From positions 4,812 to 68,811 of the forward strand of contig MGZJ01000013.1 of the NCBI GenBank assembly GCA_001802645.1: a DNA stretch of 64,000 nt, in the 5' to 3' direction. The stretch's first letter is position 1; every line of letters begins with the position of its first letter. The translations under genes were made by a program, and so were the position numbers. Below the pieces are notes generated by a model. It saw nothing but the letters and a program-made list of their open reading frames with translations. It was not told where the DNA came from and ran no database searches. This DNA is from Geobacteraceae bacterium GWC2_53_11. Lineage in GTDB: Bacteria; Desulfobacterota; Desulfuromonadia; Geobacterales; Pseudopelobacteraceae. Shown piece by piece: positions 1-64,000 of the stretch.

Positions 1-159
1 GGCGGTGCCATTGCCCTCGGCCACCCGCTCGGCTGCACCGGCGCGAAGCTGACCGCCAGCATCCTTCAGGAGATGCAGCGCACCAATACCCGCTACGGCA
101 TGGTTTCCATGTGCATTGGCGGCGGTATGGGCGCGGCGGGGATTTTTGAGAAAATGTAA
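1..159 (+). CDS. Thiolase (acetyl-CoA acyltransferase), 3' end only
   Basis: The window opens inside this gene. The 52 remaining codons end at TAA and match the thiolase C-terminus: the [10 protein letters not shown] block contains the catalytic His, and the [13 protein letters not shown] block holds the active-site Cys and terminal glycine loop. Thiolases make or cleave acetoacetyl-/3-ketoacyl-CoA, the last step of beta-oxidation. The acyl-CoA dehydrogenase and dienoyl-CoA reductase downstream fit that role. Substrate chain length cannot be judged from the fragment. The family call is secure; the exact subtype is not. Confidence 0.93.
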
Positions 160-168
160 ACAGAAACT

Positions 169-300
169 GGCCACAGAGACACAGAGTCACAGAGGAAAAA
201 ACTTACAAGAGAAGACAGACATCAAAAACGGAATGTGTAAATTTTGTAATTACGTTTAGCAATATCTCGAATTTCTCCGTGTCTCTGAGTCTCTGTGGCA
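169..300. repeat. Dispersed palindromic repeat, family A (CACAGAG type), copy 1
   Basis: The left arm (169-207) carries CCACAGAGACACAGAGTCAC. The right arm (275-300) carries its near-complement ending CTCTGAGTCTCTGTGGC. About 65 bases of AT-rich DNA lie between the arms. A homologous copy lies at 4241-4342. The element fills the gap between the thiolase and the acyl-CoA dehydrogenase, so it sits in any shared transcript and could form a long hairpin. No protein is encoded. It resembles a MITE/REP-type mobile repeat. Confidence 0.75.
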
Positions 301-332
301 AAAAATTAATCAAACCAATACGAGGTGACACC

Positions 333-2111
333 ATGTCCAAAAAACTATTCAAAGGCGCCGAATATCTCATCACCGCCGCCGACAAGAACGACGTCTTTAC
401 CCCGGAGGATTTCAGCGACGAGCAGCGTCAGATTGGCGACACTACCGAACAGTTCGTGCTGAACGAGGTCGTTCCCCTTCGCGACAGAATCGAACACCAC
501 GACCTGCCGCTGACCGTCGAGCTGATGAAGAAATGCGGCGAACTGGGACTCTTGATGATCGATGCGCCGGAGGAGTACGGCGGGCTGGAGCTGGACAAGG
601 CGACCAGCATGCTGGCGGCGGAAAAACTCTCCCAGGCTGGTTCATTCTCCGTCACCTATTCAGCCCATACCGGCATCGGAACCCTGCCGCTCGTTTATTA
701 CGGGACAAAAGAGCAGAAAGAGAAATACCTGGAAAAAATCATCTCGGGTGAGTGGATTGCCGCCTACTGCCTGACCGAACCCGGCTCCGGCAGCGATGCG
801 CTGGGCGCGTCCGCGACCGCCACCCTGTCTGCCGACGGCAAACACTATATCCTCAACGGCACCAAGCAGTTCATCACCAACGGCGGCATTGCCGATCTCT
901 ACACTATTTTCGCCAAGATCAACAAGCAGCACTTCACCGGTTTTCTGGTGGAGCGGACTACCGAGGGTTTAAGCGTCGGGCCGGAAGAGAACAAGATGGG
1001 CGTGCGCGGTTCTTCCACCACCCAGATCATCCTGGAAGATGCCAAGGTACCGGTGGAAAACCTGCTGGGTGAAATCGGTAAAGGGCATAAGATCGCTTTC
1101 AATGTTCTCAATGTCGGGCGCTTCAAGCTGGGGGCCGCCGTTACCGGCGCTGCCAAGGTCTCCCTTGCCACCGGGATAAAGTATGCCAATGAGCGCAAAG
1201 CCTTCGGCGTAACCATCGGCAGTTTCGGGGCCATTCAGGAAAAAATCGCCGACATGACCGCCGCCATCTTTGCGTCAGAATCCGTCGTATATCGTCTGGC
1301 CGGTCTGATCGACGACCGCCTCGCCACCCTGCCCAAGGGGACGGACAATTACTACGAAACGTATCAGCAGGGGATCGAGGAATATTCCGTCGAATGCGCT
1401 ATTGCCAAGGTGTTCTGCAGCGAGGTGCTGGCGGATGTGGTTGACAAGGTCGTGCAGGTTCATGGCGGTTACGGCTTCATCCAGGAGTATGCCGCTGAGG
1501 GGTATTACCGCGACGAGCGGATCAACCGGATCTGGGAGGGAACCAACGAGATCAACCGGCTGCTGATCCCCGGTATCATCCTGCGTCGCGCCATGAAGGG
1601 TGAGATCCCGCTTCAGAAAGAGGCGATGAAAGCCTTTGAATCCCTGATGTCACCGTCTTTTGACGAGCTGGACGATACGGTGCCGTTCGCCGCCGAAAAG
1701 GTGCTGATCGCCAACCTGAAGCAGGCGTTTCTGGTGCTGGCCGGAAGCGGCGTGCAGAAGTTCATGGATACGATCAAGGACGAGCAGGAGATCCTGCTGG
1801 CGGTCGCCGATCTGGCGATCCAGATCTTTGCCATTGAGAGCGTTGTCCTGCGCGCCGAGAAAATCCTGCCGAAACTGAGTGACAGCAAAAAAGCTTCCGT
1901 ATCCGCCGCTGTAAAGGTGTTCACCTTCAACGGCACCGAAACAGCCGCCTCTGCCGCTCGCCGTGCCGCCTACTTTATCGAGGAGGGCGACACCCTCACC
2001 ATGCTGCTGGCTGGTATCCGCAGGTTTACCAAATACGATGCTACCGGACTGCTCAAGGCCAAGCGGCAGTTGGCTGCCGCCGCTCTTGAAGCGGAGAAGT
2101 ATATTTTCTAG
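333..2111 (+). CDS. Long/very-long-chain-type acyl-CoA dehydrogenase
   Basis: A 592-residue FAD-dependent acyl-CoA dehydrogenase catalysing the first oxidation of beta-oxidation. The acyl-CoA dehydrogenase N, middle and C domains fill roughly residues 30-430. Family motifs visible include CLTEPGSGSDA, NGTKQFITNGG, the flavin-contact block VQVHGGYGFIQEY and the IWEGTNEINR segment. The extra C-terminal extension of about 150 residues, with helical repeats, is typical of VLCAD/FadE-like enzymes rather than the 380-residue short-chain forms. The ATG at 333 follows CGAGGTGACACC. An upstream in-frame ATG at 279 lies inside repeat A and is not preferred. Electrons would go to ETF or a membrane ETF-quinone reductase; neither is in the window. 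Confidence 0.9.
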   Translation: MSKKLFKGAEYLITAADKNDVFTPEDFSDEQRQIGDTTEQFVLNEVVPLRDRIEHHDLPLTVELMKKCGELGLLMIDAPEEYGGLELDKATSMLAAEKLSQAGSFSVTYSAHTGIGTLPLVYYGTKEQKEKYLEKIISGEWIAAYCLTEPGSGSDALGASATATLSADGKHYILNGTKQFITNGGIADLYTIFAKINKQHFTGFLVERTTEGLSVGPEENKMGVRGSSTTQIILEDAKVPVENLLGEIGKGHKIAFNVLNVGRFKLGAAVTGAAKVSLATGIKYANERKAFGVTIGSFGAIQEKIADMTAAIFASESVVYRLAGLIDDRLATLPKGTDNYYETYQQGIEEYSVECAIAKVFCSEVLADVVDKVVQVHGGYGFIQEYAAEGYYRDERINRIWEGTNEINRLLIPGIILRRAMKGEIPLQKEAMKAFESLMSPSFDELDDTVPFAAEKVLIANLKQAFLVLAGSGVQKFMDTIKDEQEILLAVADLAIQIFAIESVVLRAEKILPKLSDSKKASVSAAVKVFTFNGTETAASAARRAAYFIEEGDTLTMLLAGIRRFTKYDATGLLKAKRQLAAAALEAEKYIF

Positions 2112-2114
2112 CAA

Positions 2115-2197
2115 ACTCCCCCTCCCTAACCCTCCCCCGCTTGGGGAGGGAACTGAAGCTCCTCCCACCAGCGGGTGGAGGCTGGGAGGGGGGAGGA
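2115..2197. repeat. Dispersed palindromic repeat, family B (CTCCCC/GGGGAG), copy 1
   Basis: GC-rich arms: CTCCCCCTCCCTAACCCTCC at the left and a purine-rich complement ending GGCTGGGAGGGGGGAG at the right, with an internal CCGCTTGG...CCACCAGCGGGTGG structure. The purine-rich right end runs into the ribosome-binding region of the next gene (GGAGGAGT before ATG 2205), so the repeat appears to supply part of its Shine-Dalgarno sequence. Related copies occur at about 12.9, 26.2, 32.8, 37.7 and 57.8 kb. Confidence 0.75.
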
Positions 2198-2204
2198 GTC
2201 GTAT

Positions 2205-4208
2205 ATGATCGATCCGCTGTTCCAACCGATAACCATCAATGGCATGGAGGTTAAAAACCGCATCTTTATGCCGGCCATGCACCTGAACATGGCGGGCAAT
2301 TACGCGGTCAGCGACCGGCTGGTTGATTTCTATGTCGAACGGGCGCGTGGCGGTGCCGGGATGATTACGGTCGGCTATGCTACCGTCGATGAACTTTCTG
2401 GCAATCCGGGCAATATCGGCGCCCACAAGGATATCTACATCCCCGGCCTGACGCGCCTCGCGTCCGCCATCCGCGACAACGGCGCCCGCTCCTCGGTGCA
2501 GCTGAATCATGCCGGACGCTATAATCACTCCATGCTGACCGGCGGCAGGCAGCCGGTTGCTCCCTCCGCCATTGCGTCACGTCTGACCCGTGAAACACCG
2601 CATGAACTGGATATCAGCGAAATTGAAGAGATAATTTCCTGCTTTGCCCGGGCGGCAGGGCGTGTCAAGGAGGCCAGATTCGATGCCGTGGAGATCCTCT
2701 CCGGCACCGGCTACCTGATCAGTGAATTCCTCTCGCCGCTCACCAACAAGCGCGAAGACCGCTACGGCGGTGATTTTGACAATCGCAGCCGCTTTGGTCT
2801 GGAAGTCATCGCGGCGGTTCGTGCTGTCGTCGGGGCGGATTATCCGCTGGTGGTCCGGATGAACGGCAACGAATTCATGAAGGGGGGCTCAACCCGTGCG
2901 GAGCTTCAGGAGTACGCCGAGCGGTTGGAGGCTGCCGGCGTTGATGCGCTCTGCATCAATGTCGGCTGGCACGAAGCCCAGGTGCCGCAGATCGTTACCG
3001 AAGTGCCGCGCGGAGTGTTTGGCTATCTGGCGCGCGGTATCAGGGAGCGTGTCAGTATCCCGGTCATCGCCAGTCACCGCATCAATGATCCTGAGCTGGC
3101 ACGGGAGATGATTGCCGATGGCATCTGCGATATGGTGGCGCTCGGCCGGGCGCTGATTGCCGACCCGTTCTTTCCCGAAAAAGCCCGTACCGGCCATGAT
3201 GCCGATATTGTACACTGTGTTGCCTGTGGGCAGGGGTGCTTCGACAACCTGTTCAAGATGAAAGCGGTGGAGTGCCTCTGTAACCCACGCGCCGGGTACG
3301 AAGGGGCACGAACTCTTACTAAAGCGGAAACGCCGCTGAATGTTACCGTCATCGGAGGTGGTGCTGCGGGGATGAGTGCGGCAATTGCCGCTGCCGGGCG
3401 CGGCCATCGGGTGACGCTTCATGAGGCGGGTGATCAGCTGGGTGGACAGCTTCTGCTGGCCGGAGCTCCTCCGGGGCGGGACGAATTTCTGGAACTTGCC
3501 GTCGATCTGGAACGGCAGGTCGAGCTGTCCGGCACCACGGTTATATTCAACTCAACGGTTGACGAGCAGTTCCTCAAAGAGAGTGCTCCGGACGCCGTGA
3601 TACTTGCTACCGGTGGAACACCGATTGCGCCTCAGATCCCAGGCGCCAGGCAGCCGCATGTGGTTCAGGCATGGGACGTATTGACAGAAAACGTCGTAAC
3701 AGGTCGCCGGGTCGTCATCATCGGAGGAGGTGCGGTTGGTATCGAAACAGCGCTATTACTGGCGGAAAAGGGCACCCTCTCCGGCGAAGCGCTCAAGTTC
3801 CTGCTGGTTCATGGCGCCGAGTATATCGAGGATTTGTACGGACTGGCCACGCACGGCAGTAAAGAGGTCACGGTTATCGAAATGCTGGAGGAGCTGGGCA
3901 AAAACTTCGGCAAGAGCACCCGCTGGGGGATGATGCAGGACGTGGAGCGGTATGGCGTTGCAACTCGCACCGCGGCCAGAGTCGTAGAGATTACCGACGC
4001 CTATGTCATGATCGAGTGCGACGGCAGCATTGAGGAAATTCCGGCCGACACGGTTGTACTGGCGGTCGGCACAAAGGCACATAATCCGCTTCAGGAGCTG
4101 GTTGCGACGAGCGGCATTCCGTTCCGGGTTATCGGTGACGCGCAGAAACCGGCCATGGTTTATGATGCCATACATCAAGGATTTAATGCCGGCCGGGAAA
4201 TTGGCTGA
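2205..4208 (+). CDS. NADH:flavin oxidoreductase / 2,4-dienoyl-CoA reductase-like protein
   Basis: A 667-residue FadH/TMADH/BaiCD-family protein. Residues 1 to about 330 are an FMN-binding old-yellow-enzyme TIM barrel (LFQPITINGMEVKNRIFMPA; SEFLSPLTNKREDRYGG). Next comes the 4Fe-4S ligand set CVACGQGC...CLCNPRAG. Residues from about 385 onward hold FAD and NAD(P) Rossmann motifs (VIGGGAAGMSAA and VVIIGGGAVGIETA). The family reduces unsaturated acyl-CoAs or other enones. Position between an acyl-CoA dehydrogenase and an enoyl-CoA hydratase suggests a dienoyl-CoA substrate, which is inference. The ATG at 2205 has a strong GGAGGAGT upstream. Confidence 0.88.
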   Translation: MIDPLFQPITINGMEVKNRIFMPAMHLNMAGNYAVSDRLVDFYVERARGGAGMITVGYATVDELSGNPGNIGAHKDIYIPGLTRLASAIRDNGARSSVQLNHAGRYNHSMLTGGRQPVAPSAIASRLTRETPHELDISEIEEIISCFARAAGRVKEARFDAVEILSGTGYLISEFLSPLTNKREDRYGGDFDNRSRFGLEVIAAVRAVVGADYPLVVRMNGNEFMKGGSTRAELQEYAERLEAAGVDALCINVGWHEAQVPQIVTEVPRGVFGYLARGIRERVSIPVIASHRINDPELAREMIADGICDMVALGRALIADPFFPEKARTGHDADIVHCVACGQGCFDNLFKMKAVECLCNPRAGYEGARTLTKAETPLNVTVIGGGAAGMSAAIAAAGRGHRVTLHEAGDQLGGQLLLAGAPPGRDEFLELAVDLERQVELSGTTVIFNSTVDEQFLKESAPDAVILATGGTPIAPQIPGARQPHVVQAWDVLTENVVTGRRVVIIGGGAVGIETALLLAEKGTLSGEALKFLLVHGAEYIEDLYGLATHGSKEVTVIEMLEELGKNFGKSTRWGMMQDVERYGVATRTAARVVEITDAYVMIECDGSIEEIPADTVVLAVGTKAHNPLQELVATSGIPFRVIGDAQKPAMVYDAIHQGFNAGREIG

Positions 4209-4224
4209 AATAAAGGAGTCTATT

Positions 4225-4905
4225 ATGAACCTGAAAAGAACATTTGCCACAGAGACACAGAGTCACAGAGATGAAAGTCAGATCTTGGCTTGTAGTGCAA
4301 AAAGCTCTGTGATTTCCTCTGAGTCTCTGTGCCTCTGTGGCATGACTGCCTTTAAAAGTTTGCTTGTGGCTTTTGCGCTGGTACTGCTCTGTGCCGTCCA
4401 GTCACCGGCGCTTGAAGTTGCCGGGGTGCAGTTGGACCAGGCCGTGGCGGTACGAGACCAGCAATTGAAACTGAACGGCTATGGCATCAGAAAGAAGTTT
4501 TTCGTCAAGGTGTACATTGGTTCGTTATATTCGGCCAAGCGGCTTACCACTGCCGCCGATGCGCTGAAGGACAGTGGTGATAAGGTCATCCGGATGAATT
4601 TCCTCCACTCGAAAGTTGAAAAGGAGAAGATCATTGAGGCATTCACTGAAGGGTTTACCAACAATTCGCCGGATCTTGCCGGTTCGCCCGAGGTGAAAAA
4701 ATTTCTTGCACTCTTTAGCGCCGATTTCAAGCGGGGCGACGTGGTTGACCTAGTGCTTGGTGGGGACGGCTCAGTCGCCGCCAGCCACAACAGCAAGGTA
4801 CTTGGCACCATTACATCGCCAAAGCTGGCCCGCGCTGTTCTCGCCATTTATCTCGGCGACAAACCGGCTGATGATTCGTTGAAGCAGGGGATGCTCGGAA
4901 AATAA
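4225..4905 (+). CDS. Chalcone-isomerase-like exported protein with a repeat-derived N-terminus
   Basis: Residues from about 65 match the chalcone-isomerase-like fold found in bacterial exported proteins (LEVAGVQLDQAVAV, RKKFFVKVYIGSLY, FTEGFTNN, VLGTITSPKLARAVLAIYLG). A good RBS (AAAGGAG) precedes ATG 4225, giving MNLKRT. Codons 8 to about 39 are then encoded by a family A repeat, in frame and without a stop. A hydrophobic signal-like stretch follows (FKSLLVAFALVLLCAVQS, after Met40 at 4342). The ancestral gene probably joined MNLKRT directly to that hydrophobic stretch. The alternative start at 4342 has no convincing RBS. Function is unknown; the fatty-acid catabolism context gives only a weak hint. 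Confidence 0.75.
   Translation: MNLKRTFATETQSHRDESQILACSAKSSVISSESLCLCGMTAFKSLLVAFALVLLCAVQSPALEVAGVQLDQAVAVRDQQLKLNGYGIRKKFFVKVYIGSLYSAKRLTTAADALKDSGDKVIRMNFLHSKVEKEKIIEAFTEGFTNNSPDLAGSPEVKKFLALFSADFKRGDVVDLVLGGDGSVAASHNSKVLGTITSPKLARAVLAIYLGDKPADDSLKQGMLGK
4241..4342. repeat. Family A repeat (CACAGAG type), copy 2, inside a coding sequence
   Basis: The left arm reads TGCCACAGAGACACAGAGTC and the right arm CTGAGTCTCTGTGCCTCTGT followed by GGCA, separated by about 45 bases. It matches copy 1 at 169-300. It lies wholly inside the 5' end of the chalcone-isomerase-like gene and keeps the frame open. Confidence 0.8.
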
Positions 4906-4924
4906 TCACAAGGAGCATTCTTGT

Positions 4925-5311
4925 ATGTCGCAAACCTTTTCCACACCCATCGAACTCCGCTTTTCTGATCTTGATCTTTATGGCCATGTGAACAGTGTGG
5001 TGTACTTTACCTATCTGGAAACGGCACGGGTAAAGCTGTTTCAGGACTTTTTCCATGACATGACCGCACGGAACATTTTCACGCTGGTTGTCCGTGCCGA
5101 GTGCGACTACAAGCTGCCGATCCTGTTCGGCGACAGCCTGATTGTGTCCGTCAACATTGGCAGGATAGGCACCAGCAGCTTTGATCTTGACTACCGGCTC
5201 CATGACGGCAGCGAAAAGACCTATGCCACTGCGCGTACGACCATGGTCTGTTTCGACAATGTCCGAAAAACCACCATTCCGGTGCCTAATTCAATCACCA
5301 CTATGGCCTGA
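4925..5311 (+). CDS. Acyl-CoA thioesterase, 4HBT/YbgC-like
   Basis: A 128-residue single hotdog-fold protein. The N-terminal block RFSDLDLYGHVNSVVYFTYLE carries the Asp and HVN pattern of 4-hydroxybenzoyl-CoA thioesterase/YbgC relatives. Length fits the family. It would hydrolyse an acyl-CoA in the cytoplasm; the substrate is not deducible. It lies 19 bases after the chalcone-isomerase-like gene and 18 bases before the enoyl-CoA hydratase, each preceded by an AAGGAGCA-type RBS, so these genes look co-transcribed. Confidence 0.85.
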   Translation: MSQTFSTPIELRFSDLDLYGHVNSVVYFTYLETARVKLFQDFFHDMTARNIFTLVVRAECDYKLPILFGDSLIVSVNIGRIGTSSFDLDYRLHDGSEKTYATARTTMVCFDNVRKTTIPVPNSITTMA

Positions 5312-5329
5312 TAACAAGGAGCATCTGTT

Positions 5330-6103
5330 ATGAACACCGATCTGATTCAATCCGAGCTTCTGGACGGTATCCTGACCGTACGGATCAACCGTCCGGAAAA
5401 AAAGAATGCGCTTACCACTGTCATGTACGGTGCCCTGGCCGATGCCCTGCTGCGCGCTGAGGAGGAGCCGGGCATACGGGTTGTGCTGCTGTGCGGCAGC
5501 AGCGACTGCTTTACCAGCGGCAACGATATAGCCGATTTTATCAATTTTCCGCCGACCGGTTCCGACAGTCCGGTGCTGCGCTTTCTAAACGCCATTACCA
5601 ACGCGACAAAGCCGCTTGTGGCTGCGGTCAGTGGGGCTGCAATCGGTGTGGGCACAACGCTGCTGCTTCATTGCGATCTGGTCTATGCGGCCGATACGGC
5701 TCAGTTTCAGATGCCGTTTGTTTCGCTGGGACTCTGTCCGGAGGCGGGGTCCTCGCTGCTGCTGCCGCAACTTATGGGGCACCAGCGCGCCTCGGAACTC
5801 CTGCTGCTGGGCGAACCGTTCAGTGCGGTTCGCGCCGAGCAACTGGGGATTGTAACGGCGGTGCTGCCGCAGGCCGATATCCTCCAGGCGGTACGCGCCA
5901 GGGCGGAACAGCTGGCGGCCCAGCCCGCTGCGGCTGTGCGCCTGACTAAAGCGCTTCTCAAGCGGGGTGATGCTGAAAAGCTTCGGGAAACGGCCCTGTA
6001 TGAGATAGAATGCTTTCTGGAACGGCTTGCTTCGCCGGAGGCGAGGGAAGCGCTTCAGGCGTTTATGGAGCGCCGGAAGCCTGATTTTACGCAGTTTGAT
6101 TGA
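5330..6103 (+). CDS. Enoyl-CoA hydratase/isomerase family protein
   Basis: A 257-residue crotonase-fold protein. The N-terminus (GILTVRINRPEKKNAL) and the two oxyanion-hole regions (FTSGNDIADF and KPLVAAVSGAAIGVGTTLLLHCD) are typical. In the second active-site region the sequence is LCPEAGSSLLLPQLMG. A Glu at the usual first glutamate position of hydratases is not obvious, so isomerase or another crotonase activity is possible. Context supports acyl-CoA degradation. RBS AAGGAGCATCTGTT precedes ATG 5330. Confidence 0.87.
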   Translation: MNTDLIQSELLDGILTVRINRPEKKNALTTVMYGALADALLRAEEEPGIRVVLLCGSSDCFTSGNDIADFINFPPTGSDSPVLRFLNAITNATKPLVAAVSGAAIGVGTTLLLHCDLVYAADTAQFQMPFVSLGLCPEAGSSLLLPQLMGHQRASELLLLGEPFSAVRAEQLGIVTAVLPQADILQAVRARAEQLAAQPAAAVRLTKALLKRGDAEKLRETALYEIECFLERLASPEAREALQAFMERRKPDFTQFD

Positions 6104-6114
6104 AGGAACACAGT

Positions 6115-7329
6115 ATGGGACACCACCTCGGCTCAAAAAGCAGCATCGTACCGCTCATCGACCGGCTCAACAAATATCCGATCGGACTGGTGGATACGGA
6201 AAAGTTACGTGAGATTTTGGCGCTTCTCTTTGACGAACGTGAGGCTTTTGTCGCATCACGCTTTCCACTGGAAGAGGCGACGCTGCCGGAGCTGGTGCGG
6301 CTGACGAAAATGCCAGCGACAGAACTGCTGCCGCTGCTGGAGCAGATGGCAAACAAAGGGCTGGTGATGGATATGCCGTACGGCGGCGAAACCTATTACC
6401 TGCTGCTGCCCGGGTTGATCGGCTTCTTCGAGTTCACCTTCATGAAGAATCGCACCGATCTGCCGCTGGAACGGCTTGCACTGTTGATGCGGGAATATCT
6501 GGAGGAGAGCCAGGCATCGGAATTCTTCGGCAGCAGAACGCCACTGACCCGGTCGCTGCTTTATGAAGAACAGGTTCCGGTGTCGTCGGAGATCACCAGT
6601 TATGACCGGGCCCGTGACATTATCCGTACCGCCGGATTCGGTGCGGTCGGCATGTGCTACTGCCGCCACAAGAAAGAACACCTTGGCGAGACGTGTGACA
6701 AGGGGGCACCGACGGAGGGGATTTGCATTTCGCTGGGAAGTGCCGCCCGTTTCATGACGCGGCGCGGCTTTGCCCAGGAGAAGAGCGTCGATGAGCTGCT
6801 GGCGGTACTTGACAGCGCCAGAGCGCTGAATCTGACCCACATCACCGACAATATACGTCACAAGCCGTCATTCATCTGCAACTGCTGCAGCTGCTGCTGC
6901 GAGCTGTTGGCCGGGGTACAGGCGGGCTACCACGGCGGTGTCGCTAAAACCGGTTTCCGTGCTGTGATTGACCGGGAACGCTGCACCGGTTGCGGTGTCT
7001 GCTTGCGCGCCTGCAACGTCAAAGCCATCGCACTGCCGCAGGGGGAGACGTTTGTTCAAAAAAGCGACCGCTACGCTGTTGTTGATGAGGATCTCTGTCT
7101 TGGCTGTGGTGCCTGCATAACCGCCTGCAGGTTTGGTGCGCTCACCATGGTTCCTGCTGCAAACCGGGAGGCAACGCCGCTGAAACGGAAGGATCTGTTC
7201 ATCCGGATACTCAGGGAAAAACGCCGCCTGGCACCATTTGTCGTTAGCGGCATCAAGAAAAGTCTGCGGAGTTTGCTGGCGGGAAAGTCGCCCAAAACCG
7301 TGGTGCCGATTATCTGTAGGGGCGAATAA
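6115..7329 (+). CDS. Cysteine-rich ferredoxin-like protein with N-terminal helical/winged-helix-like region
   Basis: 404 residues. Residues 1 to about 110 look like a winged-helix-like regulatory or docking region (LTKMPATELLPLLEQMANKGLV). The middle holds CYCRHKK, a further Cys pair and an unusual run CNCCSCCC. The C-terminal third has two classic 4Fe-4S motifs (CTGCGVCLRACN; CLGCGACITACR). Similar ferredoxin-type proteins are found in anaerobes, but I do not know a characterised function. Position at the end of a beta-oxidation run suggests electron transfer from acyl-CoA oxidation, or redox sensing. The start ATG at 6115 follows GAAGGAACACAGT. The last residues (ICRGE) and the stop codon are encoded by repeat family C. 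Confidence 0.75.
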   Translation: MGHHLGSKSSIVPLIDRLNKYPIGLVDTEKLREILALLFDEREAFVASRFPLEEATLPELVRLTKMPATELLPLLEQMANKGLVMDMPYGGETYYLLLPGLIGFFEFTFMKNRTDLPLERLALLMREYLEESQASEFFGSRTPLTRSLLYEEQVPVSSEITSYDRARDIIRTAGFGAVGMCYCRHKKEHLGETCDKGAPTEGICISLGSAARFMTRRGFAQEKSVDELLAVLDSARALNLTHITDNIRHKPSFICNCCSCCCELLAGVQAGYHGGVAKTGFRAVIDRERCTGCGVCLRACNVKAIALPQGETFVQKSDRYAVVDEDLCLGCGACITACRFGALTMVPAANREATPLKRKDLFIRILREKRRLAPFVVSGIKKSLRSLLAGKSPKTVVPIICRGE

Positions 7330-7406
7330 TATTCGCCCCGTTTAGAACGGCAACGGAAGTAAATTGTATCAGTTGTTCCGGCTGGGCATATGGTTATTCG
7401 CCCCTA
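7316..7406. repeat. Dispersed inverted repeat, family C (GTAGGGGCGAATAA)
   Basis: GTAGGGGCGAATAA at 7316 is mirrored by TTATTCGCCCCTAC ending at 7406. The left arm also contains a perfect small hairpin (GGGGCGAATA / TATTCGCCCC, 7319-7339). The element begins before the stop codon of the ferredoxin gene and supplies that stop. Lying between converging genes, it may also act as a terminator-like hairpin. Confidence 0.75.
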
Positions 7407-7450
7407 CGTGAAACGGTAAATCAACAATTTCCATAACCCTTAGAGGGTTT

Positions 7451-7888
7451 TCAGGGAGAAGGAACACTCTCCACCGTATCCCCCGGTTTGATCGTTCCCC
7501 CGGTGATGACTTTGACAAAAATCCCTTCTTTGGGCATGACGCAGTCGCCTGCCTGATAGAAGATGGCGCAGCGGGTGTGGCATTCCTTGCCGATCTGGGT
7601 GACCTCCAGCAGCGTCTCGCCTACTTTGAGGCGGCTGCCGATGGGGAGCGAGACCAGATCGATGCCGCTGGTGGTGATGTTCTCGGCAAAATCACCCGCC
7701 GTCACATCAAGCCCCAGTGCCCTCATTTTATCGATACTCTCCTGGGCCAGCAGGCTCACCTGGCGGTGCCAGTCACCGGCATGGGCGTCGCCGACGATGC
7801 CGTGATTCTCCCGCACTACCACAGATTCTACCGGCTTCTTGCGCTCACCCTTGTTTTCACTGATACAGACCGCTTTGACATGTGCCAT
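7451..7888 (-). CDS. MOSC-domain protein (molybdenum cofactor associated)
   Basis: A 145-residue stand-alone MOSC domain (GIVGDAHAGDWHRQVSLLAQESI; GDFAENITTSGI; IGKECHTRCAIFYQAGDCVMPKEGIF). MOSC domains bind sulfur carried on cysteine and act in molybdenum cofactor sulfuration or Moco biosynthesis. The conserved Cys in the C-terminal third is present. The start at 7888 has GGAGGATAGCAGC upstream and lies 4 bases after moaA. Last gene of the tup-moa operon. Confidence 0.88.
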   Translation of the reverse strand: MAHVKAVCISENKGERKKPVESVVVRENHGIVGDAHAGDWHRQVSLLAQESIDKMRALGLDVTAGDFAENITTSGIDLVSLPIGSRLKVGETLLEVTQIGKECHTRCAIFYQAGDCVMPKEGIFVKVITGGTIKPGDTVESVPSP

Positions 7889-7892
7889 GCTG

Positions 7893-8879
7893 CTATCCTC
7901 CAACCTGTGACATTGTAAAATTTTTGTGAGCATATCCTTCTTCTGAGATGGCGTGCCGCTCCGGTTTGGTCGAGACGATGCAGCGCAGCGCATCAGCCAG
8001 CTTTTCCCGGTCAGGCGGTCGCAGGAAAGGAACCAGATCTGTTTTCTCATCGGAGAACAGACACCCCTTGGCCTGACCGGTGGAGGTAACGCGGATGCGG
8101 TTACAGTCGCTGCAAAAGTGTCCGGAGACGGCGGTGATGATGCCGATGCTCCCTTGGCCGCCGGGAATGCGGTAATCTCGCGACGGCCCGGCAAACGCTC
8201 CTTTGTCCACGGGCTGCAGTTCATAGCGCGAGGAAATCCGTTCCAGAATCTCGCTGCCGGGAATGCAGTAACGCTGCCAGCCGTCTTGCTTGACCGCCGG
8301 CATGTATTCGATGAACCGGATGGAGTTGCCGTGCGTCAGGGTGCGGTCGGCAAAATCGAGGATTTCGCTGTCATTGACACCGCGCATGATCACGCAATTG
8401 ATCTTGGGTGGGGGGAATCCGGCCTTCTCGGCGGCGTCAAGTCCTGCGAGCACGCTTTGCAGGCTACCGCCGCGGGTTATGTCGCTGAACGTCTCCGAAT
8501 TGAGGGAGTCGAGGCTGACATTCAGGCGCTGAACTCCGGCGTGGTACAGATCGGCGGCCATCTTCTCCAGCAGCGCCCCGTTGGTGGTCAGGGCCAGGTG
8601 GCGAAGTCCCCGAATGGCGGACAGTTGTGAGAGGAACGGGACAATGCCCTCCCTGACCAGCGGCTCGCCACCGGTGATGCGGATTTTCTCTATGCCCAGT
8701 TCAACGGCGGTTTCGGCGATCAGCAGCAGTTCTTCATAGGAAAGAATCGATTCATGCGCTTTGTGCGCAACCCCTTCCGGCGGCATGCAGTAAAAACAGC
8801 GCATGTTGCAGCGATCCGTCACCGATAAACGCAGATAATTTATGTTTCTCCCGTGGGAGTCGGTCAGCTCCATTGTCAT
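7893..8879 (-). CDS. moaA: GTP 3',8-cyclase MoaA
   Basis: A 328-residue radical SAM enzyme for the first step of molybdopterin synthesis (GTP to 3',8-cyclo-GTP). The N-terminal 4Fe-4S/SAM motif CNMRCFYC is present (CxxxCxxC). The C-terminal cluster block FCSDCNRIRVTSTGQAKGCLF is present. The protein ends in Gly-Gly, the flexible double-glycine tail needed for activity in characterised MoaA. The start overlaps the tupC stop by 4 bases (ATGA), indicating translational coupling to the tungstate transporter. Confidence 0.96.
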   Translation of the reverse strand: MTMELTDSHGRNINYLRLSVTDRCNMRCFYCMPPEGVAHKAHESILSYEELLLIAETAVELGIEKIRITGGEPLVREGIVPFLSQLSAIRGLRHLALTTNGALLEKMAADLYHAGVQRLNVSLDSLNSETFSDITRGGSLQSVLAGLDAAEKAGFPPPKINCVIMRGVNDSEILDFADRTLTHGNSIRFIEYMPAVKQDGWQRYCIPGSEILERISSRYELQPVDKGAFAGPSRDYRIPGGQGSIGIITAVSGHFCSDCNRIRVTSTGQAKGCLFSDEKTDLVPFLRPPDREKLADALRCIVSTKPERHAISEEGYAHKNFTMSQVGG

Positions 8880-9628
8880 CCTCTGGTGGTGCAGTTAAAT
8901 GAATGGGCATAGCGGGCAAAAGCAGCGCTGAAATCATCCGGTGGATTCATCAGCACTTCGTCCGGGGTGCCGCTTCCGATCAGCCGCCCTTTGTTCATAA
9001 CGGCCAGCCGGTTGCACAACTGCAACACTTCGCGGCAGTCGTGCGTGGCAATTACCGCCGTAATACCTTCTGAATGGAGCAGTTGCGTCAGCTGCAACAG
9101 TAGCGCTTCGCGCAAAGGAAGGTCAAGCGCCGTAAAAGGCTCGTCCATAAAAATAATTTCCGGCCGCATGGCAAATGCGCGGGCCAGACTGACCCGGCGC
9201 GCCTCACCTGACGAGAGCGAGCGCGCCGAACGCCTGGAGAGTCCGGTGATGCCGAACCGTTCCAGCGCTTCGTCCACACGCTCCTGCTGCTCCTTTCGCG
9301 GCGTCCCGCGCAAAGACAGTCCGGTTGCCACATTGACCGTCACCGTGGCGTCCAGCAACAGCGGTTCCTGAAGTACCATGGCAACCCTGCGCCGGTAACC
9401 CAGTTCAGCGCGCCCGCCACGAACTGCCTCGCCGTTTACCAGCAGATCGCCTTTGCCCACCGGCAGCAGACGGGCCAGGGCCAGCAGCAGGCTGGTCTTG
9501 CCCGCGCCGTTCGAGCCGATCAGAGCGAGCACGTCGTTTTCCCGTACCGTCAGGGAGACGCTTTTGAGTACATCCACCCCGCCGCGTTGCAGGGAGAGAT
9601 TCCGGGCTTCCAGCAGAGGAACTGTCAT
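8876..9628 (-). CDS. tupC: Tungstate ABC transporter, ATP-binding protein
   Basis: A 250-residue ABC ATPase with Walker A GSNGAGKTS, signature LSSGEARR, Walker B IIFMDEPFTALD and the H-loop VIATHD. It overlaps tupB by 4 bases and moaA by 4 bases. With TupA and TupB it forms an importer; the tungstate assignment rests on TupA. An operon with moaA and formate dehydrogenase genes makes supply of metal for the pyranopterin cofactor the likely job. Confidence 0.9.
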   Translation of the reverse strand: MTVPLLEARNLSLQRGGVDVLKSVSLTVRENDVLALIGSNGAGKTSLLLALARLLPVGKGDLLVNGEAVRGGRAELGYRRRVAMVLQEPLLLDATVTVNVATGLSLRGTPRKEQQERVDEALERFGITGLSRRSARSLSSGEARRVSLARAFAMRPEIIFMDEPFTALDLPLREALLLQLTQLLHSEGITAVIATHDCREVLQLCNRLAVMNKGRLIGSGTPDEVLMNPPDDFSAAFARYAHSFNCTTRG

Positions 9629-10323
9629 CGTGGCCGCCGTTTCTGCTGGATTATCGTCAGTAGCAGGTTGATCAGAAAGGTCAGCGAGAGCAGGATGATG
9701 CTGAGAGCAATGGCGGTGTCAAAGTTTCCCTTGCCGGTTTCCATGACGGTAGCGGTGGTCAGAACCCGTGTCTGTCCTTTTATGTTACCCCCCACCATGA
9801 TTGATGCTCCCACTTCGGAAATCACCCCGCCGAAACCGGCCATGACCGCTGCCAGCAGCGGCAGCCGCGCTTCCTTGATCAACAGCCAGACCATTTGCGG
9901 CCTGGATGCTCCCAAGCCGAGAATCTGCAAGCGGAGGTTGGCGGGGAGGCTCTGAATGGCGGCCATGGAGATGCCGGTGACGATGGGGGTGGCGATAACC
10001 CCCTGGGCAATAACCATGGCGGCAGGGGTGTACAGCAGCTCGAAGTGGCCGAACGGGCCGTTGCGCCAGAGGAAGATGGTCACGAACAGGCCGACTACCA
10101 CCGGCGGCAGCCCCATGCCGGTATTGACCAGCGCCGCCACCAGGCGTTTGCCCGGAAACGTGGCAAGTGCGAGAACGGTGCCCGAGCTTACCCCGATCAG
10201 CAGGCTGAGCAGCGTTGCCAGCCCTGAGACCTTGAGCGACAGCCAGGTAACCGCCAGCACCTCGCTGTCTCCGGACAGCAGCAGGCGCACGGCTTCGATT
10301 ATTCCGTCAAGAATCAGTTCCAT
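9625..10323 (-). CDS. tupB: Tungstate ABC transporter, permease
   Basis: A 232-residue inner-membrane permease of the binding-protein-dependent type. Several hydrophobic segments are visible (for example SGLATLLSLLIGVSSGTVLAL and a C-terminal FDTAIALSIILLSLTFLINLLL). The cytoplasmic coupling region is LRLQILGLGASRPQMVW, the EAA-loop equivalent. It starts 11 bases after tupA and overlaps tupC by 4 bases. Confidence 0.9.
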   Translation of the reverse strand: MELILDGIIEAVRLLLSGDSEVLAVTWLSLKVSGLATLLSLLIGVSSGTVLALATFPGKRLVAALVNTGMGLPPVVVGLFVTIFLWRNGPFGHFELLYTPAAMVIAQGVIATPIVTGISMAAIQSLPANLRLQILGLGASRPQMVWLLIKEARLPLLAAVMAGFGGVISEVGASIMVGGNIKGQTRVLTTATVMETGKGNFDTAIALSIILLSLTFLINLLLTIIQQKRRPR

Positions 10324-10334
10324 TCAGTAAGCGC

Positions 10335-11171
10335 TTACAGGCCGAGTGACGCGGGATTTTTTCCGGCATCGGGGAAGAACAGCGGAGCGCCGAATTTTTC
10401 GACGCCAAACCGGCCGATGGTTTCCTGCGTCTTTTTGGCAACCATGAAGTCGGCAAATGACTTTCCACCGGCGGCATTGATTTTGGGCCACTTGGCCGGA
10501 TTTATTTCGATGACATGGTAAATGTTGAGCAGTTTGCTGTCACCCTCGCTCAGAATAACCAGACCGAGGTTTTTCTTCAGCGCCAGAAAGGTGGCGCGGT
10601 CGGTCAGGGTGTACCCCTTCTTCTCGGCGGCCACGTTCAGAGTCTGTCCCATGCCGAGACCGGTCTGCTGATACCATTTCTGGCCGTCCGGTGAGATGCC
10701 GGCCCCTTTCCAGAGCCCCTTCTCCTTGGCGTGGGTGCCTGAATTGTCGCCGCGCGAGGCAAACAGGGCCCCGCTTTTGGCAATACGTTGCAGGGCGTCC
10801 ACAGAGTTTTTCGCCGTTTTAACCCTGGCCGGATCGCTGGTCGGGCCGACGATGACGAAGTCGTTATGCATCACCAGACGGCGGGTTACGCCGAAGCCTC
10901 CTGTCATGAATTTCTGCTCCGCTTCAGGGGAGTGAACCAGCAACACGTCCGCTTCGCCCTTTTCACCCATCTTCATTGCCTGGCCGGAACCGACCGAAAT
11001 GGTTTTGATCTTGTAACCGCTCTCTTTTTCGAACTGCGGCACCAGCACATCCAACAGCCCTGAATCCTGCGTGCTGGTGGTGGTGGCGAGAATAATGGTT
11101 TTGGGGGCGGCCAGGGCAATGCCTGTTGCCGCCAGCAGGATTACAGCACACAATGAAATTAGTTTTTTCAT
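10335..11171 (-). CDS. tupA: Tungstate-binding periplasmic protein TupA
   Basis: 278 residues with a Sec signal peptide (KKLISLCAVILLAATGIALAA). The mature N-terminus ILATTTSTQDSGLLDVLVP is the TupA signature, distinct from ModA, so tungstate is the expected ligand. Other TupA-like blocks are SRGDNSGTHAKE and LTDRATFLALK. The start at 11171 has GGGAGGG upstream. A longer in-frame extension to 11474 runs through the riboswitch/terminator leader and is rejected. Expression is probably controlled by the leader at 11197-11433. Confidence 0.92.
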   Translation of the reverse strand: MKKLISLCAVILLAATGIALAAPKTIILATTTSTQDSGLLDVLVPQFEKESGYKIKTISVGSGQAMKMGEKGEADVLLVHSPEAEQKFMTGGFGVTRRLVMHNDFVIVGPTSDPARVKTAKNSVDALQRIAKSGALFASRGDNSGTHAKEKGLWKGAGISPDGQKWYQQTGLGMGQTLNVAAEKKGYTLTDRATFLALKKNLGLVILSEGDSKLLNIYHVIEINPAKWPKINAAGGKSFADFMVAKKTQETIGRFGVEKFGAPLFFPDAGKNPASLGL

Positions 11172-11196
11172 AAGGTTCCCTCCCGAATTAAATTTA

Positions 11197-11233
11197 AAAC
11201 AAAAACGCCCCTTCTCTCGATAGAAAAGGGGCG
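11197..11233 (-). terminator. Intrinsic terminator in the tupA leader (riboswitch expression platform)
   Basis: On the minus strand, CGCCCCTTTTCTATC pairs with GAGAGAAGGGGCG and is followed by TTTTTGTTTT. It lies 26 bases before the tupA start codon and after the putative aptamer, so it looks like an attenuator rather than a gene-end terminator. Its 5' arm contains CCCCTTTTC (11223-11231), exactly complementary to GAAAAGGGG at 11272-11280 just upstream, a candidate antiterminator. Confidence 0.8.
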
Positions 11234-11271
11234 CGGACAGACCACGGGCAGTGGCGCGTCTGGCACGAATT

Positions 11272-11433
11272 CCCCTTTTCATCCTGAATAGACAGGATAG
11301 TTCGTTCACGAAGTTTTTGCGGGACACCGCAATAAACTTCTGACTCACTAAAGGAGGGTGGCGCTGTTTCCGGCGGCACCCGCAGGTTACGGGCCGTGAG
11401 GATGTATCCCTGGTAGGCGGCGTAACTCGGAGA
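11272..11433 (-). promoter_or_regulatory. Candidate molybdenum/tungsten cofactor riboswitch upstream of tupA
   Basis: The minus-strand RNA shares a conserved core with the fdnG1 leader: CTCCGAG, then a variable stem (GTTACG/CGTAAC), CTGCGGGTG, a GGAAAC (GNRA-type) loop, and CCTCCTTTAGTGAGT. Two further hairpins follow, with arms that differ in sequence but pair in both leaders, and then GAAAAGGGG. The Moco RNA motif is known upstream of molybdate/tungstate transport, Moco synthesis and Moco enzyme genes. I recognise this as that class from context and partial recall of its consensus, not from a model search. The core aptamer is about 11341-11433. Confidence 0.7.
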
Positions 11434-11451
11434 ATGGTGAAATAAAGCGGA

Positions 11452-11481
11452 ACTATACTGGTACGATGCAGCATCTGACAA
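11452..11481 (-). promoter_or_regulatory. Sigma-70-type promoter for tupA operon
   Basis: Minus-strand TTGTCA (11476-11481) and TATAGT (11452-11457) are separated by 18 bases, placing the transcript start near 11445, about a dozen bases before the putative aptamer. A 28-base dyad (TGAC...GCTGAA-ta-TTTCAGC...GTCA) covers and extends upstream of the -35 and may be an operator. This lets the tup-moa genes be transcribed independently of the fdn operon. Confidence 0.6.
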
Positions 11482-11500
11482 GCTGAAATATTCAGCGTGG

Positions 11501-12838
11501 TCAGGTGGAGCGGGATATTTTCTGGTAATCCTCCGGTGTGTTGACGTTGCGGAATGAGGCATAATCGGGATCCAGCGTGGCAATCTTGCCGCGCGGTACC
11601 AGCCGGACGTGCGCCAGATCAAAAAACGAGAGGATGCGCCGCTCTCCTGCCCGCAGCATCGCCTCCATCTTGGCAAGGCAGCTTTTGGCATAGACGGCGT
11701 GCAGCGGTTCCAGGCCGCCGGGGGTCTCGGGGATAACCACGTCAACTCCGCCCGGCATGCTGCTCAACTCACGGATCAGGCGGGGATTGAGCCCCGGCAT
11801 GTCGCAGGCGGTGACAAAGGCGCGACCGGCGCTGCAGCTTGAGAGTGCGGCGTGGATGCCGCCCAGCGGCCCCATACCGGGAAAAATGTCGGCAATCTTG
11901 CGGCAGGGAATGAAGTCGTAGATTTCAGGTGTATTCGTGACCAGCAGCACTTCGTCGAACAGTTCGGTCATGCGGCGGTAGGCGGTTTCCACCATCCGTT
12001 CGCCATTGACCTCCATGAGTGCCTTGTTCCGTCCCATGCGGCTCGATTCGCCTCCGGCAAGGATTACCCCCGCGATGTCGGAGAAACGTTCGCGCGGCGT
12101 CATCCTGAGCCGTTCCGGGCAGGCCGCGATACGGAAGCTTTCGCCCCGTACATAACCGACCAGGCCGATGCCGTGCTCAGTGCAGATGCGTACCGCCATG
12201 TTGGTCGGCGATGTGCGGGAGGCGACCAGGGCTATTCCCAGCGATGCCGCTTTGGATGCCAGTTCGGTTGATACCCGGCCGGAGGTAAGCAGCATGCGTC
12301 CGGTCAGGTCGATTCCGGCGAAGAGCGCCTGTCCTGCCAGCCGGTCGATGGTGTTGTGACGCCCCAGGTCTTCTGCATGCAGCAGTATTTTGCTGCCGTC
12401 GCTGATCGCCGCCGAGTGGATGCCGCCATGGCGGCCATAGCGCTCGGAAAGCTGGCCCATCTCCCGCATGGCGCTAAAGACCGCCTCTGCCGGAAAGGTG
12501 GCGTCCGGGGATGCCTGTTTCGGTACTCCGGCGTTGAAGGAAAACGAGATGCCGGTTCCGCACCCCGAGGTGAGCACCGGGGTGAGCCGTTCCGGCAGCT
12601 CTCCCCGGATACGGATGCTGGCTTCGCCGGAGTCCTCGCACACCCCCATGGCCAGGAAATCGCCCAGTTCGCGCACAAAACCTTGGGTGCGCAGAAAACC
12701 TGCCACCAGAAATCGTAGCTCGTGGGGGGATGCCACCAGTGTGGCAATGTCGCGGCCATTGACGGTGAGCTTGACCGGGAATTCTGCCGGAAACTCATCC
12801 AGTATTTCAGTGATGATGCCTTTGTCGTAACGGAGCAT
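11501..12838 (-). CDS. FdhD-MobA fusion: formate dehydrogenase sulfur carrier plus molybdopterin guanylyltransferase
   Basis: 445 residues. The first ~255 are FdhD (DEFPVKLTVNG-type start, TSGCGTG with the sulfur-relay cysteine, HGGIHSAA, HAEDLGRHNTIDR, SGRVSTELASKAA). FdhD moves sulfur from a cysteine desulfurase to the Mo/W cofactor of formate dehydrogenase. The remainder is MobA (AGVILAGGESSRMGRNKAL, TACDMPGLN, EPLHAVY), which attaches GMP to molybdopterin. Fusing the two would couple cofactor nucleotide addition to sulfuration. A second, stand-alone mobA lies at 26952. The start at 12838 follows AGAGGAC; the more upstream in-frame ATG (12898) falls in a repeat. Stop at 11501. Confidence 0.9.
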   Translation of the reverse strand: MLRYDKGIITEILDEFPAEFPVKLTVNGRDIATLVASPHELRFLVAGFLRTQGFVRELGDFLAMGVCEDSGEASIRIRGELPERLTPVLTSGCGTGISFSFNAGVPKQASPDATFPAEAVFSAMREMGQLSERYGRHGGIHSAAISDGSKILLHAEDLGRHNTIDRLAGQALFAGIDLTGRMLLTSGRVSTELASKAASLGIALVASRTSPTNMAVRICTEHGIGLVGYVRGESFRIAACPERLRMTPRERFSDIAGVILAGGESSRMGRNKALMEVNGERMVETAYRRMTELFDEVLLVTNTPEIYDFIPCRKIADIFPGMGPLGGIHAALSSCSAGRAFVTACDMPGLNPRLIRELSSMPGGVDVVIPETPGGLEPLHAVYAKSCLAKMEAMLRAGERRILSFFDLAHVRLVPRGKIATLDPDYASFRNVNTPEDYQKISRST

Positions 12839-12885
12839 AAACGTGTTTGTCCTCTGAGCAGAACCAATTTTCAGTAATAACGGCC

Positions 12886-12962
12886 AAATCCCTCTCAATC
12901 TCCCCTTATCAGGGGAGACTTCAAGGCTTCCCCCCTGACAAGGGGGGATTGAGGGGGGTTGG
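12886..12962. repeat. Family B palindromic repeat, copy 2
   Basis: The left arm CAATCTCCCCTTATCAGGGG and the right arm CCCCCCTGACAAGGGGGGAT face each other, each being itself a small hairpin, with an outer CCCTCTCAATC / GATTGAGGGGGG pairing. It separates fdhE from fdhD-mobA inside an otherwise tight gene run, so it may act as a transcript-processing or attenuation hairpin. Confidence 0.75.
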
Positions 12963-12973
12963 TTTTAGGCGGG

Positions 12974-13813
12974 CTATTTACCCCGCTCAAAGCCTTCCTG
13001 TGCTGCCAGCAGGTCCAGGTGGATCGTGAGCAGGTCTTCTATTTCCAGCGGCGTATCCACGCTTCCTTTGCGCGAATCCCGCGTCTTGATGTAGCGGCTG
13101 CACGCCTTGCAGGTATCTACCCGTGTGGCGCCTTCTCCGGCGGTGAAATAGGAGAGCTGTTCCGGTTCGTCGCAGCCGCAATAGGCGCAGGTCAGGCGCT
13201 TGAACTGCCAGCTGAAGGAACAGGCCGAGCAGGAGAGCATGCGCCGTCCCTCCTCGCCGGATAATTCAGCCATGCCGGCCCGGGAACCGCACACCGGGCA
13301 GAAACTTTCCTGCCATGCGGCAAACTGTCCGGCGGGGTATCCGGCGGAAAAAGCTTCCAGGCTGGTCTTGAGGGGAATCTCAAAGATATATTCAACCAGC
13401 GGGGCGGGAACTGTCAACTCGTTTGCCAGATCATTAATCGGCGCGCGGTTCCGTTCCAGGATGGCACGAAAGAGTGCGCCCGGATCAACGGAGCCGCTGC
13501 TGAGGGCAGCAGAGATTTTCCGGAGATATTCGTCATGCTCCTGCCCTTTGTCGGATAGTACGTCAATAATCCCGAGCAGAAAGGCAACGCTCTGCTGGCG
13601 GTTAAGCTTCAGGTCGGAGCTGTTCATCAGGGGGAGGGACTGTCCGGTCCGTTCCTGTGCATCGGAGGATGTTTCAAATGATATGCCGGTCTGCTGTTCC
13701 TTGCCGTCAACATAGTCATAAATGCCGATGAACAGAGGCACTATTTCGGCGTATTCAGGGGATGATTTTGCGGCCTGCTGCAATGCAGCTATTTTTTGTT
13801 CCGTTGAAGGCAT
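12974..13813 (-). CDS. fdhE: Formate dehydrogenase accessory protein FdhE
   Basis: 279 residues. The C-terminal half has the FdhE rubredoxin-like metal-binding cysteine pairs: FCPVCGS, LSCSACS, TCAYCG and TCKACSRY. FdhE is needed for assembly and activity of respiratory (FdnGHI-type) formate dehydrogenases in enterobacteria and binds iron through these cysteines. It sits directly downstream of fdnI1 in the module 1 operon. The N-terminal region is variable, as usual for the family. Confidence 0.92.
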   Translation of the reverse strand: MPSTEQKIAALQQAAKSSPEYAEIVPLFIGIYDYVDGKEQQTGISFETSSDAQERTGQSLPLMNSSDLKLNRQQSVAFLLGIIDVLSDKGQEHDEYLRKISAALSSGSVDPGALFRAILERNRAPINDLANELTVPAPLVEYIFEIPLKTSLEAFSAGYPAGQFAAWQESFCPVCGSRAGMAELSGEEGRRMLSCSACSFSWQFKRLTCAYCGCDEPEQLSYFTAGEGATRVDTCKACSRYIKTRDSRKGSVDTPLEIEDLLTIHLDLLAAQEGFERGK

Positions 13814-13902
13814 GGTAACTCCTCTGTGCAGGGTGGCTACATCAAGGGCGGCCTTAATTCAGGCCGCCCCGCGATTATAGCAGAGTAACATGAGATGCGA
13901 TA

Positions 13903-14520
13903 TTACGGATTTTCTCCGGTGGTTTCCTTGTACCATTTGGGGTGGTGCTTCTTAGCCCAGCCCCGTTTGACATCGCCGTACAGCATGGCGTCTATCGTGC
14001 CGGGGTTGCCGATGGTGGCCAGATAGACATGCACGATCACGAACATGATTGAACCGACAAACATCAGGCCGTGAGTGAGCAATGAAATCTGGACGATCCA
14101 GCGCGGGAACAGCGTCGGCGCCCAGATAAATACTCCGGTCACGCCGAGAACGGCGGTCGCGGCGGCGACATACAGGGCAAACAGTTTCTGTCCCGGATTG
14201 TATTTGCCGATGTTGAAGTGGGCGGCGTCGCGTGAAAGATACCCACCCCTTTTTTCAACCCATGCCTTGTCATCCTGGTCAAATGTGGAAACGTCTTTCT
14301 TGTGGTTGAGATACATGTAGATGGAGCTGCAAAAGAAAATGACTCCGCCGATCTTATGCACCAGGATGGCATTCTGGCCGCCGCCGAACAGGTTGAAATA
14401 GCCGTTGAACAGCCGGGAATACAGGCCAAGCCCAGACAGGAGCAGGGTAAAGAAACTGGCCGTGACAATCCAGTGCAGAACACGCTCGCTGGTGCTGAAA
14501 CGCTCGATATAGTTACTCAT
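13903..14520 (-). CDS. fdnI: Formate dehydrogenase cytochrome b subunit (FdnI-like)
   Basis: A 205-residue membrane protein with four hydrophobic helices: ERVLHWIVTASFFTLLLSGL, AILVHKIGGVIFFCSSIYMY, FALYVAAATAVLGVTGVFI and LLTHGLMFVGSIMFVIVHVY. The histidines in the first, second and fourth helices fit b-type heme ligation in the FdnI/cytochrome b556 family. It would pass electrons from FdnH1 to the quinone pool. The start at 14520 overlaps the fdnH1 stop by 8 bases. Module 2 lacks this subunit and uses an NrfD-type protein instead. Confidence 0.92.
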   Translation of the reverse strand: MSNYIERFSTSERVLHWIVTASFFTLLLSGLGLYSRLFNGYFNLFGGGQNAILVHKIGGVIFFCSSIYMYLNHKKDVSTFDQDDKAWVEKRGGYLSRDAAHFNIGKYNPGQKLFALYVAAATAVLGVTGVFIWAPTLFPRWIVQISLLTHGLMFVGSIMFVIVHVYLATIGNPGTIDAMLYGDVKRGWAKKHHPKWYKETTGENP

Positions 14521-15301
14521 GGCCGTCTCCCTTCCCTGTCTCGTCATCGATCTTTTTCGGGCCGATGGTTACATAATGCAGCAGCATGGCGCCGATACTC
14601 CCCCAGAAGCCGAGGATGCCGAGCGGCTTGATCACGTCCTTCCAGAGGAAAATGGACATCGGTATGCTCGGCTTGGCGGGCAAGCCGTATTGTTCCGGCG
14701 GCCCCTCCAGGGCATATACCACCCCCAGTCCCAGCAGGTCGTTTTCTCCATAGAGCGTCTTTTTAGCTGCCGTTGCCTTGGCGATCAACTGGCTGCGGTT
14801 GCCGAATTTGAGCGACTCGGTCGGGCACGCTTTGGCGCAGGCCGGGGTCATGCCCCCTTCAATGCGGCTCTGACAGAGGTTGCATTTGGAAACCTTGTCA
14901 TTGGCGTCATAGCGGGGGACGTTGAAGGGACAGGCTGATACGCAGTATTTGCAGGAAATGCACTTTTCCTTGTTGTAGGCGACAATGCCGTCCTTGGTGC
15001 GGTAGAGGGCGCCGGGGGACGGGCAGACCTTCATGCAGCCTGCGTCGCCGCACTGCATGCAGCGCTCGTTGAGGAACTGCCAGGAAACCGCCCCGGATGC
15101 TTCGCTTTCCACGAACCGGATGCGGTTGAACAGTGCCGGTGTCAGGTCGCGCGGATTTTCGAACGTCCCCTTGTTGGAGGTTATGTCGGCATCGGTCTTG
15201 TTCCACTGCTTGCAGGCCACCTGACAGGAACGGCAGCCGATGCAGCGCGATGTGTCCACGAGAAATCCCTTGCGGGTAGCTTGATTGATGGTGTCGGCCA
15301 T
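14513..15301 (-). CDS. fdnH: Formate dehydrogenase iron-sulfur subunit (FdnH-like), module 1
   Basis: 262 residues with four 4Fe-4S cysteine sets: CIGCRSCQVAC, CMQCGDAGCMKVC, CISCKYCVSAC and CNLCQ...CAKAC. A single C-terminal hydrophobic helix (PLGILGFWGSIGAMLLHYV) anchors it to the membrane, as in FdnH. It carries electrons from the pyranopterin subunit to cytochrome b. It starts 3 bases after fdnG1 and overlaps fdnI1. There is no signal peptide, consistent with export as a complex with the Tat signal of FdnG1. Confidence 0.94.
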   Translation of the reverse strand: MADTINQATRKGFLVDTSRCIGCRSCQVACKQWNKTDADITSNKGTFENPRDLTPALFNRIRFVESEASGAVSWQFLNERCMQCGDAGCMKVCPSPGALYRTKDGIVAYNKEKCISCKYCVSACPFNVPRYDANDKVSKCNLCQSRIEGGMTPACAKACPTESLKFGNRSQLIAKATAAKKTLYGENDLLGLGVVYALEGPPEQYGLPAKPSIPMSIFLWKDVIKPLGILGFWGSIGAMLLHYVTIGPKKIDDETGKGDGHE

Positions 15302-15304
15302 GGC

Positions 15305-18300
15305 TTACCCCTTTCTCGCGATCCCGACCATAAACGCCTTGGTCTCCGGGATCATCGTATTGGCATCGCCCGCAGTAGGGGTCAGCAGATTAGCGGCGTC
15401 GCCCACGCCGGGGGTGTGCCAGCCGAAGCACCAGGGCATGCCAACCTGATGAACGATTTTGTCACCGATTTTAAACGGTTTGATACGCGACGTGACCATT
15501 GCCACCGCCTCGATCTTGCCGCGCGCCGACGATATTTCAATCATATCGCCATTGCTAATGTTCTTCTCCTTGGCGAGTTCGTTACTTATTTCACAGAACT
15601 GTCGTGGCTGGAGTTCCAGCAGCCAGGGGGTATTGCGGGTCATGACGCCGGTCTGCCAATGCTCGGTGACCCGGTAGGTCGAAGCGACATACGGGAAGCG
15701 GCTGTCATTGGTCGCCAGCACGTCCTCTTTGACGGCAGCGTCTTTGAAGATCTTGCTGGCCGGGTTGCTCATCTGCTTGGACATGAGATTTTCCGGGAGC
15801 GGTGATTCCACCGGCTCGTAATGTTCCGGGAAAGGCCCATCTTTCATGCCGGCGCCAAAAATCGCGGCAACCCCGTCGGCACGCATGATAAACGGCTTTT
15901 TACCCTCTTTTTCATCTGCCATCGGCGGCCATGGCCCGTCCGGCACGTCCCCCACCCAGGCGCCTGTTTTGCCGTTCGGCAGCGGCGCATTCGGATTCCA
16001 GTACACCACCGCTTTTTTCAGGTTAAACGGCTTGCCGTTAACGTCGCAGGAAGCGCGGTTATAGATGATGCGGCGGTTAACCGGCCAGCACCAGCTCCAC
16101 TCCGGAAACATGCCAAGCCCGGTCGGATCTTTCTTGCCTCGTCGGGCCATCATATTCCCTTTTTCGTTGTAACTCTGGCTGTAGATCCAGTTGCCGCACG
16201 AGGTTCTGCCGTCAGCCTGCAGCTGGGCAAAACCGCCGGTCAACTCTCCCTTTTTACCGAGCATTTTTTTCGGTGTGCCGGGAGGCGGTGGCGGCGGCGC
16301 TTTTTCACCAGGTTTCAGTTTCGGTATATCTTCGACATCCTCAAGGAAATAGCCGTTGATTTCCTTGGCAACGGCGTGAACATCAACACTCTTGATCGTG
16401 CCGTCAGCCCGTTTAAAGCCATAGTTCCAGGTAAGGTTGGTCAACTGTTCCGGCAACGCCCCCCCCTCTTTGGCATACATCTCCTTCAGCTTCTGGTACA
16501 GCTCATGGATGATTTCGGCATCCGGCTTACTCTGTCCGAGCGGGTTCACCGCTTTATAACGCCACTGCGCCCAGCGCCCGGAATTGGAAATACTCCCCTC
16601 CTTTTCAAAAGAGGCGGCAGCCGGGAGGAGAAACACTTCCGTCTTGACCGATGCGGAATCAACGCCCGGTCCTTTCCAGAAGGAAGCGGTTTCATTGTCA
16701 AACAGGTTGACCGCTACCATCCAATCCAGCTTGGCAAGAGCATTGCGAACTTTGGTGGTATTGGTCCCGGAACAGGCGGGGTTCTGCCCCCAGGCAAAGA
16801 ACCCCTTGAACTTCCCTTTGATCATATTGTCAAAGATCATCAGCCACGACCCGTTCATCCCCGGATCGAGCTTGGGAAGCCAGTTGTAGCCGAAATCGTT
16901 CTCCTTGGTCGCCTTGGCGCCATAAATCGCCTTGAGGTAGCTGATCAGGTATTTGTTGCGGTTCCCCCACCAGTTGGCGCTTTGGGGATCCTTGGTTTTC
17001 GGGGTGTATTTTTCAATATAGGCCGCCGTATCCTTCAAATCACCTGAAGGGACGGGGAGATAACCGGGGAGGATGTGGAACAGCAGTCCCTGGTCCGTAG
17101 AGCCCTGAACATTCCCCTCTCCGCGCAGGGCGTTGATGCCGCCGCCGGCAATCCCGATATTACCAAGAAGAAGCTGGATGATGGACATGGCGCGGATGTT
17201 CTGGGTGCCGACCGTGTGCTGGGTCCACCCCATGGCATACAATTCCGTGCCCGCCTTGTCCGGCTTTCCGGTGGAGGCGTACAACTTGTACACTTCCAGC
17301 AGCTTATCCTTTGGTGTGCCGGTAATTCTGCTGACCAGTTCCGGCGTGTAGCGGGAATAGTGCTTCTTCATCAGCTGGAAAACGCAATTGGGGTCCTGTA
17401 GCGTCGGATCCTTTTTGACGCTGTCATCGGCGTTCTTCTGGAACGACCACGCTTTGACGTCGTAACTGCGCTTCTTTGCGTCATAACCCGAGAACAGACC
17501 TGCCAGGTCGCCCGGCATTTTGAAGTCGGCATTCACGAGATAGGCTGCGTTGGTATAATTTTTTACATACTCTTCAAAGTGGAGTTTGTTCTGGACGATG
17601 TAGTTGATCATCCCCCCCAGAAAAGCAATATCGGTTCCCGAGCGGAGAGAAGCGTACACGTCTGCTTTTGAAGCGCTACGCGTAAAGCGGGGATCAACCA
17701 CAATCACTTTTGCCCCGGCGTCCTTCGCCTTCATGATCCAGCGGAAGGAGATCGGGTGGTTTTCAGCGGGGTTTGCCCCCATGATAAGAATTACATCAGC
17801 GTTCTTTACATCAATCCAGTGGTTCGTCATTGCACCGCGTCCGAACGACTCTGCCAGAGCCGCAACTGTTGCGCTGTGTCAAATGCGGGCCTGATGTTCA
17901 ATATACACCAGGCCTAACCCCCTCAGGAATTTTTGGTACAGATAACACTCTTCATTATCCATGGCGGCGCTGCCGACAGATGCGATTCCCATGGTGCGGT
18001 TGACGATTGCTTCAATCTCTTTGTCAACCTCGGCATTGCCGACCTTTTCCTTGATCTTGATCTTTGAGGTTGCCACAAAACTGGTGTCGCGGGTTTTTTT
18101 AACCTTCTTGGCTATCTCGTCAACAGCCCAATCCCAGGAAACCTCTTTCCACTCGGTTGCGCCTGCCGCGCGATAGAGCGGCTTGGTGACGCGCGCCTTG
18201 TTGTCGCGAAGCTGATATACCGACGACCCTTTGGGGCAGAGCGCCCCCTCATTGATCGGATGATCGGGATCACCCTCGACATTGATGATGTTGCCCCCCA

Positions 18301-18481
18301 GCGTATGCACTATCATGCCGCAACCTACGGCACAATACGGACAGATGCTGGTGGTTTCCTTAGCGTAGCGGATGGGCAGATCCTCAGCCTTGGCCTCGAC
18401 GGGAGCGAGGTTGTAACCGAGGGTGGCCGCCGCCAGGCCGGAACCGGAGAGCTTGAAAAAATCTCTGCGTGATACCGCCAT
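15305..18481 (-). CDS. fdnG: Selenocysteine formate dehydrogenase catalytic subunit, module 1
   Basis: A 1058-residue selenoprotein read through an in-frame UGA at 17879-17881 (Sec201). Sequence on both sides of the UGA is continuous homology (...EHQARI-U-HSATVAALAESFGRGAMTN). Residues 1-35 hold a Tat signal (AVSRRDFFKLSGSGLAAATL). The 4Fe-4S ligands CPYCAVGCGMIVH...ALCPKG and typical molybdopterin-dinucleotide blocks follow. It oxidises formate in the periplasm using a Mo- or W-bis-pyranopterin cofactor. The start at 18481 has AAGGAGG upstream. Expression probably depends on a sigma-54 promoter near 18.9 kb and a cofactor riboswitch/terminator in the leader. Confidence 0.95.
17842..17881 (-). 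promoter_or_regulatory. Bacterial SECIS element of fdnG1
   Basis: Immediately after the UGA on the minus strand, the RNA can fold with a TTGC/GCAG upper stem and a GGCTCTG apical loop. The Gly/Cys-Ser-Leu coding and loop resemble the GGUCU-type loop of formate dehydrogenase SECIS hairpins recognised by SelB. SelB, SelA and tRNA-Sec are all encoded nearby. Confidence 0.65.
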
Positions 18482-18495
18482 TGCTGGACCTCCTT

Positions 18496-18530
18496 CAAAA
18501 ATGGTTGTTATCGTTGCCGATGCCAACCAT
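18496..18530 (-). terminator. Terminator-like hairpin in the fdnG1 leader
   Basis: On the minus strand ATGGTTGGCATCG and CGATAACAACCAT pair around a GCAA loop with an internal mismatch, followed by TTTTTG. It ends 15 bases before the start codon and just before the AAGGAGG ribosome-binding site, as expected for riboswitch-controlled transcription attenuation. Confidence 0.65.
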
Positions 18531-18695
18531 CCCCTTTTCAGCCCCTGATACGGGGTAGTTCGTTAACGATCTATTTTCTGAAAAACCTGCAGAACATAGA
18601 TTTTAACTCGCTAAAGGAGGGCGCCGCCGTTTCCAGCGTCACCCGCAGGCAGCATGCCATAGAAACCGCTTCCGTAGGCTGGTGCTGCTCGGAGA
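18531..18695 (-). promoter_or_regulatory. Candidate molybdenum/tungsten cofactor riboswitch upstream of fdnG1
   Basis: The core (about 18604-18695) has CTCCGAG, a stem GCAGCA/TGCTGC that differs in sequence from the tupA copy but pairs equally well, CTGCGGGTG, a GGAAAC loop and CCTCCTTTAGCGAGT. Next come a long variable hairpin (18568-18601), the conserved AACGAACTA, a short hairpin (CCCC/GGGG) and GAAAAGGGG. Compensatory changes between this leader and the tupA leader support a selected RNA structure. The class assignment (Moco/Tuco) rests on gene context and remembered consensus. Confidence 0.7.
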
Positions 18696-18902
18696 TGGAT
18701 ACGTGTTTTTAAAATATGCCGAATGTTGTGCTTAACCCTGCAAAAGTAAAACATTTGTCTGGAACTTTGTAAATGATGCATTGTATCATCGTTATACTAT
18801 GGATCTGTTTGGTTATCAATGGCATGGTCAATAAAAAAATCAATTATTCTGAGCGTGTCAAGCCATTATGTAGTAACTATGATACGACTAATCTCTCGTA
18901 TG

Positions 18903-18918
18903 AGCAATAGATATGCCA
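18903..18918 (-). promoter_or_regulatory. Sigma-54 promoter for fdnG1 operon
   Basis: Minus-strand TGGCATATCTATTGCT matches the -24/-12 consensus TGGCAYR-N4-TTGCW at every defined position. It predicts a start near 18892 and a leader of about 400 bases carrying the riboswitch. The divergent NtrC-type regulator at 19105 is the obvious activator. Confidence 0.8.
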
Positions 18919-19023
18919 AGTGAATAGCAATAATAGAACCCGAGTTTGCTCTTCATAACAGTTCGGAATTGCAGGCACCTCCTCTTTTGGCAGGAAGCTC
19001 AAAAATATTGAGCAGCTTGATAA

Positions 19024-19065
19024 AATGTATACTTTTTACCCAATGAGTATATTTTTGATACATTG
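19024..19065. promoter_or_regulatory. Possible activator-binding inverted repeat between fdnG1 and its regulator
   Basis: AATGTATAC (19024-19032) and GATACATTG (19057-19065) form an inverted repeat with 24 bases between arms, about 110-160 bases upstream of the sigma-54 promoter. That is the usual distance for an enhancer-type site of an NtrC-family regulator. The arms are AT-rich, so chance occurrence is not excluded. Confidence 0.45.
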
Positions 19066-19104
19066 AATAGTACTTGAGATATTGAAACATGCAAGGAGCC
19101 GTCA

Positions 19105-20487
19105 GTGCCTGAAGGGAAAATAATCATCTGCGACGATGAAAAAGAAATAGTGCGCTATTTGAAGAAAATTTTGCATTCGTTGGGCTACGCCGTGGACACC
19201 TATACCGACGGGCAGACCTTGTTGGATCGACTGGAGACAGACCCGGCATATATTCCCGATCTTCTGGTTCAGGATATCAATATGCCGGGCATCAACGGCA
19301 TCGAAACTCTCAGGAAGGTGCGCGGTCTCCGGCCGGAGCTGCCGGTGGTGATCATGACGGCTTTTGGCAGCATCGATTCCGCGGTGGAATCCATAAAACT
19401 GGGGGCATACGACTACATCACCAAGCCGTTCCCGATTGAAAAGCTGCTTGGCACGCTGGACAAGGCCCTGGAACGGGAAATACTGCTGAAGGAAAATCAA
19501 AGGCTGACGGAAGAATTGATCAGCAGCACCGCGCCCGGAGAGATCATCTTCACCAGCAGCACCTATCGCAAAGTCTATGACATGACCCTGCAGGTGGCGG
19601 CGAGTGAGGCGAATATTCTCATTCAGGGAGAATCCGGCACCGGCAAGGAGCTGATCGCCCGGGCGATCCACTTCAACAGTGCCCGCAGGGATAAGCGCTA
19701 CCTGACCATCAACTGCGCCGCGCTGACCGACACCCTTCTGGAAAGCCAGCTATTCGGCCATCTGCGCGGAGCTTTCACCGGTGCGCTGACAACCCAGAAA
19801 GGGCTTCTGGAAGCGGCCACCGGAGGCACCCTGTTTCTGGACGAAATCGGAGACATGACGCTGGCCCTGCAGTCAAAATTGCTGAGAGTCATCCAGGAGC
19901 GGGAGTTTACCCCGGTCGGTTCAACCGAGATCCGGAACTGCGATATCCGCATCGTCGCGGCTACCAACAAGGAGTTGGAGCGGGAGGTTGCCGAGGGGCG
20001 CTTCCGGGAAGATCTCTTCTACCGGCTCAACGTCATTACCATCACTCCGCCTCCGTTGCGGGAGCGCAAGGAGGATCTGGTGCCGCTCACCCTGCACTTC
20101 ATGAAACGGTTTTCCGCCCGGATGAAAAAACGGGTCGATAGCATAAGCGATGACGCTTTGCGGCTGTTGAAGGAGTATCACTGGCCCGGCAACATCAGAG
20201 AGTTGGAGAACATCATAGAGCGGGCGGTCATTCTGGCCGGGACGAACCGGATAACGGTCGATCTCTTGCCGATCCGCACCGGTACGGGTGCGCGGGTTGC
20301 TACTTGTGACGATGGCGATGATTCGCTGGAGAGCGTCGAGCGGGATCACATCCTGCGGGTGTTAAAAAAGAACTCTTATCACAAAAGCCGGACCGCCGCG
20401 ATTCTGGGGGTAACCCGCAAAACCCTGGACCGGAAAATCGCCGATTACGGTCTGACGATCCCCAAGAACAGCTTCGAAGCCGTGTAG
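19105..20487 (+). CDS. Sigma-54-dependent two-component response regulator, module 1
   Basis: 460 residues. Receiver domain 1-120 with acidic pair D10/D11 and phospho-acceptor D57 (VQDINMPG). AAA+ sigma-54 activation domain with Walker A GESGTGKE, the sigma-54 contact loop GAFTGA, Walker B GGTLFLDEIGD and an R-finger region. A C-terminal Fis-type helix-turn-helix (SRTAAILGVTRKTLDRKI) completes it. Start is GTG at 19105 with AAGGAG upstream. It is followed 3 bases later by its kinase and faces the fdnG1 sigma-54 promoter. The paralogue at 33135 controls module 2 by the same logic. Confidence 0.93.
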   Translation: MPEGKIIICDDEKEIVRYLKKILHSLGYAVDTYTDGQTLLDRLETDPAYIPDLLVQDINMPGINGIETLRKVRGLRPELPVVIMTAFGSIDSAVESIKLGAYDYITKPFPIEKLLGTLDKALEREILLKENQRLTEELISSTAPGEIIFTSSTYRKVYDMTLQVAASEANILIQGESGTGKELIARAIHFNSARRDKRYLTINCAALTDTLLESQLFGHLRGAFTGALTTQKGLLEAATGGTLFLDEIGDMTLALQSKLLRVIQEREFTPVGSTEIRNCDIRIVAATNKELEREVAEGRFREDLFYRLNVITITPPPLRERKEDLVPLTLHFMKRFSARMKKRVDSISDDALRLLKEYHWPGNIRELENIIERAVILAGTNRITVDLLPIRTGTGARVATCDDGDDSLESVERDHILRVLKKNSYHKSRTAAILGVTRKTLDRKIADYGLTIPKNSFEAV

Positions 20488-20490
20488 AGT

Positions 20491-22515
20491 ATGCGGTTTC
20501 CTCGGCTCTCCATACGCCTGAAACTGACGATCGGCTCTCTCCTGCCGCTGTTTGTCGCCATCCTGTTCTGTTCGCTGGCAGGCATTTTCATTATCAACAC
20601 CCGCATCAATGTGCTTGCCCAGGAAAAGGTCCGCACCGACCTCAACTCCGCCCATGAAGTGTACTCCAACGAAATCAATCATATCCGCGATGTGATCCGT
20701 TTCTCCACCAGCATGCCCCATGCCGCGGATGCCGTCACCGCCAATAACCGGGAGGTTATCGCTCCGCTGCTGTCCGCCATGATGAAGAATGAGCAGCTGG
20801 ACATCCTGACCATGGTGGACCGTAACGGACGGGTTCTGTTCCGGGCCGCTAATCCGCATGTCTACGGAGATCTGCTCGGTGGTGACCCCCTGGTTGCCAG
20901 GCCGCTGCACGGGGAGGTGGTTGCCGGGAGTCAGGTGTTCCCTCCGGAGCGCCTGCAGCGTGAAGGGAGTAATCTGGCTGCCCGGGCGATCATCGACGTG
21001 ATTGCGACTGAACGGGCGCAACCGGGACTTAAAAAAAACGAGCCGTCCGGCATGGTGATGGTTGCTTCCGCACCGGTCAGGAACGGCCAGGGGAGTGTCG
21101 TTGGCGCCCTGTACGGCGGCGTGCTGTTGAACAGGAACAATACGGTCGTGGACAGGATCAAGAAAATCGTGTTCGAAGGGGTTCAATTCAAGGGGAAGGA
21201 CGTGGGTACCGCCACCATTTTTCTGGATGATACCCGCATCAGTACCAACGTCCAGACGCTGGAGGGGAACAGGGCGATCGGTACCCGGCTCTCCGCCGAG
21301 GTGTATAACCGGGTGAACCTGAACAAGGAAAAGTGGGTTGACCGGGCGTTTGTCGTCAACGACTGGTATTTCACCGCCTATGAACCGATCATCGACCTGA
21401 GCGGCAGCGTCATCGGATCGCTGTACGTCGGCATGCTGGAGCAGCCGCATACGGCCCTGAAGAAAAAGGTCGGCCTGCTCTTTGCCGGCGTACTGCTGGC
21501 CGGCTCGTTGTTCGGCCTGGCCGTCTCCGGCTACATCGGCAATCTTCTCTCGCGCCCCATCAGAGAGCTGAAAGGGTTGGTGCAACGCTTTTCCGCCGGA
21601 GAACGGGATGTGCGGATAGAGCCTTACTCCGGGGACGAGATCGGCGAACTGGCAGAGGAATTTAACGCCATGACCGCCGTGCTCAGGGAGCGGGAACATG
21701 CTATTATTCAGCTGAACAGAAACCTGGAAGCCAAGGTTCAGGAGCGTACCGCCGAGCTGGAGGAAAAAAATCAGTTGCTGCTCAAGACGCAGGGTGAGCT
21801 GGTGAAGGCCGAGAAACTGGCGGCCGTGGGCGAACTGGCGGCCGGAGTGGCCCACGAGATCAATAATCCGATGGCGATTATTCGTGGCAACGCCGAGGTG
21901 TTGATGTTCGATCTGAAGCCCGGCCATCCGAACCGGGAAGAGGCGGAAATCATTGCGCACCAGGTGGCGCGTGTGGAAAGCATCGTCGGTAATCTGCTCT
22001 CGTTTGCCCGGCATCGGCGCAAGGCTCTCAAGCCGGTGGCGCTTGACCATGTTCTGGAGGATATTCTGCGCCAAGTTAAGCACCATGTACCGCTGGATGG
22101 CATCGAAGTCAGGCGTGAGTACGGTATGGGGAACGTGGCTGTCGAGGGTGACGAAAACCAGCTTGGCCAGGTATTCACCAATCTGATCGTAAATGCCGTG
22201 CAGTCCATGACGCAGGGCGGTGTTCTGACCATCAGAACCATTGCCGATAGTGGCGCGCCGGTGTGCCGGGTTGAGATCGAGGATAGCGGAGACGGCATAC
22301 CGCCGGAACAGGTGAATGATATATTCACGCCGTTTTTTACGACCAGGGAGAACGGCACCGGTCTGGGGCTTTCCGTCTCGTACGGCATAATCAGGAATCA
22401 TGGCGGTGGCATCGCTGTCCGGAGCGAGCCGGGAGCCGGCTCCACATTTACGGTTACGCTGCCGTTACGTCAGCAGGGAGTATCCGAGGATGATGTGGAA
22501 CAGGGAGAGGCGTAG
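20491..22515 (+). CDS. Cache-domain sensor histidine kinase, module 1
   Basis: 674 residues. TM1 about 12-36, then a large periplasmic region of about 290 residues of the double-Cache kind (GGDPLVARPLHGEVVAG; GALYGGVLLNRNN), TM2 near 327-350, HAMP (SRPIRELKGLV), a coiled-coil, then HisKA with His455 in GVAHEINNP and an HATPase domain (DSGDGIP; GTGLGLSVSYGI). NtrB-like output domains fit phosphorylation of the adjacent regulator. The ligand is unknown; formate or a related small acid is a reasonable guess from context only. The same architecture recurs at 34499. Confidence 0.92.
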   Translation: MRFPRLSIRLKLTIGSLLPLFVAILFCSLAGIFIINTRINVLAQEKVRTDLNSAHEVYSNEINHIRDVIRFSTSMPHAADAVTANNREVIAPLLSAMMKNEQLDILTMVDRNGRVLFRAANPHVYGDLLGGDPLVARPLHGEVVAGSQVFPPERLQREGSNLAARAIIDVIATERAQPGLKKNEPSGMVMVASAPVRNGQGSVVGALYGGVLLNRNNTVVDRIKKIVFEGVQFKGKDVGTATIFLDDTRISTNVQTLEGNRAIGTRLSAEVYNRVNLNKEKWVDRAFVVNDWYFTAYEPIIDLSGSVIGSLYVGMLEQPHTALKKKVGLLFAGVLLAGSLFGLAVSGYIGNLLSRPIRELKGLVQRFSAGERDVRIEPYSGDEIGELAEEFNAMTAVLREREHAIIQLNRNLEAKVQERTAELEEKNQLLLKTQGELVKAEKLAAVGELAAGVAHEINNPMAIIRGNAEVLMFDLKPGHPNREEAEIIAHQVARVESIVGNLLSFARHRRKALKPVALDHVLEDILRQVKHHVPLDGIEVRREYGMGNVAVEGDENQLGQVFTNLIVNAVQSMTQGGVLTIRTIADSGAPVCRVEIEDSGDGIPPEQVNDIFTPFFTTRENGTGLGLSVSYGIIRNHGGGIAVRSEPGAGSTFTVTLPLRQQGVSEDDVEQGEA

Positions 22516-22540
22516 GGCGTGAAGACGTTTGCTGCTTGAA

Positions 22541-22638
22541 TGGCGGAAGCACATGGGAATCGAACCCACCGAGGAGATTTCTCATCCCCCCCACCGGTTT
22601 TGAAGACCGGGCAGCCCGCCAGCGACTGATGTGCTTCC
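22541..22638 (-). tRNA. selC: tRNA-Sec (anticodon UCA)
   Basis: A 98-base tRNA with the long acceptor and variable arm typical of selenocysteine tRNA. The acceptor 5' GGAAGCAC pairs with GTGCTTCC and G-CCA is encoded. The anticodon loop CTTCAAA carries TCA, which reads UGA. The T-arm has GGTTCGATTCC. It lies opposite to and just before selA-selB, and serves the two Sec codons in fdnG1 and fdnG2. Confidence 0.96.
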
Positions 22639-22830
22639 ATTGGTAATCTTCGTGAATCAACCAGATGTGTCGGCACTATTTATACATGGTGGTTTCGATG
22701 CGTACAAGGGGTTTTAGAAACATAATTATTATTGTGGTAATAACTGATGCCGTTCATTGCCATGCCTCTGTTGAACTGATATATTTTCGCGCAGTCTTTC
22801 AGTCTGAGCGCGGAACTCCCGGAGTTATCC
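22639..22830. other. Gap upstream of selA
   Basis: 192 bases, AT-rich, between the tRNA-Sec 5' end and selA. It must contain the divergent promoters of both. I see no convincing -35/-10 pair or sigma-54 element and no reading frame with family similarity. Confidence 0.4.
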
Positions 22831-24213
22831 ATGAAAAAGATCAGCAGCATTCCCAAAGTCGATAAAGTGTTGTCTCTCCCTGCCATCAGGTTACTCCTTG
22901 AAACATATCCGAGACCGACGGTGCTGACCGCGGTGCGCAACGTTCTGGCAACACTCAGGGGCGATTCTCAGGACGGCAGGCTGGCAACGGCGCTTGACGA
23001 GGAGCAGCTCTGCGGGTTGATCGCGGGCGAACTGGAAAAGATCATTGCTCCCACCCTGCACCCGGTGGTGAACGGCAGCGGCGTCGTGATTCATACCAAC
23101 CTTGGCCGTTCGCTCCTGGCGGAGTCCGCCTGTCGCCAGATGCTTGAGGTTGCCCGGCGCTACTCGAATCTGGAAATGGATATGGCGACCGGTGAACGGG
23201 GTGAGCGCTATGTCCACGTTGAAGCGCTCCTGTGCGAACTCACTGGCGCGGAAGCGGCGCTGGTTGTCAACAACAATGCTGCCGCCGTCCTGCTGTGCCT
23301 GTCAGGAATCGCGGCGGGCAAAGAGGTCGTGGTGTCGCGCGGCGAGCTGGTGGAGATCGGCGGTTCGTTCCGGATACCGGACGTCATGAGGCTGAGCGGC
23401 GGAATTTTGAAAGAGGTCGGCACCACCAACCGCACCCATTTGAAGGATTATCAGGGAGCCATTTGCCCGGAAACGGCACTGCTGCTCAAGGTTCATACCA
23501 GCAACTTTTCGGTGGTCGGCTTTACCGCCGAGGTGTCGGTTGAGCAGCTCGTTCGCTGCGGCAGGGAGGCGGGGCTTCCGGTCATGGCCGATATCGGCAG
23601 CGGCTCGCTGCTTGACCTCTCAAAGTACGGCATAACCGGTGAAACTCCGGTGCAGGAGTATCTCAAGGTGGGCGTTGATATCATCACCTGCAGCGGCGAC
23701 AAGATGCTCGGCGGGCCGCAGGCCGGTATCATCCTCGGCACAAAGGAAATCATTGCCAGGCTGAGAAAGAATCAGCTGTTGCGGGCGCTCAGGATTGATA
23801 AGCTGACCCTGGCCGCGCTTGAGGCTACCTTACGGCTGTACCGGGACGAGCGGGAGGCGGTGGCGGAGATCCCGACCCTGCGCATGCTGACGCTGCAACC
23901 GGCGGCGCTTAAGGCTAAGGCTCAGTCCTTGATTCGCCGGCTGCGCCCGAAACTGCCCGCTTCGGTCAGACTCACGGTGGTTGCCGGCAATTCCCAGGTG
24001 GGCGGCGGTTCCCTGCCGCTGCTTGATCTGCCGACGTATCTTATGGCAATCGAAGCCGCAGGGTGGTCGCCACAGAAAATTGATGAGGCATTCAGGGGGC
24101 TTAAAACTCCGGTGCTGGGGAGAATCAACAAGGGACAGTACCTGCTTGACCTCCGCACCCTGCAGGATGCCGATTTTCCGGCGCTGGTCGAAGCCATGGG
24201 CGTATTGTCATGA
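22831..24213 (+). CDS. selA: L-seryl-tRNA(Sec) selenium transferase
   Basis: A 460-residue PLP enzyme that converts seryl-tRNA-Sec to selenocysteyl-tRNA-Sec using selenophosphate. The N-terminal tRNA-binding region begins with IPKVDKVLSLPAIRLLL. The catalytic core has NGSGVVIHTNLGRS, VVNNNAAAVLL and the PLP lysine in SGDKMLGGPQAG (Lys291). Length matches the bacterial family. It overlaps selB by 4 bases (ATGA). selD, for selenophosphate synthetase, is not in the window. Confidence 0.97.
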   Translation: MKKISSIPKVDKVLSLPAIRLLLETYPRPTVLTAVRNVLATLRGDSQDGRLATALDEEQLCGLIAGELEKIIAPTLHPVVNGSGVVIHTNLGRSLLAESACRQMLEVARRYSNLEMDMATGERGERYVHVEALLCELTGAEAALVVNNNAAAVLLCLSGIAAGKEVVVSRGELVEIGGSFRIPDVMRLSGGILKEVGTTNRTHLKDYQGAICPETALLLKVHTSNFSVVGFTAEVSVEQLVRCGREAGLPVMADIGSGSLLDLSKYGITGETPVQEYLKVGVDIITCSGDKMLGGPQAGIILGTKEIIARLRKNQLLRALRIDKLTLAALEATLRLYRDEREAVAEIPTLRMLTLQPAALKAKAQSLIRRLRPKLPASVRLTVVAGNSQVGGGSLPLLDLPTYLMAIEAAGWSPQKIDEAFRGLKTPVLGRINKGQYLLDLRTLQDADFPALVEAMGVLS

Positions 24214-26123
24214 GCAAGAACCTCATCCTCGGTACCGCCGGTCACATCGACCATGGTAAGACCTCGCTGGTCAAGGCGCTGAGCGGAGTCGATACGGATC
24301 GGCTGCCGGAAGAGAAGTCCCGTGGCATAACCATTGAACTCGGCTTTGCCAGCATGCTGCTGACCGGGGATATTCAGCTCGGCATCGTCGATGTGCCGGG
24401 ACATGAACGTTTTGTCCGCGCCATGGTGGCCGGTGTCGGCGGCATGGACATGGTCATGCTGGTGATCGCGGCTGATGAAGGGGTGATGCCGCAGACCCGC
24501 GAGCACCTTGATATCTGCCGCCTGCTGGGGGTGAAGCAGGGGCTCGTTGTCCTGACCAAGTCCGATCTGGTTGATCCGGACTGGCTTGGCCTGGTGACCG
24601 AGGAGGTGCGCGATTTTGTGGCTGGGAGCTTTCTGGAGGGGGCACCGATCATTCCGGTGTCGTCCCGCAGCGGTACGGGGATCGATCGCTTGAAGGAAGA
24701 GCTGCGTACGCTGGCGGCTCGGGTCGATCAAAAACGGAGTGACGGCGCCTTCCGCCTGCCGGTTGACCGGGCGTTCACGGTAGCCGGCTTCGGCACGGTG
24801 GTCACCGGCACTCTGCTGTCCGGCCAGGTCAGGGTTGGCGATGAAGTCGAGCTGTTTCCCTCCGGGATCTGTACGAAAATCCGAGGCATCCAGGTTCATG
24901 GTGGCAAGGCCGAGGTCGGCTGCGCCGGACAGCGTCTTGCCCTCAACCTGCAAGGGGTTGACAACAACCAGACGCAGCGGGGCGATGTGGTGGCTCCCCG
25001 TGGGCTGTACCGGGCGACCAGGGCGGTCGATGTGGAGATCAACTGCCTGAAATCAGCGCCTCGGCCGCTCAAGCACCGTTCAACCCTCCGCCTCCATTCG
25101 GCAACTTATGAAGTCTCGGCGCAGGTTATCCTGCTGGACCGGATGACTCTGGAGCCGGGTGAGAGTGCCTTTGCTCAGTTGCGCCTCGCCACCCCGGTGC
25201 TGCTCTTGAACGGCGATCCCTTTGTGCTGCGCAGCTATTCCCCCTCGCAGACGGTCGGTGGCGGCACCATTCTTGATCCGTCCCCGCCGCGCAGGCGCCG
25301 CCGCTCGGCAGAGGCGCTTGCCCTGCTGGAAGCGATGGCGCTGGGCGACGAGCCGGAAATGGTCGAGCGTCTGGTGGCGGCGTCGCTACTGTCCGGGATT
25401 TCCTTCCAGGATCTTATCCTGCGCAGCGGATTGTCGGCAAAGCGTCTGGATGCGGCGCTTTCCCTGCCGCTCTCTTCGGGGAGGATCATCCAGATGGTGC
25501 GCGAGCCGCGTATTTTTCTGGGGCGCGACAGCTTCCACAATCTCTGTGAAATCCTGCTTAACAGAATTGAAACCTATCTGGCCAACAATCCCATCAAGGA
25601 GGGGATCAGCCGGGAGGAGTTGAAAACCAGGATTCCGGCCCGGAGTGACGGCCGATTCTTCGGCCAATGCCTGCAGTATCTGGAGCACGAGAAGAAAGTT
25701 GTGGCGGATCGGGATCAGGTCAGGTTGCCGGGCAGGACAGGAGGAACAGTTGAAAGCAATGCCGATGTTCAGCAAAAACTGGAGGAGATACTAATCAGCG
25801 GCGGTGCCGAGCCGCCGACGGTCAAGGAGTTGTGCGAACAGCTTGCGCTTCCGGAGAAGGTCGTTATCGAACACCTGAGTCTGTTGGTCCGGCAGGGGCG
25901 TGCCGTCAAGGTGAAGAATGACCTGTTCTACGCTCCCGCCCCGCTGCAGGTGATCTCGGAAACCATGGTCGCGTATCTCCGCGACAAGGGGGAGATAACC
26001 CCGTCGGAATTCAGGGAGATAACGGGGCTGTCCCGGAAATTCATGATCCCGGTTCTGGAATATTTCGATTCACTTAAGATAACGGTACGGGCCGGGGACA
26101 AACGCTTTTTGCGGAGAAAGTGA
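24210..26123 (+). CDS. selB: Selenocysteine-specific elongation factor SelB
   Basis: A 637-residue translation factor. G-domain motifs [20 protein letters not shown] and LTKSD are at residues 7-140; EF-Tu-like domains II and III follow ([20 protein letters not shown]). The C-terminal ~270 residues hold the winged-helix repeats that bind the mRNA SECIS hairpin (ending [23 protein letters not shown]). It delivers Sec-tRNA to UGA codons. Translationally coupled to selA. Convergent with mobB across a repeat. Confidence 0.97.
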
Positions 26124-26140
26124 GATATGTAGAGGAACTA

Positions 26141-26224
26141 AAAGCGACCACCCCCAACCCCTCCTTATCAAGGAGGGGAGCTTAAATCCCCCTCCTATTT
26201 TAGGAGGGGCTAGGGGTGGTAAGG
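26141..26224. repeat. Family B palindromic repeat, copy 3
   Basis: The sequence GCGACCACCCCCAACCCCTC begins the left arm and GGAGGGGCTAGGGGTGGT ends the right arm. It contains two inner hairpins (CCCTCCTTATCAAGGAGGGG and CCTCCTATTTTAGGAGG). It is nearly identical to copy 4 at 32799-32884 but in the opposite orientation; the two copies bracket the whole module 2 gene set. Confidence 0.8.
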
Positions 26225-26226
26225 TG

Positions 26227-26736
26227 TTAGCTCTTCCGTATAATCCGCTCTTCCACAAAATCGGCCACCTGGCCGGGGTTGTTCAAATCCAGCACCGGCA
26301 CATCAAGCTCCAGCGGTTCGTCCGATGCCACTGCGATCAGGCTCGGATCGTTTTCCTCTCCACGACAGATCAATGTTGCGCTCCGCTCCCTACGGTGCAC
26401 CTCTATCTTGGGGAGCCCGCTTTTCTTGAAGCCCTCCGTCAGAATCAAATCCACATCACTGAAATAGGTTGCGATCAGTTCCTCAATGGGAGGGGCTGCG
26501 GCGTGCTGCTTTACCACGGCCAGTTTTTCCGGCGATGAGATCAGCATGGTGTCTGCTCCTGCTGCGGTAAGGCGGTGGCTGTCCTTGCCGGGGTGGTCGA
26601 TGTCGAAACGGTGGGCGTCGTGCTTGACGACACCGATGCGGTAACCGCGACGTTTCAGCTCCGCAATGACTTTTTCCAGCAGGGTGGTTTTGCCGGTTCC
26701 TGATTTGGCGACGAACGAGACGGCGTTGGCGATCAT
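26227..26736 (-). CDS. mobB: Molybdopterin-guanine dinucleotide biosynthesis adapter MobB
   Basis: A 169-residue P-loop GTPase-like protein: SFVAKSGTGKTTLLEKVI (Walker A), IGVVKHDAHRFDIDHPGKDSHR, a VDLILTEGFKKSGLPKIEVHR block and a C-terminal PVLDLNNPGQVADF segment. MobB assists MobA in guanylating molybdopterin. The start at 26736 has GAGGT five bases upstream; ATGs further upstream lack an RBS. It probably belongs to the module 2 operon, separated from mobA by repeat D. Confidence 0.92.
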   Translation of the reverse strand: MIANAVSFVAKSGTGKTTLLEKVIAELKRRGYRIGVVKHDAHRFDIDHPGKDSHRLTAAGADTMLISSPEKLAVVKQHAAAPPIEELIATYFSDVDLILTEGFKKSGLPKIEVHRRERSATLICRGEENDPSLIAVASDEPLELDVPVLDLNNPGQVADFVEERIIRKS

Positions 26737-26813
26737 GGGTACCTCATACATGGTTAGTAGTGTGGGTGAAATGTATCTGAAAGCGGTGAGTAGTGTAAAG
26801 AAAAACGGCAATT

Positions 26814-26941
26814 CGCTCTTGCAAAGGCGCTAAGGCGCAAAGAAAGCCGGAACTATACTAAGTAATGATAGTTCATCTGGCAGATGATGAAGTTTCTATT
26901 GCGGTCTGTTTTTCTTGGCGGTCTTTGCGCCTTTGCGCGAT
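26814..26941. repeat. Dispersed inverted repeat, family D (GCAAAGGCGC type)
   Basis: The left arm GCAAAGGCGCTAAGGCGCAA continues to AGAAA at 26845. The right arm (26910-26941) runs TTTCTTGGCGGTCTTTGCGC and on to CTTTGCGCGA. About 65 bases lie between the arms. It fills the mobA-mobB gap, a second case of a repeat sitting inside a likely operon. Confidence 0.75.
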
Positions 26942-26951
26942 TAACTGCTTA

Positions 26952-27617
26952 TTATGTTTGAGTAGCAACTCTTCTGTCATCCACAGTCATTTTGCGCTCA
27001 ACACGTTCCCCATCGCGCAGATCGTAGTAATCCGCCGGAGTATTTATATTTCTGAAAGAATCGAGAGCGGGATCGACGAAACGGATAGTCTCACCAGGAA
27101 TCGTGGTGACCCGGACTTCGGGCAGGAAAGAGATCAGCCTTCTCTTTCCCGTTTGCAGGGCCGTCTCCATGGCCGGGAGGCAGGAACGGCAGTACACGGC
27201 ATGCAGCGGTTCCGGGCCGTTTTCGCTCTCGGGGATGATGACGTCGCTCTGGCCACGGCGCGCCACCAGAGTCCTGATCACGTCATCGTTCAGGTACGGC
27301 ATGTCGCAGGCCACGGCAAAGATATGGGGGGTGCGGCTGTGAAACAGTCCGGCGTGCAGCCCCGCCAACGCTCCCGCACCCTGATACAGGTCAGCAACCA
27401 TGCGGCAGCCGAGAAATGCGTACTGTTCCGGTGTGTTAGTCACCACCAGCACCTCTTCGAACAGAGGTGACAACTGGCGGTAAATCGCTTCGATAAAACG
27501 GCCGCCGCGATGGGGGAGCAACGCCTTGTTGCTCCCCATGCGGCTAGATTTTCCTCCGGCCAGGATGACGCCGGTCACTCCGGAGAATGCCGGGGTTGTT
27601 GTGCTGGCCGTGGTCAA
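26952..27617 (-). CDS. mobA: Molybdenum cofactor guanylyltransferase MobA (second copy)
   Basis: 221 residues. The nucleotide-binding N-terminus TGVILAGGKSSRMGSNKALL, the VACDMPYLN metal/nucleotide block and EPLHAVY are family marks. It is paralogous to the MobA half of the FdhD-MobA fusion at 11501, with blocks such as VTNTPE shared. The start appears to be TTG at 27617, overlapping the nrfD-type stop (TTGA) with GGAG upstream; this coupling argues for the TTG. It converts molybdopterin to the guanine dinucleotide form used by formate dehydrogenases. Confidence 0.9.
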   Translation of the reverse strand: MTTASTTTPAFSGVTGVILAGGKSSRMGSNKALLPHRGGRFIEAIYRQLSPLFEEVLVVTNTPEQYAFLGCRMVADLYQGAGALAGLHAGLFHSRTPHIFAVACDMPYLNDDVIRTLVARRGQSDVIIPESENGPEPLHAVYCRSCLPAMETALQTGKRRLISFLPEVRVTTIPGETIRFVDPALDSFRNINTPADYYDLRDGERVERKMTVDDRRVATQT

Positions 27618-28834
27618 TGAACCGCTCCGCTGCCGGTTGCAGGGGAGTGGCCATGATCAGCGGCGGTGCTGTGGGCGTGGTCGGGGATCGAATAATCGAC
27701 CGTCTCCGGGTGGTGCTCGAAGATAGGGAAATACTTGGCCAGCAGCACGAAGAAGAGGACATGGGCGGCAATGATGCCGATCGTGACCAGTGATTCGATG
27801 ACTGAGGGGTAGTAGATCGCCTGGTCGGCCTGCTCCATGCCGAACATGGAGACGTTGAAGCGGTTCAGCACCAGGCCGAAGATGACCAGTGATGCCCCGC
27901 GCAGCTGCATGCGCTGGTCTTCGCGGTACGCCTGCTTCATGAACATGACCATCGGAATGATCACGCCGATGACGATTTCCGCCACAAACAGGGCCAGCAG
28001 GCTGGGGCGGTCGAACAGCGGGCCGTGTGACAGCAGGGTGGTGGCGGCAAGTTTGACCGCCAGGTAGACAGCCAGCACCCAGGGGAGGATTTTGGTCAGC
28101 ACTTCAAGCAGTTCCGATTCATCCGGTTGACCCATGAAACGGTGCACCATGGTGGCTTCCAGGATGATGATCGAGATGCCGGTAAAGATGGCGGAGAGCC
28201 AGAACAGCAGCGGCAGCAGCGGGTTGTACCAGAGGGCGTGCAGCTTGTCCACGGCGATCAGGAAAAACGTGCCGAGCGACGATTGGTGCAGGGTCGAGAT
28301 CGAAGCGGCCCCGATAACCAGCGGCATCTCCAGCCAGCGCAGCACGCGCAGCGGCAGATGGTAGCCGAACTTCTCGCAGACCGGCGAGAGGAACTCCAGG
28401 AAGAGCACCGTGGTATAGGCCATGATGCACATGGATACTTCGAACATCGGCGAATGAACATTCCAGTAGACCATGGTATGCCAGGCCCGCTGCGGCTGCC
28501 CTAGGTCGAGCAGCAGCCCCACGCTGACGAGAGAATAGCCGAGGAAGCCGGTCACGATGGCGGGGCGCACCAGCGGCTCCAGCTTCTTGATGTGGAAACA
28601 GTGCACGATGGCGCCCAGGGTAAAGGCGCCCGCTGCCAGCGGTACGGCGGTGACTACGTCGAAGGAGATCCAGAGGCCCCAGGGATAGACATCGTTCAGG
28701 TTAGTGGTGACGCCGAGGCCGAAGATGAAACGCACGAGCGAGGCGAATGCGCCGAGCCCCACGAGGGCGATCATGAATTTGAGGAAATTGTGATAGCCCT
28801 TGATTTCATTGATGATCAGTTTTGCAGCGGTCAT
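27614..28834 (-). CDS. NrfD/HybB-type membrane subunit of formate dehydrogenase module 2
   Basis: A 406-residue polytopic protein, about ten hydrophobic helices, of the NrfD/PsrC/HybB family (NDVYPWGLWISFDVVTAVPLAAGAF; ILEATMVHRFMG). These subunits exchange electrons with quinone without heme. It overlaps fdnH2 by 4 bases and takes the place occupied by the cytochrome b fdnI1 in module 1. The last ~30 residues are His/Ser-rich. The quinone-reactive role is family knowledge; direction of electron flow is not shown. Confidence 0.9.
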   Translation of the reverse strand: MTAAKLIINEIKGYHNFLKFMIALVGLGAFASLVRFIFGLGVTTNLNDVYPWGLWISFDVVTAVPLAAGAFTLGAIVHCFHIKKLEPLVRPAIVTGFLGYSLVSVGLLLDLGQPQRAWHTMVYWNVHSPMFEVSMCIMAYTTVLFLEFLSPVCEKFGYHLPLRVLRWLEMPLVIGAASISTLHQSSLGTFFLIAVDKLHALWYNPLLPLLFWLSAIFTGISIIILEATMVHRFMGQPDESELLEVLTKILPWVLAVYLAVKLAATTLLSHGPLFDRPSLLALFVAEIVIGVIIPMVMFMKQAYREDQRMQLRGASLVIFGLVLNRFNVSMFGMEQADQAIYYPSVIESLVTIGIIAAHVLFFVLLAKYFPIFEHHPETVDYSIPDHAHSTAADHGHSPATGSGAVH

Positions 28835-29709
28835 TGGTGCTCCTCCTTCGTTTCTGCTTCACTGGTTTCGACGTTCGTCGTCTCCGGCGTCACCTTGCTG
28901 TTTTTGAAGGCCTCTTCACGCCGGATTCGCTCCGAACGATGGGTAAACCAGGAGAGGAGTGACAGACCGCCCCCCACGGTGAGGAAGATGCCCGGCACCA
29001 GGCGGAGCGCCTGCCAGGTGTAGGAGGGCAACGCGCGTTTGGTGACCGGCTTGAAGCCCAGCTCATCCAACGGCTGATGGGTTAAATAAAGGACGCTGGT
29101 ACCGCCCGCCTCATCCTTACCGTAAATCGCCTGATGGTAGCGCTCCGGCCTGTTTTTAAGACGTTTTTCCGCTTCCTTGAGCATGTCGCTGCGGCTGCCG
29201 TAGGTGATGGCGGTCGGGCAGGCAGTGGCGCAGGCGGGCTGCAGCCCCTCCTTGATGCGGCTGTAACAGCCGGTGCATTTGCGCACCAGCGGGAACGCCT
29301 TGCTCCATTCGTATTTGGGCACGCCGAACGGACAGGCGATCATGCAGAAACGGCAGCCGATGCAGCGCTTGGCATCGTAAACCACCGGCCCTTCGGTGGT
29401 CTTTTTGAAGGCGCCGACCGGGCAGACCGAGGCGCAGGCCGGTTCGTTGCAGTGCATGCACATCTCTTTGTAAAAGGCGAACTCGTTCTGGCCGTTCTTC
29501 TGGTAATCCTTGAACTTGACGCGGGTAAAGGTGAACTCCGACATCAGCGGCGGGTTCTGATACCCCTCGCCGCTGAAAAACTTCGTATCCTCCGCCTTCA
29601 GCTGGTTCCACTGCTTGCAGGCGACCTGACAGCCCCGGCAGCCGGTGCATTTGGTCGTATCAATCAGGAATGTTTTTGATGTGGTGAAATCTGCGGATGT
29701 CGAACTCAT
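28831..29709 (-). CDS. Formate dehydrogenase iron-sulfur subunit, module 2
   Basis: 292 residues with four 4Fe-4S sets: CTGCRGCQVAC, CMHCNEPACASVC, CIGCRFCMIAC and CTGCY...CATAC. A C-terminal hydrophobic helix (LRLVPGIFLTVGGGLSLLSWF) is followed by a charged cytoplasmic tail rich in Glu/Thr. It overlaps fdnG2 and the NrfD-type gene by 4 bases each, so the three are translationally coupled. It relays electrons between the Sec subunit and the membrane subunit. Confidence 0.93.
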   Translation of the reverse strand: MSSTSADFTTSKTFLIDTTKCTGCRGCQVACKQWNQLKAEDTKFFSGEGYQNPPLMSEFTFTRVKFKDYQKNGQNEFAFYKEMCMHCNEPACASVCPVGAFKKTTEGPVVYDAKRCIGCRFCMIACPFGVPKYEWSKAFPLVRKCTGCYSRIKEGLQPACATACPTAITYGSRSDMLKEAEKRLKNRPERYHQAIYGKDEAGGTSVLYLTHQPLDELGFKPVTKRALPSYTWQALRLVPGIFLTVGGGLSLLSWFTHRSERIRREEAFKNSKVTPETTNVETSEAETKEEHQ

Positions 29710-32700
29710 GCCTTGTTACCCCCTTTTTCAAGATTGCAGAGAAACGCCTTGAACTCGGGAATGCTCGTATTGGCACAACCGACCGACGGAGTCAGCATGT
29801 TGGCGCTGTCCCCGGTAGAGAGACCGGCATAACCGAAATGCCACGGCATACCGACCTGCTCGATCATTTTTCCGTCCACACTGAATGGTTTGAGGCGCGA
29901 GGTAATCAGGGCGATGGCCTCGATCGAGCCACGCTCGGTGGTGACGCGCACCTTGTCACCTTTTTTGATGCCCTTCTGTTTGGCCAGCGATTCGCTCATT
30001 TCGATGAACATATCCGGCACCAGCTCATTCAGCCAGGGGAGGGAGCGGGTCATGCCGCCGGTCTGCCAATGCTCTGTCATGCGATAGGTCGTGCCGATGA
30101 ACGGGAACTTGGCCATGTTGCTGGAGACGTTTTTCGGTATTTTAACCACCGGATTGTTCTGTACGCTGGACATCCGGTTGTTGGCCGGGCTTTCCGCCGG
30201 TTCGTAATGTTCGGGGAACGGGCCGTCCTTCAAATCCAGCGCATACAACCGCGCATGCCCTTCCGGCAGCATGATGAAAGGATATTTCCCCTCCTTGTCG
30301 TCCTTCATGGGGGGCCATGGCCCGTCCGGCACATCACCCTTCCACTTTTTCTCAAGCGCGTCCCAGGCGATGACGATCCGCTTGGCATTGAACGGCTCTC
30401 CGGCCGTGTTGACCGAGGCGCGGTTGTAGATGATGCGGCGGTTGACCGGCCAGCACCACGACCATTTGGGGAACAGCCCCAGGCCGGTCGGATCCGACTC
30501 GTCGCGGCGGGCCATGAGGTTGCCGTCCTTGGTGTAGGAACCGCTGTAAATCCAGCAGCCCGACACGGTGGAGCCATCGTCCATCAGGTATTTGAAGGCC
30601 GGAACCTGATCTCCTTTTTTGAATTCCAGGGTCTTGTCCTTCTCGACGACGGTCACATCTTTAGTGAAATAGCCGTTGATCTCCTTGGCGACCAGGTGGA
30701 CATCCGGTTCGTGGCCGGTGCCGTAATTCCAGGCCAGCTTTGTGATCGGTTCCGGAAATACCCCTTTCTCCTTGGTGTAGAGATTCTTGACCCGCTTGAA
30801 GAACTGGTCGATGATCCAGAGATCTGACATGGACTCGCCTACCGGTTCAACGGCCTTGTAGCGCCACTGGGCCCAGCGGCCCGAGTTGGAGATGGAACCC
30901 TCTTTTTCCACCGATGAGGCGGCCGGCAGCATGAACACCTCGGTCTGGATCTCTTTGGGGTTGACGCCGGGACGTTTCCAGAAGATGGAGGTCTCGGTTT
31001 CCCACAGATCCACCGTCACCAGCCACTTGAGTTTGCCCAGCGCCGCGCGGGCATGGCCGGAGTCGGGACCGCCGACCGCCGGGTTCATCCCCATGCAGAC
31101 CAGCCCTTCCAGTTCCCCCTTGCCCATTTTTTCCAGAATCTTGTTGTAGGCATAGCTCCCCATCCGCTTGGGCAGGTAGGAGTAGCAGAAGTCGTTAGCG
31201 GCCGTGGCGTTGTCGCCGTACCACGCCTTGAGCAGGCTGGTCAGATATTTGGGGGTGTTGCCCCACCAGTTGGCGCTCTTGGCATCCGTGGTCTTGGGGG
31301 TCCACTTCTCCACATAGGCTTTGAGATCCACGTTGTCGAACTCGGGGGACTTGAGGTAGCCGGGGAGCAGGTGGAAGAGCAGGCCGTAGTCGGTGGAACC
31401 CTGGACGTTGGACTCACCGCGCAGGGCGTTGACGCCGCCCCCCGCAATGCCGATGTTGCCGAGCAGCATCTGCAGCATGGCTACGGCGCGCACGTTCTGG
31501 GTGCCGTGGGTGGATTGGGTGATGCCCATGGCGTACAGGATGGTGCCCGCCTTGTCGGGGCGTCCGGTGGCGCAGAAATTCTGCACAACCTTGAGGTAGT
31601 CCTCTTTCTTTGTTCCGGTAATGGAGCAGACCATGTCCACGGTATAGCGGGAGTAGTGCTTCTTGAGCAGTTGATAGACGCTGCGGGGATTGCTCATGGT
31701 CAGGTCGCGCTTCGGTTTGCCGTCGGCGCCGGACTCATAGGCCCACGATTTCAGGTCATAGCTCTTTTCCTGGTCGTCGAAGGAGCAGAACATGCCGTCC
31801 TTGAAATCGTATTTTTCGCCGACGAGGAAGGTGGCGTTGGTGTAGTCGCGGACGTATTCTTCATGAATCAGCTTGTTCTGCAGGGCATAGTTGATCATGC
31901 CCCCCAGAAAGGCGATGTCGGTGCCGGGACGAACCTGGGCGTAGATGTCGGCCTTGGAGGCGCTGCGGGTGTAGCGCGGATCGACAACGATCAGCTTGCC
32001 GCCGTTGTCCATGGCTTCTTCGATCCATTTAAAGGAGATCGGATGGTTTTCGGCCGGGTTGCAGCCGATGATGAAAATGCTGTCGCTGTTCTTCAGGTCG
32101 ATCCAGTGATTCGTCATTGCCCCACGTCCAAATGAAGCCGCCAGACCGGCGACTGTTGAGGAGTGTCATAATCGGGCCTGATGTTCGAGCTGTCCGACAC
32201 CCATGGCGCGGGAAAATTTCGACCAGAGATAACATTCCTCGTTATCCAGTCCGGCGCCGCCAAAAAAGGCCATGCCGTCGGTGCGGTTCACCACGTATTC
32301 CTTGTTGTCCTTCTTGTTCAGCTCCTTGACCTTGAACGTTCTGTCGCGGGTCTCCTTCATGCGCATGGCGATGCGGTCAAGAGCCCAGTCCCAGGATTTC
32401 TCCACGAACACGTCGGAACCGGGGGCGCGGTACATGATCTTCTGCAGACGCCGGTCATTGTTGGCGATCTGAAAGAGCGAGCTCCCCTTGGAACAGAGCG
32501 CTCCCTGGTTGATCGGATGCTTGGGGTCACCCTCAATATTGATGACCTTGCCGTTTTTGGTGTGCACCAGCATGCCGCAGCCGACCGCGCAGAACGGGCA
32601 GATCGTGGAGCTGGCCTTGATTCCCTTGATACGTGTCTGCGGCGCATCGGCGTTGGCTTCGCCCGGTGTGCCGCTCATGGCGACACCGGCTGCCGCCAGT

Positions 32701-32738
32701 GCCCCCCCCTGCAAAAACTGCCTTCGTGACATTCCCAT
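29706..32738 (-). CDS. Selenocysteine formate dehydrogenase catalytic subunit, module 2
   Basis: A 1010-residue selenoprotein with an in-frame UGA at 32166-32168 (Sec191), flanked by continuous homology (LEHQARL-U-HSSTVAGLAASFGRGAMTN). It has a Tat signal (MSRRQFLQGGALAAAGVAMS), the 4Fe-4S set CPFCAVGCGMLVH...ALCSKG and molybdopterin-binding blocks closely parallel to fdnG1 (WIEEAMDNGGKLIVVDPR; NIGIAGGGVNALRGESNVQG). The start at 32738 has AAAGGGAGT upstream. The leader shows no cofactor riboswitch; instead a family B repeat lies between a sigma-54 promoter and the gene. The paralogue of fdnG1 may differ in metal or physiological partner. Confidence 0.95.
32129..32168 (-). promoter_or_regulatory. 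Bacterial SECIS element of fdnG2
   Basis: Directly after the UGA, minus-strand GTCGCC-GGTCT-GGCGGC forms a strong hairpin with the GGUCU apical loop seen in SelB-recognised SECIS elements of formate dehydrogenases. It is a better match than the fdnG1 copy. Confidence 0.8.
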
Positions 32739-32798
32739 AATAATTTGACTCCCTTTGTTAGTGGCACACGTTCATCTTTGGCTGTTCTCAGGCTGGAA

Positions 32799-32884
32799 CC
32801 TTACCACCCCTAACCCCTCCTAAAATAGGAGGGGGATTATAAGCTCCCCTCCTTGATAAGGAGGGGTTGGGGGTGGTCGCTTTA
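32799..32884. repeat. Family B palindromic repeat, copy 4
   Basis: The reverse complement matches copy 3 (26141-26224) almost base for base, including the flanking AAAGCGACC. It sits between the fdnG2 sigma-54 promoter (about 32.96 kb) and the fdnG2 start codon, so it is transcribed into the fdnG2 leader as a long hairpin. Confidence 0.8.
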
Positions 32885-32916
32885 GTGCCATCTTGATTAC
32901 AACGTGCGATCAGATG

Positions 32917-33118
32917 TGTGCAAAACTGTCTCGATTAATGAAAAACAAGCTGTATACGGCAAAGGGCATGCCAATGCTGTTTACGCTATACGTTCACATG
33001 GCTGTCGTGCGGCAGGACGCAACGGTTTCAGTGCTTCGGGGTGAACGTGCTATGCGGCAGGTGTGCATTTTGTGGATTGCCAAATGTGCATAATTGTCTG
33101 ATACTGTGCAAAACTGTC
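32917..33118. promoter_or_regulatory. Four TGTGCA-type repeats, probable regulator binding sites for module 2
   Basis: TGTGCAAAACTGTC occurs at 32917-32930 and 33105-33118, TGTGCATAATTGTC at 33085-33098 and TGTGCATTTTGT at 33062-33073. Three are clustered 90-145 bases upstream of the fdnG2 sigma-54 promoter and just ahead of the regulator gene. The fourth lies downstream of the promoter in the leader. The spacing and position fit an enhancer for the NtrC-type regulator, which may also repress its own gene. Confidence 0.6.
32958..32973 (-). promoter_or_regulatory. Sigma-54 promoter for fdnG2 operon
   Basis: Minus-strand TGGCATGCCCTTTGCC has the -24 TGGCATG and -12 TTGC elements with correct GG-GC spacing; only the last base departs from consensus. 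The start is predicted near 32946, giving a leader of about 205 bases that includes repeat B copy 4. Confidence 0.75.
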
Positions 33119-33134
33119 TTGGAAGGGTGTGTGT

Positions 33135-34499
33135 ATGGCACAGATATGTATCTGCGACGACGAGGAAGGAATTCTCAAGTATCTGAAAAAGCTGCTCAAG
33201 GGGCACCAGGTAACGACCTTCAGTCGCGGAGGGGAGTTGCTGGCGCATCTGGAGTCGCCAGCCGGTGAACGGGTGGAACTGCTGCTGCAGGATCTGCGCA
33301 TGCCGGATCTGGACGGCATCCAGATATTGCAGCGGGTCAGGGAGAAACGCCCGGAACTGCCGGTGATCATCATGACCGCCTTTGCCACGGTGGACGACGC
33401 GGTGCGCGCCATCAAGCTCGGCGCCTATGATTACGTGACCAAGCCGTGCCCCAACGAAAAGCTGCTCAGCATGGTGGAAAACGTGCTGCAGATGCGCCGT
33501 CTGGCGGCCGAGAACCGTCGCCTGCGGGAGGAACTGGCCGGAGGCGCACCGGAGCAGATCGTCTTTGCCAGCCCCCGGTTCCGCGAGGTCTATGACTTGA
33601 CCCTCAAGGTGGCGTCCAGCGACGCCAATATTCTCATTCTCGGCGAATCGGGCACCGGCAAGGAGCTGATCGCCAGCGCCCTGCACCATAACAGCCCGCG
33701 CTGCAACCATCCGTTCGTCTCCCTCAACTGCGCCGCCCTGAGCGATACCCTGCTGGAAAGTCAGCTGTTCGGTCATCTGCGTGGTGCCTTCACCGGTGCG
33801 GTGACCAATCAGAAGGGGATGCTAGAGGAGGCTGACGGCGGCACCCTGTTTCTGGATGAGATCGGCGATGTCAGCCCGGCGGTGCAGGCCAAGCTGTTGC
33901 GGGTGATCCAGGAACGCGATTTTATCCCGGTCGGCTCGACCCGCGCCAAAAAGGTGGATGTGCGCTTCGTGGCCGCCACCAACAAGGATTTGCAGCGCGA
34001 GGTATACGAAGGGCGCTTCCGTGAGGATCTGTTCTACCGTCTCAACGTGATCAGCATCAACCTGCCGCCGCTCCGGGATCGCCCCGAAGACATCGAACCG
34101 CTGGCGCGTCACTTCCTGCGCCGCTTTGCCTCGCGCATGGCCAAGGATATCCGTGACATTGCCCCGGAAGGGTTGGCAGCCTTGCACTCCTACGGCTGGC
34201 CCGGCAACGTGCGCGAACTGGAAAACGTCATGGAGCGGGCGGTGATTCTTACCAATGGCAGCGCCATTACCGCTGACGTTATCCCGTTGCAGGCGGGGCG
34301 CAGTGAGGTGCAACCACCGGCAGTTCCGGTGCCGAAGCCGGAGATGGTCCCCCTTGAGGAGATGGAGCGTCAGCATATCGAGGCGGTTCTGAAAGAGAAC
34401 CGTTACAACAAGAGCCGCACGGCCGAGATTCTGGATATCTCACGCCGGACGCTGGACCGCCGCATCGCCGAATTCGGGCTGATGGAGGGTGAACGCTGA
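33135..34499 (+). CDS. Sigma-54-dependent two-component response regulator, module 2
   Basis: 454 residues, same architecture as the regulator at 19105. The receiver domain has D8/D9 and phospho-acceptor D53 (LLQDLRMPD). The AAA+ domain has GESGTGKE, GAFTGA and GGTLFLDEIGD. The C-terminus has a Fis-type helix-turn-helix (SRTAEILDISRRTLDRRI). ATG 33135 follows GGAAGGG; an in-frame GTG two codons earlier is less likely. The stop overlaps the kinase start (TGATG). It presumably binds the TGTGCA repeats upstream and activates fdnG2. Confidence 0.92.
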   Translation: MAQICICDDEEGILKYLKKLLKGHQVTTFSRGGELLAHLESPAGERVELLLQDLRMPDLDGIQILQRVREKRPELPVIIMTAFATVDDAVRAIKLGAYDYVTKPCPNEKLLSMVENVLQMRRLAAENRRLREELAGGAPEQIVFASPRFREVYDLTLKVASSDANILILGESGTGKELIASALHHNSPRCNHPFVSLNCAALSDTLLESQLFGHLRGAFTGAVTNQKGMLEEADGGTLFLDEIGDVSPAVQAKLLRVIQERDFIPVGSTRAKKVDVRFVAATNKDLQREVYEGRFREDLFYRLNVISINLPPLRDRPEDIEPLARHFLRRFASRMAKDIRDIAPEGLAALHSYGWPGNVRELENVMERAVILTNGSAITADVIPLQAGRSEVQPPAVPVPKPEMVPLEEMERQHIEAVLKENRYNKSRTAEILDISRRTLDRRIAEFGLMEGER

Positions 34500-36496
34500 T
34501 GCAGCGCGTTCGCACCTCCATTCGCCGCAAGCTGATCTTCGCTACCCTGACGCCGCTCTGCGTGGCAATTCTGCTCTGCTGGCTGATCGGTTCGCTGCTG
34601 ATTACCGACCGCATCTTCCGCCAGGCCCAGCAGAAGGTAATCGGCGATCTCAAGCTGGCCCGCAAGGTGTATCAGGACGAGGTCAACCATCTGGCCAGCA
34701 TCGTCAGGGTGGCCGGGATGACACCATCCATGGCTGACCACCTCGTGTCAAGCAGTCAGCCGCTGCCGGAAAAGGCCTTGCAGCAGTTGCTGAAGGAAGA
34801 ACAGCTCAGTTTTCTCAACGTCATCGACAACAGCGGCGTTGTCCACTACCGGGCGGCCAATCCGGTGAAGAAGGGTGACCGGCTGGACGGAGATCCGCTA
34901 GTTGCCCGTGCCCTGAAGGGTGAAATGACCGGCGGGGCCCAGATCTACAGCGCGGAACGCCTGGCAGCGGAGAACCGGAGTCTGGCGGAGACGGCGCAGA
35001 CCGCACTGCGGGCGACGCCCCGTGCCCGGACGGTCTCGAACGGGAGTGAACGGCGCGGCTTGATGCTGGTGGCAGTGGCTCCGCTGCTGACGTCGGACGG
35101 GCGGGTGGCCGGTGCGTTGCAGGCGGGATTCATGCTCAACGGGGACAGCCGGGTCGTGGACACCATCACCCGGATTGTCTTCGACAAGGATGGAGGTGCG
35201 GCCACGGTCTTCCTCGGTGACGTGCGTATTGCCACCAATGTGCGTGACTCGTCAGGTGATCGCGCCACCGGCACCCTCATGTCGGACGAGGTCGCCAGGG
35301 TGGTTCTCTCGCAGGGGAAGCTCTGGAGCGACCGGGCGTTCGTGCTGAGCAACTGGTTCATTTCGGCCTATGAGCCGATCAGCGACCCCTCCGGCGCTGT
35401 TATCGGCGCCCTGTACGTCGGTATGCCGGAACAGCCGCTGCTGGATCTGCGCAAGAACCTCAACCTGATCTTTGCCGCTGTTCTGCTGTTTGTGGCTGTG
35501 ATCGGCGTCACCCTCTCCACCTGGATCGGCAGCCGTCTGGCCAGACCGTTGCGCGCCCTGGCCGAGGCAGCTCGGCGTATGGCCAGTGGCGAACGTATCG
35601 AGCCGATTCTGGTCAGGAGCGATGACGAGGTGGGTCTTCTGGCCGACGAATTCAATGCCATGACCCGCGAGGTCAGCACCCTGAATCAGACCCTGGAGCT
35701 AAAGGTCGTGGAGCGTACTCATCAGTTGGAGGAGAAGAGTCAACAGCTGTTGACCGCCCAGAAGGAGCTGGCCAAGTCGGAACGCCTGGCCGGACTGGGG
35801 ATGCTGGCGGCCGGCGTGGCCCATGAGATTAACAACCCGCTCGCGGTGATCCGAGGCAATGCCGAACTGCTGCAGGTTGCCATTGCCGCTGATTCGGAGG
35901 ATCGTGAAGAGGTGGATGCCATCGTGGAGGAGGCGATCCGCATCGGCCGCATCGTCAGCAACCTGCGGGTGTTCTCGCGCGGCGGTATGCAGCGGGTGTC
36001 TCGCTTTTCCCTGGGTGCGTTGCTGGACGGCATTCTTGACCAGATCGGCCACCAGATACCGCTTGAGCGCTACCGGATCGTCAGGGATTATTGGGGAAAG
36101 GATATGATGCTGGAGGGTGATGAGGACCAGTTGCGGCAGGTCTTTACCAACCTGATCGTTAACGGTCTGCAGGCCATGCCGGAAGGCGGGGATCTGGTGG
36201 TGGACGCCGTTTTGGATGCTGCTGCGGAACGGATCTGCGTAACCATATGCGATCAGGGCGGCGGTATCCGGGGGGAGGATATGGGGAGATTGTTCACGCC
36301 GTTCTTCTCCACTAAACCGCAGGGAACCGGCTTGGGGTTGGCGGTTTCCTACGGTATTGTCAGCGACCACGGCGGAGAGATTAATGTCAATAGTTCACCG
36401 GGAAACGGTGCCACGTTCACCGTTCTGCTGCCGATACATCAGGAACAACGGGTCTCAAGTGACGCGGTGCACATCAAGCCCGGTGAAGTTCAATAA
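34499..36496 (+). CDS. Cache-domain sensor histidine kinase, module 2
   Basis: 665 residues: TM1 near residues 15-37, a periplasmic double-Cache-type region (GDPLVARALKGEMTGGAQIY; GALQAGFMLNGDS), TM2 near 320-340, HAMP (LARPLRALAEAA), HisKA with His442 in GVAHEINNP, and HATPase (DQGGGIRGEDMG; GTGLGLAVSYGI). It is clearly paralogous to the kinase at 20491, but the periplasmic part has diverged, which would allow a different ligand or affinity. Confidence 0.92.
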   Translation: MQRVRTSIRRKLIFATLTPLCVAILLCWLIGSLLITDRIFRQAQQKVIGDLKLARKVYQDEVNHLASIVRVAGMTPSMADHLVSSSQPLPEKALQQLLKEEQLSFLNVIDNSGVVHYRAANPVKKGDRLDGDPLVARALKGEMTGGAQIYSAERLAAENRSLAETAQTALRATPRARTVSNGSERRGLMLVAVAPLLTSDGRVAGALQAGFMLNGDSRVVDTITRIVFDKDGGAATVFLGDVRIATNVRDSSGDRATGTLMSDEVARVVLSQGKLWSDRAFVLSNWFISAYEPISDPSGAVIGALYVGMPEQPLLDLRKNLNLIFAAVLLFVAVIGVTLSTWIGSRLARPLRALAEAARRMASGERIEPILVRSDDEVGLLADEFNAMTREVSTLNQTLELKVVERTHQLEEKSQQLLTAQKELAKSERLAGLGMLAAGVAHEINNPLAVIRGNAELLQVAIAADSEDREEVDAIVEEAIRIGRIVSNLRVFSRGGMQRVSRFSLGALLDGILDQIGHQIPLERYRIVRDYWGKDMMLEGDEDQLRQVFTNLIVNGLQAMPEGGDLVVDAVLDAAAERICVTICDQGGGIRGEDMGRLFTPFFSTKPQGTGLGLAVSYGIVSDHGGEINVNSSPGNGATFTVLLPIHQEQRVSSDAVHIKPGEVQ

Positions 36497-36544
36497 ATTG
36501 ATCTGAGTCATGTAAATAAATGGCCGATCTGTCACAGTACAACC

Positions 36545-36889
36545 ATGGAAACGATGACACCACATCAGAGAAAAGATATCAAACTGCTCGGCAAGTTTGT
36601 CGAGGTGTACTGCGCCGGCAAGCATGGTGAGGCAGAACATGCTTCCTTTGAGCTGCCGGAGAACCTGGGCACACGCACACTATGTCCCGATTGTGCCGCG
36701 TTTCTGCAGTATGCCATAACCAGGCGGCTGAAATGCCCGCTGGAAGCGGAAAAGCCGACCTGCAAGCATTGCCGTACCCATTGTTATGCCAAGCCGCAAC
36801 TGGCAAAGGTGAAGGAAATTATGGCGTACTCCGGGCGCACGTTGATGCTGCGGGGCAGGCTTGATTATATCTGGCACTACTTTTTTTAA
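36545..36889 (+). CDS. YgbA family protein (nitrous oxide/nitrosative stress-linked)
   Basis: 114 residues. Conserved cysteines and blocks are RTLCPDCAAFLQYAITRRLKC, KPTCKHCRTHCY and a C-terminal MAYSGRTLMLRGR, matching the YgbA family described as nitrous-oxide-stimulated and NsrR/Fnr-linked in enterobacteria. The biochemical function is uncertain; the cysteines suggest metal binding. The next gene, a two-cluster ferredoxin, follows after 34 bases. TTGATCTGAGTCAT just upstream is a weak match to a Crp/Fnr-type box. Confidence 0.85.
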   Translation: METMTPHQRKDIKLLGKFVEVYCAGKHGEAEHASFELPENLGTRTLCPDCAAFLQYAITRRLKCPLEAEKPTCKHCRTHCYAKPQLAKVKEIMAYSGRTLMLRGRLDYIWHYFF

Positions 36890-36923
36890 CGATACCGAAC
36901 CCAAACTAAAGGAGAAACTACCC

Positions 36924-37673
36924 ATGTTGAGAAAAATCGTAACAATAGATCAGGATAAATGTGACGGCTGCGGACTCTGCGTGCCATCGTGCGCCGAAGG
37001 GGCTATCAAGTTGATTAACGGCAAGGCGGTATTGTCGGCAGATAATCTGTGCGACGGATTGGGAGCCTGCCTGGGCGAGTGCCCCCGTGACGCCATCCAC
37101 ATCGAGGAGCGCGAGGCTGACGAGTTTGATGAAGCGGCCGTGGCCAAACATCTGGCCGCCCAGGGGAAGCCTGCCCCGGTGCACCAGCATGCCGCCCCTG
37201 CTCCGGCAGCCCACCACCATGCCGGCGGCGGCTGCCCCGGTTCCCGTGCCATGAGCTTTGCCCCGCCGCAGACTGAAACAGCAGCCGCCCCGAGCGGCAG
37301 TCGCCAGAGTCAATTGGCCCAGTGGCCGGTGCAGCTACATCTGGTTTCCACTTCAGCTTCCTACTTCCAGGGGGCCGACCTGCTGATCACCGCCGACTGC
37401 GTGCCGGTGGCCTATGCCGGGTATCACGAAGATTTCCTCAAGGGGAAGGCGGTTGTGATGGGATGCCCGAAGCTTGACGACAACAACTTCTACACCCAGA
37501 AGCTGACCGAGTTGTTCACCAAGTCGGACATCAAAAGCATCACCGTATTGAAAATGGAAGTCCCCTGCTGCGGCGGCATCGCCATGGCGGCTCGTCAGGC
37601 GCTGGCCGCCTGCGGCAAACAGATAGAATACAAAGAGGTGACCATCGGGATTCAAGGGCAGATTAAGGGGTAG
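36924..37673 (+). CDS. Ferredoxin-like 4Fe-4S protein with C-terminal cysteine domain
   Basis: 249 residues. The N-terminus holds two 4Fe-4S motifs (CDGCGLCVPSCAEG; CDGLGACLGECPRD). A His/Ala/Pro-rich linker (residues about 85-125) is followed by a domain with ITADCVPVAYAGYH, VVMGCPKLDD and VPCCGGIAMAAR. This arrangement is found in iron-sulfur proteins associated with hybrid-cluster protein and nitrosative stress genes in anaerobes. A role in electron supply is inference, helped by the YgbA neighbour. ATG 36924 has AAAGGAG upstream. The stop codon sits in the edge of a family B repeat. Confidence 0.8.
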   Translation: MLRKIVTIDQDKCDGCGLCVPSCAEGAIKLINGKAVLSADNLCDGLGACLGECPRDAIHIEEREADEFDEAAVAKHLAAQGKPAPVHQHAAPAPAAHHHAGGGCPGSRAMSFAPPQTETAAAPSGSRQSQLAQWPVQLHLVSTSASYFQGADLLITADCVPVAYAGYHEDFLKGKAVVMGCPKLDDNNFYTQKLTELFTKSDIKSITVLKMEVPCCGGIAMAARQALAACGKQIEYKEVTIGIQGQIKG

Positions 37674-37786
37674 TCCCCTCCCCCCTGGCGGGGGAGGGTT
37701 AGGGTGGGGGGGAAGTCGCCATGGAATTACTCCGTGGCATTTTCACCCACCCCCTAGCCCCCTCCCGTCAAGGGAGGGGGGGAACT
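37667..37786. repeat. Family B palindromic repeat, copy 5
   Basis: The left half CCCCCTGGCGGGGGAGGGTT and the right half CCCACCCCCTAGCCCCCTCC plus AAGGGAGGGGG surround a small inner palindrome (GCCATGGAATTACTCCGTGGC). It directly follows, and overlaps the end of, the ferredoxin gene. Confidence 0.7.
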
Positions 37787-37787
37787 C

Positions 37788-37836
37788 AAACGGCCTGCGC
37801 CACACATTTGTGGCGACAGGCCGTTTTGTTTTCTTG
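37788..37836 (+). terminator. Intrinsic terminator after the ferredoxin gene
   Basis: AACGGCCTGCGCCACA pairs with TGTGGCGACAGGCCGTT around a CATT loop and is followed by TTGTTTTC. It lies between the + ferredoxin gene and the converging - GGDEF/EAL gene. Confidence 0.85.
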
Positions 37837-37851
37837 CCGATGGTTCCGTTG

Positions 37852-40800
37852 CTATGTTGAACGATTCAGCCCATGCACGACATCGGGAATCCTGTCCGCC
37901 TCCACCGGACGGGAGTAGAAAAAACCCTGGATATAGGTACAGCCGATCTGTCGTAGGATTTCCAGCTGCTCCTGCTGTTCCACCCCCTCCGCAACTGTCT
38001 GCATGCCCAGGTTGTCGGCGAGGCTGACCACGGATTGCGCAATGGCCCGGTCTCCCGAATTGCGGGCAAGATCCGTGACGAAGGAACGGTCTATCTTGAG
38101 TATGGTTACCGGAAAATTCTTCAGGTAACTCAGGGAGGAGTAGCCGGTGCCGAAATCGTCGATAGATATGCTGCAGCCAAGGGACCGAATCTGATTCAGT
38201 ACCTTCACCGCCTCATCCGGTTTCTCCACCAGGGCGCTTTCGGTCAGCTCCAGCTCCAGATGTTTCGGGTTGATGCCGGTTTCATCGATAATTTTCGAGA
38301 TACGCTCAATCAGGGATGCTGATTTGAATTGCACCGCCGAAAGATTGACGGCCATGGAAAGATGAAGCCCCTGCTGTTGCCAGAGCAGTTGCTGGCGGCA
38401 GGCGGTGCGCAGTACCCATTCGCCGATGGGAATGATCTGGCGGGTTTCTTCCGCCAGCGGGATAAAACGGAGCGGAGATACAAGGCCGAATTCGGGGCTG
38501 TTCCACCGGACCAGCGCCTCGACCCCGACTACCTGGCCGGTGGCGACGGAGACCTTGGGTTGGTAATGCAGCTCCAGTTCATTCTGTTCGAGCAGGCGTC
38601 GCAGCCCGTGTTCCATGGCAATGCGGTCGCTGAGTGTGCTGTTCAGCTCCACCGAGAAGAACCGGAACGTATTTTTCCCCTCTTCCTTGGCGTGATACAG
38701 TGCAATATCGGCATGCTTTTCGAGCGTTTTGCCGTCGTCGCCATCCTTGGGGAAAAACGCAATACCGGCGCTCCCGGTCATAACAATTTCGCTTCCTTCG
38801 AGCTGCAGCGGTTTCGCGATCGCTTCCAGCAGCTTCTGGGCAACCGGCACGGCATCCTCGGCGTGGTGGATATCGTGCAGGATCACGGCAAACTCATCCC
38901 CCCCCATCCGGCAGACAATATCGTCATCACGCAAAATGTTCGTAAAACGGCCGGCCATCTCGCGCAGCAGTTTGTCGCCCGCCGGATGCCCCAGGCTATC
39001 GTTGATATGCTTGAAGCTGTCCAGGTCGATGTAAAGAAGGGCCGCACCGATCTCCTGGCGCCGGCTGCGTTTCAGGGCCAGTTCCAGACGGTCCTGCATC
39101 ATCCGGCGGTTGGGAAGGTCGGTCAGCGGATCATAATACGCCAGCCGCTCGATGGTCGCCTCGGCGTTCTTGCGCTCGTTGATATCCTCCACATTGGCGA
39201 TGAAGTGGGTAATCTCGCCGTCGTCGTTGTACAGCGGACTTATCGATGTAATTGACCAGTAGACCTCGCCGTTCTTGCGCCGGTTGAGGAGTTCTCCCCG
39301 CCATTCCTTGCCGCTCAGGATGGTGTGCCACAGGTTGTCGAAAACTTCACGGGGGGTCGAATCCGACTTGAGAATGCGCGGGTTCTTGCCGATCGCCTCT
39401 TCCGGGGAATAGCCGGTCAATTGGCAGAACTTCCGGTTAACGTATTCGATCGTGCCCTGCTTGTCAGAGATCAATACCGCACTGGCACTGTTCTCGATGC
39501 CGTGGGTCAGTTTGCGCAGATATTCCTCGCTCCGTTTGCGCTCGGAAATGTCGCGGATTGATTCGATCGCCCCGATCCGCTGGCCTGAAATGTTGTAGAG
39601 CGGCACGCCGGTCGCCCAGACATAGGAGCCTTCGCCACCATTCAAAGCCGGACAGAACGCCTCGGCATCCAGGATCTCGCCGTCCCGGCGGATGTTGGCA
39701 TACTTGGCCGCCAGCTCCGCATCGTCCACATCGAACAGGTCCAGCAGGTTTTTTCTCCGGTTGCCGTAGAACGGGATAGTGTACTCATTGTCTCCCTTGC
39801 CGATCATCTCTTCCTTGGGAACTCCGGACATCTTCTCCATGGCCCGGTTCCAGATGACCACTTTTTTGTCCTGATCAATGACAAAGGTGGCATCCGGAAG
39901 GAAATCGATGATTTCCATCAGCTGCTGTCGTGTGTCACGAACCGCATTTTGCGCCAGAGATGCCTGGAGCTGCTGTCTGCGCTGGTACAGCTGAAATCCT
40001 GCCAGAGCAGCTGCGGCGACCACCATGATGACGGCAAAGGTGCAGGTCTGGCGCCAGGCGTGGGAACGCCAGGAGCTGAACATGGCGGACAGATCACGGC
40101 TGGCCGCCACCACCAGTGGTTTGTCCATGTTCAGGTCCGGGGGGCGGATGGTATGCTGGGCCATCAGCCGCTGCTCTCCGGTGGCGAAGACCGTGCCTGA
40201 CATGATGCTTTCCCTGCTGTTCCCTTCCATGTGACGGGTGAAGAACGATCCGGGTTTGTCAATGTTCTTTCCCCGTTGTCCCTCCCGCTCAGGAACGATC
40301 AGAAACTGTATGCCGTCGCCATGGGCAATGGCCGACCACATATCCGGCGTGTAATTGACCGAATCGAGGACGGTCTTGAAGTATTCGGGATCGAGGGTCG
40401 CCACGGTGATGCCGGCAAATTCGCCATGAGCATCGCGAATGACCCGCACCAGGCTTATGCCCCAGGCGCCGAGAAGGGTCTTGAAGGGGGATGATACAAT
40501 AAGCTGAAAGGGGTCCGGTTTTTTCAGGGCCGTTTGGTAATATTCGCGTTGGCTGATATCGCTGCCCAGAAGCTGCTTCCAGTTGGCAAGGCGGATGGTG
40601 CCGCCGGCATCCGCCACAAGGAGCGTCCGGACGCCCGGCATGGCAGCTGTCAGAACTTCCAGCCGGTGATTGGTCATGGCTTCTGGCCAGCGTTTGGCAG
40701 GGATGTAGGCCAGGTCATCCCGGATGCCCTGCAGCACCCGGTTGGTTCCCTGCAACTGGAAGCTCAGGTTGACATCGATGACGCGCGCCTGGGCTGCGAG

Positions 40801-40944
40801 GCGCTGTTCTTCACCGGTTCTGATGTCTTGATAGTTTTTATACAGGTTGTGAATAACGGCGCCGGCCAAGAGCGTCAGCGCCAGGAGAAGCATCCCCCAC
40901 TGTCTGGCAAATCGGTATGTTGTATGCGAGATATTATCCTGCAT
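37852..40944 (-). CDS. Cache-PAS-PAS-GGDEF-EAL cyclic-di-GMP signalling protein
   Basis: 1030 residues. TM1 about 16-36, a periplasmic double-Cache region to about 300, TM2 near 310, two PAS domains (IDFLPDATFVIDQDKKVVIW; NSASAVLISDKQGTIEYVNR), then GGDEF (DPLTDLPNRR; RMGGDEFAV, motif intact) and EAL (GVEALVRW; DDFGTGYSS, catalytic motifs intact). Both cyclase and phosphodiesterase activity are possible. A 54-aa membrane protein gene overlaps its 5' end. The PAS domains point to redox or small-molecule sensing. Confidence 0.93.
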   Translation of the reverse strand: MQDNISHTTYRFARQWGMLLLALTLLAGAVIHNLYKNYQDIRTGEEQRLAAQARVIDVNLSFQLQGTNRVLQGIRDDLAYIPAKRWPEAMTNHRLEVLTAAMPGVRTLLVADAGGTIRLANWKQLLGSDISQREYYQTALKKPDPFQLIVSSPFKTLLGAWGISLVRVIRDAHGEFAGITVATLDPEYFKTVLDSVNYTPDMWSAIAHGDGIQFLIVPEREGQRGKNIDKPGSFFTRHMEGNSRESIMSGTVFATGEQRLMAQHTIRPPDLNMDKPLVVAASRDLSAMFSSWRSHAWRQTCTFAVIMVVAAAALAGFQLYQRRQQLQASLAQNAVRDTRQQLMEIIDFLPDATFVIDQDKKVVIWNRAMEKMSGVPKEEMIGKGDNEYTIPFYGNRRKNLLDLFDVDDAELAAKYANIRRDGEILDAEAFCPALNGGEGSYVWATGVPLYNISGQRIGAIESIRDISERKRSEEYLRKLTHGIENSASAVLISDKQGTIEYVNRKFCQLTGYSPEEAIGKNPRILKSDSTPREVFDNLWHTILSGKEWRGELLNRRKNGEVYWSITSISPLYNDDGEITHFIANVEDINERKNAEATIERLAYYDPLTDLPNRRMMQDRLELALKRSRRQEIGAALLYIDLDSFKHINDSLGHPAGDKLLREMAGRFTNILRDDDIVCRMGGDEFAVILHDIHHAEDAVPVAQKLLEAIAKPLQLEGSEIVMTGSAGIAFFPKDGDDGKTLEKHADIALYHAKEEGKNTFRFFSVELNSTLSDRIAMEHGLRRLLEQNELELHYQPKVSVATGQVVGVEALVRWNSPEFGLVSPLRFIPLAEETRQIIPIGEWVLRTACRQQLLWQQQGLHLSMAVNLSAVQFKSASLIERISKIIDETGINPKHLELELTESALVEKPDEAVKVLNQIRSLGCSISIDDFGTGYSSLSYLKNFPVTILKIDRSFVTDLARNSGDRAIAQSVVSLADNLGMQTVAEGVEQQEQLEILRQIGCTYIQGFFYSRPVEADRIPDVVHGLNRST

Positions 40945-41098
40945 TGCGGCGTAACCGTAGTACGAACAGATAGGTTATCAGCAGAAAGGGAAACGTCGAG
41001 AAGGAAGCGGCCAGGTTGCCCGCGAAGAGCTGCCAGGTTGCGAAGACTACCAGTCCGATGACGAAGAAAAGAAGCAAGATCAAGCCGAGTTTGTTCAT
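40934..41098 (-). CDS. 54-residue two-helix membrane protein upstream of the GGDEF-EAL gene
   Basis: The small frame begins MNKLGLILLLFFVIGLVVF and continues with a second hydrophobic stretch (FSTFPFLLITYLFVLRLRR) ending in basic residues, suggesting an N-out/C-in or hairpin topology with the positive tail in the cytoplasm. Its last codons overlap the start of the GGDEF-EAL gene by 11 bases, implying coupled translation. The RBS (ACGGACTCT) is weak. I do not recognise a family. The hydrophobic, uninterrupted composition and tight coupling argue that it is real. Confidence 0.6.
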   Translation of the reverse strand: MNKLGLILLLFFVIGLVVFATWQLFAGNLAASFSTFPFLLITYLFVLRLRRNAG

Positions 41099-41228
41099 AG
41101 AGTCCGTTGGTGCGGCGACGAAGAGTTTGTATGCCGCATTGTCGATGAGATATCGGGCAAGTGTAGTACACAGTTTCTTGAACGCAAAGTAATAAACTTC
41201 ACAGGAGAAACATTCCCTGACGGACTGT

Positions 41229-41531
41229 TCAGGTGTCGGAGCAGAAGAAACGGCGACAGATGTCGGGACGGGATTCGTAGATACTGCATCGGCCTTCGGT
41301 CAGGAATTCGCAGCCGTAGTCGATTTCCAGCTTGTGCGGGCCGTAGAGCGACAGCTGCAGGCGTTTGGCTCCCAGGGCTTCAAGCCGCTCGTATTCGTCC
41401 CAGCTGAGTTCGACAGCGGCAAAGGAGCTGCAGCAGACGCCGCCGCACTCCCGGCAGCGGTCATCGCCGTCGCGGGGTGAATCAAGAAGGATGCCGTGGT
41501 AACGTTTCTTGCGGAGGGAAGGGAAGAGCAT
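41229..41531 (-). CDS. YkgJ-family cysteine cluster protein
   Basis: 100 residues with the YkgJ zinc/iron-chelating cysteine pattern: DRCRECGGVCCSSF near the N-terminus, CEFLTEGRCSIYESRPDICRRFFC at the end in separated ligands. These small proteins are common and of unknown function, thought to bind Zn or Fe-S. It stands alone, reading away from the cyclic-nucleotide-binding gene. ATG at 41531. Confidence 0.85.
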   Translation of the reverse strand: MLFPSLRKKRYHGILLDSPRDGDDRCRECGGVCCSSFAAVELSWDEYERLEALGAKRLQLSLYGPHKLEIDYGCEFLTEGRCSIYESRPDICRRFFCSDT

Positions 41532-41640
41532 CGTGTCTCTCCTTCATCGCAGCCGGTGCCATTCCGCTGCGGTTGTACGCAGATAATCAGCAGTCACCAG
41601 TATACCAATTGCTTATGGCAATTCAACCATTTAGTTGTGT

Positions 41641-42153
41641 TCAGCTCTCCAGATATTCTGCCAGAACGCCGCTGGTTCTTCGGAGCCGTTGGCTGAGAAT
41701 GCAGGCAATCCTGATAACCAGCTTACCCCACAGGCGCGGGTATTCATCGGCAAGCTTCTCAAAACCATCCGAGGTTAGTACCAGGAGCTCTACCGGCGCG
41801 TGCGCCCTGGCCGTGGCGGAGCGGGGTTCGCCGTCAATGAGCGACATCTCCCCAAGCGAATTTCCCGGTCCGACGGAAGCGATGATCTTCGGCTTGTGAC
41901 CCAGATCCTCCTTGATGATATCCACCCGCCCGCGGCAGACAATGCTCAAAAAAGCCGCAGTCTCCCCCTGTCGGCAGATAACGCTTTCAGCGGCTATGCT
42001 GTAGGCTTCCATAAAACCGGCCAGCGACAGTATCTCGCTCCATTCGAGCCCTTTTCCGAACTGGGTTTTTTCAAGCATTTCCGCTCTGCGCTGCACCGAC
42101 AGAATTATCTGCTCGAATCCATCGGCTGAAAACGGAGTGGTGTCACGGGACAT
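41641..42153 (-). CDS. Cyclic-nucleotide-binding-domain protein
   Basis: 170 residues. The cNMP-binding fold spans roughly residues 35-150 (ESVICRQGETAAFLSIVCRGRVDII; GPGNSLGEMSLIDGEPRSATARA, the phosphate-binding cassette with the conserved Glu and Arg). No helix-turn-helix follows; the C-terminus is a helix (LWGKLVIRIACILSQRL). It therefore looks like a stand-alone sensor rather than a Crp-type transcription factor. The start at 42153 follows AAGGAGC; a longer frame to 42363 lacks an RBS. Confidence 0.88.
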   Translation of the reverse strand: MSRDTTPFSADGFEQIILSVQRRAEMLEKTQFGKGLEWSEILSLAGFMEAYSIAAESVICRQGETAAFLSIVCRGRVDIIKEDLGHKPKIIASVGPGNSLGEMSLIDGEPRSATARAHAPVELLVLTSDGFEKLADEYPRLWGKLVIRIACILSQRLRRTSGVLAEYLES

Positions 42154-42353
42154 GCATTGCTCCTTGTATCGTTTGTTGGCTGAGTTATTATAGTAGCTGT
42201 GGTGCCAGGAATTGCAAGGTTCGTCGATGCGCTGCTCAAAACAGTCCTGCACCGGATGTGAAATCTCCGTTAATGTCGGGTTGTTTCTATGGTACAACTT
42301 TGAAAAATCAGTACGTTTTGTAACACAAGGCTGTTCATACGGGAGGAGAGGGT

Positions 42354-42878
42354 ATGTCTGCACGCATTGAAATAATTTTGGCTGATATTACAACGCTGGC
42401 GGTGGATGCCATTGTCAACGCAGCGAACAATACGCTGCTGGGAGGTGGAGGAGTGGACGGCGCGATTCACCGGGTTGCCGGGCCGGAGCTGGTGCAGGAG
42501 TGTGCCGGGCTTATGGGGTGCGAGACCGGGGATGCCAAGATTACCAAAGGGTACAAGCTCCCTGCGCGGTATGTCATCCACACGGTCGGGCCGGTCTGGA
42601 AAGACGGCGCACATGGTGAACCGGCACTGCTGGAGTCCGCCTACCGCCGCTGCTTCGAGGTGGCGCATCAGCACGGCCTGAAGAGCATCGCCTTTCCAGC
42701 CGTCAGTGCCGGGGTCTACGGCTATCCGATGCGGGAGGCGGCGGTTGTTGCCCTGACGGCGGCTCAGACGGCTATCGACTTGTATCCGGAGCTGGAACGG
42801 ATTATCTTCGTGCAGTTCAGCGAGGGGGCGCAGCAGGTGTATCGGGATGTGGCTGCGAAGCTGGGATTGTGCACGTGA
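42354..42878 (+). CDS. Macro-domain protein, O-acetyl-ADP-ribose deacetylase-like
   Basis: A 174-residue single macro domain of the YmdB/MacroD type. Visible blocks are [30 protein letters not shown] split over the ADP-ribose pocket, [21 protein letters not shown] and [12 protein letters not shown]. The catalytic-loop glycines and Asn pair are intact. It would hydrolyse O-acetyl-ADP-ribose or mono-ADP-ribose on proteins. Strong RBS GGGAGGAGAGGGT. Divergent from the cyclic-nucleotide-binding gene across 200 bases that show no other gene. Confidence 0.93.
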
Positions 42879-42886
42879 GTTGATTG

Positions 42887-44029
42887 TCAGTCCAGCGTCT
42901 TCCGGTAGCGCTTTACCCCGATGGTCAGGACAACCATGGCGAACAGCAGGATCTGCCAGAGCTGCGGCATCACCTCCTGAAAGCCGTTCCCCTTCAGTAA
43001 AATCCCCCGGATTATTCTCAGAAAATGAGTCAATGGCAGCACTTCGCCGATGGCTTGCGCCCAGCCGGGCATGCCGCGAAACGGGAACATGAATCCGGAG
43101 AGCAGCAGCGACGGCAGGAAGAAGAAAAAGGTCATCTGTACTGCCTGGAGCTGGTTTTTAGCCAGGGTGGAGAAGGTGATCCCCATGGCCAGGTTGGCGG
43201 CGATGAACACCAGCGACGTCAGCAGCAGAAGCGGGATGCTCCCGGTCATCGGCACGTGGAACAGAAAGCGTGCCGCCGTGAGGATCAGTCCGACCTGGAT
43301 ATAGCCGACAAAAATATAGGGTATGATCTTGCCCAGCAGCACTTCCAGCGGCCGGGTCGGCATGGAGAGGAGGTTTTCCATGGTGCCCCGTTCCCGCTCC
43401 CGGGTAATAGCCAGTCCGGTAATCATGACCATGGTCATGGTCAGTACCACCCCCATCAGTCCCGGTACGATATTGTACTGCGAGATGCCTTCCGGATTGT
43501 AGCGGGCGTGGACGCGCAGATTTACCGGACCGCCTCCGCCGGCCAGAAACGCCAGCGGTCCGGTCAGATCGTGCTGCAGTCCTCCGGCGATCACGCTTCG
43601 TAATGAGGCGATGGCGTTGCCGGTTGCTGAAGGATCGGTGGCATCGGCCTCCACCAGGATGGTTGGCTTCTCACCGCGCAGCAGATTACGGCTGAAATTT
43701 TCCGGAATGGTGACGACAAACTGGACATCACCCCGCGCCAAGGCTGCTTCCGCCTCCGCTTCGTTCGATATCAAACGCACGAACCTGAAATAATCGCTGT
43801 TTTTGAGTGCCGACAGGATGGTGCGTCCATACTGGCTGGAGTCAGCTATCAGTACGGCGGTGGGAAGATGTTTCGGGTCGCCGTTGATGGCGTAGCCGAA
43901 CAGCATGAGCTGCACCACCGGAATACCGATGATCATGCCGAAGGTCAGGCGGTCCCGTCGCATCTGGATGAACTCCTTGATGACGATGGCCCAGAAGCGC
44001 GCAAAAGATAAGGGGGTACTCGTTTTCAT
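42887..44029 (-). CDS. ABC-2 type transporter permease
   Basis: 380 residues: an N-terminal helix (FGMIIGIPVVQLMLFGYAI), a large extracytoplasmic region to about residue 180, then five to six helices in the C-terminal half (IVPGLMGVVLTMTMVMITGLAI; ERERGTMENLLSMP). This is the YbhS/YhhJ-type ABC-2 permease layout. It overlaps the ATPase gene by 4 bases. With the HlyD-like protein it would make a tripartite-style exporter; only one permease gene is visible, so it may homodimerise. Confidence 0.9.
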   Translation of the reverse strand: MKTSTPLSFARFWAIVIKEFIQMRRDRLTFGMIIGIPVVQLMLFGYAINGDPKHLPTAVLIADSSQYGRTILSALKNSDYFRFVRLISNEAEAEAALARGDVQFVVTIPENFSRNLLRGEKPTILVEADATDPSATGNAIASLRSVIAGGLQHDLTGPLAFLAGGGGPVNLRVHARYNPEGISQYNIVPGLMGVVLTMTMVMITGLAITRERERGTMENLLSMPTRPLEVLLGKIIPYIFVGYIQVGLILTAARFLFHVPMTGSIPLLLLTSLVFIAANLAMGITFSTLAKNQLQAVQMTFFFFLPSLLLSGFMFPFRGMPGWAQAIGEVLPLTHFLRIIRGILLKGNGFQEVMPQLWQILLFAMVVLTIGVKRYRKTLD

Positions 44030-44949
44030 GGCGGAAAGTTGTCCTTTGAACTTCCCATGAGGTGGATGAAGACATCCTCAAGACCCGGCTTGACCTGCTG
44101 CCAGAGGTACGGTTCGGTGCGGAAGGGGGCAATTGCCTGTTCAAGTCCGGCCGCATCGGTTCCGCTCACATGCAGTCTTGTGCCGAAGGCAACCGCCTGC
44201 ACGCCGGGGGTCTCGCGCAACCGGCTGGCGATGTCGTGCAGATCATGGCCGCTCACCGACCAGGTGGTTAACTGTGCGCCGGAGATGACTTCAGCCGCCG
44301 TGCCGCTGGTCAGCAGGTTGCCGTAGGAGAGATAGGCGAGGCGATCACAGCGCTCGGCCTCGTCCATGTAATGGGTGGAGATCAGAAAGGTCAGCCCCTG
44401 TCCGGCCAGTTCGTGAATCTGCTCCCAGAAGTCACGCCGTGCCTTCGGATCGACCCCCGCGGTCGGCTCGTCGAGCAGCAGCAGTCTCGGGTTGTGGATC
44501 AGGCAGGCTGCCAGGGCGAGGCGCTGCTTCCATCCCCCCGACAGCTCGCCGGCGAGCTGTTTCTGCCGCCCGGCCAGTCCCAGCCGCTCGATGCTCTCCC
44601 GCACGGTTTCCCGGCGATTCTTCACCCCATACATCCGGGCGACAAAATCGAGGTTTTCGGCAATGCTCAAGTCCTCATAAAAACTGAAGCGCTGGGTCAT
44701 GTAGCCGACCTGGCGCTTGATTGATTCGCTCTCCCGGATGACGTCGAAGCCGAGGCACGTCCCTTCACCAGCGTCCGCGGCAAGAAGCCCGCAGAGCATG
44801 CGGATGAAGGTGGTTTTGCCGCTGCCGTTCGGCCCGAGGAAACCGCACACCTCACCCCGGCGTACCTGCAGATCAATGCCGCCCACGGCGACCGTATCGC
44901 CGAAACGCTTGGTCATGCCGCGCACGTCGATGACGACATTCTCCGTCAT
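44026..44949 (-). CDS. ABC exporter ATP-binding protein
   Basis: A 307-residue ABC ATPase: Walker A GPNGSGKTT, signature LSGGWKQRLALA, Walker B LLLLDEPTAGVDPKAR, H-loop ISTHYMDEAE. The C-terminal ~80 residues resemble the accessory domain of YbhF/DrrA-type exporters. It overlaps both neighbouring genes by 4 bases, so HlyD, ATPase and permease are one translationally coupled unit. Substrate unknown; relatives handle drugs or cationic compounds. Confidence 0.92.
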   Translation of the reverse strand: MTENVVIDVRGMTKRFGDTVAVGGIDLQVRRGEVCGFLGPNGSGKTTFIRMLCGLLAADAGEGTCLGFDVIRESESIKRQVGYMTQRFSFYEDLSIAENLDFVARMYGVKNRRETVRESIERLGLAGRQKQLAGELSGGWKQRLALAACLIHNPRLLLLDEPTAGVDPKARRDFWEQIHELAGQGLTFLISTHYMDEAERCDRLAYLSYGNLLTSGTAAEVISGAQLTTWSVSGHDLHDIASRLRETPGVQAVAFGTRLHVSGTDAAGLEQAIAPFRTEPYLWQQVKPGLEDVFIHLMGSSKDNFPP

Positions 44950-45923
44950 GAGCCAGACCTGAACGTCACCGAGACCGGTTGTCCCGGATGGAGCTTCAGC
45001 GCCGTTGCCTGGTCGAAGGCCAGTTCAACCATATAAACCAACTTTTGACGGCTTTCCCGGCTGTAGATGACCGGTGGCGTGAATTCCGCCTGGGGCGAGA
45101 TGAAGCTGACCGTGCCGGAAAACGGTGTGCCAATCCCGTCAACGATGACTTTTGCCGTGTCACCTTGATGAAGCGTTGCGAGCCGTGATTGGGGGACGAA
45201 TGTTCTGACCTTGATATTGTGCGGCGGGAGCAGGACTATTACCGGCCTCCCCGCCGCGACCCACTCCCCGTTCCGGTACAGCGTGTCAAACACCAGCCCC
45301 GCTGTCGGCGCGGTCTGCCGTTTCTGGGCCAGATCCCACTCGCTTCTGGCCAGTGCCGCCTCCAGAGCATGCATGCTGGCCTCGGTCGCTGCAATCTGGT
45401 CGCTGCGCGAACCGAGCTTTGCCGTGCCCAGTTCGGCCTCAAGCTGGGCTACCCGCTGGCGATCCTGGTCTCGCTGGGAGCGGATCCGGTCAACTTCCTG
45501 CAGCGGCACGACTCTGGCGGCCAGCAGTTTTTCCTGCCGCGCCAGCTCTTTTTCCGAAAACTGCAGTGCCGTTCGCGCCAGGTTCAGCTGTGCTGTTGTC
45601 GCTTCCAGTTCCGTCGGGCGTTTACCTTTCTTTGCATCGGCAACCTGGGCCCGGATCTGGGCAAGCCGGAGTCTGGTTTCGTCGCGAGCCGTTGATTCCT
45701 GGACATTCTCCAGTTCAAACAGAAGGTCGCCAGCTTTGACCTGCGTTCCCCGCTGTACGGACAGCGCCGCCAGCTTGCCGGGCAGCGGGGCGGAGACGTA
45801 GACAAACTCCCCCTCTACATAGCCCTGGACGGTTTCCGGGGTTGGAGAAGTACGGGCGCATCCGGTCGCCATCAGCATTATGGCTCCGGTAAATGTGACT
45901 TTTGTGTATGTAATCCACCTCAT
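44946..45923 (-). CDS. HlyD-family periplasmic adaptor lipoprotein
   Basis: 325 residues. The signal ends in a lipobox (MLMATGC), so the mature protein is a lipoprotein. A barrel/lipoyl half (VSAPLPGKLAALSVQRGTQVKAGDLLFELEN) is followed by a long alpha-helical hairpin (residues about 80-170), the second lipoyl half and a beta-barrel end (VIVDGIGTPFSGTVSFISPQAEFTPP split by strands). It bridges the inner-membrane ABC exporter to an outer-membrane channel not found here. Start at 45923 after AAGGAT. Confidence 0.9.
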   Translation of the reverse strand: MRWITYTKVTFTGAIMLMATGCARTSPTPETVQGYVEGEFVYVSAPLPGKLAALSVQRGTQVKAGDLLFELENVQESTARDETRLRLAQIRAQVADAKKGKRPTELEATTAQLNLARTALQFSEKELARQEKLLAARVVPLQEVDRIRSQRDQDRQRVAQLEAELGTAKLGSRSDQIAATEASMHALEAALARSEWDLAQKRQTAPTAGLVFDTLYRNGEWVAAGRPVIVLLPPHNIKVRTFVPQSRLATLHQGDTAKVIVDGIGTPFSGTVSFISPQAEFTPPVIYSRESRQKLVYMVELAFDQATALKLHPGQPVSVTFRSGS

Positions 45924-45948
45924 CGTCTGGATATCCTTTTCGTAAGGT

Positions 45949-48444
45949 TCACAGGGGATCTCCGAACAGCTTGGCGACAATATTCCTCAGCTCCTGGAGT
46001 TGAAAGGGCTTCTGAATAAAACCGTCCGGCATGTCATCCCTGAAGTTTTTAGCGGAAGTCTGGGTGGCATGACCGCTGCTGATTATGACCTTGGCATCAG
46101 GCTTCAGCTTCCTCAATTCACGAAGCGTAGCTACTCCATCCATCTGCGGCATGGTCAGGTCGAGAATAATAAACAAAATATCATGTTCATGTCCCCGGTA
46201 GACGTCAATTGCTTCTTTTCCGCCGGTAGCACTCAGGCTCTTCAATCCCATCTCGGCCAGATATTCACGGCATACTTCTCGTACATACTCTTCATCGTCC
46301 ACTACCAGCACTGTTCCTGTGGGTTGCTTGTGCTGTTCCACGATTGCCTCCATGGGAGACGGGACACTGTAATGAGGGCCAGCGGATATGGGGAACAGTA
46401 CCTTGAAGGTAGAGCCAAGTCCCGGTTCGCTGTAGAGAAGAATTGCACCTTTATGTGCCTTTACTATGCCCATTACCGATGCCATGCCGAGGCCTCGTCC
46501 GGTGAATTTGGTCGTGTAAAATGGTTCAAAAATCCGCTGCTGAGTATTCTTGTCCATGCCGCAGCCGGAGTCGGTGACATCGACGTAAATGTAGGATCCC
46601 GGTTTGGGTTTCTCGTCGAGCCTGCTGTAGTTGAGCAGTTTCTGGTCGCATTCCTGCACCCCGGTAGCAATCAGGATGTTGCCCGGTTCGTTGCCGATGG
46701 CTTCCGAAGCATTGGTAATCAGGTTCATGATGACCTGTTGCAGCTGTCCTGCATCACCCTGTACCGGAGGCAGATGGGCCGCCAACTCGGTCTTCATGGT
46801 AATGTTTTTGGGGACGGTCATTCGGAACAGGTCGCAGTTTTCCTTGACCAGTTGATTGAGGTTAAGCTGCTTGAGTTCAAATATTCCTTTGCCCGTATAG
46901 GCCAGCATCTGCCGGGTGAGGTCCGCTGCCCGCAGGCTGGCCTGCATGGCCCGCTCCAGGCGGGTTGCCGAAGGAGATTCCTTGCCGGTCTGCATTCCCG
47001 ACAACAGTTCAAGGTTGCCGATGATGACCGCCAGCAGATTGTTGAAATCGTGGGCAATACCTCCGGCCATGATGCCGAGGCTTTCAAGTTTCTGTGCATG
47101 GAGGAACTGGCGCTCCAGATTCAACCGCTCTTCTTCAAGCCTCTTTTCGTCCGTAATGTCACGACCGATTCCGATATAGAGCGGCGTGTCCGTGGAATCG
47201 GTGTGTCTGGTGCCGTTGGCAATGAACAGCCGCCAGGAACCGTTGGCATGTTTGACGCGATAGGGGAGACAGGTTGAAGCCAGGCCGCTGGTCATGACCT
47301 GGGTTAGGTATTCGAAACAGTGTTGAATGTCATCGGGGTGCACAAACGGCTGAAATGGTTTCCCTATGACCGTGGCAGCCGGAAATCCGAAGTGCGTTTC
47401 CCAGGAAGGGGAGACAAATTGGAATACGCCATTGGCATCAAGGACAAAAATAACATCGAAGGAGTTATTCACCAGGGTGCGGAACTTTTCCTCGCTGGCT
47501 TTGAGGGATTCTTCGGCCCGTCTGCGTTCGGTCAGTTCCAGCTGCAATTCTTTGTTGGCCGTTTCCAGGTCATGAGTTTTCTGCTGAACCTGATTCGACA
47601 TCTGATTCAGCGATTCGGAGAGCAGCCCAACCTCATCATGGGTCGTAACAGGCAGTTGGGTGCCGTAATCTCCCGTGGTAATCCGTCTTGCGAGTGACGC
47701 GAGATTAATCACCGGTTTCGATATGTAACGAACCATCAGGTAATAGATGAGGATTGCGGCCAGGCAGAACAGGATGGATGCGGCGTGGATCAAGCGCTTG
47801 ACGTGGGTGACGGCCGCCTTGACATCGTCAACGTAGATTCCGCTCCCGACGACCCATCCCCAGGGCACATGTTTCTTGACGAATGAGATTTTCGGGAACA
47901 GCTCTGCAGTAACTCCGCCCGCCATGTTCGGTTTGGGCCATGAATAGGCGACAAATCCCTCTCCCGCGGCTTCAACCACTCCATTCATTGCTATAAACAG
48001 GTTTTGATTGTCAAGTTTTACCATGGCCGGTTCGGACCGTGTCTGTTTGCCCGAGGCCTTGTTGAACTGGGGATCGTCCAGAATTTTGCCGTCAAGGGAG
48101 GGAACGGTGGGATGCATGATCATACGGGGGACGGGGCGGCTCAGGTCGTGAATCCAGAAATATTCCTTGCCGCTGAACCGGAGAGATTTGATCAGTGAAA
48201 TAGCCCTGGACTTGGCCTCAGCGGTTGATTCCAACCCTGCCTGGGCTTTCGCCGCCTGAGCCTCCAGAATGCCGTACACGACTTCCACCACCTGGCGGGT
48301 GGCGATTTGCCGCTCATTCATGAAATAGCTCTGCATGATCGGAACAATAATGATTTCAACCGCGACCGCGATCACACAAATGCTGAGCAGCAGGATCGAC
48401 ATGATCTTGGTCTTGATGCCCCAGTTCCGGAACTGTGTGAACAT
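45949..48444 (-). CDS. Hybrid sensor histidine kinase/response regulator with single-Cache and PAS domains
   Basis: 831 residues. TM1 about 13-33, a Cache-type periplasmic domain (SGKEYFWIHDLSRPVPRMIMHP; VPWGWVVGSGIYVDDV), TM2 near 205, HAMP, PAS (NNSFDVIFVLDANGVFQFVSP), HisKA (GGIAHDFNNLLAVIIGNLELL region with the phospho-His), HATPase (DSGCGMDK; GRGLGMASVMGI) and a C-terminal receiver (VVDDEEYVREVC; ILDLTMPQMDG). The Cache subtype is that of small organic-acid sensors. No DNA-binding partner is adjacent. Start at 48444 with CAGGAG; an upstream in-frame Met has no RBS. Confidence 0.92.
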   Translation of the reverse strand: MFTQFRNWGIKTKIMSILLLSICVIAVAVEIIIVPIMQSYFMNERQIATRQVVEVVYGILEAQAAKAQAGLESTAEAKSRAISLIKSLRFSGKEYFWIHDLSRPVPRMIMHPTVPSLDGKILDDPQFNKASGKQTRSEPAMVKLDNQNLFIAMNGVVEAAGEGFVAYSWPKPNMAGGVTAELFPKISFVKKHVPWGWVVGSGIYVDDVKAAVTHVKRLIHAASILFCLAAILIYYLMVRYISKPVINLASLARRITTGDYGTQLPVTTHDEVGLLSESLNQMSNQVQQKTHDLETANKELQLELTERRRAEESLKASEEKFRTLVNNSFDVIFVLDANGVFQFVSPSWETHFGFPAATVIGKPFQPFVHPDDIQHCFEYLTQVMTSGLASTCLPYRVKHANGSWRLFIANGTRHTDSTDTPLYIGIGRDITDEKRLEEERLNLERQFLHAQKLESLGIMAGGIAHDFNNLLAVIIGNLELLSGMQTGKESPSATRLERAMQASLRAADLTRQMLAYTGKGIFELKQLNLNQLVKENCDLFRMTVPKNITMKTELAAHLPPVQGDAGQLQQVIMNLITNASEAIGNEPGNILIATGVQECDQKLLNYSRLDEKPKPGSYIYVDVTDSGCGMDKNTQQRIFEPFYTTKFTGRGLGMASVMGIVKAHKGAILLYSEPGLGSTFKVLFPISAGPHYSVPSPMEAIVEQHKQPTGTVLVVDDEEYVREVCREYLAEMGLKSLSATGGKEAIDVYRGHEHDILFIILDLTMPQMDGVATLRELRKLKPDAKVIISSGHATQTSAKNFRDDMPDGFIQKPFQLQELRNIVAKLFGDPL

Positions 48445-48640
48445 GGCGGTACTCCTGTGAGGAGAAGAAACTGGTTGCAAGATGACTATCAACTATAGCA
48501 GAGAGCCCATGGAAATCAAGGAGAACGGCTGGGTGAGACAAGGCGGAGGCCGGAGAGGAATACGGTCAGGCCCCTTTCTTCCAGAACAGGAATGCTTCAG
48601 CCGCTTGCCCATTTCCCTCTGCCTATGCTACAACACCTCC

Positions 48641-50587
48641 ATGCTCCAGCTCATCAATCTATCCAAAGACTTCGCCGGAACTCCGCTCTTCACCAACATC
48701 TCCTGGCACCTGAAAAAGGGTGAACGGGTGGCGCTGGTCGGAGAGAATGGCGCCGGTAAATCAACGCTGATGAAGATCATCGCCGGCCTGACCGAACCCT
48801 CTTCGGGCGAGATCCAGTTTGCCCGCGGGGCCAAGGCCTCCTATCTGCCTCAGGACGGCATCGTCACCGCCGGGCAGAGCCTGTTCCATGAGGCCCGTGC
48901 CGCCCTGGCCGAACTGCTGGCCATGGAGGAGGAACTGCACCGGATCGGTCAGGATCTGGAACGGCTTCCTCACGATTCACCGGAACATGAGCAGATCTTG
49001 ACCCGCTACGGAGAATTACAGGAACAGTTTCGTCATGGCGGCGGCTACACCATGGAGGCCGAAATTGGCACCGTGCTCAAGGGGCTCGGCTTTGCCCAGT
49101 CCGACTGGCACCGCGACTGCGGCGAATTTTCCGGCGGCTGGCAGATGCGCATTGCCCTGGCTCGCCTGCTGCTGCAGAAGCCCGATGTGCTGCTGCTGGA
49201 CGAACCGACCAACCACCTGGATATCGAGGCGCGCAACTGGCTGGAAGAGTATCTCTGCGCCTATCCCGGCTCAGTCATCCTCGTTTCCCACGACCGCTTC
49301 TTCATGGACAGCGTCTGCAGTCGTATCGCCGAGGTCTGGAACCATACGATGGCGGATTATCACTGCCGCTATTCGACCTATCTGCACCAGCGCGAGGAGC
49401 GGGTCACCGCCCTGCGCAATGCCAAGCGCATTCAGGATGAGGAAATCGAGAAAACCGAAGATTTCATCCGCCGCTTCCGTTACCAGGCCAACAAGGCGTC
49501 GCAGGTGCAGTCGCGGGTCAAGCAGCTTGAGAAGGTGGAGCGGATCGTCATTCCGCCCGAGCGGAAGCGGATTCGTTTTCACTTCCCGGAAGCTCCCAAG
49601 AGCGGCAAGAGTGTCATGGAACTGAAGGGGTTGACCCGCTCGTTCGGCGACCACGTCGTGTTGAACAAGATCGATCTGAATATTGAAAAAGGTGAGCGGG
49701 TGGCGCTGGTCGGGCACAACGGCGCCGGCAAATCAACCCTGATGGCGGTGCTGGCCGGAGGCGACTTTCAGGGGGGCGAACGGATTCCGGGGCACAACGT
49801 CAGCATGGATTATTTCGCCCAGGATCAGGCCAATGTCCTCGATCAGAGCCGTACCGCCTACGATGAATTGTATGCCGATGCCCCGTACGACATGGTGCCT
49901 CGTTTGCGCGATATTCTCGGGGCGTTTCTCTTCACCGGCGATGACATCCACAAAAAGGTCAGCGTTCTGTCCGGCGGGGAGCGTAACCGCCTGGCGCTGG
50001 CCAAGATGCTGCTGCGTCCTTCCAATCTGCTGCTCATGGACGAACCTACCAACCATCTGGATTTGAACAGTAAAGAGGTGCTGCTGGACGCTCTTAAAAG
50101 TTTTGACGGCACGGTGGTGTTTGTCTCCCATGACCGCTATTTCGTCAACGCCCTGGCGACACGGGTGGTTGAGGTTGACGGCGGCAAGGTGGAGAATTAT
50201 TTCGGCGATTACGAATACTACCTGGGGAAAAAGGCGGGTGCTTCAGCTCCGTTCGCTCCGGCTCCGGTCGCTGGTATTGCTGCTCCGGCTCTCTCCGCGA
50301 ACAGCTCACCCGCGCCGCTCCCGCCTTTGGACAAGGACGTGCGCCTCAAAGACCGCGAAGATGAGAAACGGCGCAAGCGCGAGGATCAGGCGCGCCAGAA
50401 GCGGATGGGTGAGATTGAGGGGCAGATTGCCGCCGTGGAAAAGGAACTGGCGCTGCTTGAAGCTGAAATGAACGCCCCCGGTTTTTTTGATGATCCTGAG
50501 CGGGGCATGCAGGGTGGCGAGCGTCACGCCGGCTTGAACGGACGGCTGGAAAAATTGTACGGGGTGTGGGAAGAACTGTCGGGGTGA
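48641..50587 (+). CDS. ABC-F family ATPase (translation factor type)
   Basis: 648 residues with two ABC cassettes and no membrane helices: Walker A GENGAGKST and GHNGAGKST, signatures FSGGWQMRIALARLL and LSGGERNRLALAKML, Walker B LLLDEPTNHLDIEA and LLMDEPTNHLDLNS. A linker of charged helices lies between the cassettes and a C-terminal coiled coil (RREDQARQKRMGEIEGQIAAVEKEL-type, in separate heptads). ABC-F proteins act on ribosomes; the length and tail resemble YheS/Uup. ATG 48641 is chosen because homology begins there; there is no strong RBS. Confidence 0.92.
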   Translation: MLQLINLSKDFAGTPLFTNISWHLKKGERVALVGENGAGKSTLMKIIAGLTEPSSGEIQFARGAKASYLPQDGIVTAGQSLFHEARAALAELLAMEEELHRIGQDLERLPHDSPEHEQILTRYGELQEQFRHGGGYTMEAEIGTVLKGLGFAQSDWHRDCGEFSGGWQMRIALARLLLQKPDVLLLDEPTNHLDIEARNWLEEYLCAYPGSVILVSHDRFFMDSVCSRIAEVWNHTMADYHCRYSTYLHQREERVTALRNAKRIQDEEIEKTEDFIRRFRYQANKASQVQSRVKQLEKVERIVIPPERKRIRFHFPEAPKSGKSVMELKGLTRSFGDHVVLNKIDLNIEKGERVALVGHNGAGKSTLMAVLAGGDFQGGERIPGHNVSMDYFAQDQANVLDQSRTAYDELYADAPYDMVPRLRDILGAFLFTGDDIHKKVSVLSGGERNRLALAKMLLRPSNLLLMDEPTNHLDLNSKEVLLDALKSFDGTVVFVSHDRYFVNALATRVVEVDGGKVENYFGDYEYYLGKKAGASAPFAPAPVAGIAAPALSANSSPAPLPPLDKDVRLKDREDEKRRKREDQARQKRMGEIEGQIAAVEKELALLEAEMNAPGFFDDPERGMQGGERHAGLNGRLEKLYGVWEELSG

Positions 50588-50690
50588 ACAATCAGGGAGA
50601 ATCCGCTTTACCTTGAATCTGTAAATAGGATAAAATTTATCCAGTTGCTTCAGGTGCTGTATCAAGTTCACAGAGACAGGAGAGATGACC

Positions 50691-51524
50691 ATGAGAAAGC
50701 TTACTGTAGCGTTGTTGGCGTTCACTGTTCTTGCTCTTTCACCCTTGACCGTACTGGCTGCCGGTTCAACCGGCATCACCTGGTACGGTCATTCTGCATT
50801 CAAGGTTACTACTCCCAGCGGCAAGGTGCTGCTGATCGACCCATGGCTTGCCAATCCGGCCAACCCCAAGGGGAAGGAGTTGCTTGCATCGCTGGATAAG
50901 GCAGACCAGATCCTGGTTACCCATGCCCATGGCGACCATATCGGCAATACGGTTGAGATTGCCCAAAAGACCGGCGCAAAACTGGTTGCCAGCAATGATC
51001 TGATGAAGGCAATGGTCAAATACGGCGGTTTCCCAGCCAGCCAGGCCGACTTCTCCGGCACCGGCAATTTTGGCGGGACCGTGACGCTGCTGGCGGGCGA
51101 GGTGAAAGTTACCTTTGTTCATGCCGTGCACAGCTCCGGGCTTGAGTATGACGACAAAATGGGGCTGCCGAAAAGTCTGGCCTATGCCGGTAACCCGGGC
51201 GGCTTCGTCATTGCCATTGCCAATGGCCCGACAATCTATCATACCGGCGACACTGATCTGTTCGGCGACATGAAGCTGATCGGCGACGTTTCGAAAATTG
51301 ATGTGATGATGGCCTGCATCGGCGACAAGTTTACCATGGGGCCGGATCGCGCGGCTGCGGCCGTTGAACTGGTCAAACCGATGATGGTCATTCCGATGCA
51401 TTTCGGTACGTTCGCCGCGCTGAGCGGCACTCCGGAGGCGTTTGAGCAGGCGCTGAAAAAGCGCAACCTGGCAACGGTGTACAAACGGATGCAGGTGAAC
51501 GAAACATTCAGCTGGAAACCGTAA
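50691..51524 (+). CDS. Exported metallo-beta-lactamase-fold hydrolase (UPF0173-like)
   Basis: 277 residues. A Sec signal peptide (LTVALLAFTVLALSPLTVLAAG) precedes a UPF0173-type hydrolase: WYGHSAFKV, LIDPWL, the metal motif THAHGDHIG, HTGDTDLFGDM and a C-terminal IPMHFGTF. Cytoplasmic homologues lack a signal, so export is a noteworthy feature. Substrate unknown. The first ATG at 50685 is too close to GGAG; ATG 50691 is better spaced. Confidence 0.88.
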   Translation: MRKLTVALLAFTVLALSPLTVLAAGSTGITWYGHSAFKVTTPSGKVLLIDPWLANPANPKGKELLASLDKADQILVTHAHGDHIGNTVEIAQKTGAKLVASNDLMKAMVKYGGFPASQADFSGTGNFGGTVTLLAGEVKVTFVHAVHSSGLEYDDKMGLPKSLAYAGNPGGFVIAIANGPTIYHTGDTDLFGDMKLIGDVSKIDVMMACIGDKFTMGPDRAAAAVELVKPMMVIPMHFGTFAALSGTPEAFEQALKKRNLATVYKRMQVNETFSWKP

Positions 51525-51544
51525 CCCGCGTCTTGAGGTGATCT

Positions 51545-52942
51545 ATGGCGACACGTATTGAAAAAGATTCCATGGGGGAGATGACGGTCCCCGCCGAGGC
51601 ATACTACGGAGCGCAAACAGCCCGGGCACTGCGCAATTTCCCGATCTCCGGCCTGAAGCCGCATCGCTCCTTTGTCTGGGCCACGGTGGTCATCAAGAGG
51701 TGCGCAGCCCGGGCCAACATGGGCACCGGCAGGCTGGCTGCCGAGGTCGGCAACGCCATCGTTGCTGCAGCCGACGAGGTGTTGGCCGGTGGACTTGCCG
51801 ATCAGTTCGTGGTCGATCCGTTTCAGGCGGGGGCGGGTACCTCGCATAACATGAACGCCAACGAGGTGCTGGCAAACCGGGCGTTGGAACTGTTGGGGCG
51901 CTCAAAGGGTGACTTTGCCACGCTTCACCCCAACGACCATGTCAATATGGCCCAGTCTACCAACGACGTCATTCCGACCGCGATCCGTCTTGCGTCGCTG
52001 GAAATGCTTGATCCGCTACTGGAACAACTTGAAACGCTTGAACTGGCCCTCGCCGCCAAGGCGAAGGAGTTTGACCATATCCTCAAATCGGGGCGCACCC
52101 ACCTGCAGGATGCCGTGCCGATCCGCATGGGGCAAGAGTTCGGAGCCTATGCCGCCGCCATCCGCAAGAACCGCGAGGGGCTGGAATCATGTATCCCGGC
52201 ATTGCTGGAGCTGGGGATCGGCGGCACCGCCGTCGGGACCGGCCTGAATGCCGAGCCGACCTACATCACGGCCATGGTCGAGGAGTTGACCGTTGCCACC
52301 GGTTTTCCGCTGGTTTCCAGCGCCGATCTGTTCGAGGCGATGCAGAACATGGACCCGTTTCTGGCGCTGTCGGCGGCGTTGCGCCGCACGGCGGTCAACC
52401 TCGGGCGTATCGCCAATGACCTGCGCCTGCTGGCTTCCGGTCCCCGTACCGGCTTCGACGAAATCAGGCTGCCAGCTATCCAGCCGGGCTCATCGATCAT
52501 GCCGGGCAAGATCAACCCATCCATGGCCGAGATGACCAACATGGTCTGCTTTCAGGTGATGGGATGCGATCAGGCGATACTGCTGGCCACCCAGGCAGGG
52601 CAGCTGGAGCTGAATGTCATGATGCCGCTGATCTCCTGGAACCTGACATTTTCCATGGAAATACTCAAGAATTGCGTGCAGAAATTCACCGAATACTGTA
52701 TAAAAGGGATAGAGGTCAATGAAACGCGTTGCCGCCGTTATCTGGATGACTCACTGGGTCTGGTGACGGTGCTGGCACCGTACATCGGCTACAATGCTTC
52801 GGCAGCCATAGCCAAGGAATCGGTCGCCAGCGGCAGGAGCATCCGGGAAATCGTACTGGAACAGAAGCTGATGGCGGAAGCGGAGTTGGACGAGATCATG
52901 CAGCCGGAACATCTGACCGAACCGGGCTTGCCAAAAAAGTAG
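51545..52942 (+). CDS. aspA: Aspartate ammonia-lyase
   Basis: A 465-residue fumarase/aspartase superfamily enzyme. Blocks include AYYGAQTARALRNF, GAGTSHNMNANEVLANRA, the SGRTHLQDAVPIRMGQEF loop and the signature GSSIMPGKINPSMAEM with the catalytic Ser. The N-terminal AYYGAQT and the GLKP segment favour aspartase over fumarase C, though the two are close. It interconverts aspartate with fumarate and ammonia. It follows the hydrolase gene after 20 bases with TTGAGGTG as RBS. Confidence 0.85.
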   Translation: MATRIEKDSMGEMTVPAEAYYGAQTARALRNFPISGLKPHRSFVWATVVIKRCAARANMGTGRLAAEVGNAIVAAADEVLAGGLADQFVVDPFQAGAGTSHNMNANEVLANRALELLGRSKGDFATLHPNDHVNMAQSTNDVIPTAIRLASLEMLDPLLEQLETLELALAAKAKEFDHILKSGRTHLQDAVPIRMGQEFGAYAAAIRKNREGLESCIPALLELGIGGTAVGTGLNAEPTYITAMVEELTVATGFPLVSSADLFEAMQNMDPFLALSAALRRTAVNLGRIANDLRLLASGPRTGFDEIRLPAIQPGSSIMPGKINPSMAEMTNMVCFQVMGCDQAILLATQAGQLELNVMMPLISWNLTFSMEILKNCVQKFTEYCIKGIEVNETRCRRYLDDSLGLVTVLAPYIGYNASAAIAKESVASGRSIREIVLEQKLMAEAELDEIMQPEHLTEPGLPKK

Positions 52943-52980
52943 TTTGTTGAGCAACACCACATACAAAGGAGAATGAACAG

Positions 52981-53202
52981 ATGAAAGAAGAAGTATTGAA
53001 GGTTCTTGAACAGGTACGTCCAGGTCTGCAGGCCGATGGCGGCGATGTGGAGCTGGTTGAAGTTACCGAAGACGGTATCGTCAAAGTGCGTCTGAAAGGC
53101 GCCTGCGGCAGCTGCCCGATGTCCACCATGACACTCAAGATGGGGATCGAGCGGGCGATGAAGGCTCAGATTCCGGGAGTTGTGGAAGTCGTTCAAGTCT
53201 GA
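52981..53202 (+). CDS. NifU C-terminal-domain-like Fe-S scaffold protein
   Basis: 73 residues, a single NifU-C/Nfu domain: [17 protein letters not shown], the cluster-ligating CGSCPM and a terminal [10 protein letters not shown]. Stand-alone Nfu proteins carry 4Fe-4S clusters to target enzymes, needed here for many ferredoxin-type proteins and formate dehydrogenases. RBS AAAGGAGAATGAACAG. It is followed by a clear terminator. Confidence 0.92.
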
Positions 53203-53226
53203 TCGGTACGTAACATAACAGCACTG

Positions 53227-53266
53227 ACGCCCCGCCGGATGATACCGGTCGGGGCGTTTTTGTTTT
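53227..53266 (+). terminator. Intrinsic terminator after the NifU-like gene
   Basis: ACGCCCCGCCGG pairs with CCGGTCGGGGCGT around ATGATA and is followed by TTTTTGTTTTG. It closes the hydrolase-aspA-nifU run. Confidence 0.92.
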
Positions 53267-53366
53267 GAGGACCGGTGCTGCCGCATCGTATGGTCATTTT
53301 TTCGGGAAGCGAGTATGATAATAACAGCACATAAGGAAATGTTTCTCGAAAAAGGGGGTGTATGTC

Positions 53367-53522
53367 ATGGCAGGTGAAAACGCAAAAGTCTGTGCGGTGA
53401 CCGACGCCAATCTGCTTGGTAAACTGACGGCAGAAGCCGAGTTCAGTTGTGCCAGATGCGGCGCCAAAGCCCACAACAAGTCAAGTGTCTGTGAACCGGT
53501 GCCGTTTGAGCCGGATCATTAA
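53367..53522 (+). CDS. 51-residue CxxC protein
   Basis: A small frame starting MAGENAKVCAVTDANLLG and carrying FSCARCGAKAH followed by a later Cys near the C-terminus (SSVCEPV). The CxxC plus further Cys/His suggests a small zinc ribbon. RBS AAAGGGGGTGTATGTC lies upstream. The gene is flanked by its own terminators on both sides, so it is a monocistronic unit. Codon use is like the neighbours. I do not know its function. Confidence 0.75.
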   Translation: MAGENAKVCAVTDANLLGKLTAEAEFSCARCGAKAHNKSSVCEPVPFEPDH

Positions 53523-53541
53523 TAATAGTAGTTTCTTAGGG

Positions 53542-53582
53542 GAAAGGGGGAGGGCTTTTTAAAGACCTCCCCCTTTTGTTGA
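53542..53582 (+). terminator. Intrinsic terminator after the 51-aa protein
   Basis: GGGGGAGGGCTTT pairs with AAAGACCTCCCCC and is followed by TTTTGTTG. It separates the small CxxC gene from the phosphatase gene. Confidence 0.88.
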
Positions 53583-53626
53583 CACGCTCTTCATCTGCTT
53601 CGCCGGAAGTGTTATGGAGAAATGAC

Positions 53627-54298
53627 ATGTCTTTGAGAACGTTCGTCATCGGCGACATTCATGGGTGCGCCGACACCCTGCGGCGACTGGTCGAGGAAAA
53701 GCTTCAGCCCTCTCCCGCTGATCGCATCTACCTGCTGGGAGACCTGATTGACCGGGGTCCCGACAGCAAGGGAGTACTCGACTTCATCTTCGAGCTCCGG
53801 AAGAGGGGGCTGACTGTTGAAAGTATTCGCGGCAACCACGAAGAAATGTTCCTTCATGCCGGTGACGATCCGGCGAACTTCGGACTCTGGGCTCTTAACG
53901 GCGGCCTTGCCACACTGGCGAGCTTCCGGGCGGAAAGCCCCCGCGACATTCTCCCGCGCTATCGTACCTTTCTTGAATTTCTGCCGCTCTACATCCTGCT
54001 GGACGAGTTCGTCCTTGTCCATGCCGGTCTCAATTTCGATCTGCCGGATCCTTTTCACGATACCGAAGCCATGCTCTGGACCCGCTCGCCGTTTGTCGAC
54101 CCGCTACGCATTGGCGGACGACGTCTGGTCTGCGGGCACACGACGATCACCCGCGAACAGCTCGAAGCGTCACTTGTCAGCGACAAGATCACGCTCGATA
54201 ACGGCTGCGTCTTTCCTGAGCGGCCCGGATTTGGCAACCTGGCGGCACTGGAACTCGCAAGCATGACACTCTTCCTGCAACCCAACCTTGACCTCTAA
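53627..54298 (+). CDS. Metallophosphoesterase (serine/threonine protein phosphatase-like)
   Basis: 223 residues with the PPP-family metal motifs GDIHGCADTL, GDLIDRGPDS and GNHEEMF, then HAGLNFD and CGHTT. This set fits bacterial PrpA/PrpB- or ApaH-like phosphatases. Whether it acts on phosphoproteins or dinucleotides is open. ATG 53627 has GGAGA upstream; the longer frame from 53576 overlaps the preceding terminator and is rejected. Confidence 0.9.
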   Translation: MSLRTFVIGDIHGCADTLRRLVEEKLQPSPADRIYLLGDLIDRGPDSKGVLDFIFELRKRGLTVESIRGNHEEMFLHAGDDPANFGLWALNGGLATLASFRAESPRDILPRYRTFLEFLPLYILLDEFVLVHAGLNFDLPDPFHDTEAMLWTRSPFVDPLRIGGRRLVCGHTTITREQLEASLVSDKITLDNGCVFPERPGFGNLAALELASMTLFLQPNLDL

Positions 54299-54305
54299 AC
54301 GTTAG

Positions 54306-54758
54306 TCAAAGCAGCATTATCCTCGCAGCAGAAAGATCCTTCGTGCTCGGCTCAACCGGAAGGCCGGCTTCGAGATAGGCATCAAATCCCCTGGTCAGGA
54401 TGTGAACATCGTTCCAGCCGAGTTTCTCCAGCGTTTGGGCAGTACGGACACTGTTTTCTTCGCCCGGACAATCGGACAGGACCACGATCGGTCGGTCATG
54501 GGGAATTTCCGCCAGGTGCTGTTCAACCGTATCAATTTCAAAACGGACCGCGCCGCGCACCTTGAACAGGCTCCAATCGTGTTTATGATTGTGACGAACC
54601 TCCACAAACTGCAGCGGGTCGCCATGTTTTATATGATCTTTCACCGCTTCGGCAGTGACACTGAATCCTTTCAGCATGTATATCGCCCCCTTTTTAACTG
54701 GTTGTAATCCGGGCAAAGCGCCCTTTTCCAACAGGTACATTATATCATAATCATCCAT
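54306..54758 (-). CDS. Rhodanese-like sulfurtransferase domain protein
   Basis: 150 residues. A rhodanese homology domain covers residues about 35-135 (FVEVRHNHKHDWSLFKVRGAVRF; the active-site Cys in VVLSDCPGEENSVRTA; GWNDVHILTRGFDAYLEAGLPVE). The N-terminal extension has no clear domain. Such proteins transfer sulfane sulfur. Convergent with the phosphatase gene, 8 bases away. Start at 54758 with CAGGAGTCGGGA. Confidence 0.88.
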   Translation of the reverse strand: MDDYDIMYLLEKGALPGLQPVKKGAIYMLKGFSVTAEAVKDHIKHGDPLQFVEVRHNHKHDWSLFKVRGAVRFEIDTVEQHLAEIPHDRPIVVLSDCPGEENSVRTAQTLEKLGWNDVHILTRGFDAYLEAGLPVEPSTKDLSAARIMLL

Positions 54759-55043
54759 TCCCGACTCCTGTTGATGGGCCCGGCTATCCGCAATAAACAT
54801 GTCACCTGCAACAAAACTTTACCCGCATGTCTCCCTGTCGCCTGAATCCTGTCCGGCCGCCATTCAAGGCTGCTAGGGTGCAAAAAAAGTTGCTTGGCAA
54901 GCAGATGTTTCCAGTCGTGGGTGTACTTGTATCATGCCGATATAATTAGTGGTTTAAGGTGCCGGCTTTGGCAGGATCTCTGCACCGCCGTAACCGATCT
55001 CACAAAGTTCACTACTTTCCGGACAGTAATATTTGGAACAGTT
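54759..55043. other. Gap between the rhodanese gene and actA
   Basis: 285 bases of divergent upstream region. TATAAT occurs at about 54.94 kb on the plus strand without a convincing -35, and an in-frame extension of actA to 54894 lacks an RBS. No other gene or repeat is visible. Confidence 0.4.
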
Positions 55044-55559
55044 ATGAAAAAAATATGGCTGATTATGGGGGGGGGCTGCGTTGGTGCTGTCATGTGCGGC
55101 GCTCTGGCGGCGCTGTACATCCTGCCGCTGGACTTCCGGGAACGCTCGCCGGTTCAGCCCATTGCCTTCAGTCACGTTGTGCATGCGGGAAATAATGCCA
55201 TTCCATGCCTTTACTGCCACCGCGCCGCCGACCAGTCGCGGTTGGCCGGAATACCGTCGGTAATGGAGTGCCGTGCCTGCCACCTCTATATTTCTCAAGA
55301 ATCTGCCGAAATCAAGAAGCTGATCGGCTACTGGGACATGAAAACGTCGATTCCCTGGGTCAGGGTCAACACCCTGCCGGACCACGTCTATTTCTCCCAC
55401 ATGATGCATATCCGCGCCGGAATCGACTGCTCCTCCTGTCACGGCCAGGTGGCAGGAATGGAGCGGATCAGCCGGACGGCCAGCCTCAAGATGGGGTGGT
55501 GCCTGGGGTGTCACCGGCAGCATAGGGCCAGTATCGATTGCTGGACTTGCCATATTTGA
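55044..55559 (+). CDS. actA: Pentaheme c-type cytochrome, ActA of alternative complex III
   Basis: 171 residues. An N-terminal anchor or signal helix (WLIMGGGCVGAVMCGALAALYI) is followed by five CxxCH heme motifs: CLYCH, CRACH, CSSCH, CLGCH and CWTCH. PIAFSHVVHAG and HVYFSHMMHI provide distal His ligands. A pentaheme subunit first in an operon with an NrfD-like and a DUF3341 protein is the ActA hallmark. ATG 55044 is preferred because the membrane helix starts there. A TATAAT occurs near 54.94 kb, but without a convincing -35. Confidence 0.92.
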   Translation: MKKIWLIMGGGCVGAVMCGALAALYILPLDFRERSPVQPIAFSHVVHAGNNAIPCLYCHRAADQSRLAGIPSVMECRACHLYISQESAEIKKLIGYWDMKTSIPWVRVNTLPDHVYFSHMMHIRAGIDCSSCHGQVAGMERISRTASLKMGWCLGCHRQHRASIDCWTCHI

Positions 55560-55566
55560 GGTCACT

Positions 55567-57750
55567 ATGAAACGGAGAACCTTTTTACAGCTCAGTGGAA
55601 TGACTGCCGCCAGCGCGCTTTTGGCCGGATGCCAGTCGAAAAACGAGAAGTTGATCCCGTACCTGATTCCGCCGGATGAAGGGGTGACCCCCGGTAAGGC
55701 AACGTATTACGCCAGTTCCTGTACCGCGTGTCCGGCCGGGTGCGGCATTGTGGTGCGCGTGTCGGAAGGGCGGGCCAAAAAGATCGAAGGCAACCCTGGA
55801 CATCCGGTTAACCGGGGCAGGCTCTGCGCCCGGGGACAGGCCATTGTGCAGGAACTCTACCATCCGGACCGGGTTGCACAGCCGCTCAAACGTGTCGGTC
55901 CGCGCGGTTCCGGGGGATTCCAAAAGATAACCTGGGCAGAGGCGCTTGGCCTGCTTACGGCCAACCTCAAGGAGCTGCAGCGGAACGGGCCCGACCGCCT
56001 GGCCATGATGACGCCGCAATTATCCGGTTCCCTCTCCGCTCTGGTTGACAGATTCATGCGTTCATATGGCTCTCCCCATCATCTTTCCTACGAACTGCTG
56101 GCTCCTGACTGGTTGCGCCGTGCTACCCGCACAAGTTTCGGGCAGCCCGGCCTTCCCTACTATGATCTGGCAGAAACCCGCTACCTGCTCAGTTTCGGCG
56201 CCGATTTCGTGGAGAGTCACCTCTCGCCGGTCCAGTACGGCAACGCCTTTGGTCGAATGCGTCAGGAACGGGATACGGTTCGCGGCCATTTTACCTATGT
56301 CGGTGGCCGCATGTCCCTGACCGCTGCTTCGGCCGATCGTTGGATGCCGGTCCGGCCCGGAAGCGAAGGAGCCCTGGCGCTCGGGATGGTACGGCTGATC
56401 CTGGCCGAAGCGCGCTACGACAAAGCAGCGCTGGCCGCGCACAACCTCAAAGCGGAACTCCTTCTTGACCATCTAAAGGGCTTTGATCTTGCGAAGGTGG
56501 CTGACTTGGCCGGCCTGTCAAAAGAATCTGTCGCCGAAGTTGCCCGGGAGTTCGCCACTACCCGCCCCTCCCTGGCCATGGCCGGAGAGGGGCTCGCCTT
56601 CCAGACGAACGGCCGGGAATCGGTTCGCGCCGTGCATCTGCTGAACCTTGTGACCGGCAACCTGAACCGTTCCGGCGGGGTTTACCCGGCCGGGGCATCG
56701 GACGGCCCGGAACATTCATTCGCCGAACTGCCGGCGTTGGTCGAAAAGATGCGTACCGGGGGGATCAAGCTGGCTCTGATCAAAGGCGACCTGCGGCACT
56801 CGATACCTCCTGCCACCGGTTTTCAGGAGGCTCTGGACAAGGTGCCCTTTATCGTCAGCTTTTCCACACTGCTGGATGATACCGCACTGCACGCCGACCT
56901 GATTCTGCCTGATCACGCCGCCCTGGAGAGTTGGGGTGATGTAATCCCCCGGGGCGGCCTGCGGCAAACGGTGTACGGGCTGATCCAGCCGGTGGTGACA
57001 CCGCTCCATGACACCCGCCAGTTCGGAGATGTCCTTTTGGCGGCAGCCTCGGAACTGGGGGGGGCAGTGTCAGAAGTATTGCCCTGGAAATCCTGCCGGG
57101 AGTTGGTCAGGGAAACCGCCGGCAGGCGGCTCGCCACCGCACGAGGCGGGGATTTTGAGACGCTGTGGGTCGAACTGCTCCGGCGGGGTGGAGGATTCGA
57201 CACGGGCACGGGACCAGGCACGACATATCGCTGGGTTGCCGCAGCCAAACTGCCCACCCCGGACCTCCCCGCGTTTGCCGGTGACGAAGTACAATTTCCG
57301 CTGCATCTGCAGCTGTTCTCCTCAACCGCCTTTCACGACGGCCGGGGTGCGCCACTTCCCTGGCTGCAGCAGTTACCGGACCCGATGAGTACGGTGGTAT
57401 GGGACAGTTGGATCGAGATCAATCCAAAAACAGCCGCAAGCCTGGGCATCAGCCAGGGAGACCTGGTGGAAGTAACTTCTCCACGGAGTACGCTGCGCCT
57501 GCCGGCGGTGCTCTATCCCGGCATTCGGCCCGACCTGGTGGCCATCCCGTTGGGGCAGGGACATAAGGGCGCAGGGCGTTATGCCAAAGACAGGGGGGTA
57601 AATCCCCTGGAGCTGCTGGTCCTGCCGGAGGGGAGTGAACAGGCCTGGAATGCGACAAGGGTCCGGGTGACCCGTATCTCCGGGAAAGGTGATCTGGTGA
57701 CGGCAGGGCATCCGCAGGGAAGCTACCGGAGCGACCTGATCGGAATATGA
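55567..57750 (+). CDS. ActB1: molybdopterin-oxidoreductase-like subunit of alternative complex III
   Basis: 727 residues. A Tat-like signal (MKRRTFLQLSGMTAASALLAGC) with a lipobox Cys is followed by a 4Fe-4S set (CTACPAGCGIVVRV...GRLCARG) and CISM-family domains (LILPDHAALESWGD; WIEINPKTAASLGISQGDLVEV). In characterised complex III homologues this subunit lacks the pyranopterin. I cannot tell from sequence whether that holds here. In many species it is fused with the ferredoxin part, which here is a separate gene downstream (57864), separated by a family B repeat. Confidence 0.88.
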   Translation: MKRRTFLQLSGMTAASALLAGCQSKNEKLIPYLIPPDEGVTPGKATYYASSCTACPAGCGIVVRVSEGRAKKIEGNPGHPVNRGRLCARGQAIVQELYHPDRVAQPLKRVGPRGSGGFQKITWAEALGLLTANLKELQRNGPDRLAMMTPQLSGSLSALVDRFMRSYGSPHHLSYELLAPDWLRRATRTSFGQPGLPYYDLAETRYLLSFGADFVESHLSPVQYGNAFGRMRQERDTVRGHFTYVGGRMSLTAASADRWMPVRPGSEGALALGMVRLILAEARYDKAALAAHNLKAELLLDHLKGFDLAKVADLAGLSKESVAEVAREFATTRPSLAMAGEGLAFQTNGRESVRAVHLLNLVTGNLNRSGGVYPAGASDGPEHSFAELPALVEKMRTGGIKLALIKGDLRHSIPPATGFQEALDKVPFIVSFSTLLDDTALHADLILPDHAALESWGDVIPRGGLRQTVYGLIQPVVTPLHDTRQFGDVLLAAASELGGAVSEVLPWKSCRELVRETAGRRLATARGGDFETLWVELLRRGGGFDTGTGPGTTYRWVAAAKLPTPDLPAFAGDEVQFPLHLQLFSSTAFHDGRGAPLPWLQQLPDPMSTVVWDSWIEINPKTAASLGISQGDLVEVTSPRSTLRLPAVLYPGIRPDLVAIPLGQGHKGAGRYAKDRGVNPLELLVLPEGSEQAWNATRVRVTRISGKGDLVTAGHPQGSYRSDLIGI

Positions 57751-57754
57751 TAGT

Positions 57755-57838
57755 AAACCAACCTCCCTAGCCCCCCTTATCAGGGGGGGACTAAAAGCTC
57801 CTCCCCTGACAAGGGGAGGCGGGGGAGGGTTAGGTTTG
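57755..57838. repeat. Family B palindromic repeat, copy 6, between actB1 and actB2
   Basis: The left arm AACCAACCTCCCTAGCCCCC and a right arm ending GGCGGGGGAGGGTTAGGTTT flank two inner hairpins (CTTATCAGGGGGG-type and CTCCCCTGACAAGGGGAG). It lies exactly at the join where the one-piece ActB gene of other species continues. Confidence 0.75.
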
Positions 57839-57863
57839 AGGTTGCTGTAAAGGAATATAAACC

Positions 57864-58577
57864 ATGGAAAAACTGACCAGTCCGTACAAATGGGGAATGG
57901 TGATCGACCTGGACCGCTGCACCGGTTGCGGCGCCTGCGTGGTCGCCTGTCAGGCCGAAAACAACGTGGGAATCTGCGATAAAAAGGAGATCTCCGAGGG
58001 GCGAGGGATGCATTGGCTGCGCATCGAACGCTACTGGGTTGGGGAGTACCCCGACGTCCGGGTGCGCTTCCTGCCGGTCATGTGCCAGCACTGTCAGGAT
58101 GCCCCCTGCGAGCCGGTCTGCCCGGTTTACGCCAGCTATCACAACCCGGACGGCCTGAACGGCCAGGTCTACAACCGCTGCGTTGGCACCCGCTACTGCG
58201 GAAACAACTGCCCCTATGCGGTGCGGGTCTTCAACTTTTACCAGCATGAGTGGCCGAAACCGCTGGACAGCCAGCTCTCACCCGACATCACGGTCCGCTC
58301 CCGGGGGGTAATGGAAAAATGTACCTTCTGCATCCAGCGCATCCGCCGTGCCAAGGAGGAGGCCAAGGAGGAAGGAAGGCAGGTGCGCGACGGCGAGGTG
58401 CAGCCGGCCTGCGCCCAGACCTGCCCGAGCGAGGCAATGGTGTTCGGCAACCTGGCCGATCCGCGCAGCCGGGTCAGCATCCTCTCCCGCAGTCCGCGCC
58501 GGTTCCAACTGCTGGAGCATCTGGGGACGCATCCTTCGGTTTTTTACCTCAAGGGAGGAGGACGCGAACATGTCTGA
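57864..58577 (+). CDS. ActB2: four-cluster ferredoxin subunit of alternative complex III
   Basis: 237 residues. The four cysteine groups are CTGCGACVVAC, CQHCQDAPCEPVC, CVGTRYCGNNCPY (the PsrB/ActB form of the third group) and CTFCIQRI...CAQTC. It relays electrons from the membrane subunit. It overlaps actC by 8 bases. The first Met at 57864 follows AAAGGAATATAAACC, downstream of the repeat. Confidence 0.9.
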   Translation: MEKLTSPYKWGMVIDLDRCTGCGACVVACQAENNVGICDKKEISEGRGMHWLRIERYWVGEYPDVRVRFLPVMCQHCQDAPCEPVCPVYASYHNPDGLNGQVYNRCVGTRYCGNNCPYAVRVFNFYQHEWPKPLDSQLSPDITVRSRGVMEKCTFCIQRIRRAKEEAKEEGRQVRDGEVQPACAQTCPSEAMVFGNLADPRSRVSILSRSPRRFQLLEHLGTHPSVFYLKGGGREHV

Positions 58578-59997
58578 GAGGCAGTTGGAAGAGTTACGGG
58601 AGTTCAGAGAGTTCAGAGAGTCTGAAGAAACTCCAAAAACTCCAGGAACTCTACAAACTCAAAAAATCAACGACGATCTGCTCTCCTCCCTGCGCCCGCC
58701 GACCCTGCGCTGGTATGTCCTGGCGCTTTGCCTTGGTGCCGTGGTGGCTTGGGGGTTGGCGGCCTTCACTTGGCAGATGACCCACGGCATGTATGTGACC
58801 GGCAAGAACCGCCCGGTCATGTGGGGTTTCTACATCACCGGCTTTGTCTTCTGGGTCGGCCTGTCCCACTCCGGCACCATGGTTTCCTCGATCCTGCGTC
58901 TCTCCCAAGCCAACTGGCGTCGGCCGATCCTGCGCGCCGCCGAGGCCATGACGGTCTTCTGCATCACTGTGGCCGGCATGTTTCCGTTAATCCACCTGGG
59001 GCGCAACTGGACTTTCTTCTACATGATACCGTATCCCAACCAGCGCGGGCTCTGGCCAAACTTCCGTTCGGCGCTGCTCTGGGACATGACCGCCATCACG
59101 GCCTACATCATCGGCAGCAGCCTGTTTCTCTACCTGGGGCTGCTCCCTGACCTGGCCGTGGCCCGCGACCGCTCCAAGGGGTGGCAGCACAAGGTGTATG
59201 CCGTCCTGGCCATGGGGTGGCGCGGCACGGCACACGAGTGGTCGGTGTACCGCAAGGCCTCTACCCTGATGGCCGCCCTGATCATCCCGGTGGCGGTCTC
59301 GGTGCACTCCATCGTGGCGTGGGACTTTGCCGTAACCGTGGTGCCCGGTTGGCACAGCACCATCTTTCCCCCCTACTTCGTGATCGGCGCCATCCTCTCA
59401 GGCGTGGCGGCGGTGATCACGCTCATGATCGTCATTCGTAAGGCTTTTCATCTGGAGGAGTATCTGACGCCGCTGCACTTCGACAACATGGGCAAACTGC
59501 TGCTGGTGATCTCGCTGCTCTGGTCCTACGCTTACTTCGTCGAGGTCCAGACCACCTGGTACGCCCATGAGCCGATCGAGTGGGAGGTCTTCAGTTTCAT
59601 GTCTCAGCGCTACACCCCCCAGCTGCTGATCATGCTGGCCGGAAACACACTGCTGCCGATCTTCTGCATGTGCTTCAAGAGGCTCAGGCGTTCCATCGGA
59701 ACCATGCTGGTGGTGTCGCTCATGGTTAACGTGGCCATGTTCATCGAACGCTTCCTCATCATCGTACCGTCCCTGTCCCACAAGAACATGCCCTTTGCCT
59801 GGGGTAGCTACTCGTCCTCGTGGGTGGAGATTTCGGTGAATCTGGCCGCCCTGGCCGGTTTTGCCCTGCTCTTCACCGTCTTCGCCAAGTTCTTTCCGAT
59901 CGTGGCGGTCACCGACGTACGCGAGCTGGAGGCCCGCCGGGCCGAGGTAAGCATGGGGCGCGCCAAGGTGCCGTCTATTGCCGGGGAGGAGGACTGA
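58570..59997 (+). CDS. actC: ActC: NrfD-like quinol-reactive membrane subunit of alternative complex III
   Basis: 475 residues. Residues 6-32 (EELREFREFRESEE and the following TPKTPGTLQTQK) are low-complexity and come from a repeat in the DNA. The membrane part begins near residue 48 (RWYVLALCLGAVVAWGLAAFTW) and has about ten helices. Typical ActC features include FWVGLSHSGTMVSSILRL and SVHSIVAWDFA. It would bind menaquinol. RBS AAGGGAGGAGGACGC. Start overlaps actB2. Confidence 0.92.
   Translation: MSERQLEELREFREFRESEETPKTPGTLQTQKINDDLLSSLRPPTLRWYVLALCLGAVVAWGLAAFTWQMTHGMYVTGKNRPVMWGFYITGFVFWVGLSHSGTMVSSILRLSQANWRRPILRAAEAMTVFCITVAGMFPLIHLGRNWTFFYMIPYPNQRGLWPNFRSALLWDMTAITAYIIGSSLFLYLGLLPDLAVARDRSKGWQHKVYAVLAMGWRGTAHEWSVYRKASTLMAALIIPVAVSVHSIVAWDFAVTVVPGWHSTIFPPYFVIGAILSGVAAVITLMIVIRKAFHLEEYLTPLHFDNMGKLLLVISLLWSYAYFVEVQTTWYAHEPIEWEVFSFMSQRYTPQLLIMLAGNTLLPIFCMCFKRLRRSIGTMLVVSLMVNVAMFIERFLIIVPSLSHKNMPFAWGSYSSSWVEISVNLAALAGFALLFTVFAKFFPIVAVTDVRELEARRAEVSMGRAKVPSIAGEED
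58585..58665. repeat. Inverted repeat, family E (GAGTTCAGAG type), inside actC
   Basis: GGGAGTTCAGAGAGTTCAGA on the left faces AACTCCAAAAACTCCAGGAA on the right, and it stays in frame within actC codons about 6-32. Tandem short copies (AGTTCAGAG twice) are seen in the left arm. A single copy in this window; family status is inferred from its resemblance to the other dispersed palindromes. Confidence 0.55.
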
Positions 59998-60582
59998 ATG
60001 GAAACTCTGGGGGTCTTCAGGGATGTGGAATCGGCGGCCCGAGCGGTGGATGGATTGATCCGGGCCGGATTTACCGAGGCGCAGATCGATTCGCTCACCT
60101 CGGTGCCGTATCCCGATGGTGTACTGGTCAAAACCGGGCAGCGCAGCTGGTTCCGCTGGCTGGCACTGGCCGGCGGTCTGGCCGGCGCCGTTGCCGGTTT
60201 CGGGCTGGCGGCCGGCACCGCCTGGCTCTATCCGGTGCAGACCGGCGACAAACCGATCATCGCCATTTACCCGACCGCCATCATCATGTTCGAGACGACG
60301 ATGCTGTTTACCATCATTGCCGCAATGGTCGGGATGTTTCTGGAGATGAGGCTCCCGGCGCTGAAAAAACGCCCGTACGACGCGGCTGTCAGCGACGGTT
60401 GCATCGGTATCTGTCTCACCATCCACCCCGGCGGGGAAGCGGTGGAGTGCCTGCCGGGAGTCCGGTCGGATGAATGCATTGGCGAGATAGCAGCCCTTTC
60501 CGCCGGAGAGCAGAGAGAGCTGGCGACGGATGTGATGAAGCAGGCGGGAGCCCTGCGGATCATCGGGGAGGAGATGTCATGA
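59998..60582 (+). CDS. actD: ActD: DUF3341 membrane subunit of alternative complex III
   Basis: 194 residues. The N-terminal LGVFRDVESAARAVDGLIRAGF resembles a small-molecule- or metal-sensing ACT-like fold, followed by two hydrophobic helices (WLALAGGLAGAVAGFGLAAGTAWL; TTMLFTIIAAMVGMFLEM) as in DUF3341 ActD. Start abuts the actC stop. It overlaps actE by 4 bases. A structural subunit of the complex; no catalytic residues are expected. Confidence 0.9.
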   Translation: METLGVFRDVESAARAVDGLIRAGFTEAQIDSLTSVPYPDGVLVKTGQRSWFRWLALAGGLAGAVAGFGLAAGTAWLYPVQTGDKPIIAIYPTAIIMFETTMLFTIIAAMVGMFLEMRLPALKKRPYDAAVSDGCIGICLTIHPGGEAVECLPGVRSDECIGEIAALSAGEQRELATDVMKQAGALRIIGEEMS

Positions 60583-61046
60583 AGCTCAGTTGTTTCCTGT
60601 CAACCGGTATAATCATTGTTGCCGTCACCCCGCTGCTGATGGCTGCGATGTGGATGGATGTCCAGCCATCTCCGAAGCCCTATCAGGCACCGGTGTTATC
60701 GCCCCCGGCCGGTTCCGTGCCGGTAACCGGAACGGAGCTTGTTGCGCCGGATAGCGAACTGCGTAATCCGGTTGCAGCGACCGGGTCGTCACTGGCTGAA
60801 GGAAAGGCGCTCTACGCCATCAATTGTGCCATGTGCCATGGCGAGAGTTCAACCAAGCCCGGCCCGGTCGGCACTAAGCTCAAGCCGCCCCCCCCCGGCC
60901 TCGATCATGCCCTGCTGCAGAAACGTGGTGATGCCCATATCTTCAGGGCCGTGACCTTCGGGTTCGGCCGCATGCCCCCTTTCAAGGGGAAGCTGACAAA
61001 ACAGCAACGCTGGCACCTGGTCAACTATCTGCGCACCAGGGAGTAG
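60579..61046 (+). CDS. actE: ActE: monoheme cytochrome c subunit of alternative complex III
   Basis: 155 residues. An N-terminal hydrophobic signal or anchor (GIIIVAVTPLLMAAMWM), then one CAMCH heme site with a downstream Met ligand in FGRMPPFKGKL. The class I cytochrome c fold ends QRWHLVNYLRTRE. It hands electrons from ActA to a periplasmic acceptor. Co-translated with actD (ATGA overlap). Confidence 0.92.
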   Translation: MKLSCFLSTGIIIVAVTPLLMAAMWMDVQPSPKPYQAPVLSPPAGSVPVTGTELVAPDSELRNPVAATGSSLAEGKALYAINCAMCHGESSTKPGPVGTKLKPPPPGLDHALLQKRGDAHIFRAVTFGFGRMPPFKGKLTKQQRWHLVNYLRTRE

Positions 61047-61079
61047 GGGCTGCCACCGGAATTTTGCAAGGAGGATTAC

Positions 61080-61535
61080 ATGGAACTACCGGCAACGACA
61101 CAACGGGTTGTCCTGCATTCGGCAGCGTGGAAGACCCGCAGGATTGAAAGGGAGATGGAACAGCGCCTTTGGTACTACCTCGATCACCCCGACGAAATCG
61201 ACCGGCGGCTGAAAGAGCTGGATGAGGAGTGGGACATGGAGCGGACCCTCGAAACCAACGCTTCTTCCATCGCCCTGATCGGGCTCGGTCTGGGCGCGAC
61301 GGTCAGCCGCAGATTCTACCTTCTGCCGGCCCTGGTCATGGGATTCTTTCTCCAGCACGCGCTCCAGGGGTGGTGTCCGCCGGTGCCGCTTTTCCGTCGC
61401 CTCCGGGTGAGAACCCAGAGCGAGATCGAGCAGGAACGCTACGCGCTCAAGGCCTTGCGGGGTGATTTCGGTGCGCTTGGCAGCGAAAGTAGGCGGGATC
61501 TCCCGGCGCAGGTGCTCGAAGCGGTACGCAAGTAA
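61080..61535 (+). CDS. DUF2892-like membrane protein at the end of the alternative complex III operon
   Basis: 151 residues. A soluble N-terminus (residues 1-58) precedes SIALIGLGLGATVSRRFYLLPALVMGFFLQHALQGWCPP, split over two helices and ending in the WCPPVPLFRRL motif of DUF2892/YgaP-like membrane domains. The C-terminal ~40 residues are charged. No known function. It follows actE after 33 bases with CAAGGAGGATTAC as RBS, so it probably belongs to the operon. Confidence 0.75.
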   Translation: MELPATTQRVVLHSAAWKTRRIEREMEQRLWYYLDHPDEIDRRLKELDEEWDMERTLETNASSIALIGLGLGATVSRRFYLLPALVMGFFLQHALQGWCPPVPLFRRLRVRTQSEIEQERYALKALRGDFGALGSESRRDLPAQVLEAVRK

Positions 61536-61553
61536 TCCGGTTGCTTGAGAATG

Positions 61554-61991
61554 TTACCGCTGCCGGCGGAACCAGGCAACAATCTCATCGCTGCTCCGGG
61601 CTCCCTCCAGCTGAGCAACAATTCTCCCCTCCTTGAGCAGGAACATCACCGGGATGCCACGCACCCCGAAGCGCCCGGCCAGCTGCGGATTGTCCTGGCT
61701 GTTGACCTGGACCACGGCTGCCGTTCCCGCGAGTAGTTCGGCAGCTTTCCGAACTGCGGGGGCATACGATCTGCAGTGCGGGCACCAAGGCGCCCAGAAT
61801 TCAACCAGCACGGGGCCGCCGTACCCTTTGACGAACGGGTCGAAGGTCTGCTCCGCCAGCTGTTGCGGCTGGTAGTACAGGGGTGGCAGCTCCCGGTGGC
61901 AAGTGCCGCACCTCCCCGCCTTACCCTCCTTGTCGGCAGGAATTCTGTTGGCGGTTCCGCATGATGGACAGGTAACAGTAAATGCTGGCAT
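61554..61991 (-). CDS. Thioredoxin 2 (TrxC)-like protein with CPHC active site
   Basis: 145 residues. A zinc-ribbon N-terminus (VTCPSCGTANRIP...GRCGTCHREL) marks the TrxC type. The thioredoxin domain follows (VLVEFWAPWCPHCRSYAPA; GIPVMFLLKEG). The active site is CPHC instead of CGPC, like DsbA, which raises the redox potential. A role as oxidant or disulfide isomerase rather than reductant is possible. Start at 61991 after GGAGCGTGAGCGTC; convergent with the operon end. Confidence 0.88.
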   Translation of the reverse strand: MPAFTVTCPSCGTANRIPADKEGKAGRCGTCHRELPPLYYQPQQLAEQTFDPFVKGYGGPVLVEFWAPWCPHCRSYAPAVRKAAELLAGTAAVVQVNSQDNPQLAGRFGVRGIPVMFLLKEGRIVAQLEGARSSDEIVAWFRRQR

Positions 61992-62089
61992 GACGCTCAC
62001 GCTCCAATCCGCTGTCATTGATTTCTGTCTGATTATATCCTATAGGATCAGGGGTGAATAGTTTCATCCCGTCTTTTCAGGAGAATACC

Positions 62090-62317
62090 ATGACTGCTGT
62101 TTCCCCCGGCCGCTACCGGCACTACAAAGGCAATTTCTACGAGGTGGTCGGCGTTGCCCGCCACAGCGAGACCGAAGAGGAGCTGGTGGTGTACCGCAAA
62201 CTCTACGGCGACCATTCGCTCTGGGTCCGGCCGCTCGGCATGTTTATGGAGGATGTGTTGGTGGATGGCCGGTCGATGCCGCGTTTTGAGAGGATTGAGA
62301 GTCCGGCCGCAGAGTAA
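62090..62317 (+). CDS. DUF1653 family protein
   Basis: 75 residues with the DUF1653 pattern PGRYRHYKGNFYEVVGVARHSET and VYRKLYGDHSLWVRPLGMFMEDV. Small, soluble, widespread in proteobacteria and of unknown function. CAGGAG precedes ATG 62090. It stands alone between the thioredoxin and the ATPase genes, which converge on it. Confidence 0.88.
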   Translation: MTAVSPGRYRHYKGNFYEVVGVARHSETEEELVVYRKLYGDHSLWVRPLGMFMEDVLVDGRSMPRFERIESPAAE

Positions 62318-62323
62318 CGGCAG

Positions 62324-62956
62324 TCAGGGGAGGGGCACGGCCCGTTTCAGGTCCCTGAAGCGCTTGAGCCGGAACGAGGACTCCCGTTCCCGCTCCCCCA
62401 GAAACTGGGCGATCGTCCGCACCTGGTGCTGCAATTCGGGCAGGATGCGTTCCTCCAGGACCCGGATGCGCCGGGTGACCCGCACCACCTCCTGGCCGAG
62501 CCGTTTGAGTTTACTTTCAAAGGCGGCGATCTCCAGCATCGCCTGCAGAATCTGCTCGAAGTGTTGCAGGGACTCTTCCAGCCGGGACGTGGTTGTCCGG
62601 TAGTCATAGCCGCGCTCATCAAGCTGCCGTAGCGGCGATTCGCGCACTGTCACCTCCCGGTAGCGGAGCCCCATCACGCTCCGCTCGCTGACCTCCACCC
62701 CATGATCCTGCTCCGCCACAGCGGCGATGGAATCCAGCATCTCCTCCCCCTCGATAGCCAGAGAGAGCGCCAGCTCGCGCACGGCCAGGCCGTAGGCGGC
62801 CTGAACCGCGTCGCGCGACGAGAGAAACGGCGCGGTAGCTGCCAGGAGTTCCCTGATCAGCGCCTGCCGCCGGGCCTTCAGGATGCTGTTGCTGTTCTGC
62901 ACCGAGCGGCTCTTCTCCTTGAGCAGCAGCAGGTTGGTGCGAGTCGGATGGATCAT
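62324..62956 (-). CDS. A/V-type ATPase subunit D
   Basis: 210 residues, nearly all helical, as expected for the central stalk subunit D (NTerm IHPTRTNLLLLKEKSRSVQNS; C-terminal coiled coil ESKLKRLGQEVVRVTRRIRVLEER region). It lies 19 bases downstream of subunit B on the same strand, as in A/V-type operons. It turns with the rotor and links the catalytic head to the membrane ring. Start at 62956. Confidence 0.88.
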   Translation of the reverse strand: MIHPTRTNLLLLKEKSRSVQNSNSILKARRQALIRELLAATAPFLSSRDAVQAAYGLAVRELALSLAIEGEEMLDSIAAVAEQDHGVEVSERSVMGLRYREVTVRESPLRQLDERGYDYRTTTSRLEESLQHFEQILQAMLEIAAFESKLKRLGQEVVRVTRRIRVLEERILPELQHQVRTIAQFLGERERESSFRLKRFRDLKRAVPLP

Positions 62957-62975
62957 GGCGGTTTCCCTTTTTCCC

Positions 62976-64000
62976 TCACTCTGCAAGCGCAAAACGCTGC
63001 AGGAGCGCCAGCCCCGTATCCAGGCTTTCCGCAACCGTGCGCCGTGCTTCCCCCTGATGGACCAGCTCCCGTTCGAAAACATCGGCGAAATCCAACATCT
63101 GGCGATCCCGTTCACCAAGGCCGTCCCGCCCGACGATCGCCTCCAGGCGGCGCAGATCACGGCCCCGGGCGTAGTGCCGGTAAAGGAGATTGGCCAGCTG
63201 GCGGTGGTCGGAACGGGTGCGCCCTGCACCGATCCCCTGCTGCATGAGGCGCGACAGACTGGGAAGCACGTCCACCGGGGGAAAAATCCCCTGTTGATGC
63301 AGCTCTCGCGACAGGACGATCTGCCCCTCGGTGATGTAGCCGGTCAGGTCGGGGATCGGATGGGTGATGTCGTCCTCCGGCATGGTCACCACCGGCAGCA
63401 TTGTCACCGAACCGGTCAGGCCGCGGATGCGCCCGGCCCGCTCGTAGAGAGACGACAGGTCGGAGTAGAGGTATCCCGGATAGCCGCGCCGCCCGGGCAG
63501 TTCCTCGCGGGCGGTCGAAACCTCTCGCAGGGCGTCGCAGTAATTGGTCATGTCGGTGATCAGCACCAGTACATCCATGCCGTGGCTGAAGGCGAGGTAT
63601 TCGGCCACGGCGAGCCCGAAGCGGGGAGCCAGCAGACGCTCGATGACCGGCTCCCCGGCGCGGTTGATGAAGGCGGAAAAACCGCCCTGCATCCCGCTCA
63701 GAACGTCCATGTAGTAGGAATACTCGTGATGGGTCAGCCCCAGGGCCACGAACACCACCACGAACCGGCCACCTCCCGTCAGGCGGGCGTTCTTCAGGAT
63801 GCCCGCCGCCATCTCCTTGGCGGGAAGGCCGGCACAGGAAAAAATCGGCAGTTTCTGGCCGCGCACCAGGGTGTTCAAGGCGTCGATGGTGCTGAATCCG
63901 GTCTCGATGAAATCCTGCGGCCTTGCCCGTGCCACCGGATTGATCGGGGCTCCCGATATGGGGCCCCACCGTTCGGGGATATAGGGAGGTTCGTTGTCCA
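62976..64000 (-). CDS. A/V-type ATPase subunit B, 5' end cut by window edge
   Basis: The visible part (about 341 codons) begins with NEPPYIPERWGPISGAPINPVARARP upstream of residue positions usually near 90-115, so about a quarter of the protein lies outside the window. Marks are DFIETGFSTIDALNTLVRGQKLPIFS, THHEYSYYMDVLSGM and the arginine-containing end of the non-catalytic nucleotide site (DLSSLYERAGR). It belongs to a rotary ATPase, proton or sodium type not decidable here. Confidence 0.92.
   Translation of the reverse strand, partial: DNEPPYIPERWGPISGAPINPVARARPQDFIETGFSTIDALNTLVRGQKLPIFSCAGLPAKEMAAGILKNARLTGGGRFVVVFVALGLTHHEYSYYMDVLSGMQGGFSAFINRAGEPVIERLLAPRFGLAVAEYLAFSHGMDVLVLITDMTNYCDALREVSTAREELPGRRGYPGYLYSDLSSLYERAGRIRGLTGSVTMLPVVTMPEDDITHPIPDLTGYITEGQIVLSRELHQQGIFPPVDVLPSLSRLMQQGIGAGRTRSDHRQLANLLYRHYARGRDLRRLEAIVGRDGLGERDRQMLDFADVFERELVHQGEARRTVAESLDTGLALLQRFALAE

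Follow-up and report, generated by a model that had tools for sequence, protein, structure and literature searches.

A dispersed palindromic repeat in the P5 loop of two putative tungsten/molybdenum cofactor riboswitches of a Geobacteraceae bacterium

Results

Genes and leaders in the window

The window (the whole 64,000-nucleotide stretch analysed) carries two operons on its minus strand, each preceded by a structured leader. The first comprises tupA, encoding a tungstate-binding protein (10335..11171), tupB (9625-10323), an ABC ATPase gene 3' of tupB (8876-9628) and lastly moaA (7893-8879). MoaA exceeds its NCBIfam cut-off at 364 bits. TupA (248.7 bits, cut-off 400, sole match) and TupB (168.7 bits) remain the best-fitting names, although both scores lie below the NCBIfam equivalog cut-offs. 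The second operon begins with fdnG1 (15305..18481, minus), encoding the alpha subunit of formate dehydrogenase-N, in which codon 201 (TGA) is read as selenocysteine; the portion downstream of the TGA matches TIGR01553 with 1162 bits. Other window genes encode a MOSC protein, an FdhD-MobA fusion and an FdhE-like protein. The FdhD and MobA domains are joined in one protein (11501-12838, minus) that sits between the tup and fdn operons, and a tRNA-Sec gene (22545-22638, minus; RF01852, 74.2 bits) lies about 4 kb from the selenocysteine formate dehydrogenase.

A preliminary description of this DNA reported conserved segments in the leaders of tupA and fdnG1, and we find these in both, on the minus strand and in the order claimed. 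Its assignment of both leaders to the Moco RNA class, for which a covariance search had been proposed, is backed by Rfam, by architecture and by gene context. RF01055 matches the fdnG1 leader at 18706-18588 (minus) with 37.3 bits, above the cut-off of 36, and the tupA leader at 11444-11321 (minus) with 34.3 bits, below that cut-off (E 1.2e-6 in a short scan). The scores are low because RF01055 mis-aligns the 3' half and cuts the RNA short. P1 is in fact closed by GAAAAGGGG (canonical GGAAAGGAG), which lies far downstream, outside the Rfam 3' end. Judged from P1, the true aptamer limits are about 11435-11269 (tupA) and 18698-18527 (fdnG1). P1, P2, P4 with a GAAA tetraloop, the receptor bulge and the conserved junction letters of RF01055 are all present, upstream of tupABC-moaA and fdnGHI. 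Of the family's short P5 hairpin, a variable part outside the defining core, only two base pairs (UC/GA) are left, and a repeat forms its loop.

In the tupA leader, a consensus scan gave a candidate promoter with a -35 element TTGTCA (11476..11481, minus) and a -10 element TATAGT (11452..11457, minus), which together match 10 of 12 positions; one site was found where 0.3 were expected. Transcription from this putative promoter would begin near the first aptamer base. The remaining features are all on the minus strand. The 5' strand of P1, AUUCUCC (11429..11435), runs into the conserved CUCCGAG and pairs with GGGGAAU (11269..11275), which overlaps GAAAAGGGG at 11272-11280. The RF01055 alignment places P2, with a tetraloop-receptor-like bulge, at 11386..11426, and P4 (GGGUG..GGAAAC..CACCC, with a GAAA tetraloop) at 11356..11381 with no P3 before it. 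An insert in the P5 loop (11281..11352) contributes the extra helices P5a (11298-11350) and P5b (11282-11297). Downstream lies an intrinsic terminator of 13 pairs plus a U tail (11201..11234), whose 5' arm CCCCUUUUC (11223..11231) is a perfect complement and the putative anti-terminator partner of GAAAAGGGG.

The fdnG1 leader, likewise on the minus strand, has the same plan. P1 is formed by CCAUCUCC (18691..18698) and GGGGAUGG (18527..18534), P2 with its tetraloop receptor (CCUACGG..CUAUGG) occupies 18649..18688, and P4 with a GAAA tetraloop, again without P3, occupies 18619..18644 in the RF01055 alignment. The P5-loop insert (18540..18615) forms P5a (18556-18613) and P5b (18542-18555). A conserved aptamer strand, CCUCCUU (18614..18620), is the alternative partner of the fdnG1 Shine-Dalgarno sequence AAGGAGG (18489..18495) in the minimum free energy fold without ligand. 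Directly 5' of that Shine-Dalgarno sequence stands a hairpin, AUGGUUG-N16-CAACCAU (18501..18530), that has AUGG in common with P1, so the two are mutually exclusive.

Unconstrained single-sequence folding of nearly every homologue (one, L013, being the exception) yields the full P1 together with P2, P4 and the two extra helices. Nine genomes of the family contain exactly AACGAACTA-N-GAAAAGGGG, compared with almost no matches for a reversed control pattern, so it is not a chance resemblance; in a pattern scan of genome contigs, matches outside the lineage were mostly due to chance, judging by record titles. Nine copies, including both in the window, were used to build a model of the complete variant (R1), which scores the window copies at 167 and 146 bits and copies outside the training set at up to 178 bits.

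Ligand and subclass

A third Moco RNA of this genome (L001 1501-1618, contig G000:C75; 51.9 bits) has a normal short P5 and precedes an aldehyde:ferredoxin oxidoreductase gene. P3 is absent from all three Moco RNAs, its positions being deleted in the RF01055 alignments of fdnG1 and tupA. In the main-text passages of Regulski et al. 2008 (PMC2408646), the absence of P3 is the hallmark of a putative tungsten-cofactor (Tuco) group, through a correlation with tungsten metabolism. The preliminary description had suggested the tungsten-cofactor variant. The missing P3 and the genes fit that suggestion, but the link between P3 and tungsten that underlies it is a published correlation only. With three of three RNAs lacking P3 and standing by genes for a tungstate importer, formate dehydrogenase and aldehyde:ferredoxin oxidoreductase, the sequences are consistent with the Tuco subclass, whose marks are P3 absence and tungsten genes such as tupA and AOR. 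That the RNAs instead sense the molybdenum form or an intermediate is unlikely in view of this P3-less set and its neighbours, although the same source describes an E. coli RNA that responds to Moco, and the P3 rule is correlative. From sequence and context, the ligand of both leaders is most likely a tungsten/molybdenum pyranopterin cofactor.

The P5 insert is a dispersed repeat

Across homologues, the P5 loop sits between CCUCC and GAAAAGG and its size is bimodal, at either 3-4 nt or about 70-82 nt, with about 153 nt in two nested cases. The window inserts measure 72-76 nt, replace the P5 loop and are framed by CCTCCTTTAG, AACGAACTA and GAAAAGGGG. P5a is closed at its base by UAGUGAGUU/AACGAACUA and P5b is formed by UCCUG..CAGGA. 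At the P5a base a K-turn was also considered, and judged by eye a tandem G.A fits the letters better. The shared segments of the preliminary description are real, but CCTCCTTTAG, AACGAACTA and GAAAAGGGG bound a mobile repeat in the P5 loop, not an ordinary part of the aptamer.

This became apparent because R1 matched many stand-alone places through its insert part only. The repeat is about 85 nt long, with the consensus TTTAGTAAGTTAGAAGTTATTTTCTGCGnTTTTCnGGCAGAAAATAACTTCGTTAACGCACTTATCCTGTTTATCAGGGYTAGG. A second model (R2), built from 20 stand-alone copies, independently recovers the tupA insert (11276-11352, 41.2 bits, E 8.7e-7) and the fdnG1 insert (18536-18615, 32.4 bits, E 7e-5). On stand-alone copies, which occur in both orientations with no aptamer around them, R2 reaches 111 bits (E ~1e-21). 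By this model, 52 of 141 genomes of the order, from 12 of 29 genera, carry the repeat, with a patchy spread: some congeners have none, while others often have more than 15 and up to at least about 32 copies per genome. A class-wide search gave no repeat-bearing genome outside the order among the matches listed.

Of 55 copies read, 13 overlap a long open frame and the others do not. At the left junction, 14 of the 55 show TCCT, a tetramer counted 0, 0 and 2 times in adjacent control stretches, and GGAG is frequent on the right side. By its TCCT on the left or GGAG on the right, the repeat tends to lie next to Shine-Dalgarno sequences. The aptamer's own conserved GCCCUCCUUU would offer the same kind of target as the TCCT junctions. 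Both ends of the repeat are often TAG (..TTTAG / YTAGG..), and an exact target duplication was not established in the copies read. In one relative (L099, 877-961 and 1055-1242), a cobalamin riboswitch (109.5 bits) is followed after about 94 nt by a stand-alone repeat that directly precedes the gene.

In its many near-identical palindromic copies, patchy spread, empty sites and nesting, the repeat is MITE/REP-like. A Y1 transposase (RAYT) was considered as its mobiliser, and none of the repeat copies adjoins any of 32 PF01797 loci; no mobilising enzyme was found. A plasmid or phage origin was likewise looked for and gave no match, and the stand-alone repeat matched no Rfam family.

Empty sites and direction of movement

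Some orthologous leaders lack the insert. Empty fdnG sites (L063, L067, L070, L071) carry GCCCTCCTGT(T/A)GAAAAGGGGATGG or a sequence near it, and empty sites before transport and other genes (L061, L062, L064-L066, L068, L069, L072-L075) mostly carry GCCCTCCTTTGAAAAGGGG. Rfam scores of empty relatives are 46-58 bits (54-58 for L061, L063 and L067), compared with 34-37 for the window copies; the P5-loop insertion is what leaves insert-bearing copies near or below the Rfam thresholds. We read 21 insert-bearing Moco RNAs in sequence, in 15 genomes that all belong to the window's family, and no further ones were found elsewhere in the order among the matches listed. R1 scores 20 of these sites at 97-190 bits and the other, L097, at 82 bits.

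Younger-looking insertions are seen in other Moco RNAs, namely an AOR leader (L060), a tandem pair (L095) and L097. In L097 (910-1135, contig G066:C72) a single Moco RNA holds two elements, one in the P5 loop and a reversed copy in the P2 loop. In L095 (~960-1410, contig G068:C39) two near-identical tandem Moco RNAs each have a P5 insert and each precede a terminator. Nested elements occur in the P5a or P5b loops of L235 (1501-1657), L058 (1613-1694) and L059 (1433-1585), where the hosts are resident or stand-alone repeat copies, and L083 has tandem repeat copies.

In a tree of aptamer cores, 14 fdnG aptamers form one clade (support 100/99), within which insert presence switches at least four times; it switches at least four times within the tup leaders as well. 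That one insertion accounts for all fdnG leaders is weakly rejected (p-AU 0.036), and for tup it is not rejected (p 0.095). On the insert tree, resident inserts, which have derived letters, do not separate from older stand-alone copies. The stand-alone copies, the empty orthologous sites, the nesting and the use of P2 as well as P5 loops lead us to read the insert as the arrival of a dispersed repeat. Very probably, the repeat once inserted beside the conserved CCUCCUUU and left P1, P2, P4 and a 2-bp P5 intact.

Alternatively, the long P5 might be a lineage-specific feature of otherwise ordinary Moco/Tuco riboswitches, and the repeats elsewhere in the genomes either chance look-alikes or offspring of the riboswitch. 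The derived letters (GTGAG.., GAACTATCC) are common to fdnG and tup residents, as in an old intrinsic part, and a single clade of resident fdn and tup inserts is not rejected on the insert tree (p 0.37). We nevertheless regard this account as very improbable: it is largely refuted by the orthologous leaders with a 3-4 nt loop, and it fits poorly with the strength, both orientations and aptamer-free setting of the stand-alone copies or with elements lodged in other Moco RNAs, in their P5 and P2 loops, and within the repeat itself. Our reading is that the leaders are P3-less Moco-class riboswitches whose P5 loop holds a dispersed, roughly 85-nt palindromic repeat kept as P5a/P5b, and we give it a probability of around 0.8.

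Constraint on the insert

The preliminary description held that stems differing in sequence pair in both leaders through compensatory change. This is borne out over 15 sequences: 42 cells show two-sided change where shuffles give 15.6, and for the insert helices alone the figures are 15 and 4.3, in counts that use an alignment fitted to the model and shuffles blind to relatedness. None of 500 shuffles reaches the 15 two-sided insert changes observed. Over 15 non-nested variants, the 20 base pairs of the insert are intact in 93% of cells, while sliding controls drop to 36-50% pairing. Pairing is no proof of insert function, because the stand-alone repeat keeps its pairing too.

Whether the insert is simply junk, a neutral passenger of a permissive loop that leaves sensing unaffected, is close to an even question, which we judge slightly against. 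The repeated switches between presence and absence in both leader types speak for it, as does the toleration of younger and nested insertions. Set against these are the maintenance of insert pairing despite divergence, the excess of two-sided changes over shuffles, and a mean identity over 15 copies of 71% in the insert, near the 79% of the core. Moreover, in two genomes (G121 and G081) the best remaining repeat copy is the riboswitch copy, and the few others are weak. Retention need not mean selection, since some resident inserts may be recent. The sequence comparisons favour an insert that is structurally tolerated and kept under some constraint. More tentatively, and on balance doubtfully, the repeat may have been domesticated as a structural riboswitch module that goes preferentially into the conserved CCUCCUUU, forms P5a with a closing helix containing GA/GA and tunes how paralogous ON and OFF switches sense their ligand.

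Proposed switching of the two leaders

A terminator-like hairpin had been described after each leader. For tupA this holds (13 bp stem and U tail), but for fdnG1 the scan called no terminator. In nearly all tungstate/transport leaders, with or without the insert, a U-tailed hairpin has in its 5' arm a stretch of 8-10 nt perfectly complementary to GAAAAGGGG, with a spacing of 31-36 nt in all but one; as exceptions, one leader gives a 7 nt complement only and one has no called U-tailed hairpin. As GAAAAGGGG can pair either within P1 or with the terminator arm, the tup leaders are predicted to be ligand OFF. Cofactor would stabilise P1 and pull GAAAAGGGG off the terminator arm, the terminator would form and transcription would stop, so that plentiful cofactor would lower tungstate uptake.

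In fdnG leaders, the AUGGUUG hairpin is exact in 13 of 14 cases and maintained by G-U pairing in the 14th, with a U run of 2-5; its folding energy in the window leader is -13.9 kcal/mol. The unliganded minimum of the fdnG1 leader (-79.9 kcal/mol) has this hairpin formed and CCUCCUU paired to the Shine-Dalgarno sequence. In an energy calculation on this one leader, forcing P1 costs 7.3 kcal/mol and sets the Shine-Dalgarno sequence free. The exclusion of P1 by the hairpin, the weak U run, the lack of a called terminator and the folding energies point to ligand ON control through translation. Without cofactor, the hairpin would displace P1 and CCUCCUU would mask the Shine-Dalgarno sequence; with cofactor, P1 would be restored and the Shine-Dalgarno sequence released, and the enzyme would be made when its cofactor exists. 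We infer this model from the energies of one leader, with a Shine-Dalgarno/CCUCC pairing that is generic.

A role of the fdnG hairpin as terminator was considered and is unsupported, as the scan finds none and the U run in relatives is only 2-5 nt. A weak terminator acting on transcription, or OFF control in both leaders, seems improbable: UUUUU does follow the window hairpin, but the run is only 2-3 in half of the relatives. Termination at this hairpin would still mean ligand ON, because the hairpin excludes P1. On these models, the ligand probably has opposite effects on the tupA and fdnG1 leaders.

A conserved upstream peptide starting from the AUG after GGGG was also considered and rejected, as the frame is not kept. 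The AUG right after GAAAAGGGG opens a frame (MVGIGNDSNHF..) that is fused to fdnG in three relatives only (L053, L005 and L011).

Discussion

The aptamer described here belongs to an established riboswitch class, and what appears to be new is the presence of a repeat in its P5 loop. A mobile element has entered the ligand-binding domain of a riboswitch repeatedly, apparently without destroying it, and close relatives supply natural pairs with and without the insert, so the effect of an aptamer insertion is directly measurable. Within one gene cluster, tungstate uptake is apparently governed by an OFF switch and an enzyme that uses the cofactor apparently by an ON switch. We found no precedent for a repeat inside a riboswitch aptamer in the main texts searched, which came mostly from freely accessible journals.

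Among known RNAs, the closest likeness is to the P3-lacking group of RF01055. As described in the main-text passages of PMC2408646, that group also has CUCCGAG, P1, P2 with a tetraloop receptor, a GAAA-capped P4 and no P3, along with tungsten or molybdenum metabolism genes and terminator or ribosome-binding-site expression platforms. The difference is that here a 70-150 nt repeat (P5a, P5b) takes the place of the short P5 loop, on a UC/GA P5. Those passages report tandem Moco RNAs in G. metallireducens and make no mention of a P5 insert in Moco RNAs.

As an element, the repeat resembles the REP/MITE-like BOX, RUP and SPRITE of pneumococcus (PMC3049150) in being short, palindromic, multicopy, intergenic and self-nesting. 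BOX has been found between two T-box RNAs, whereas the repeat here lies inside the aptamer's own P5 loop. Abundant intergenic palindromic families are also known from the same bacterial group, as the Geobacter multicopy sequences (PMC2700814, PMC2996986) and the Chunjie MITE. Compared by description, the Chunjie MITE is longer (178-235 bp in the account given in PMC10969869, against about 85 nt here). The repeat may be identical with one of the families listed for Geobacter.
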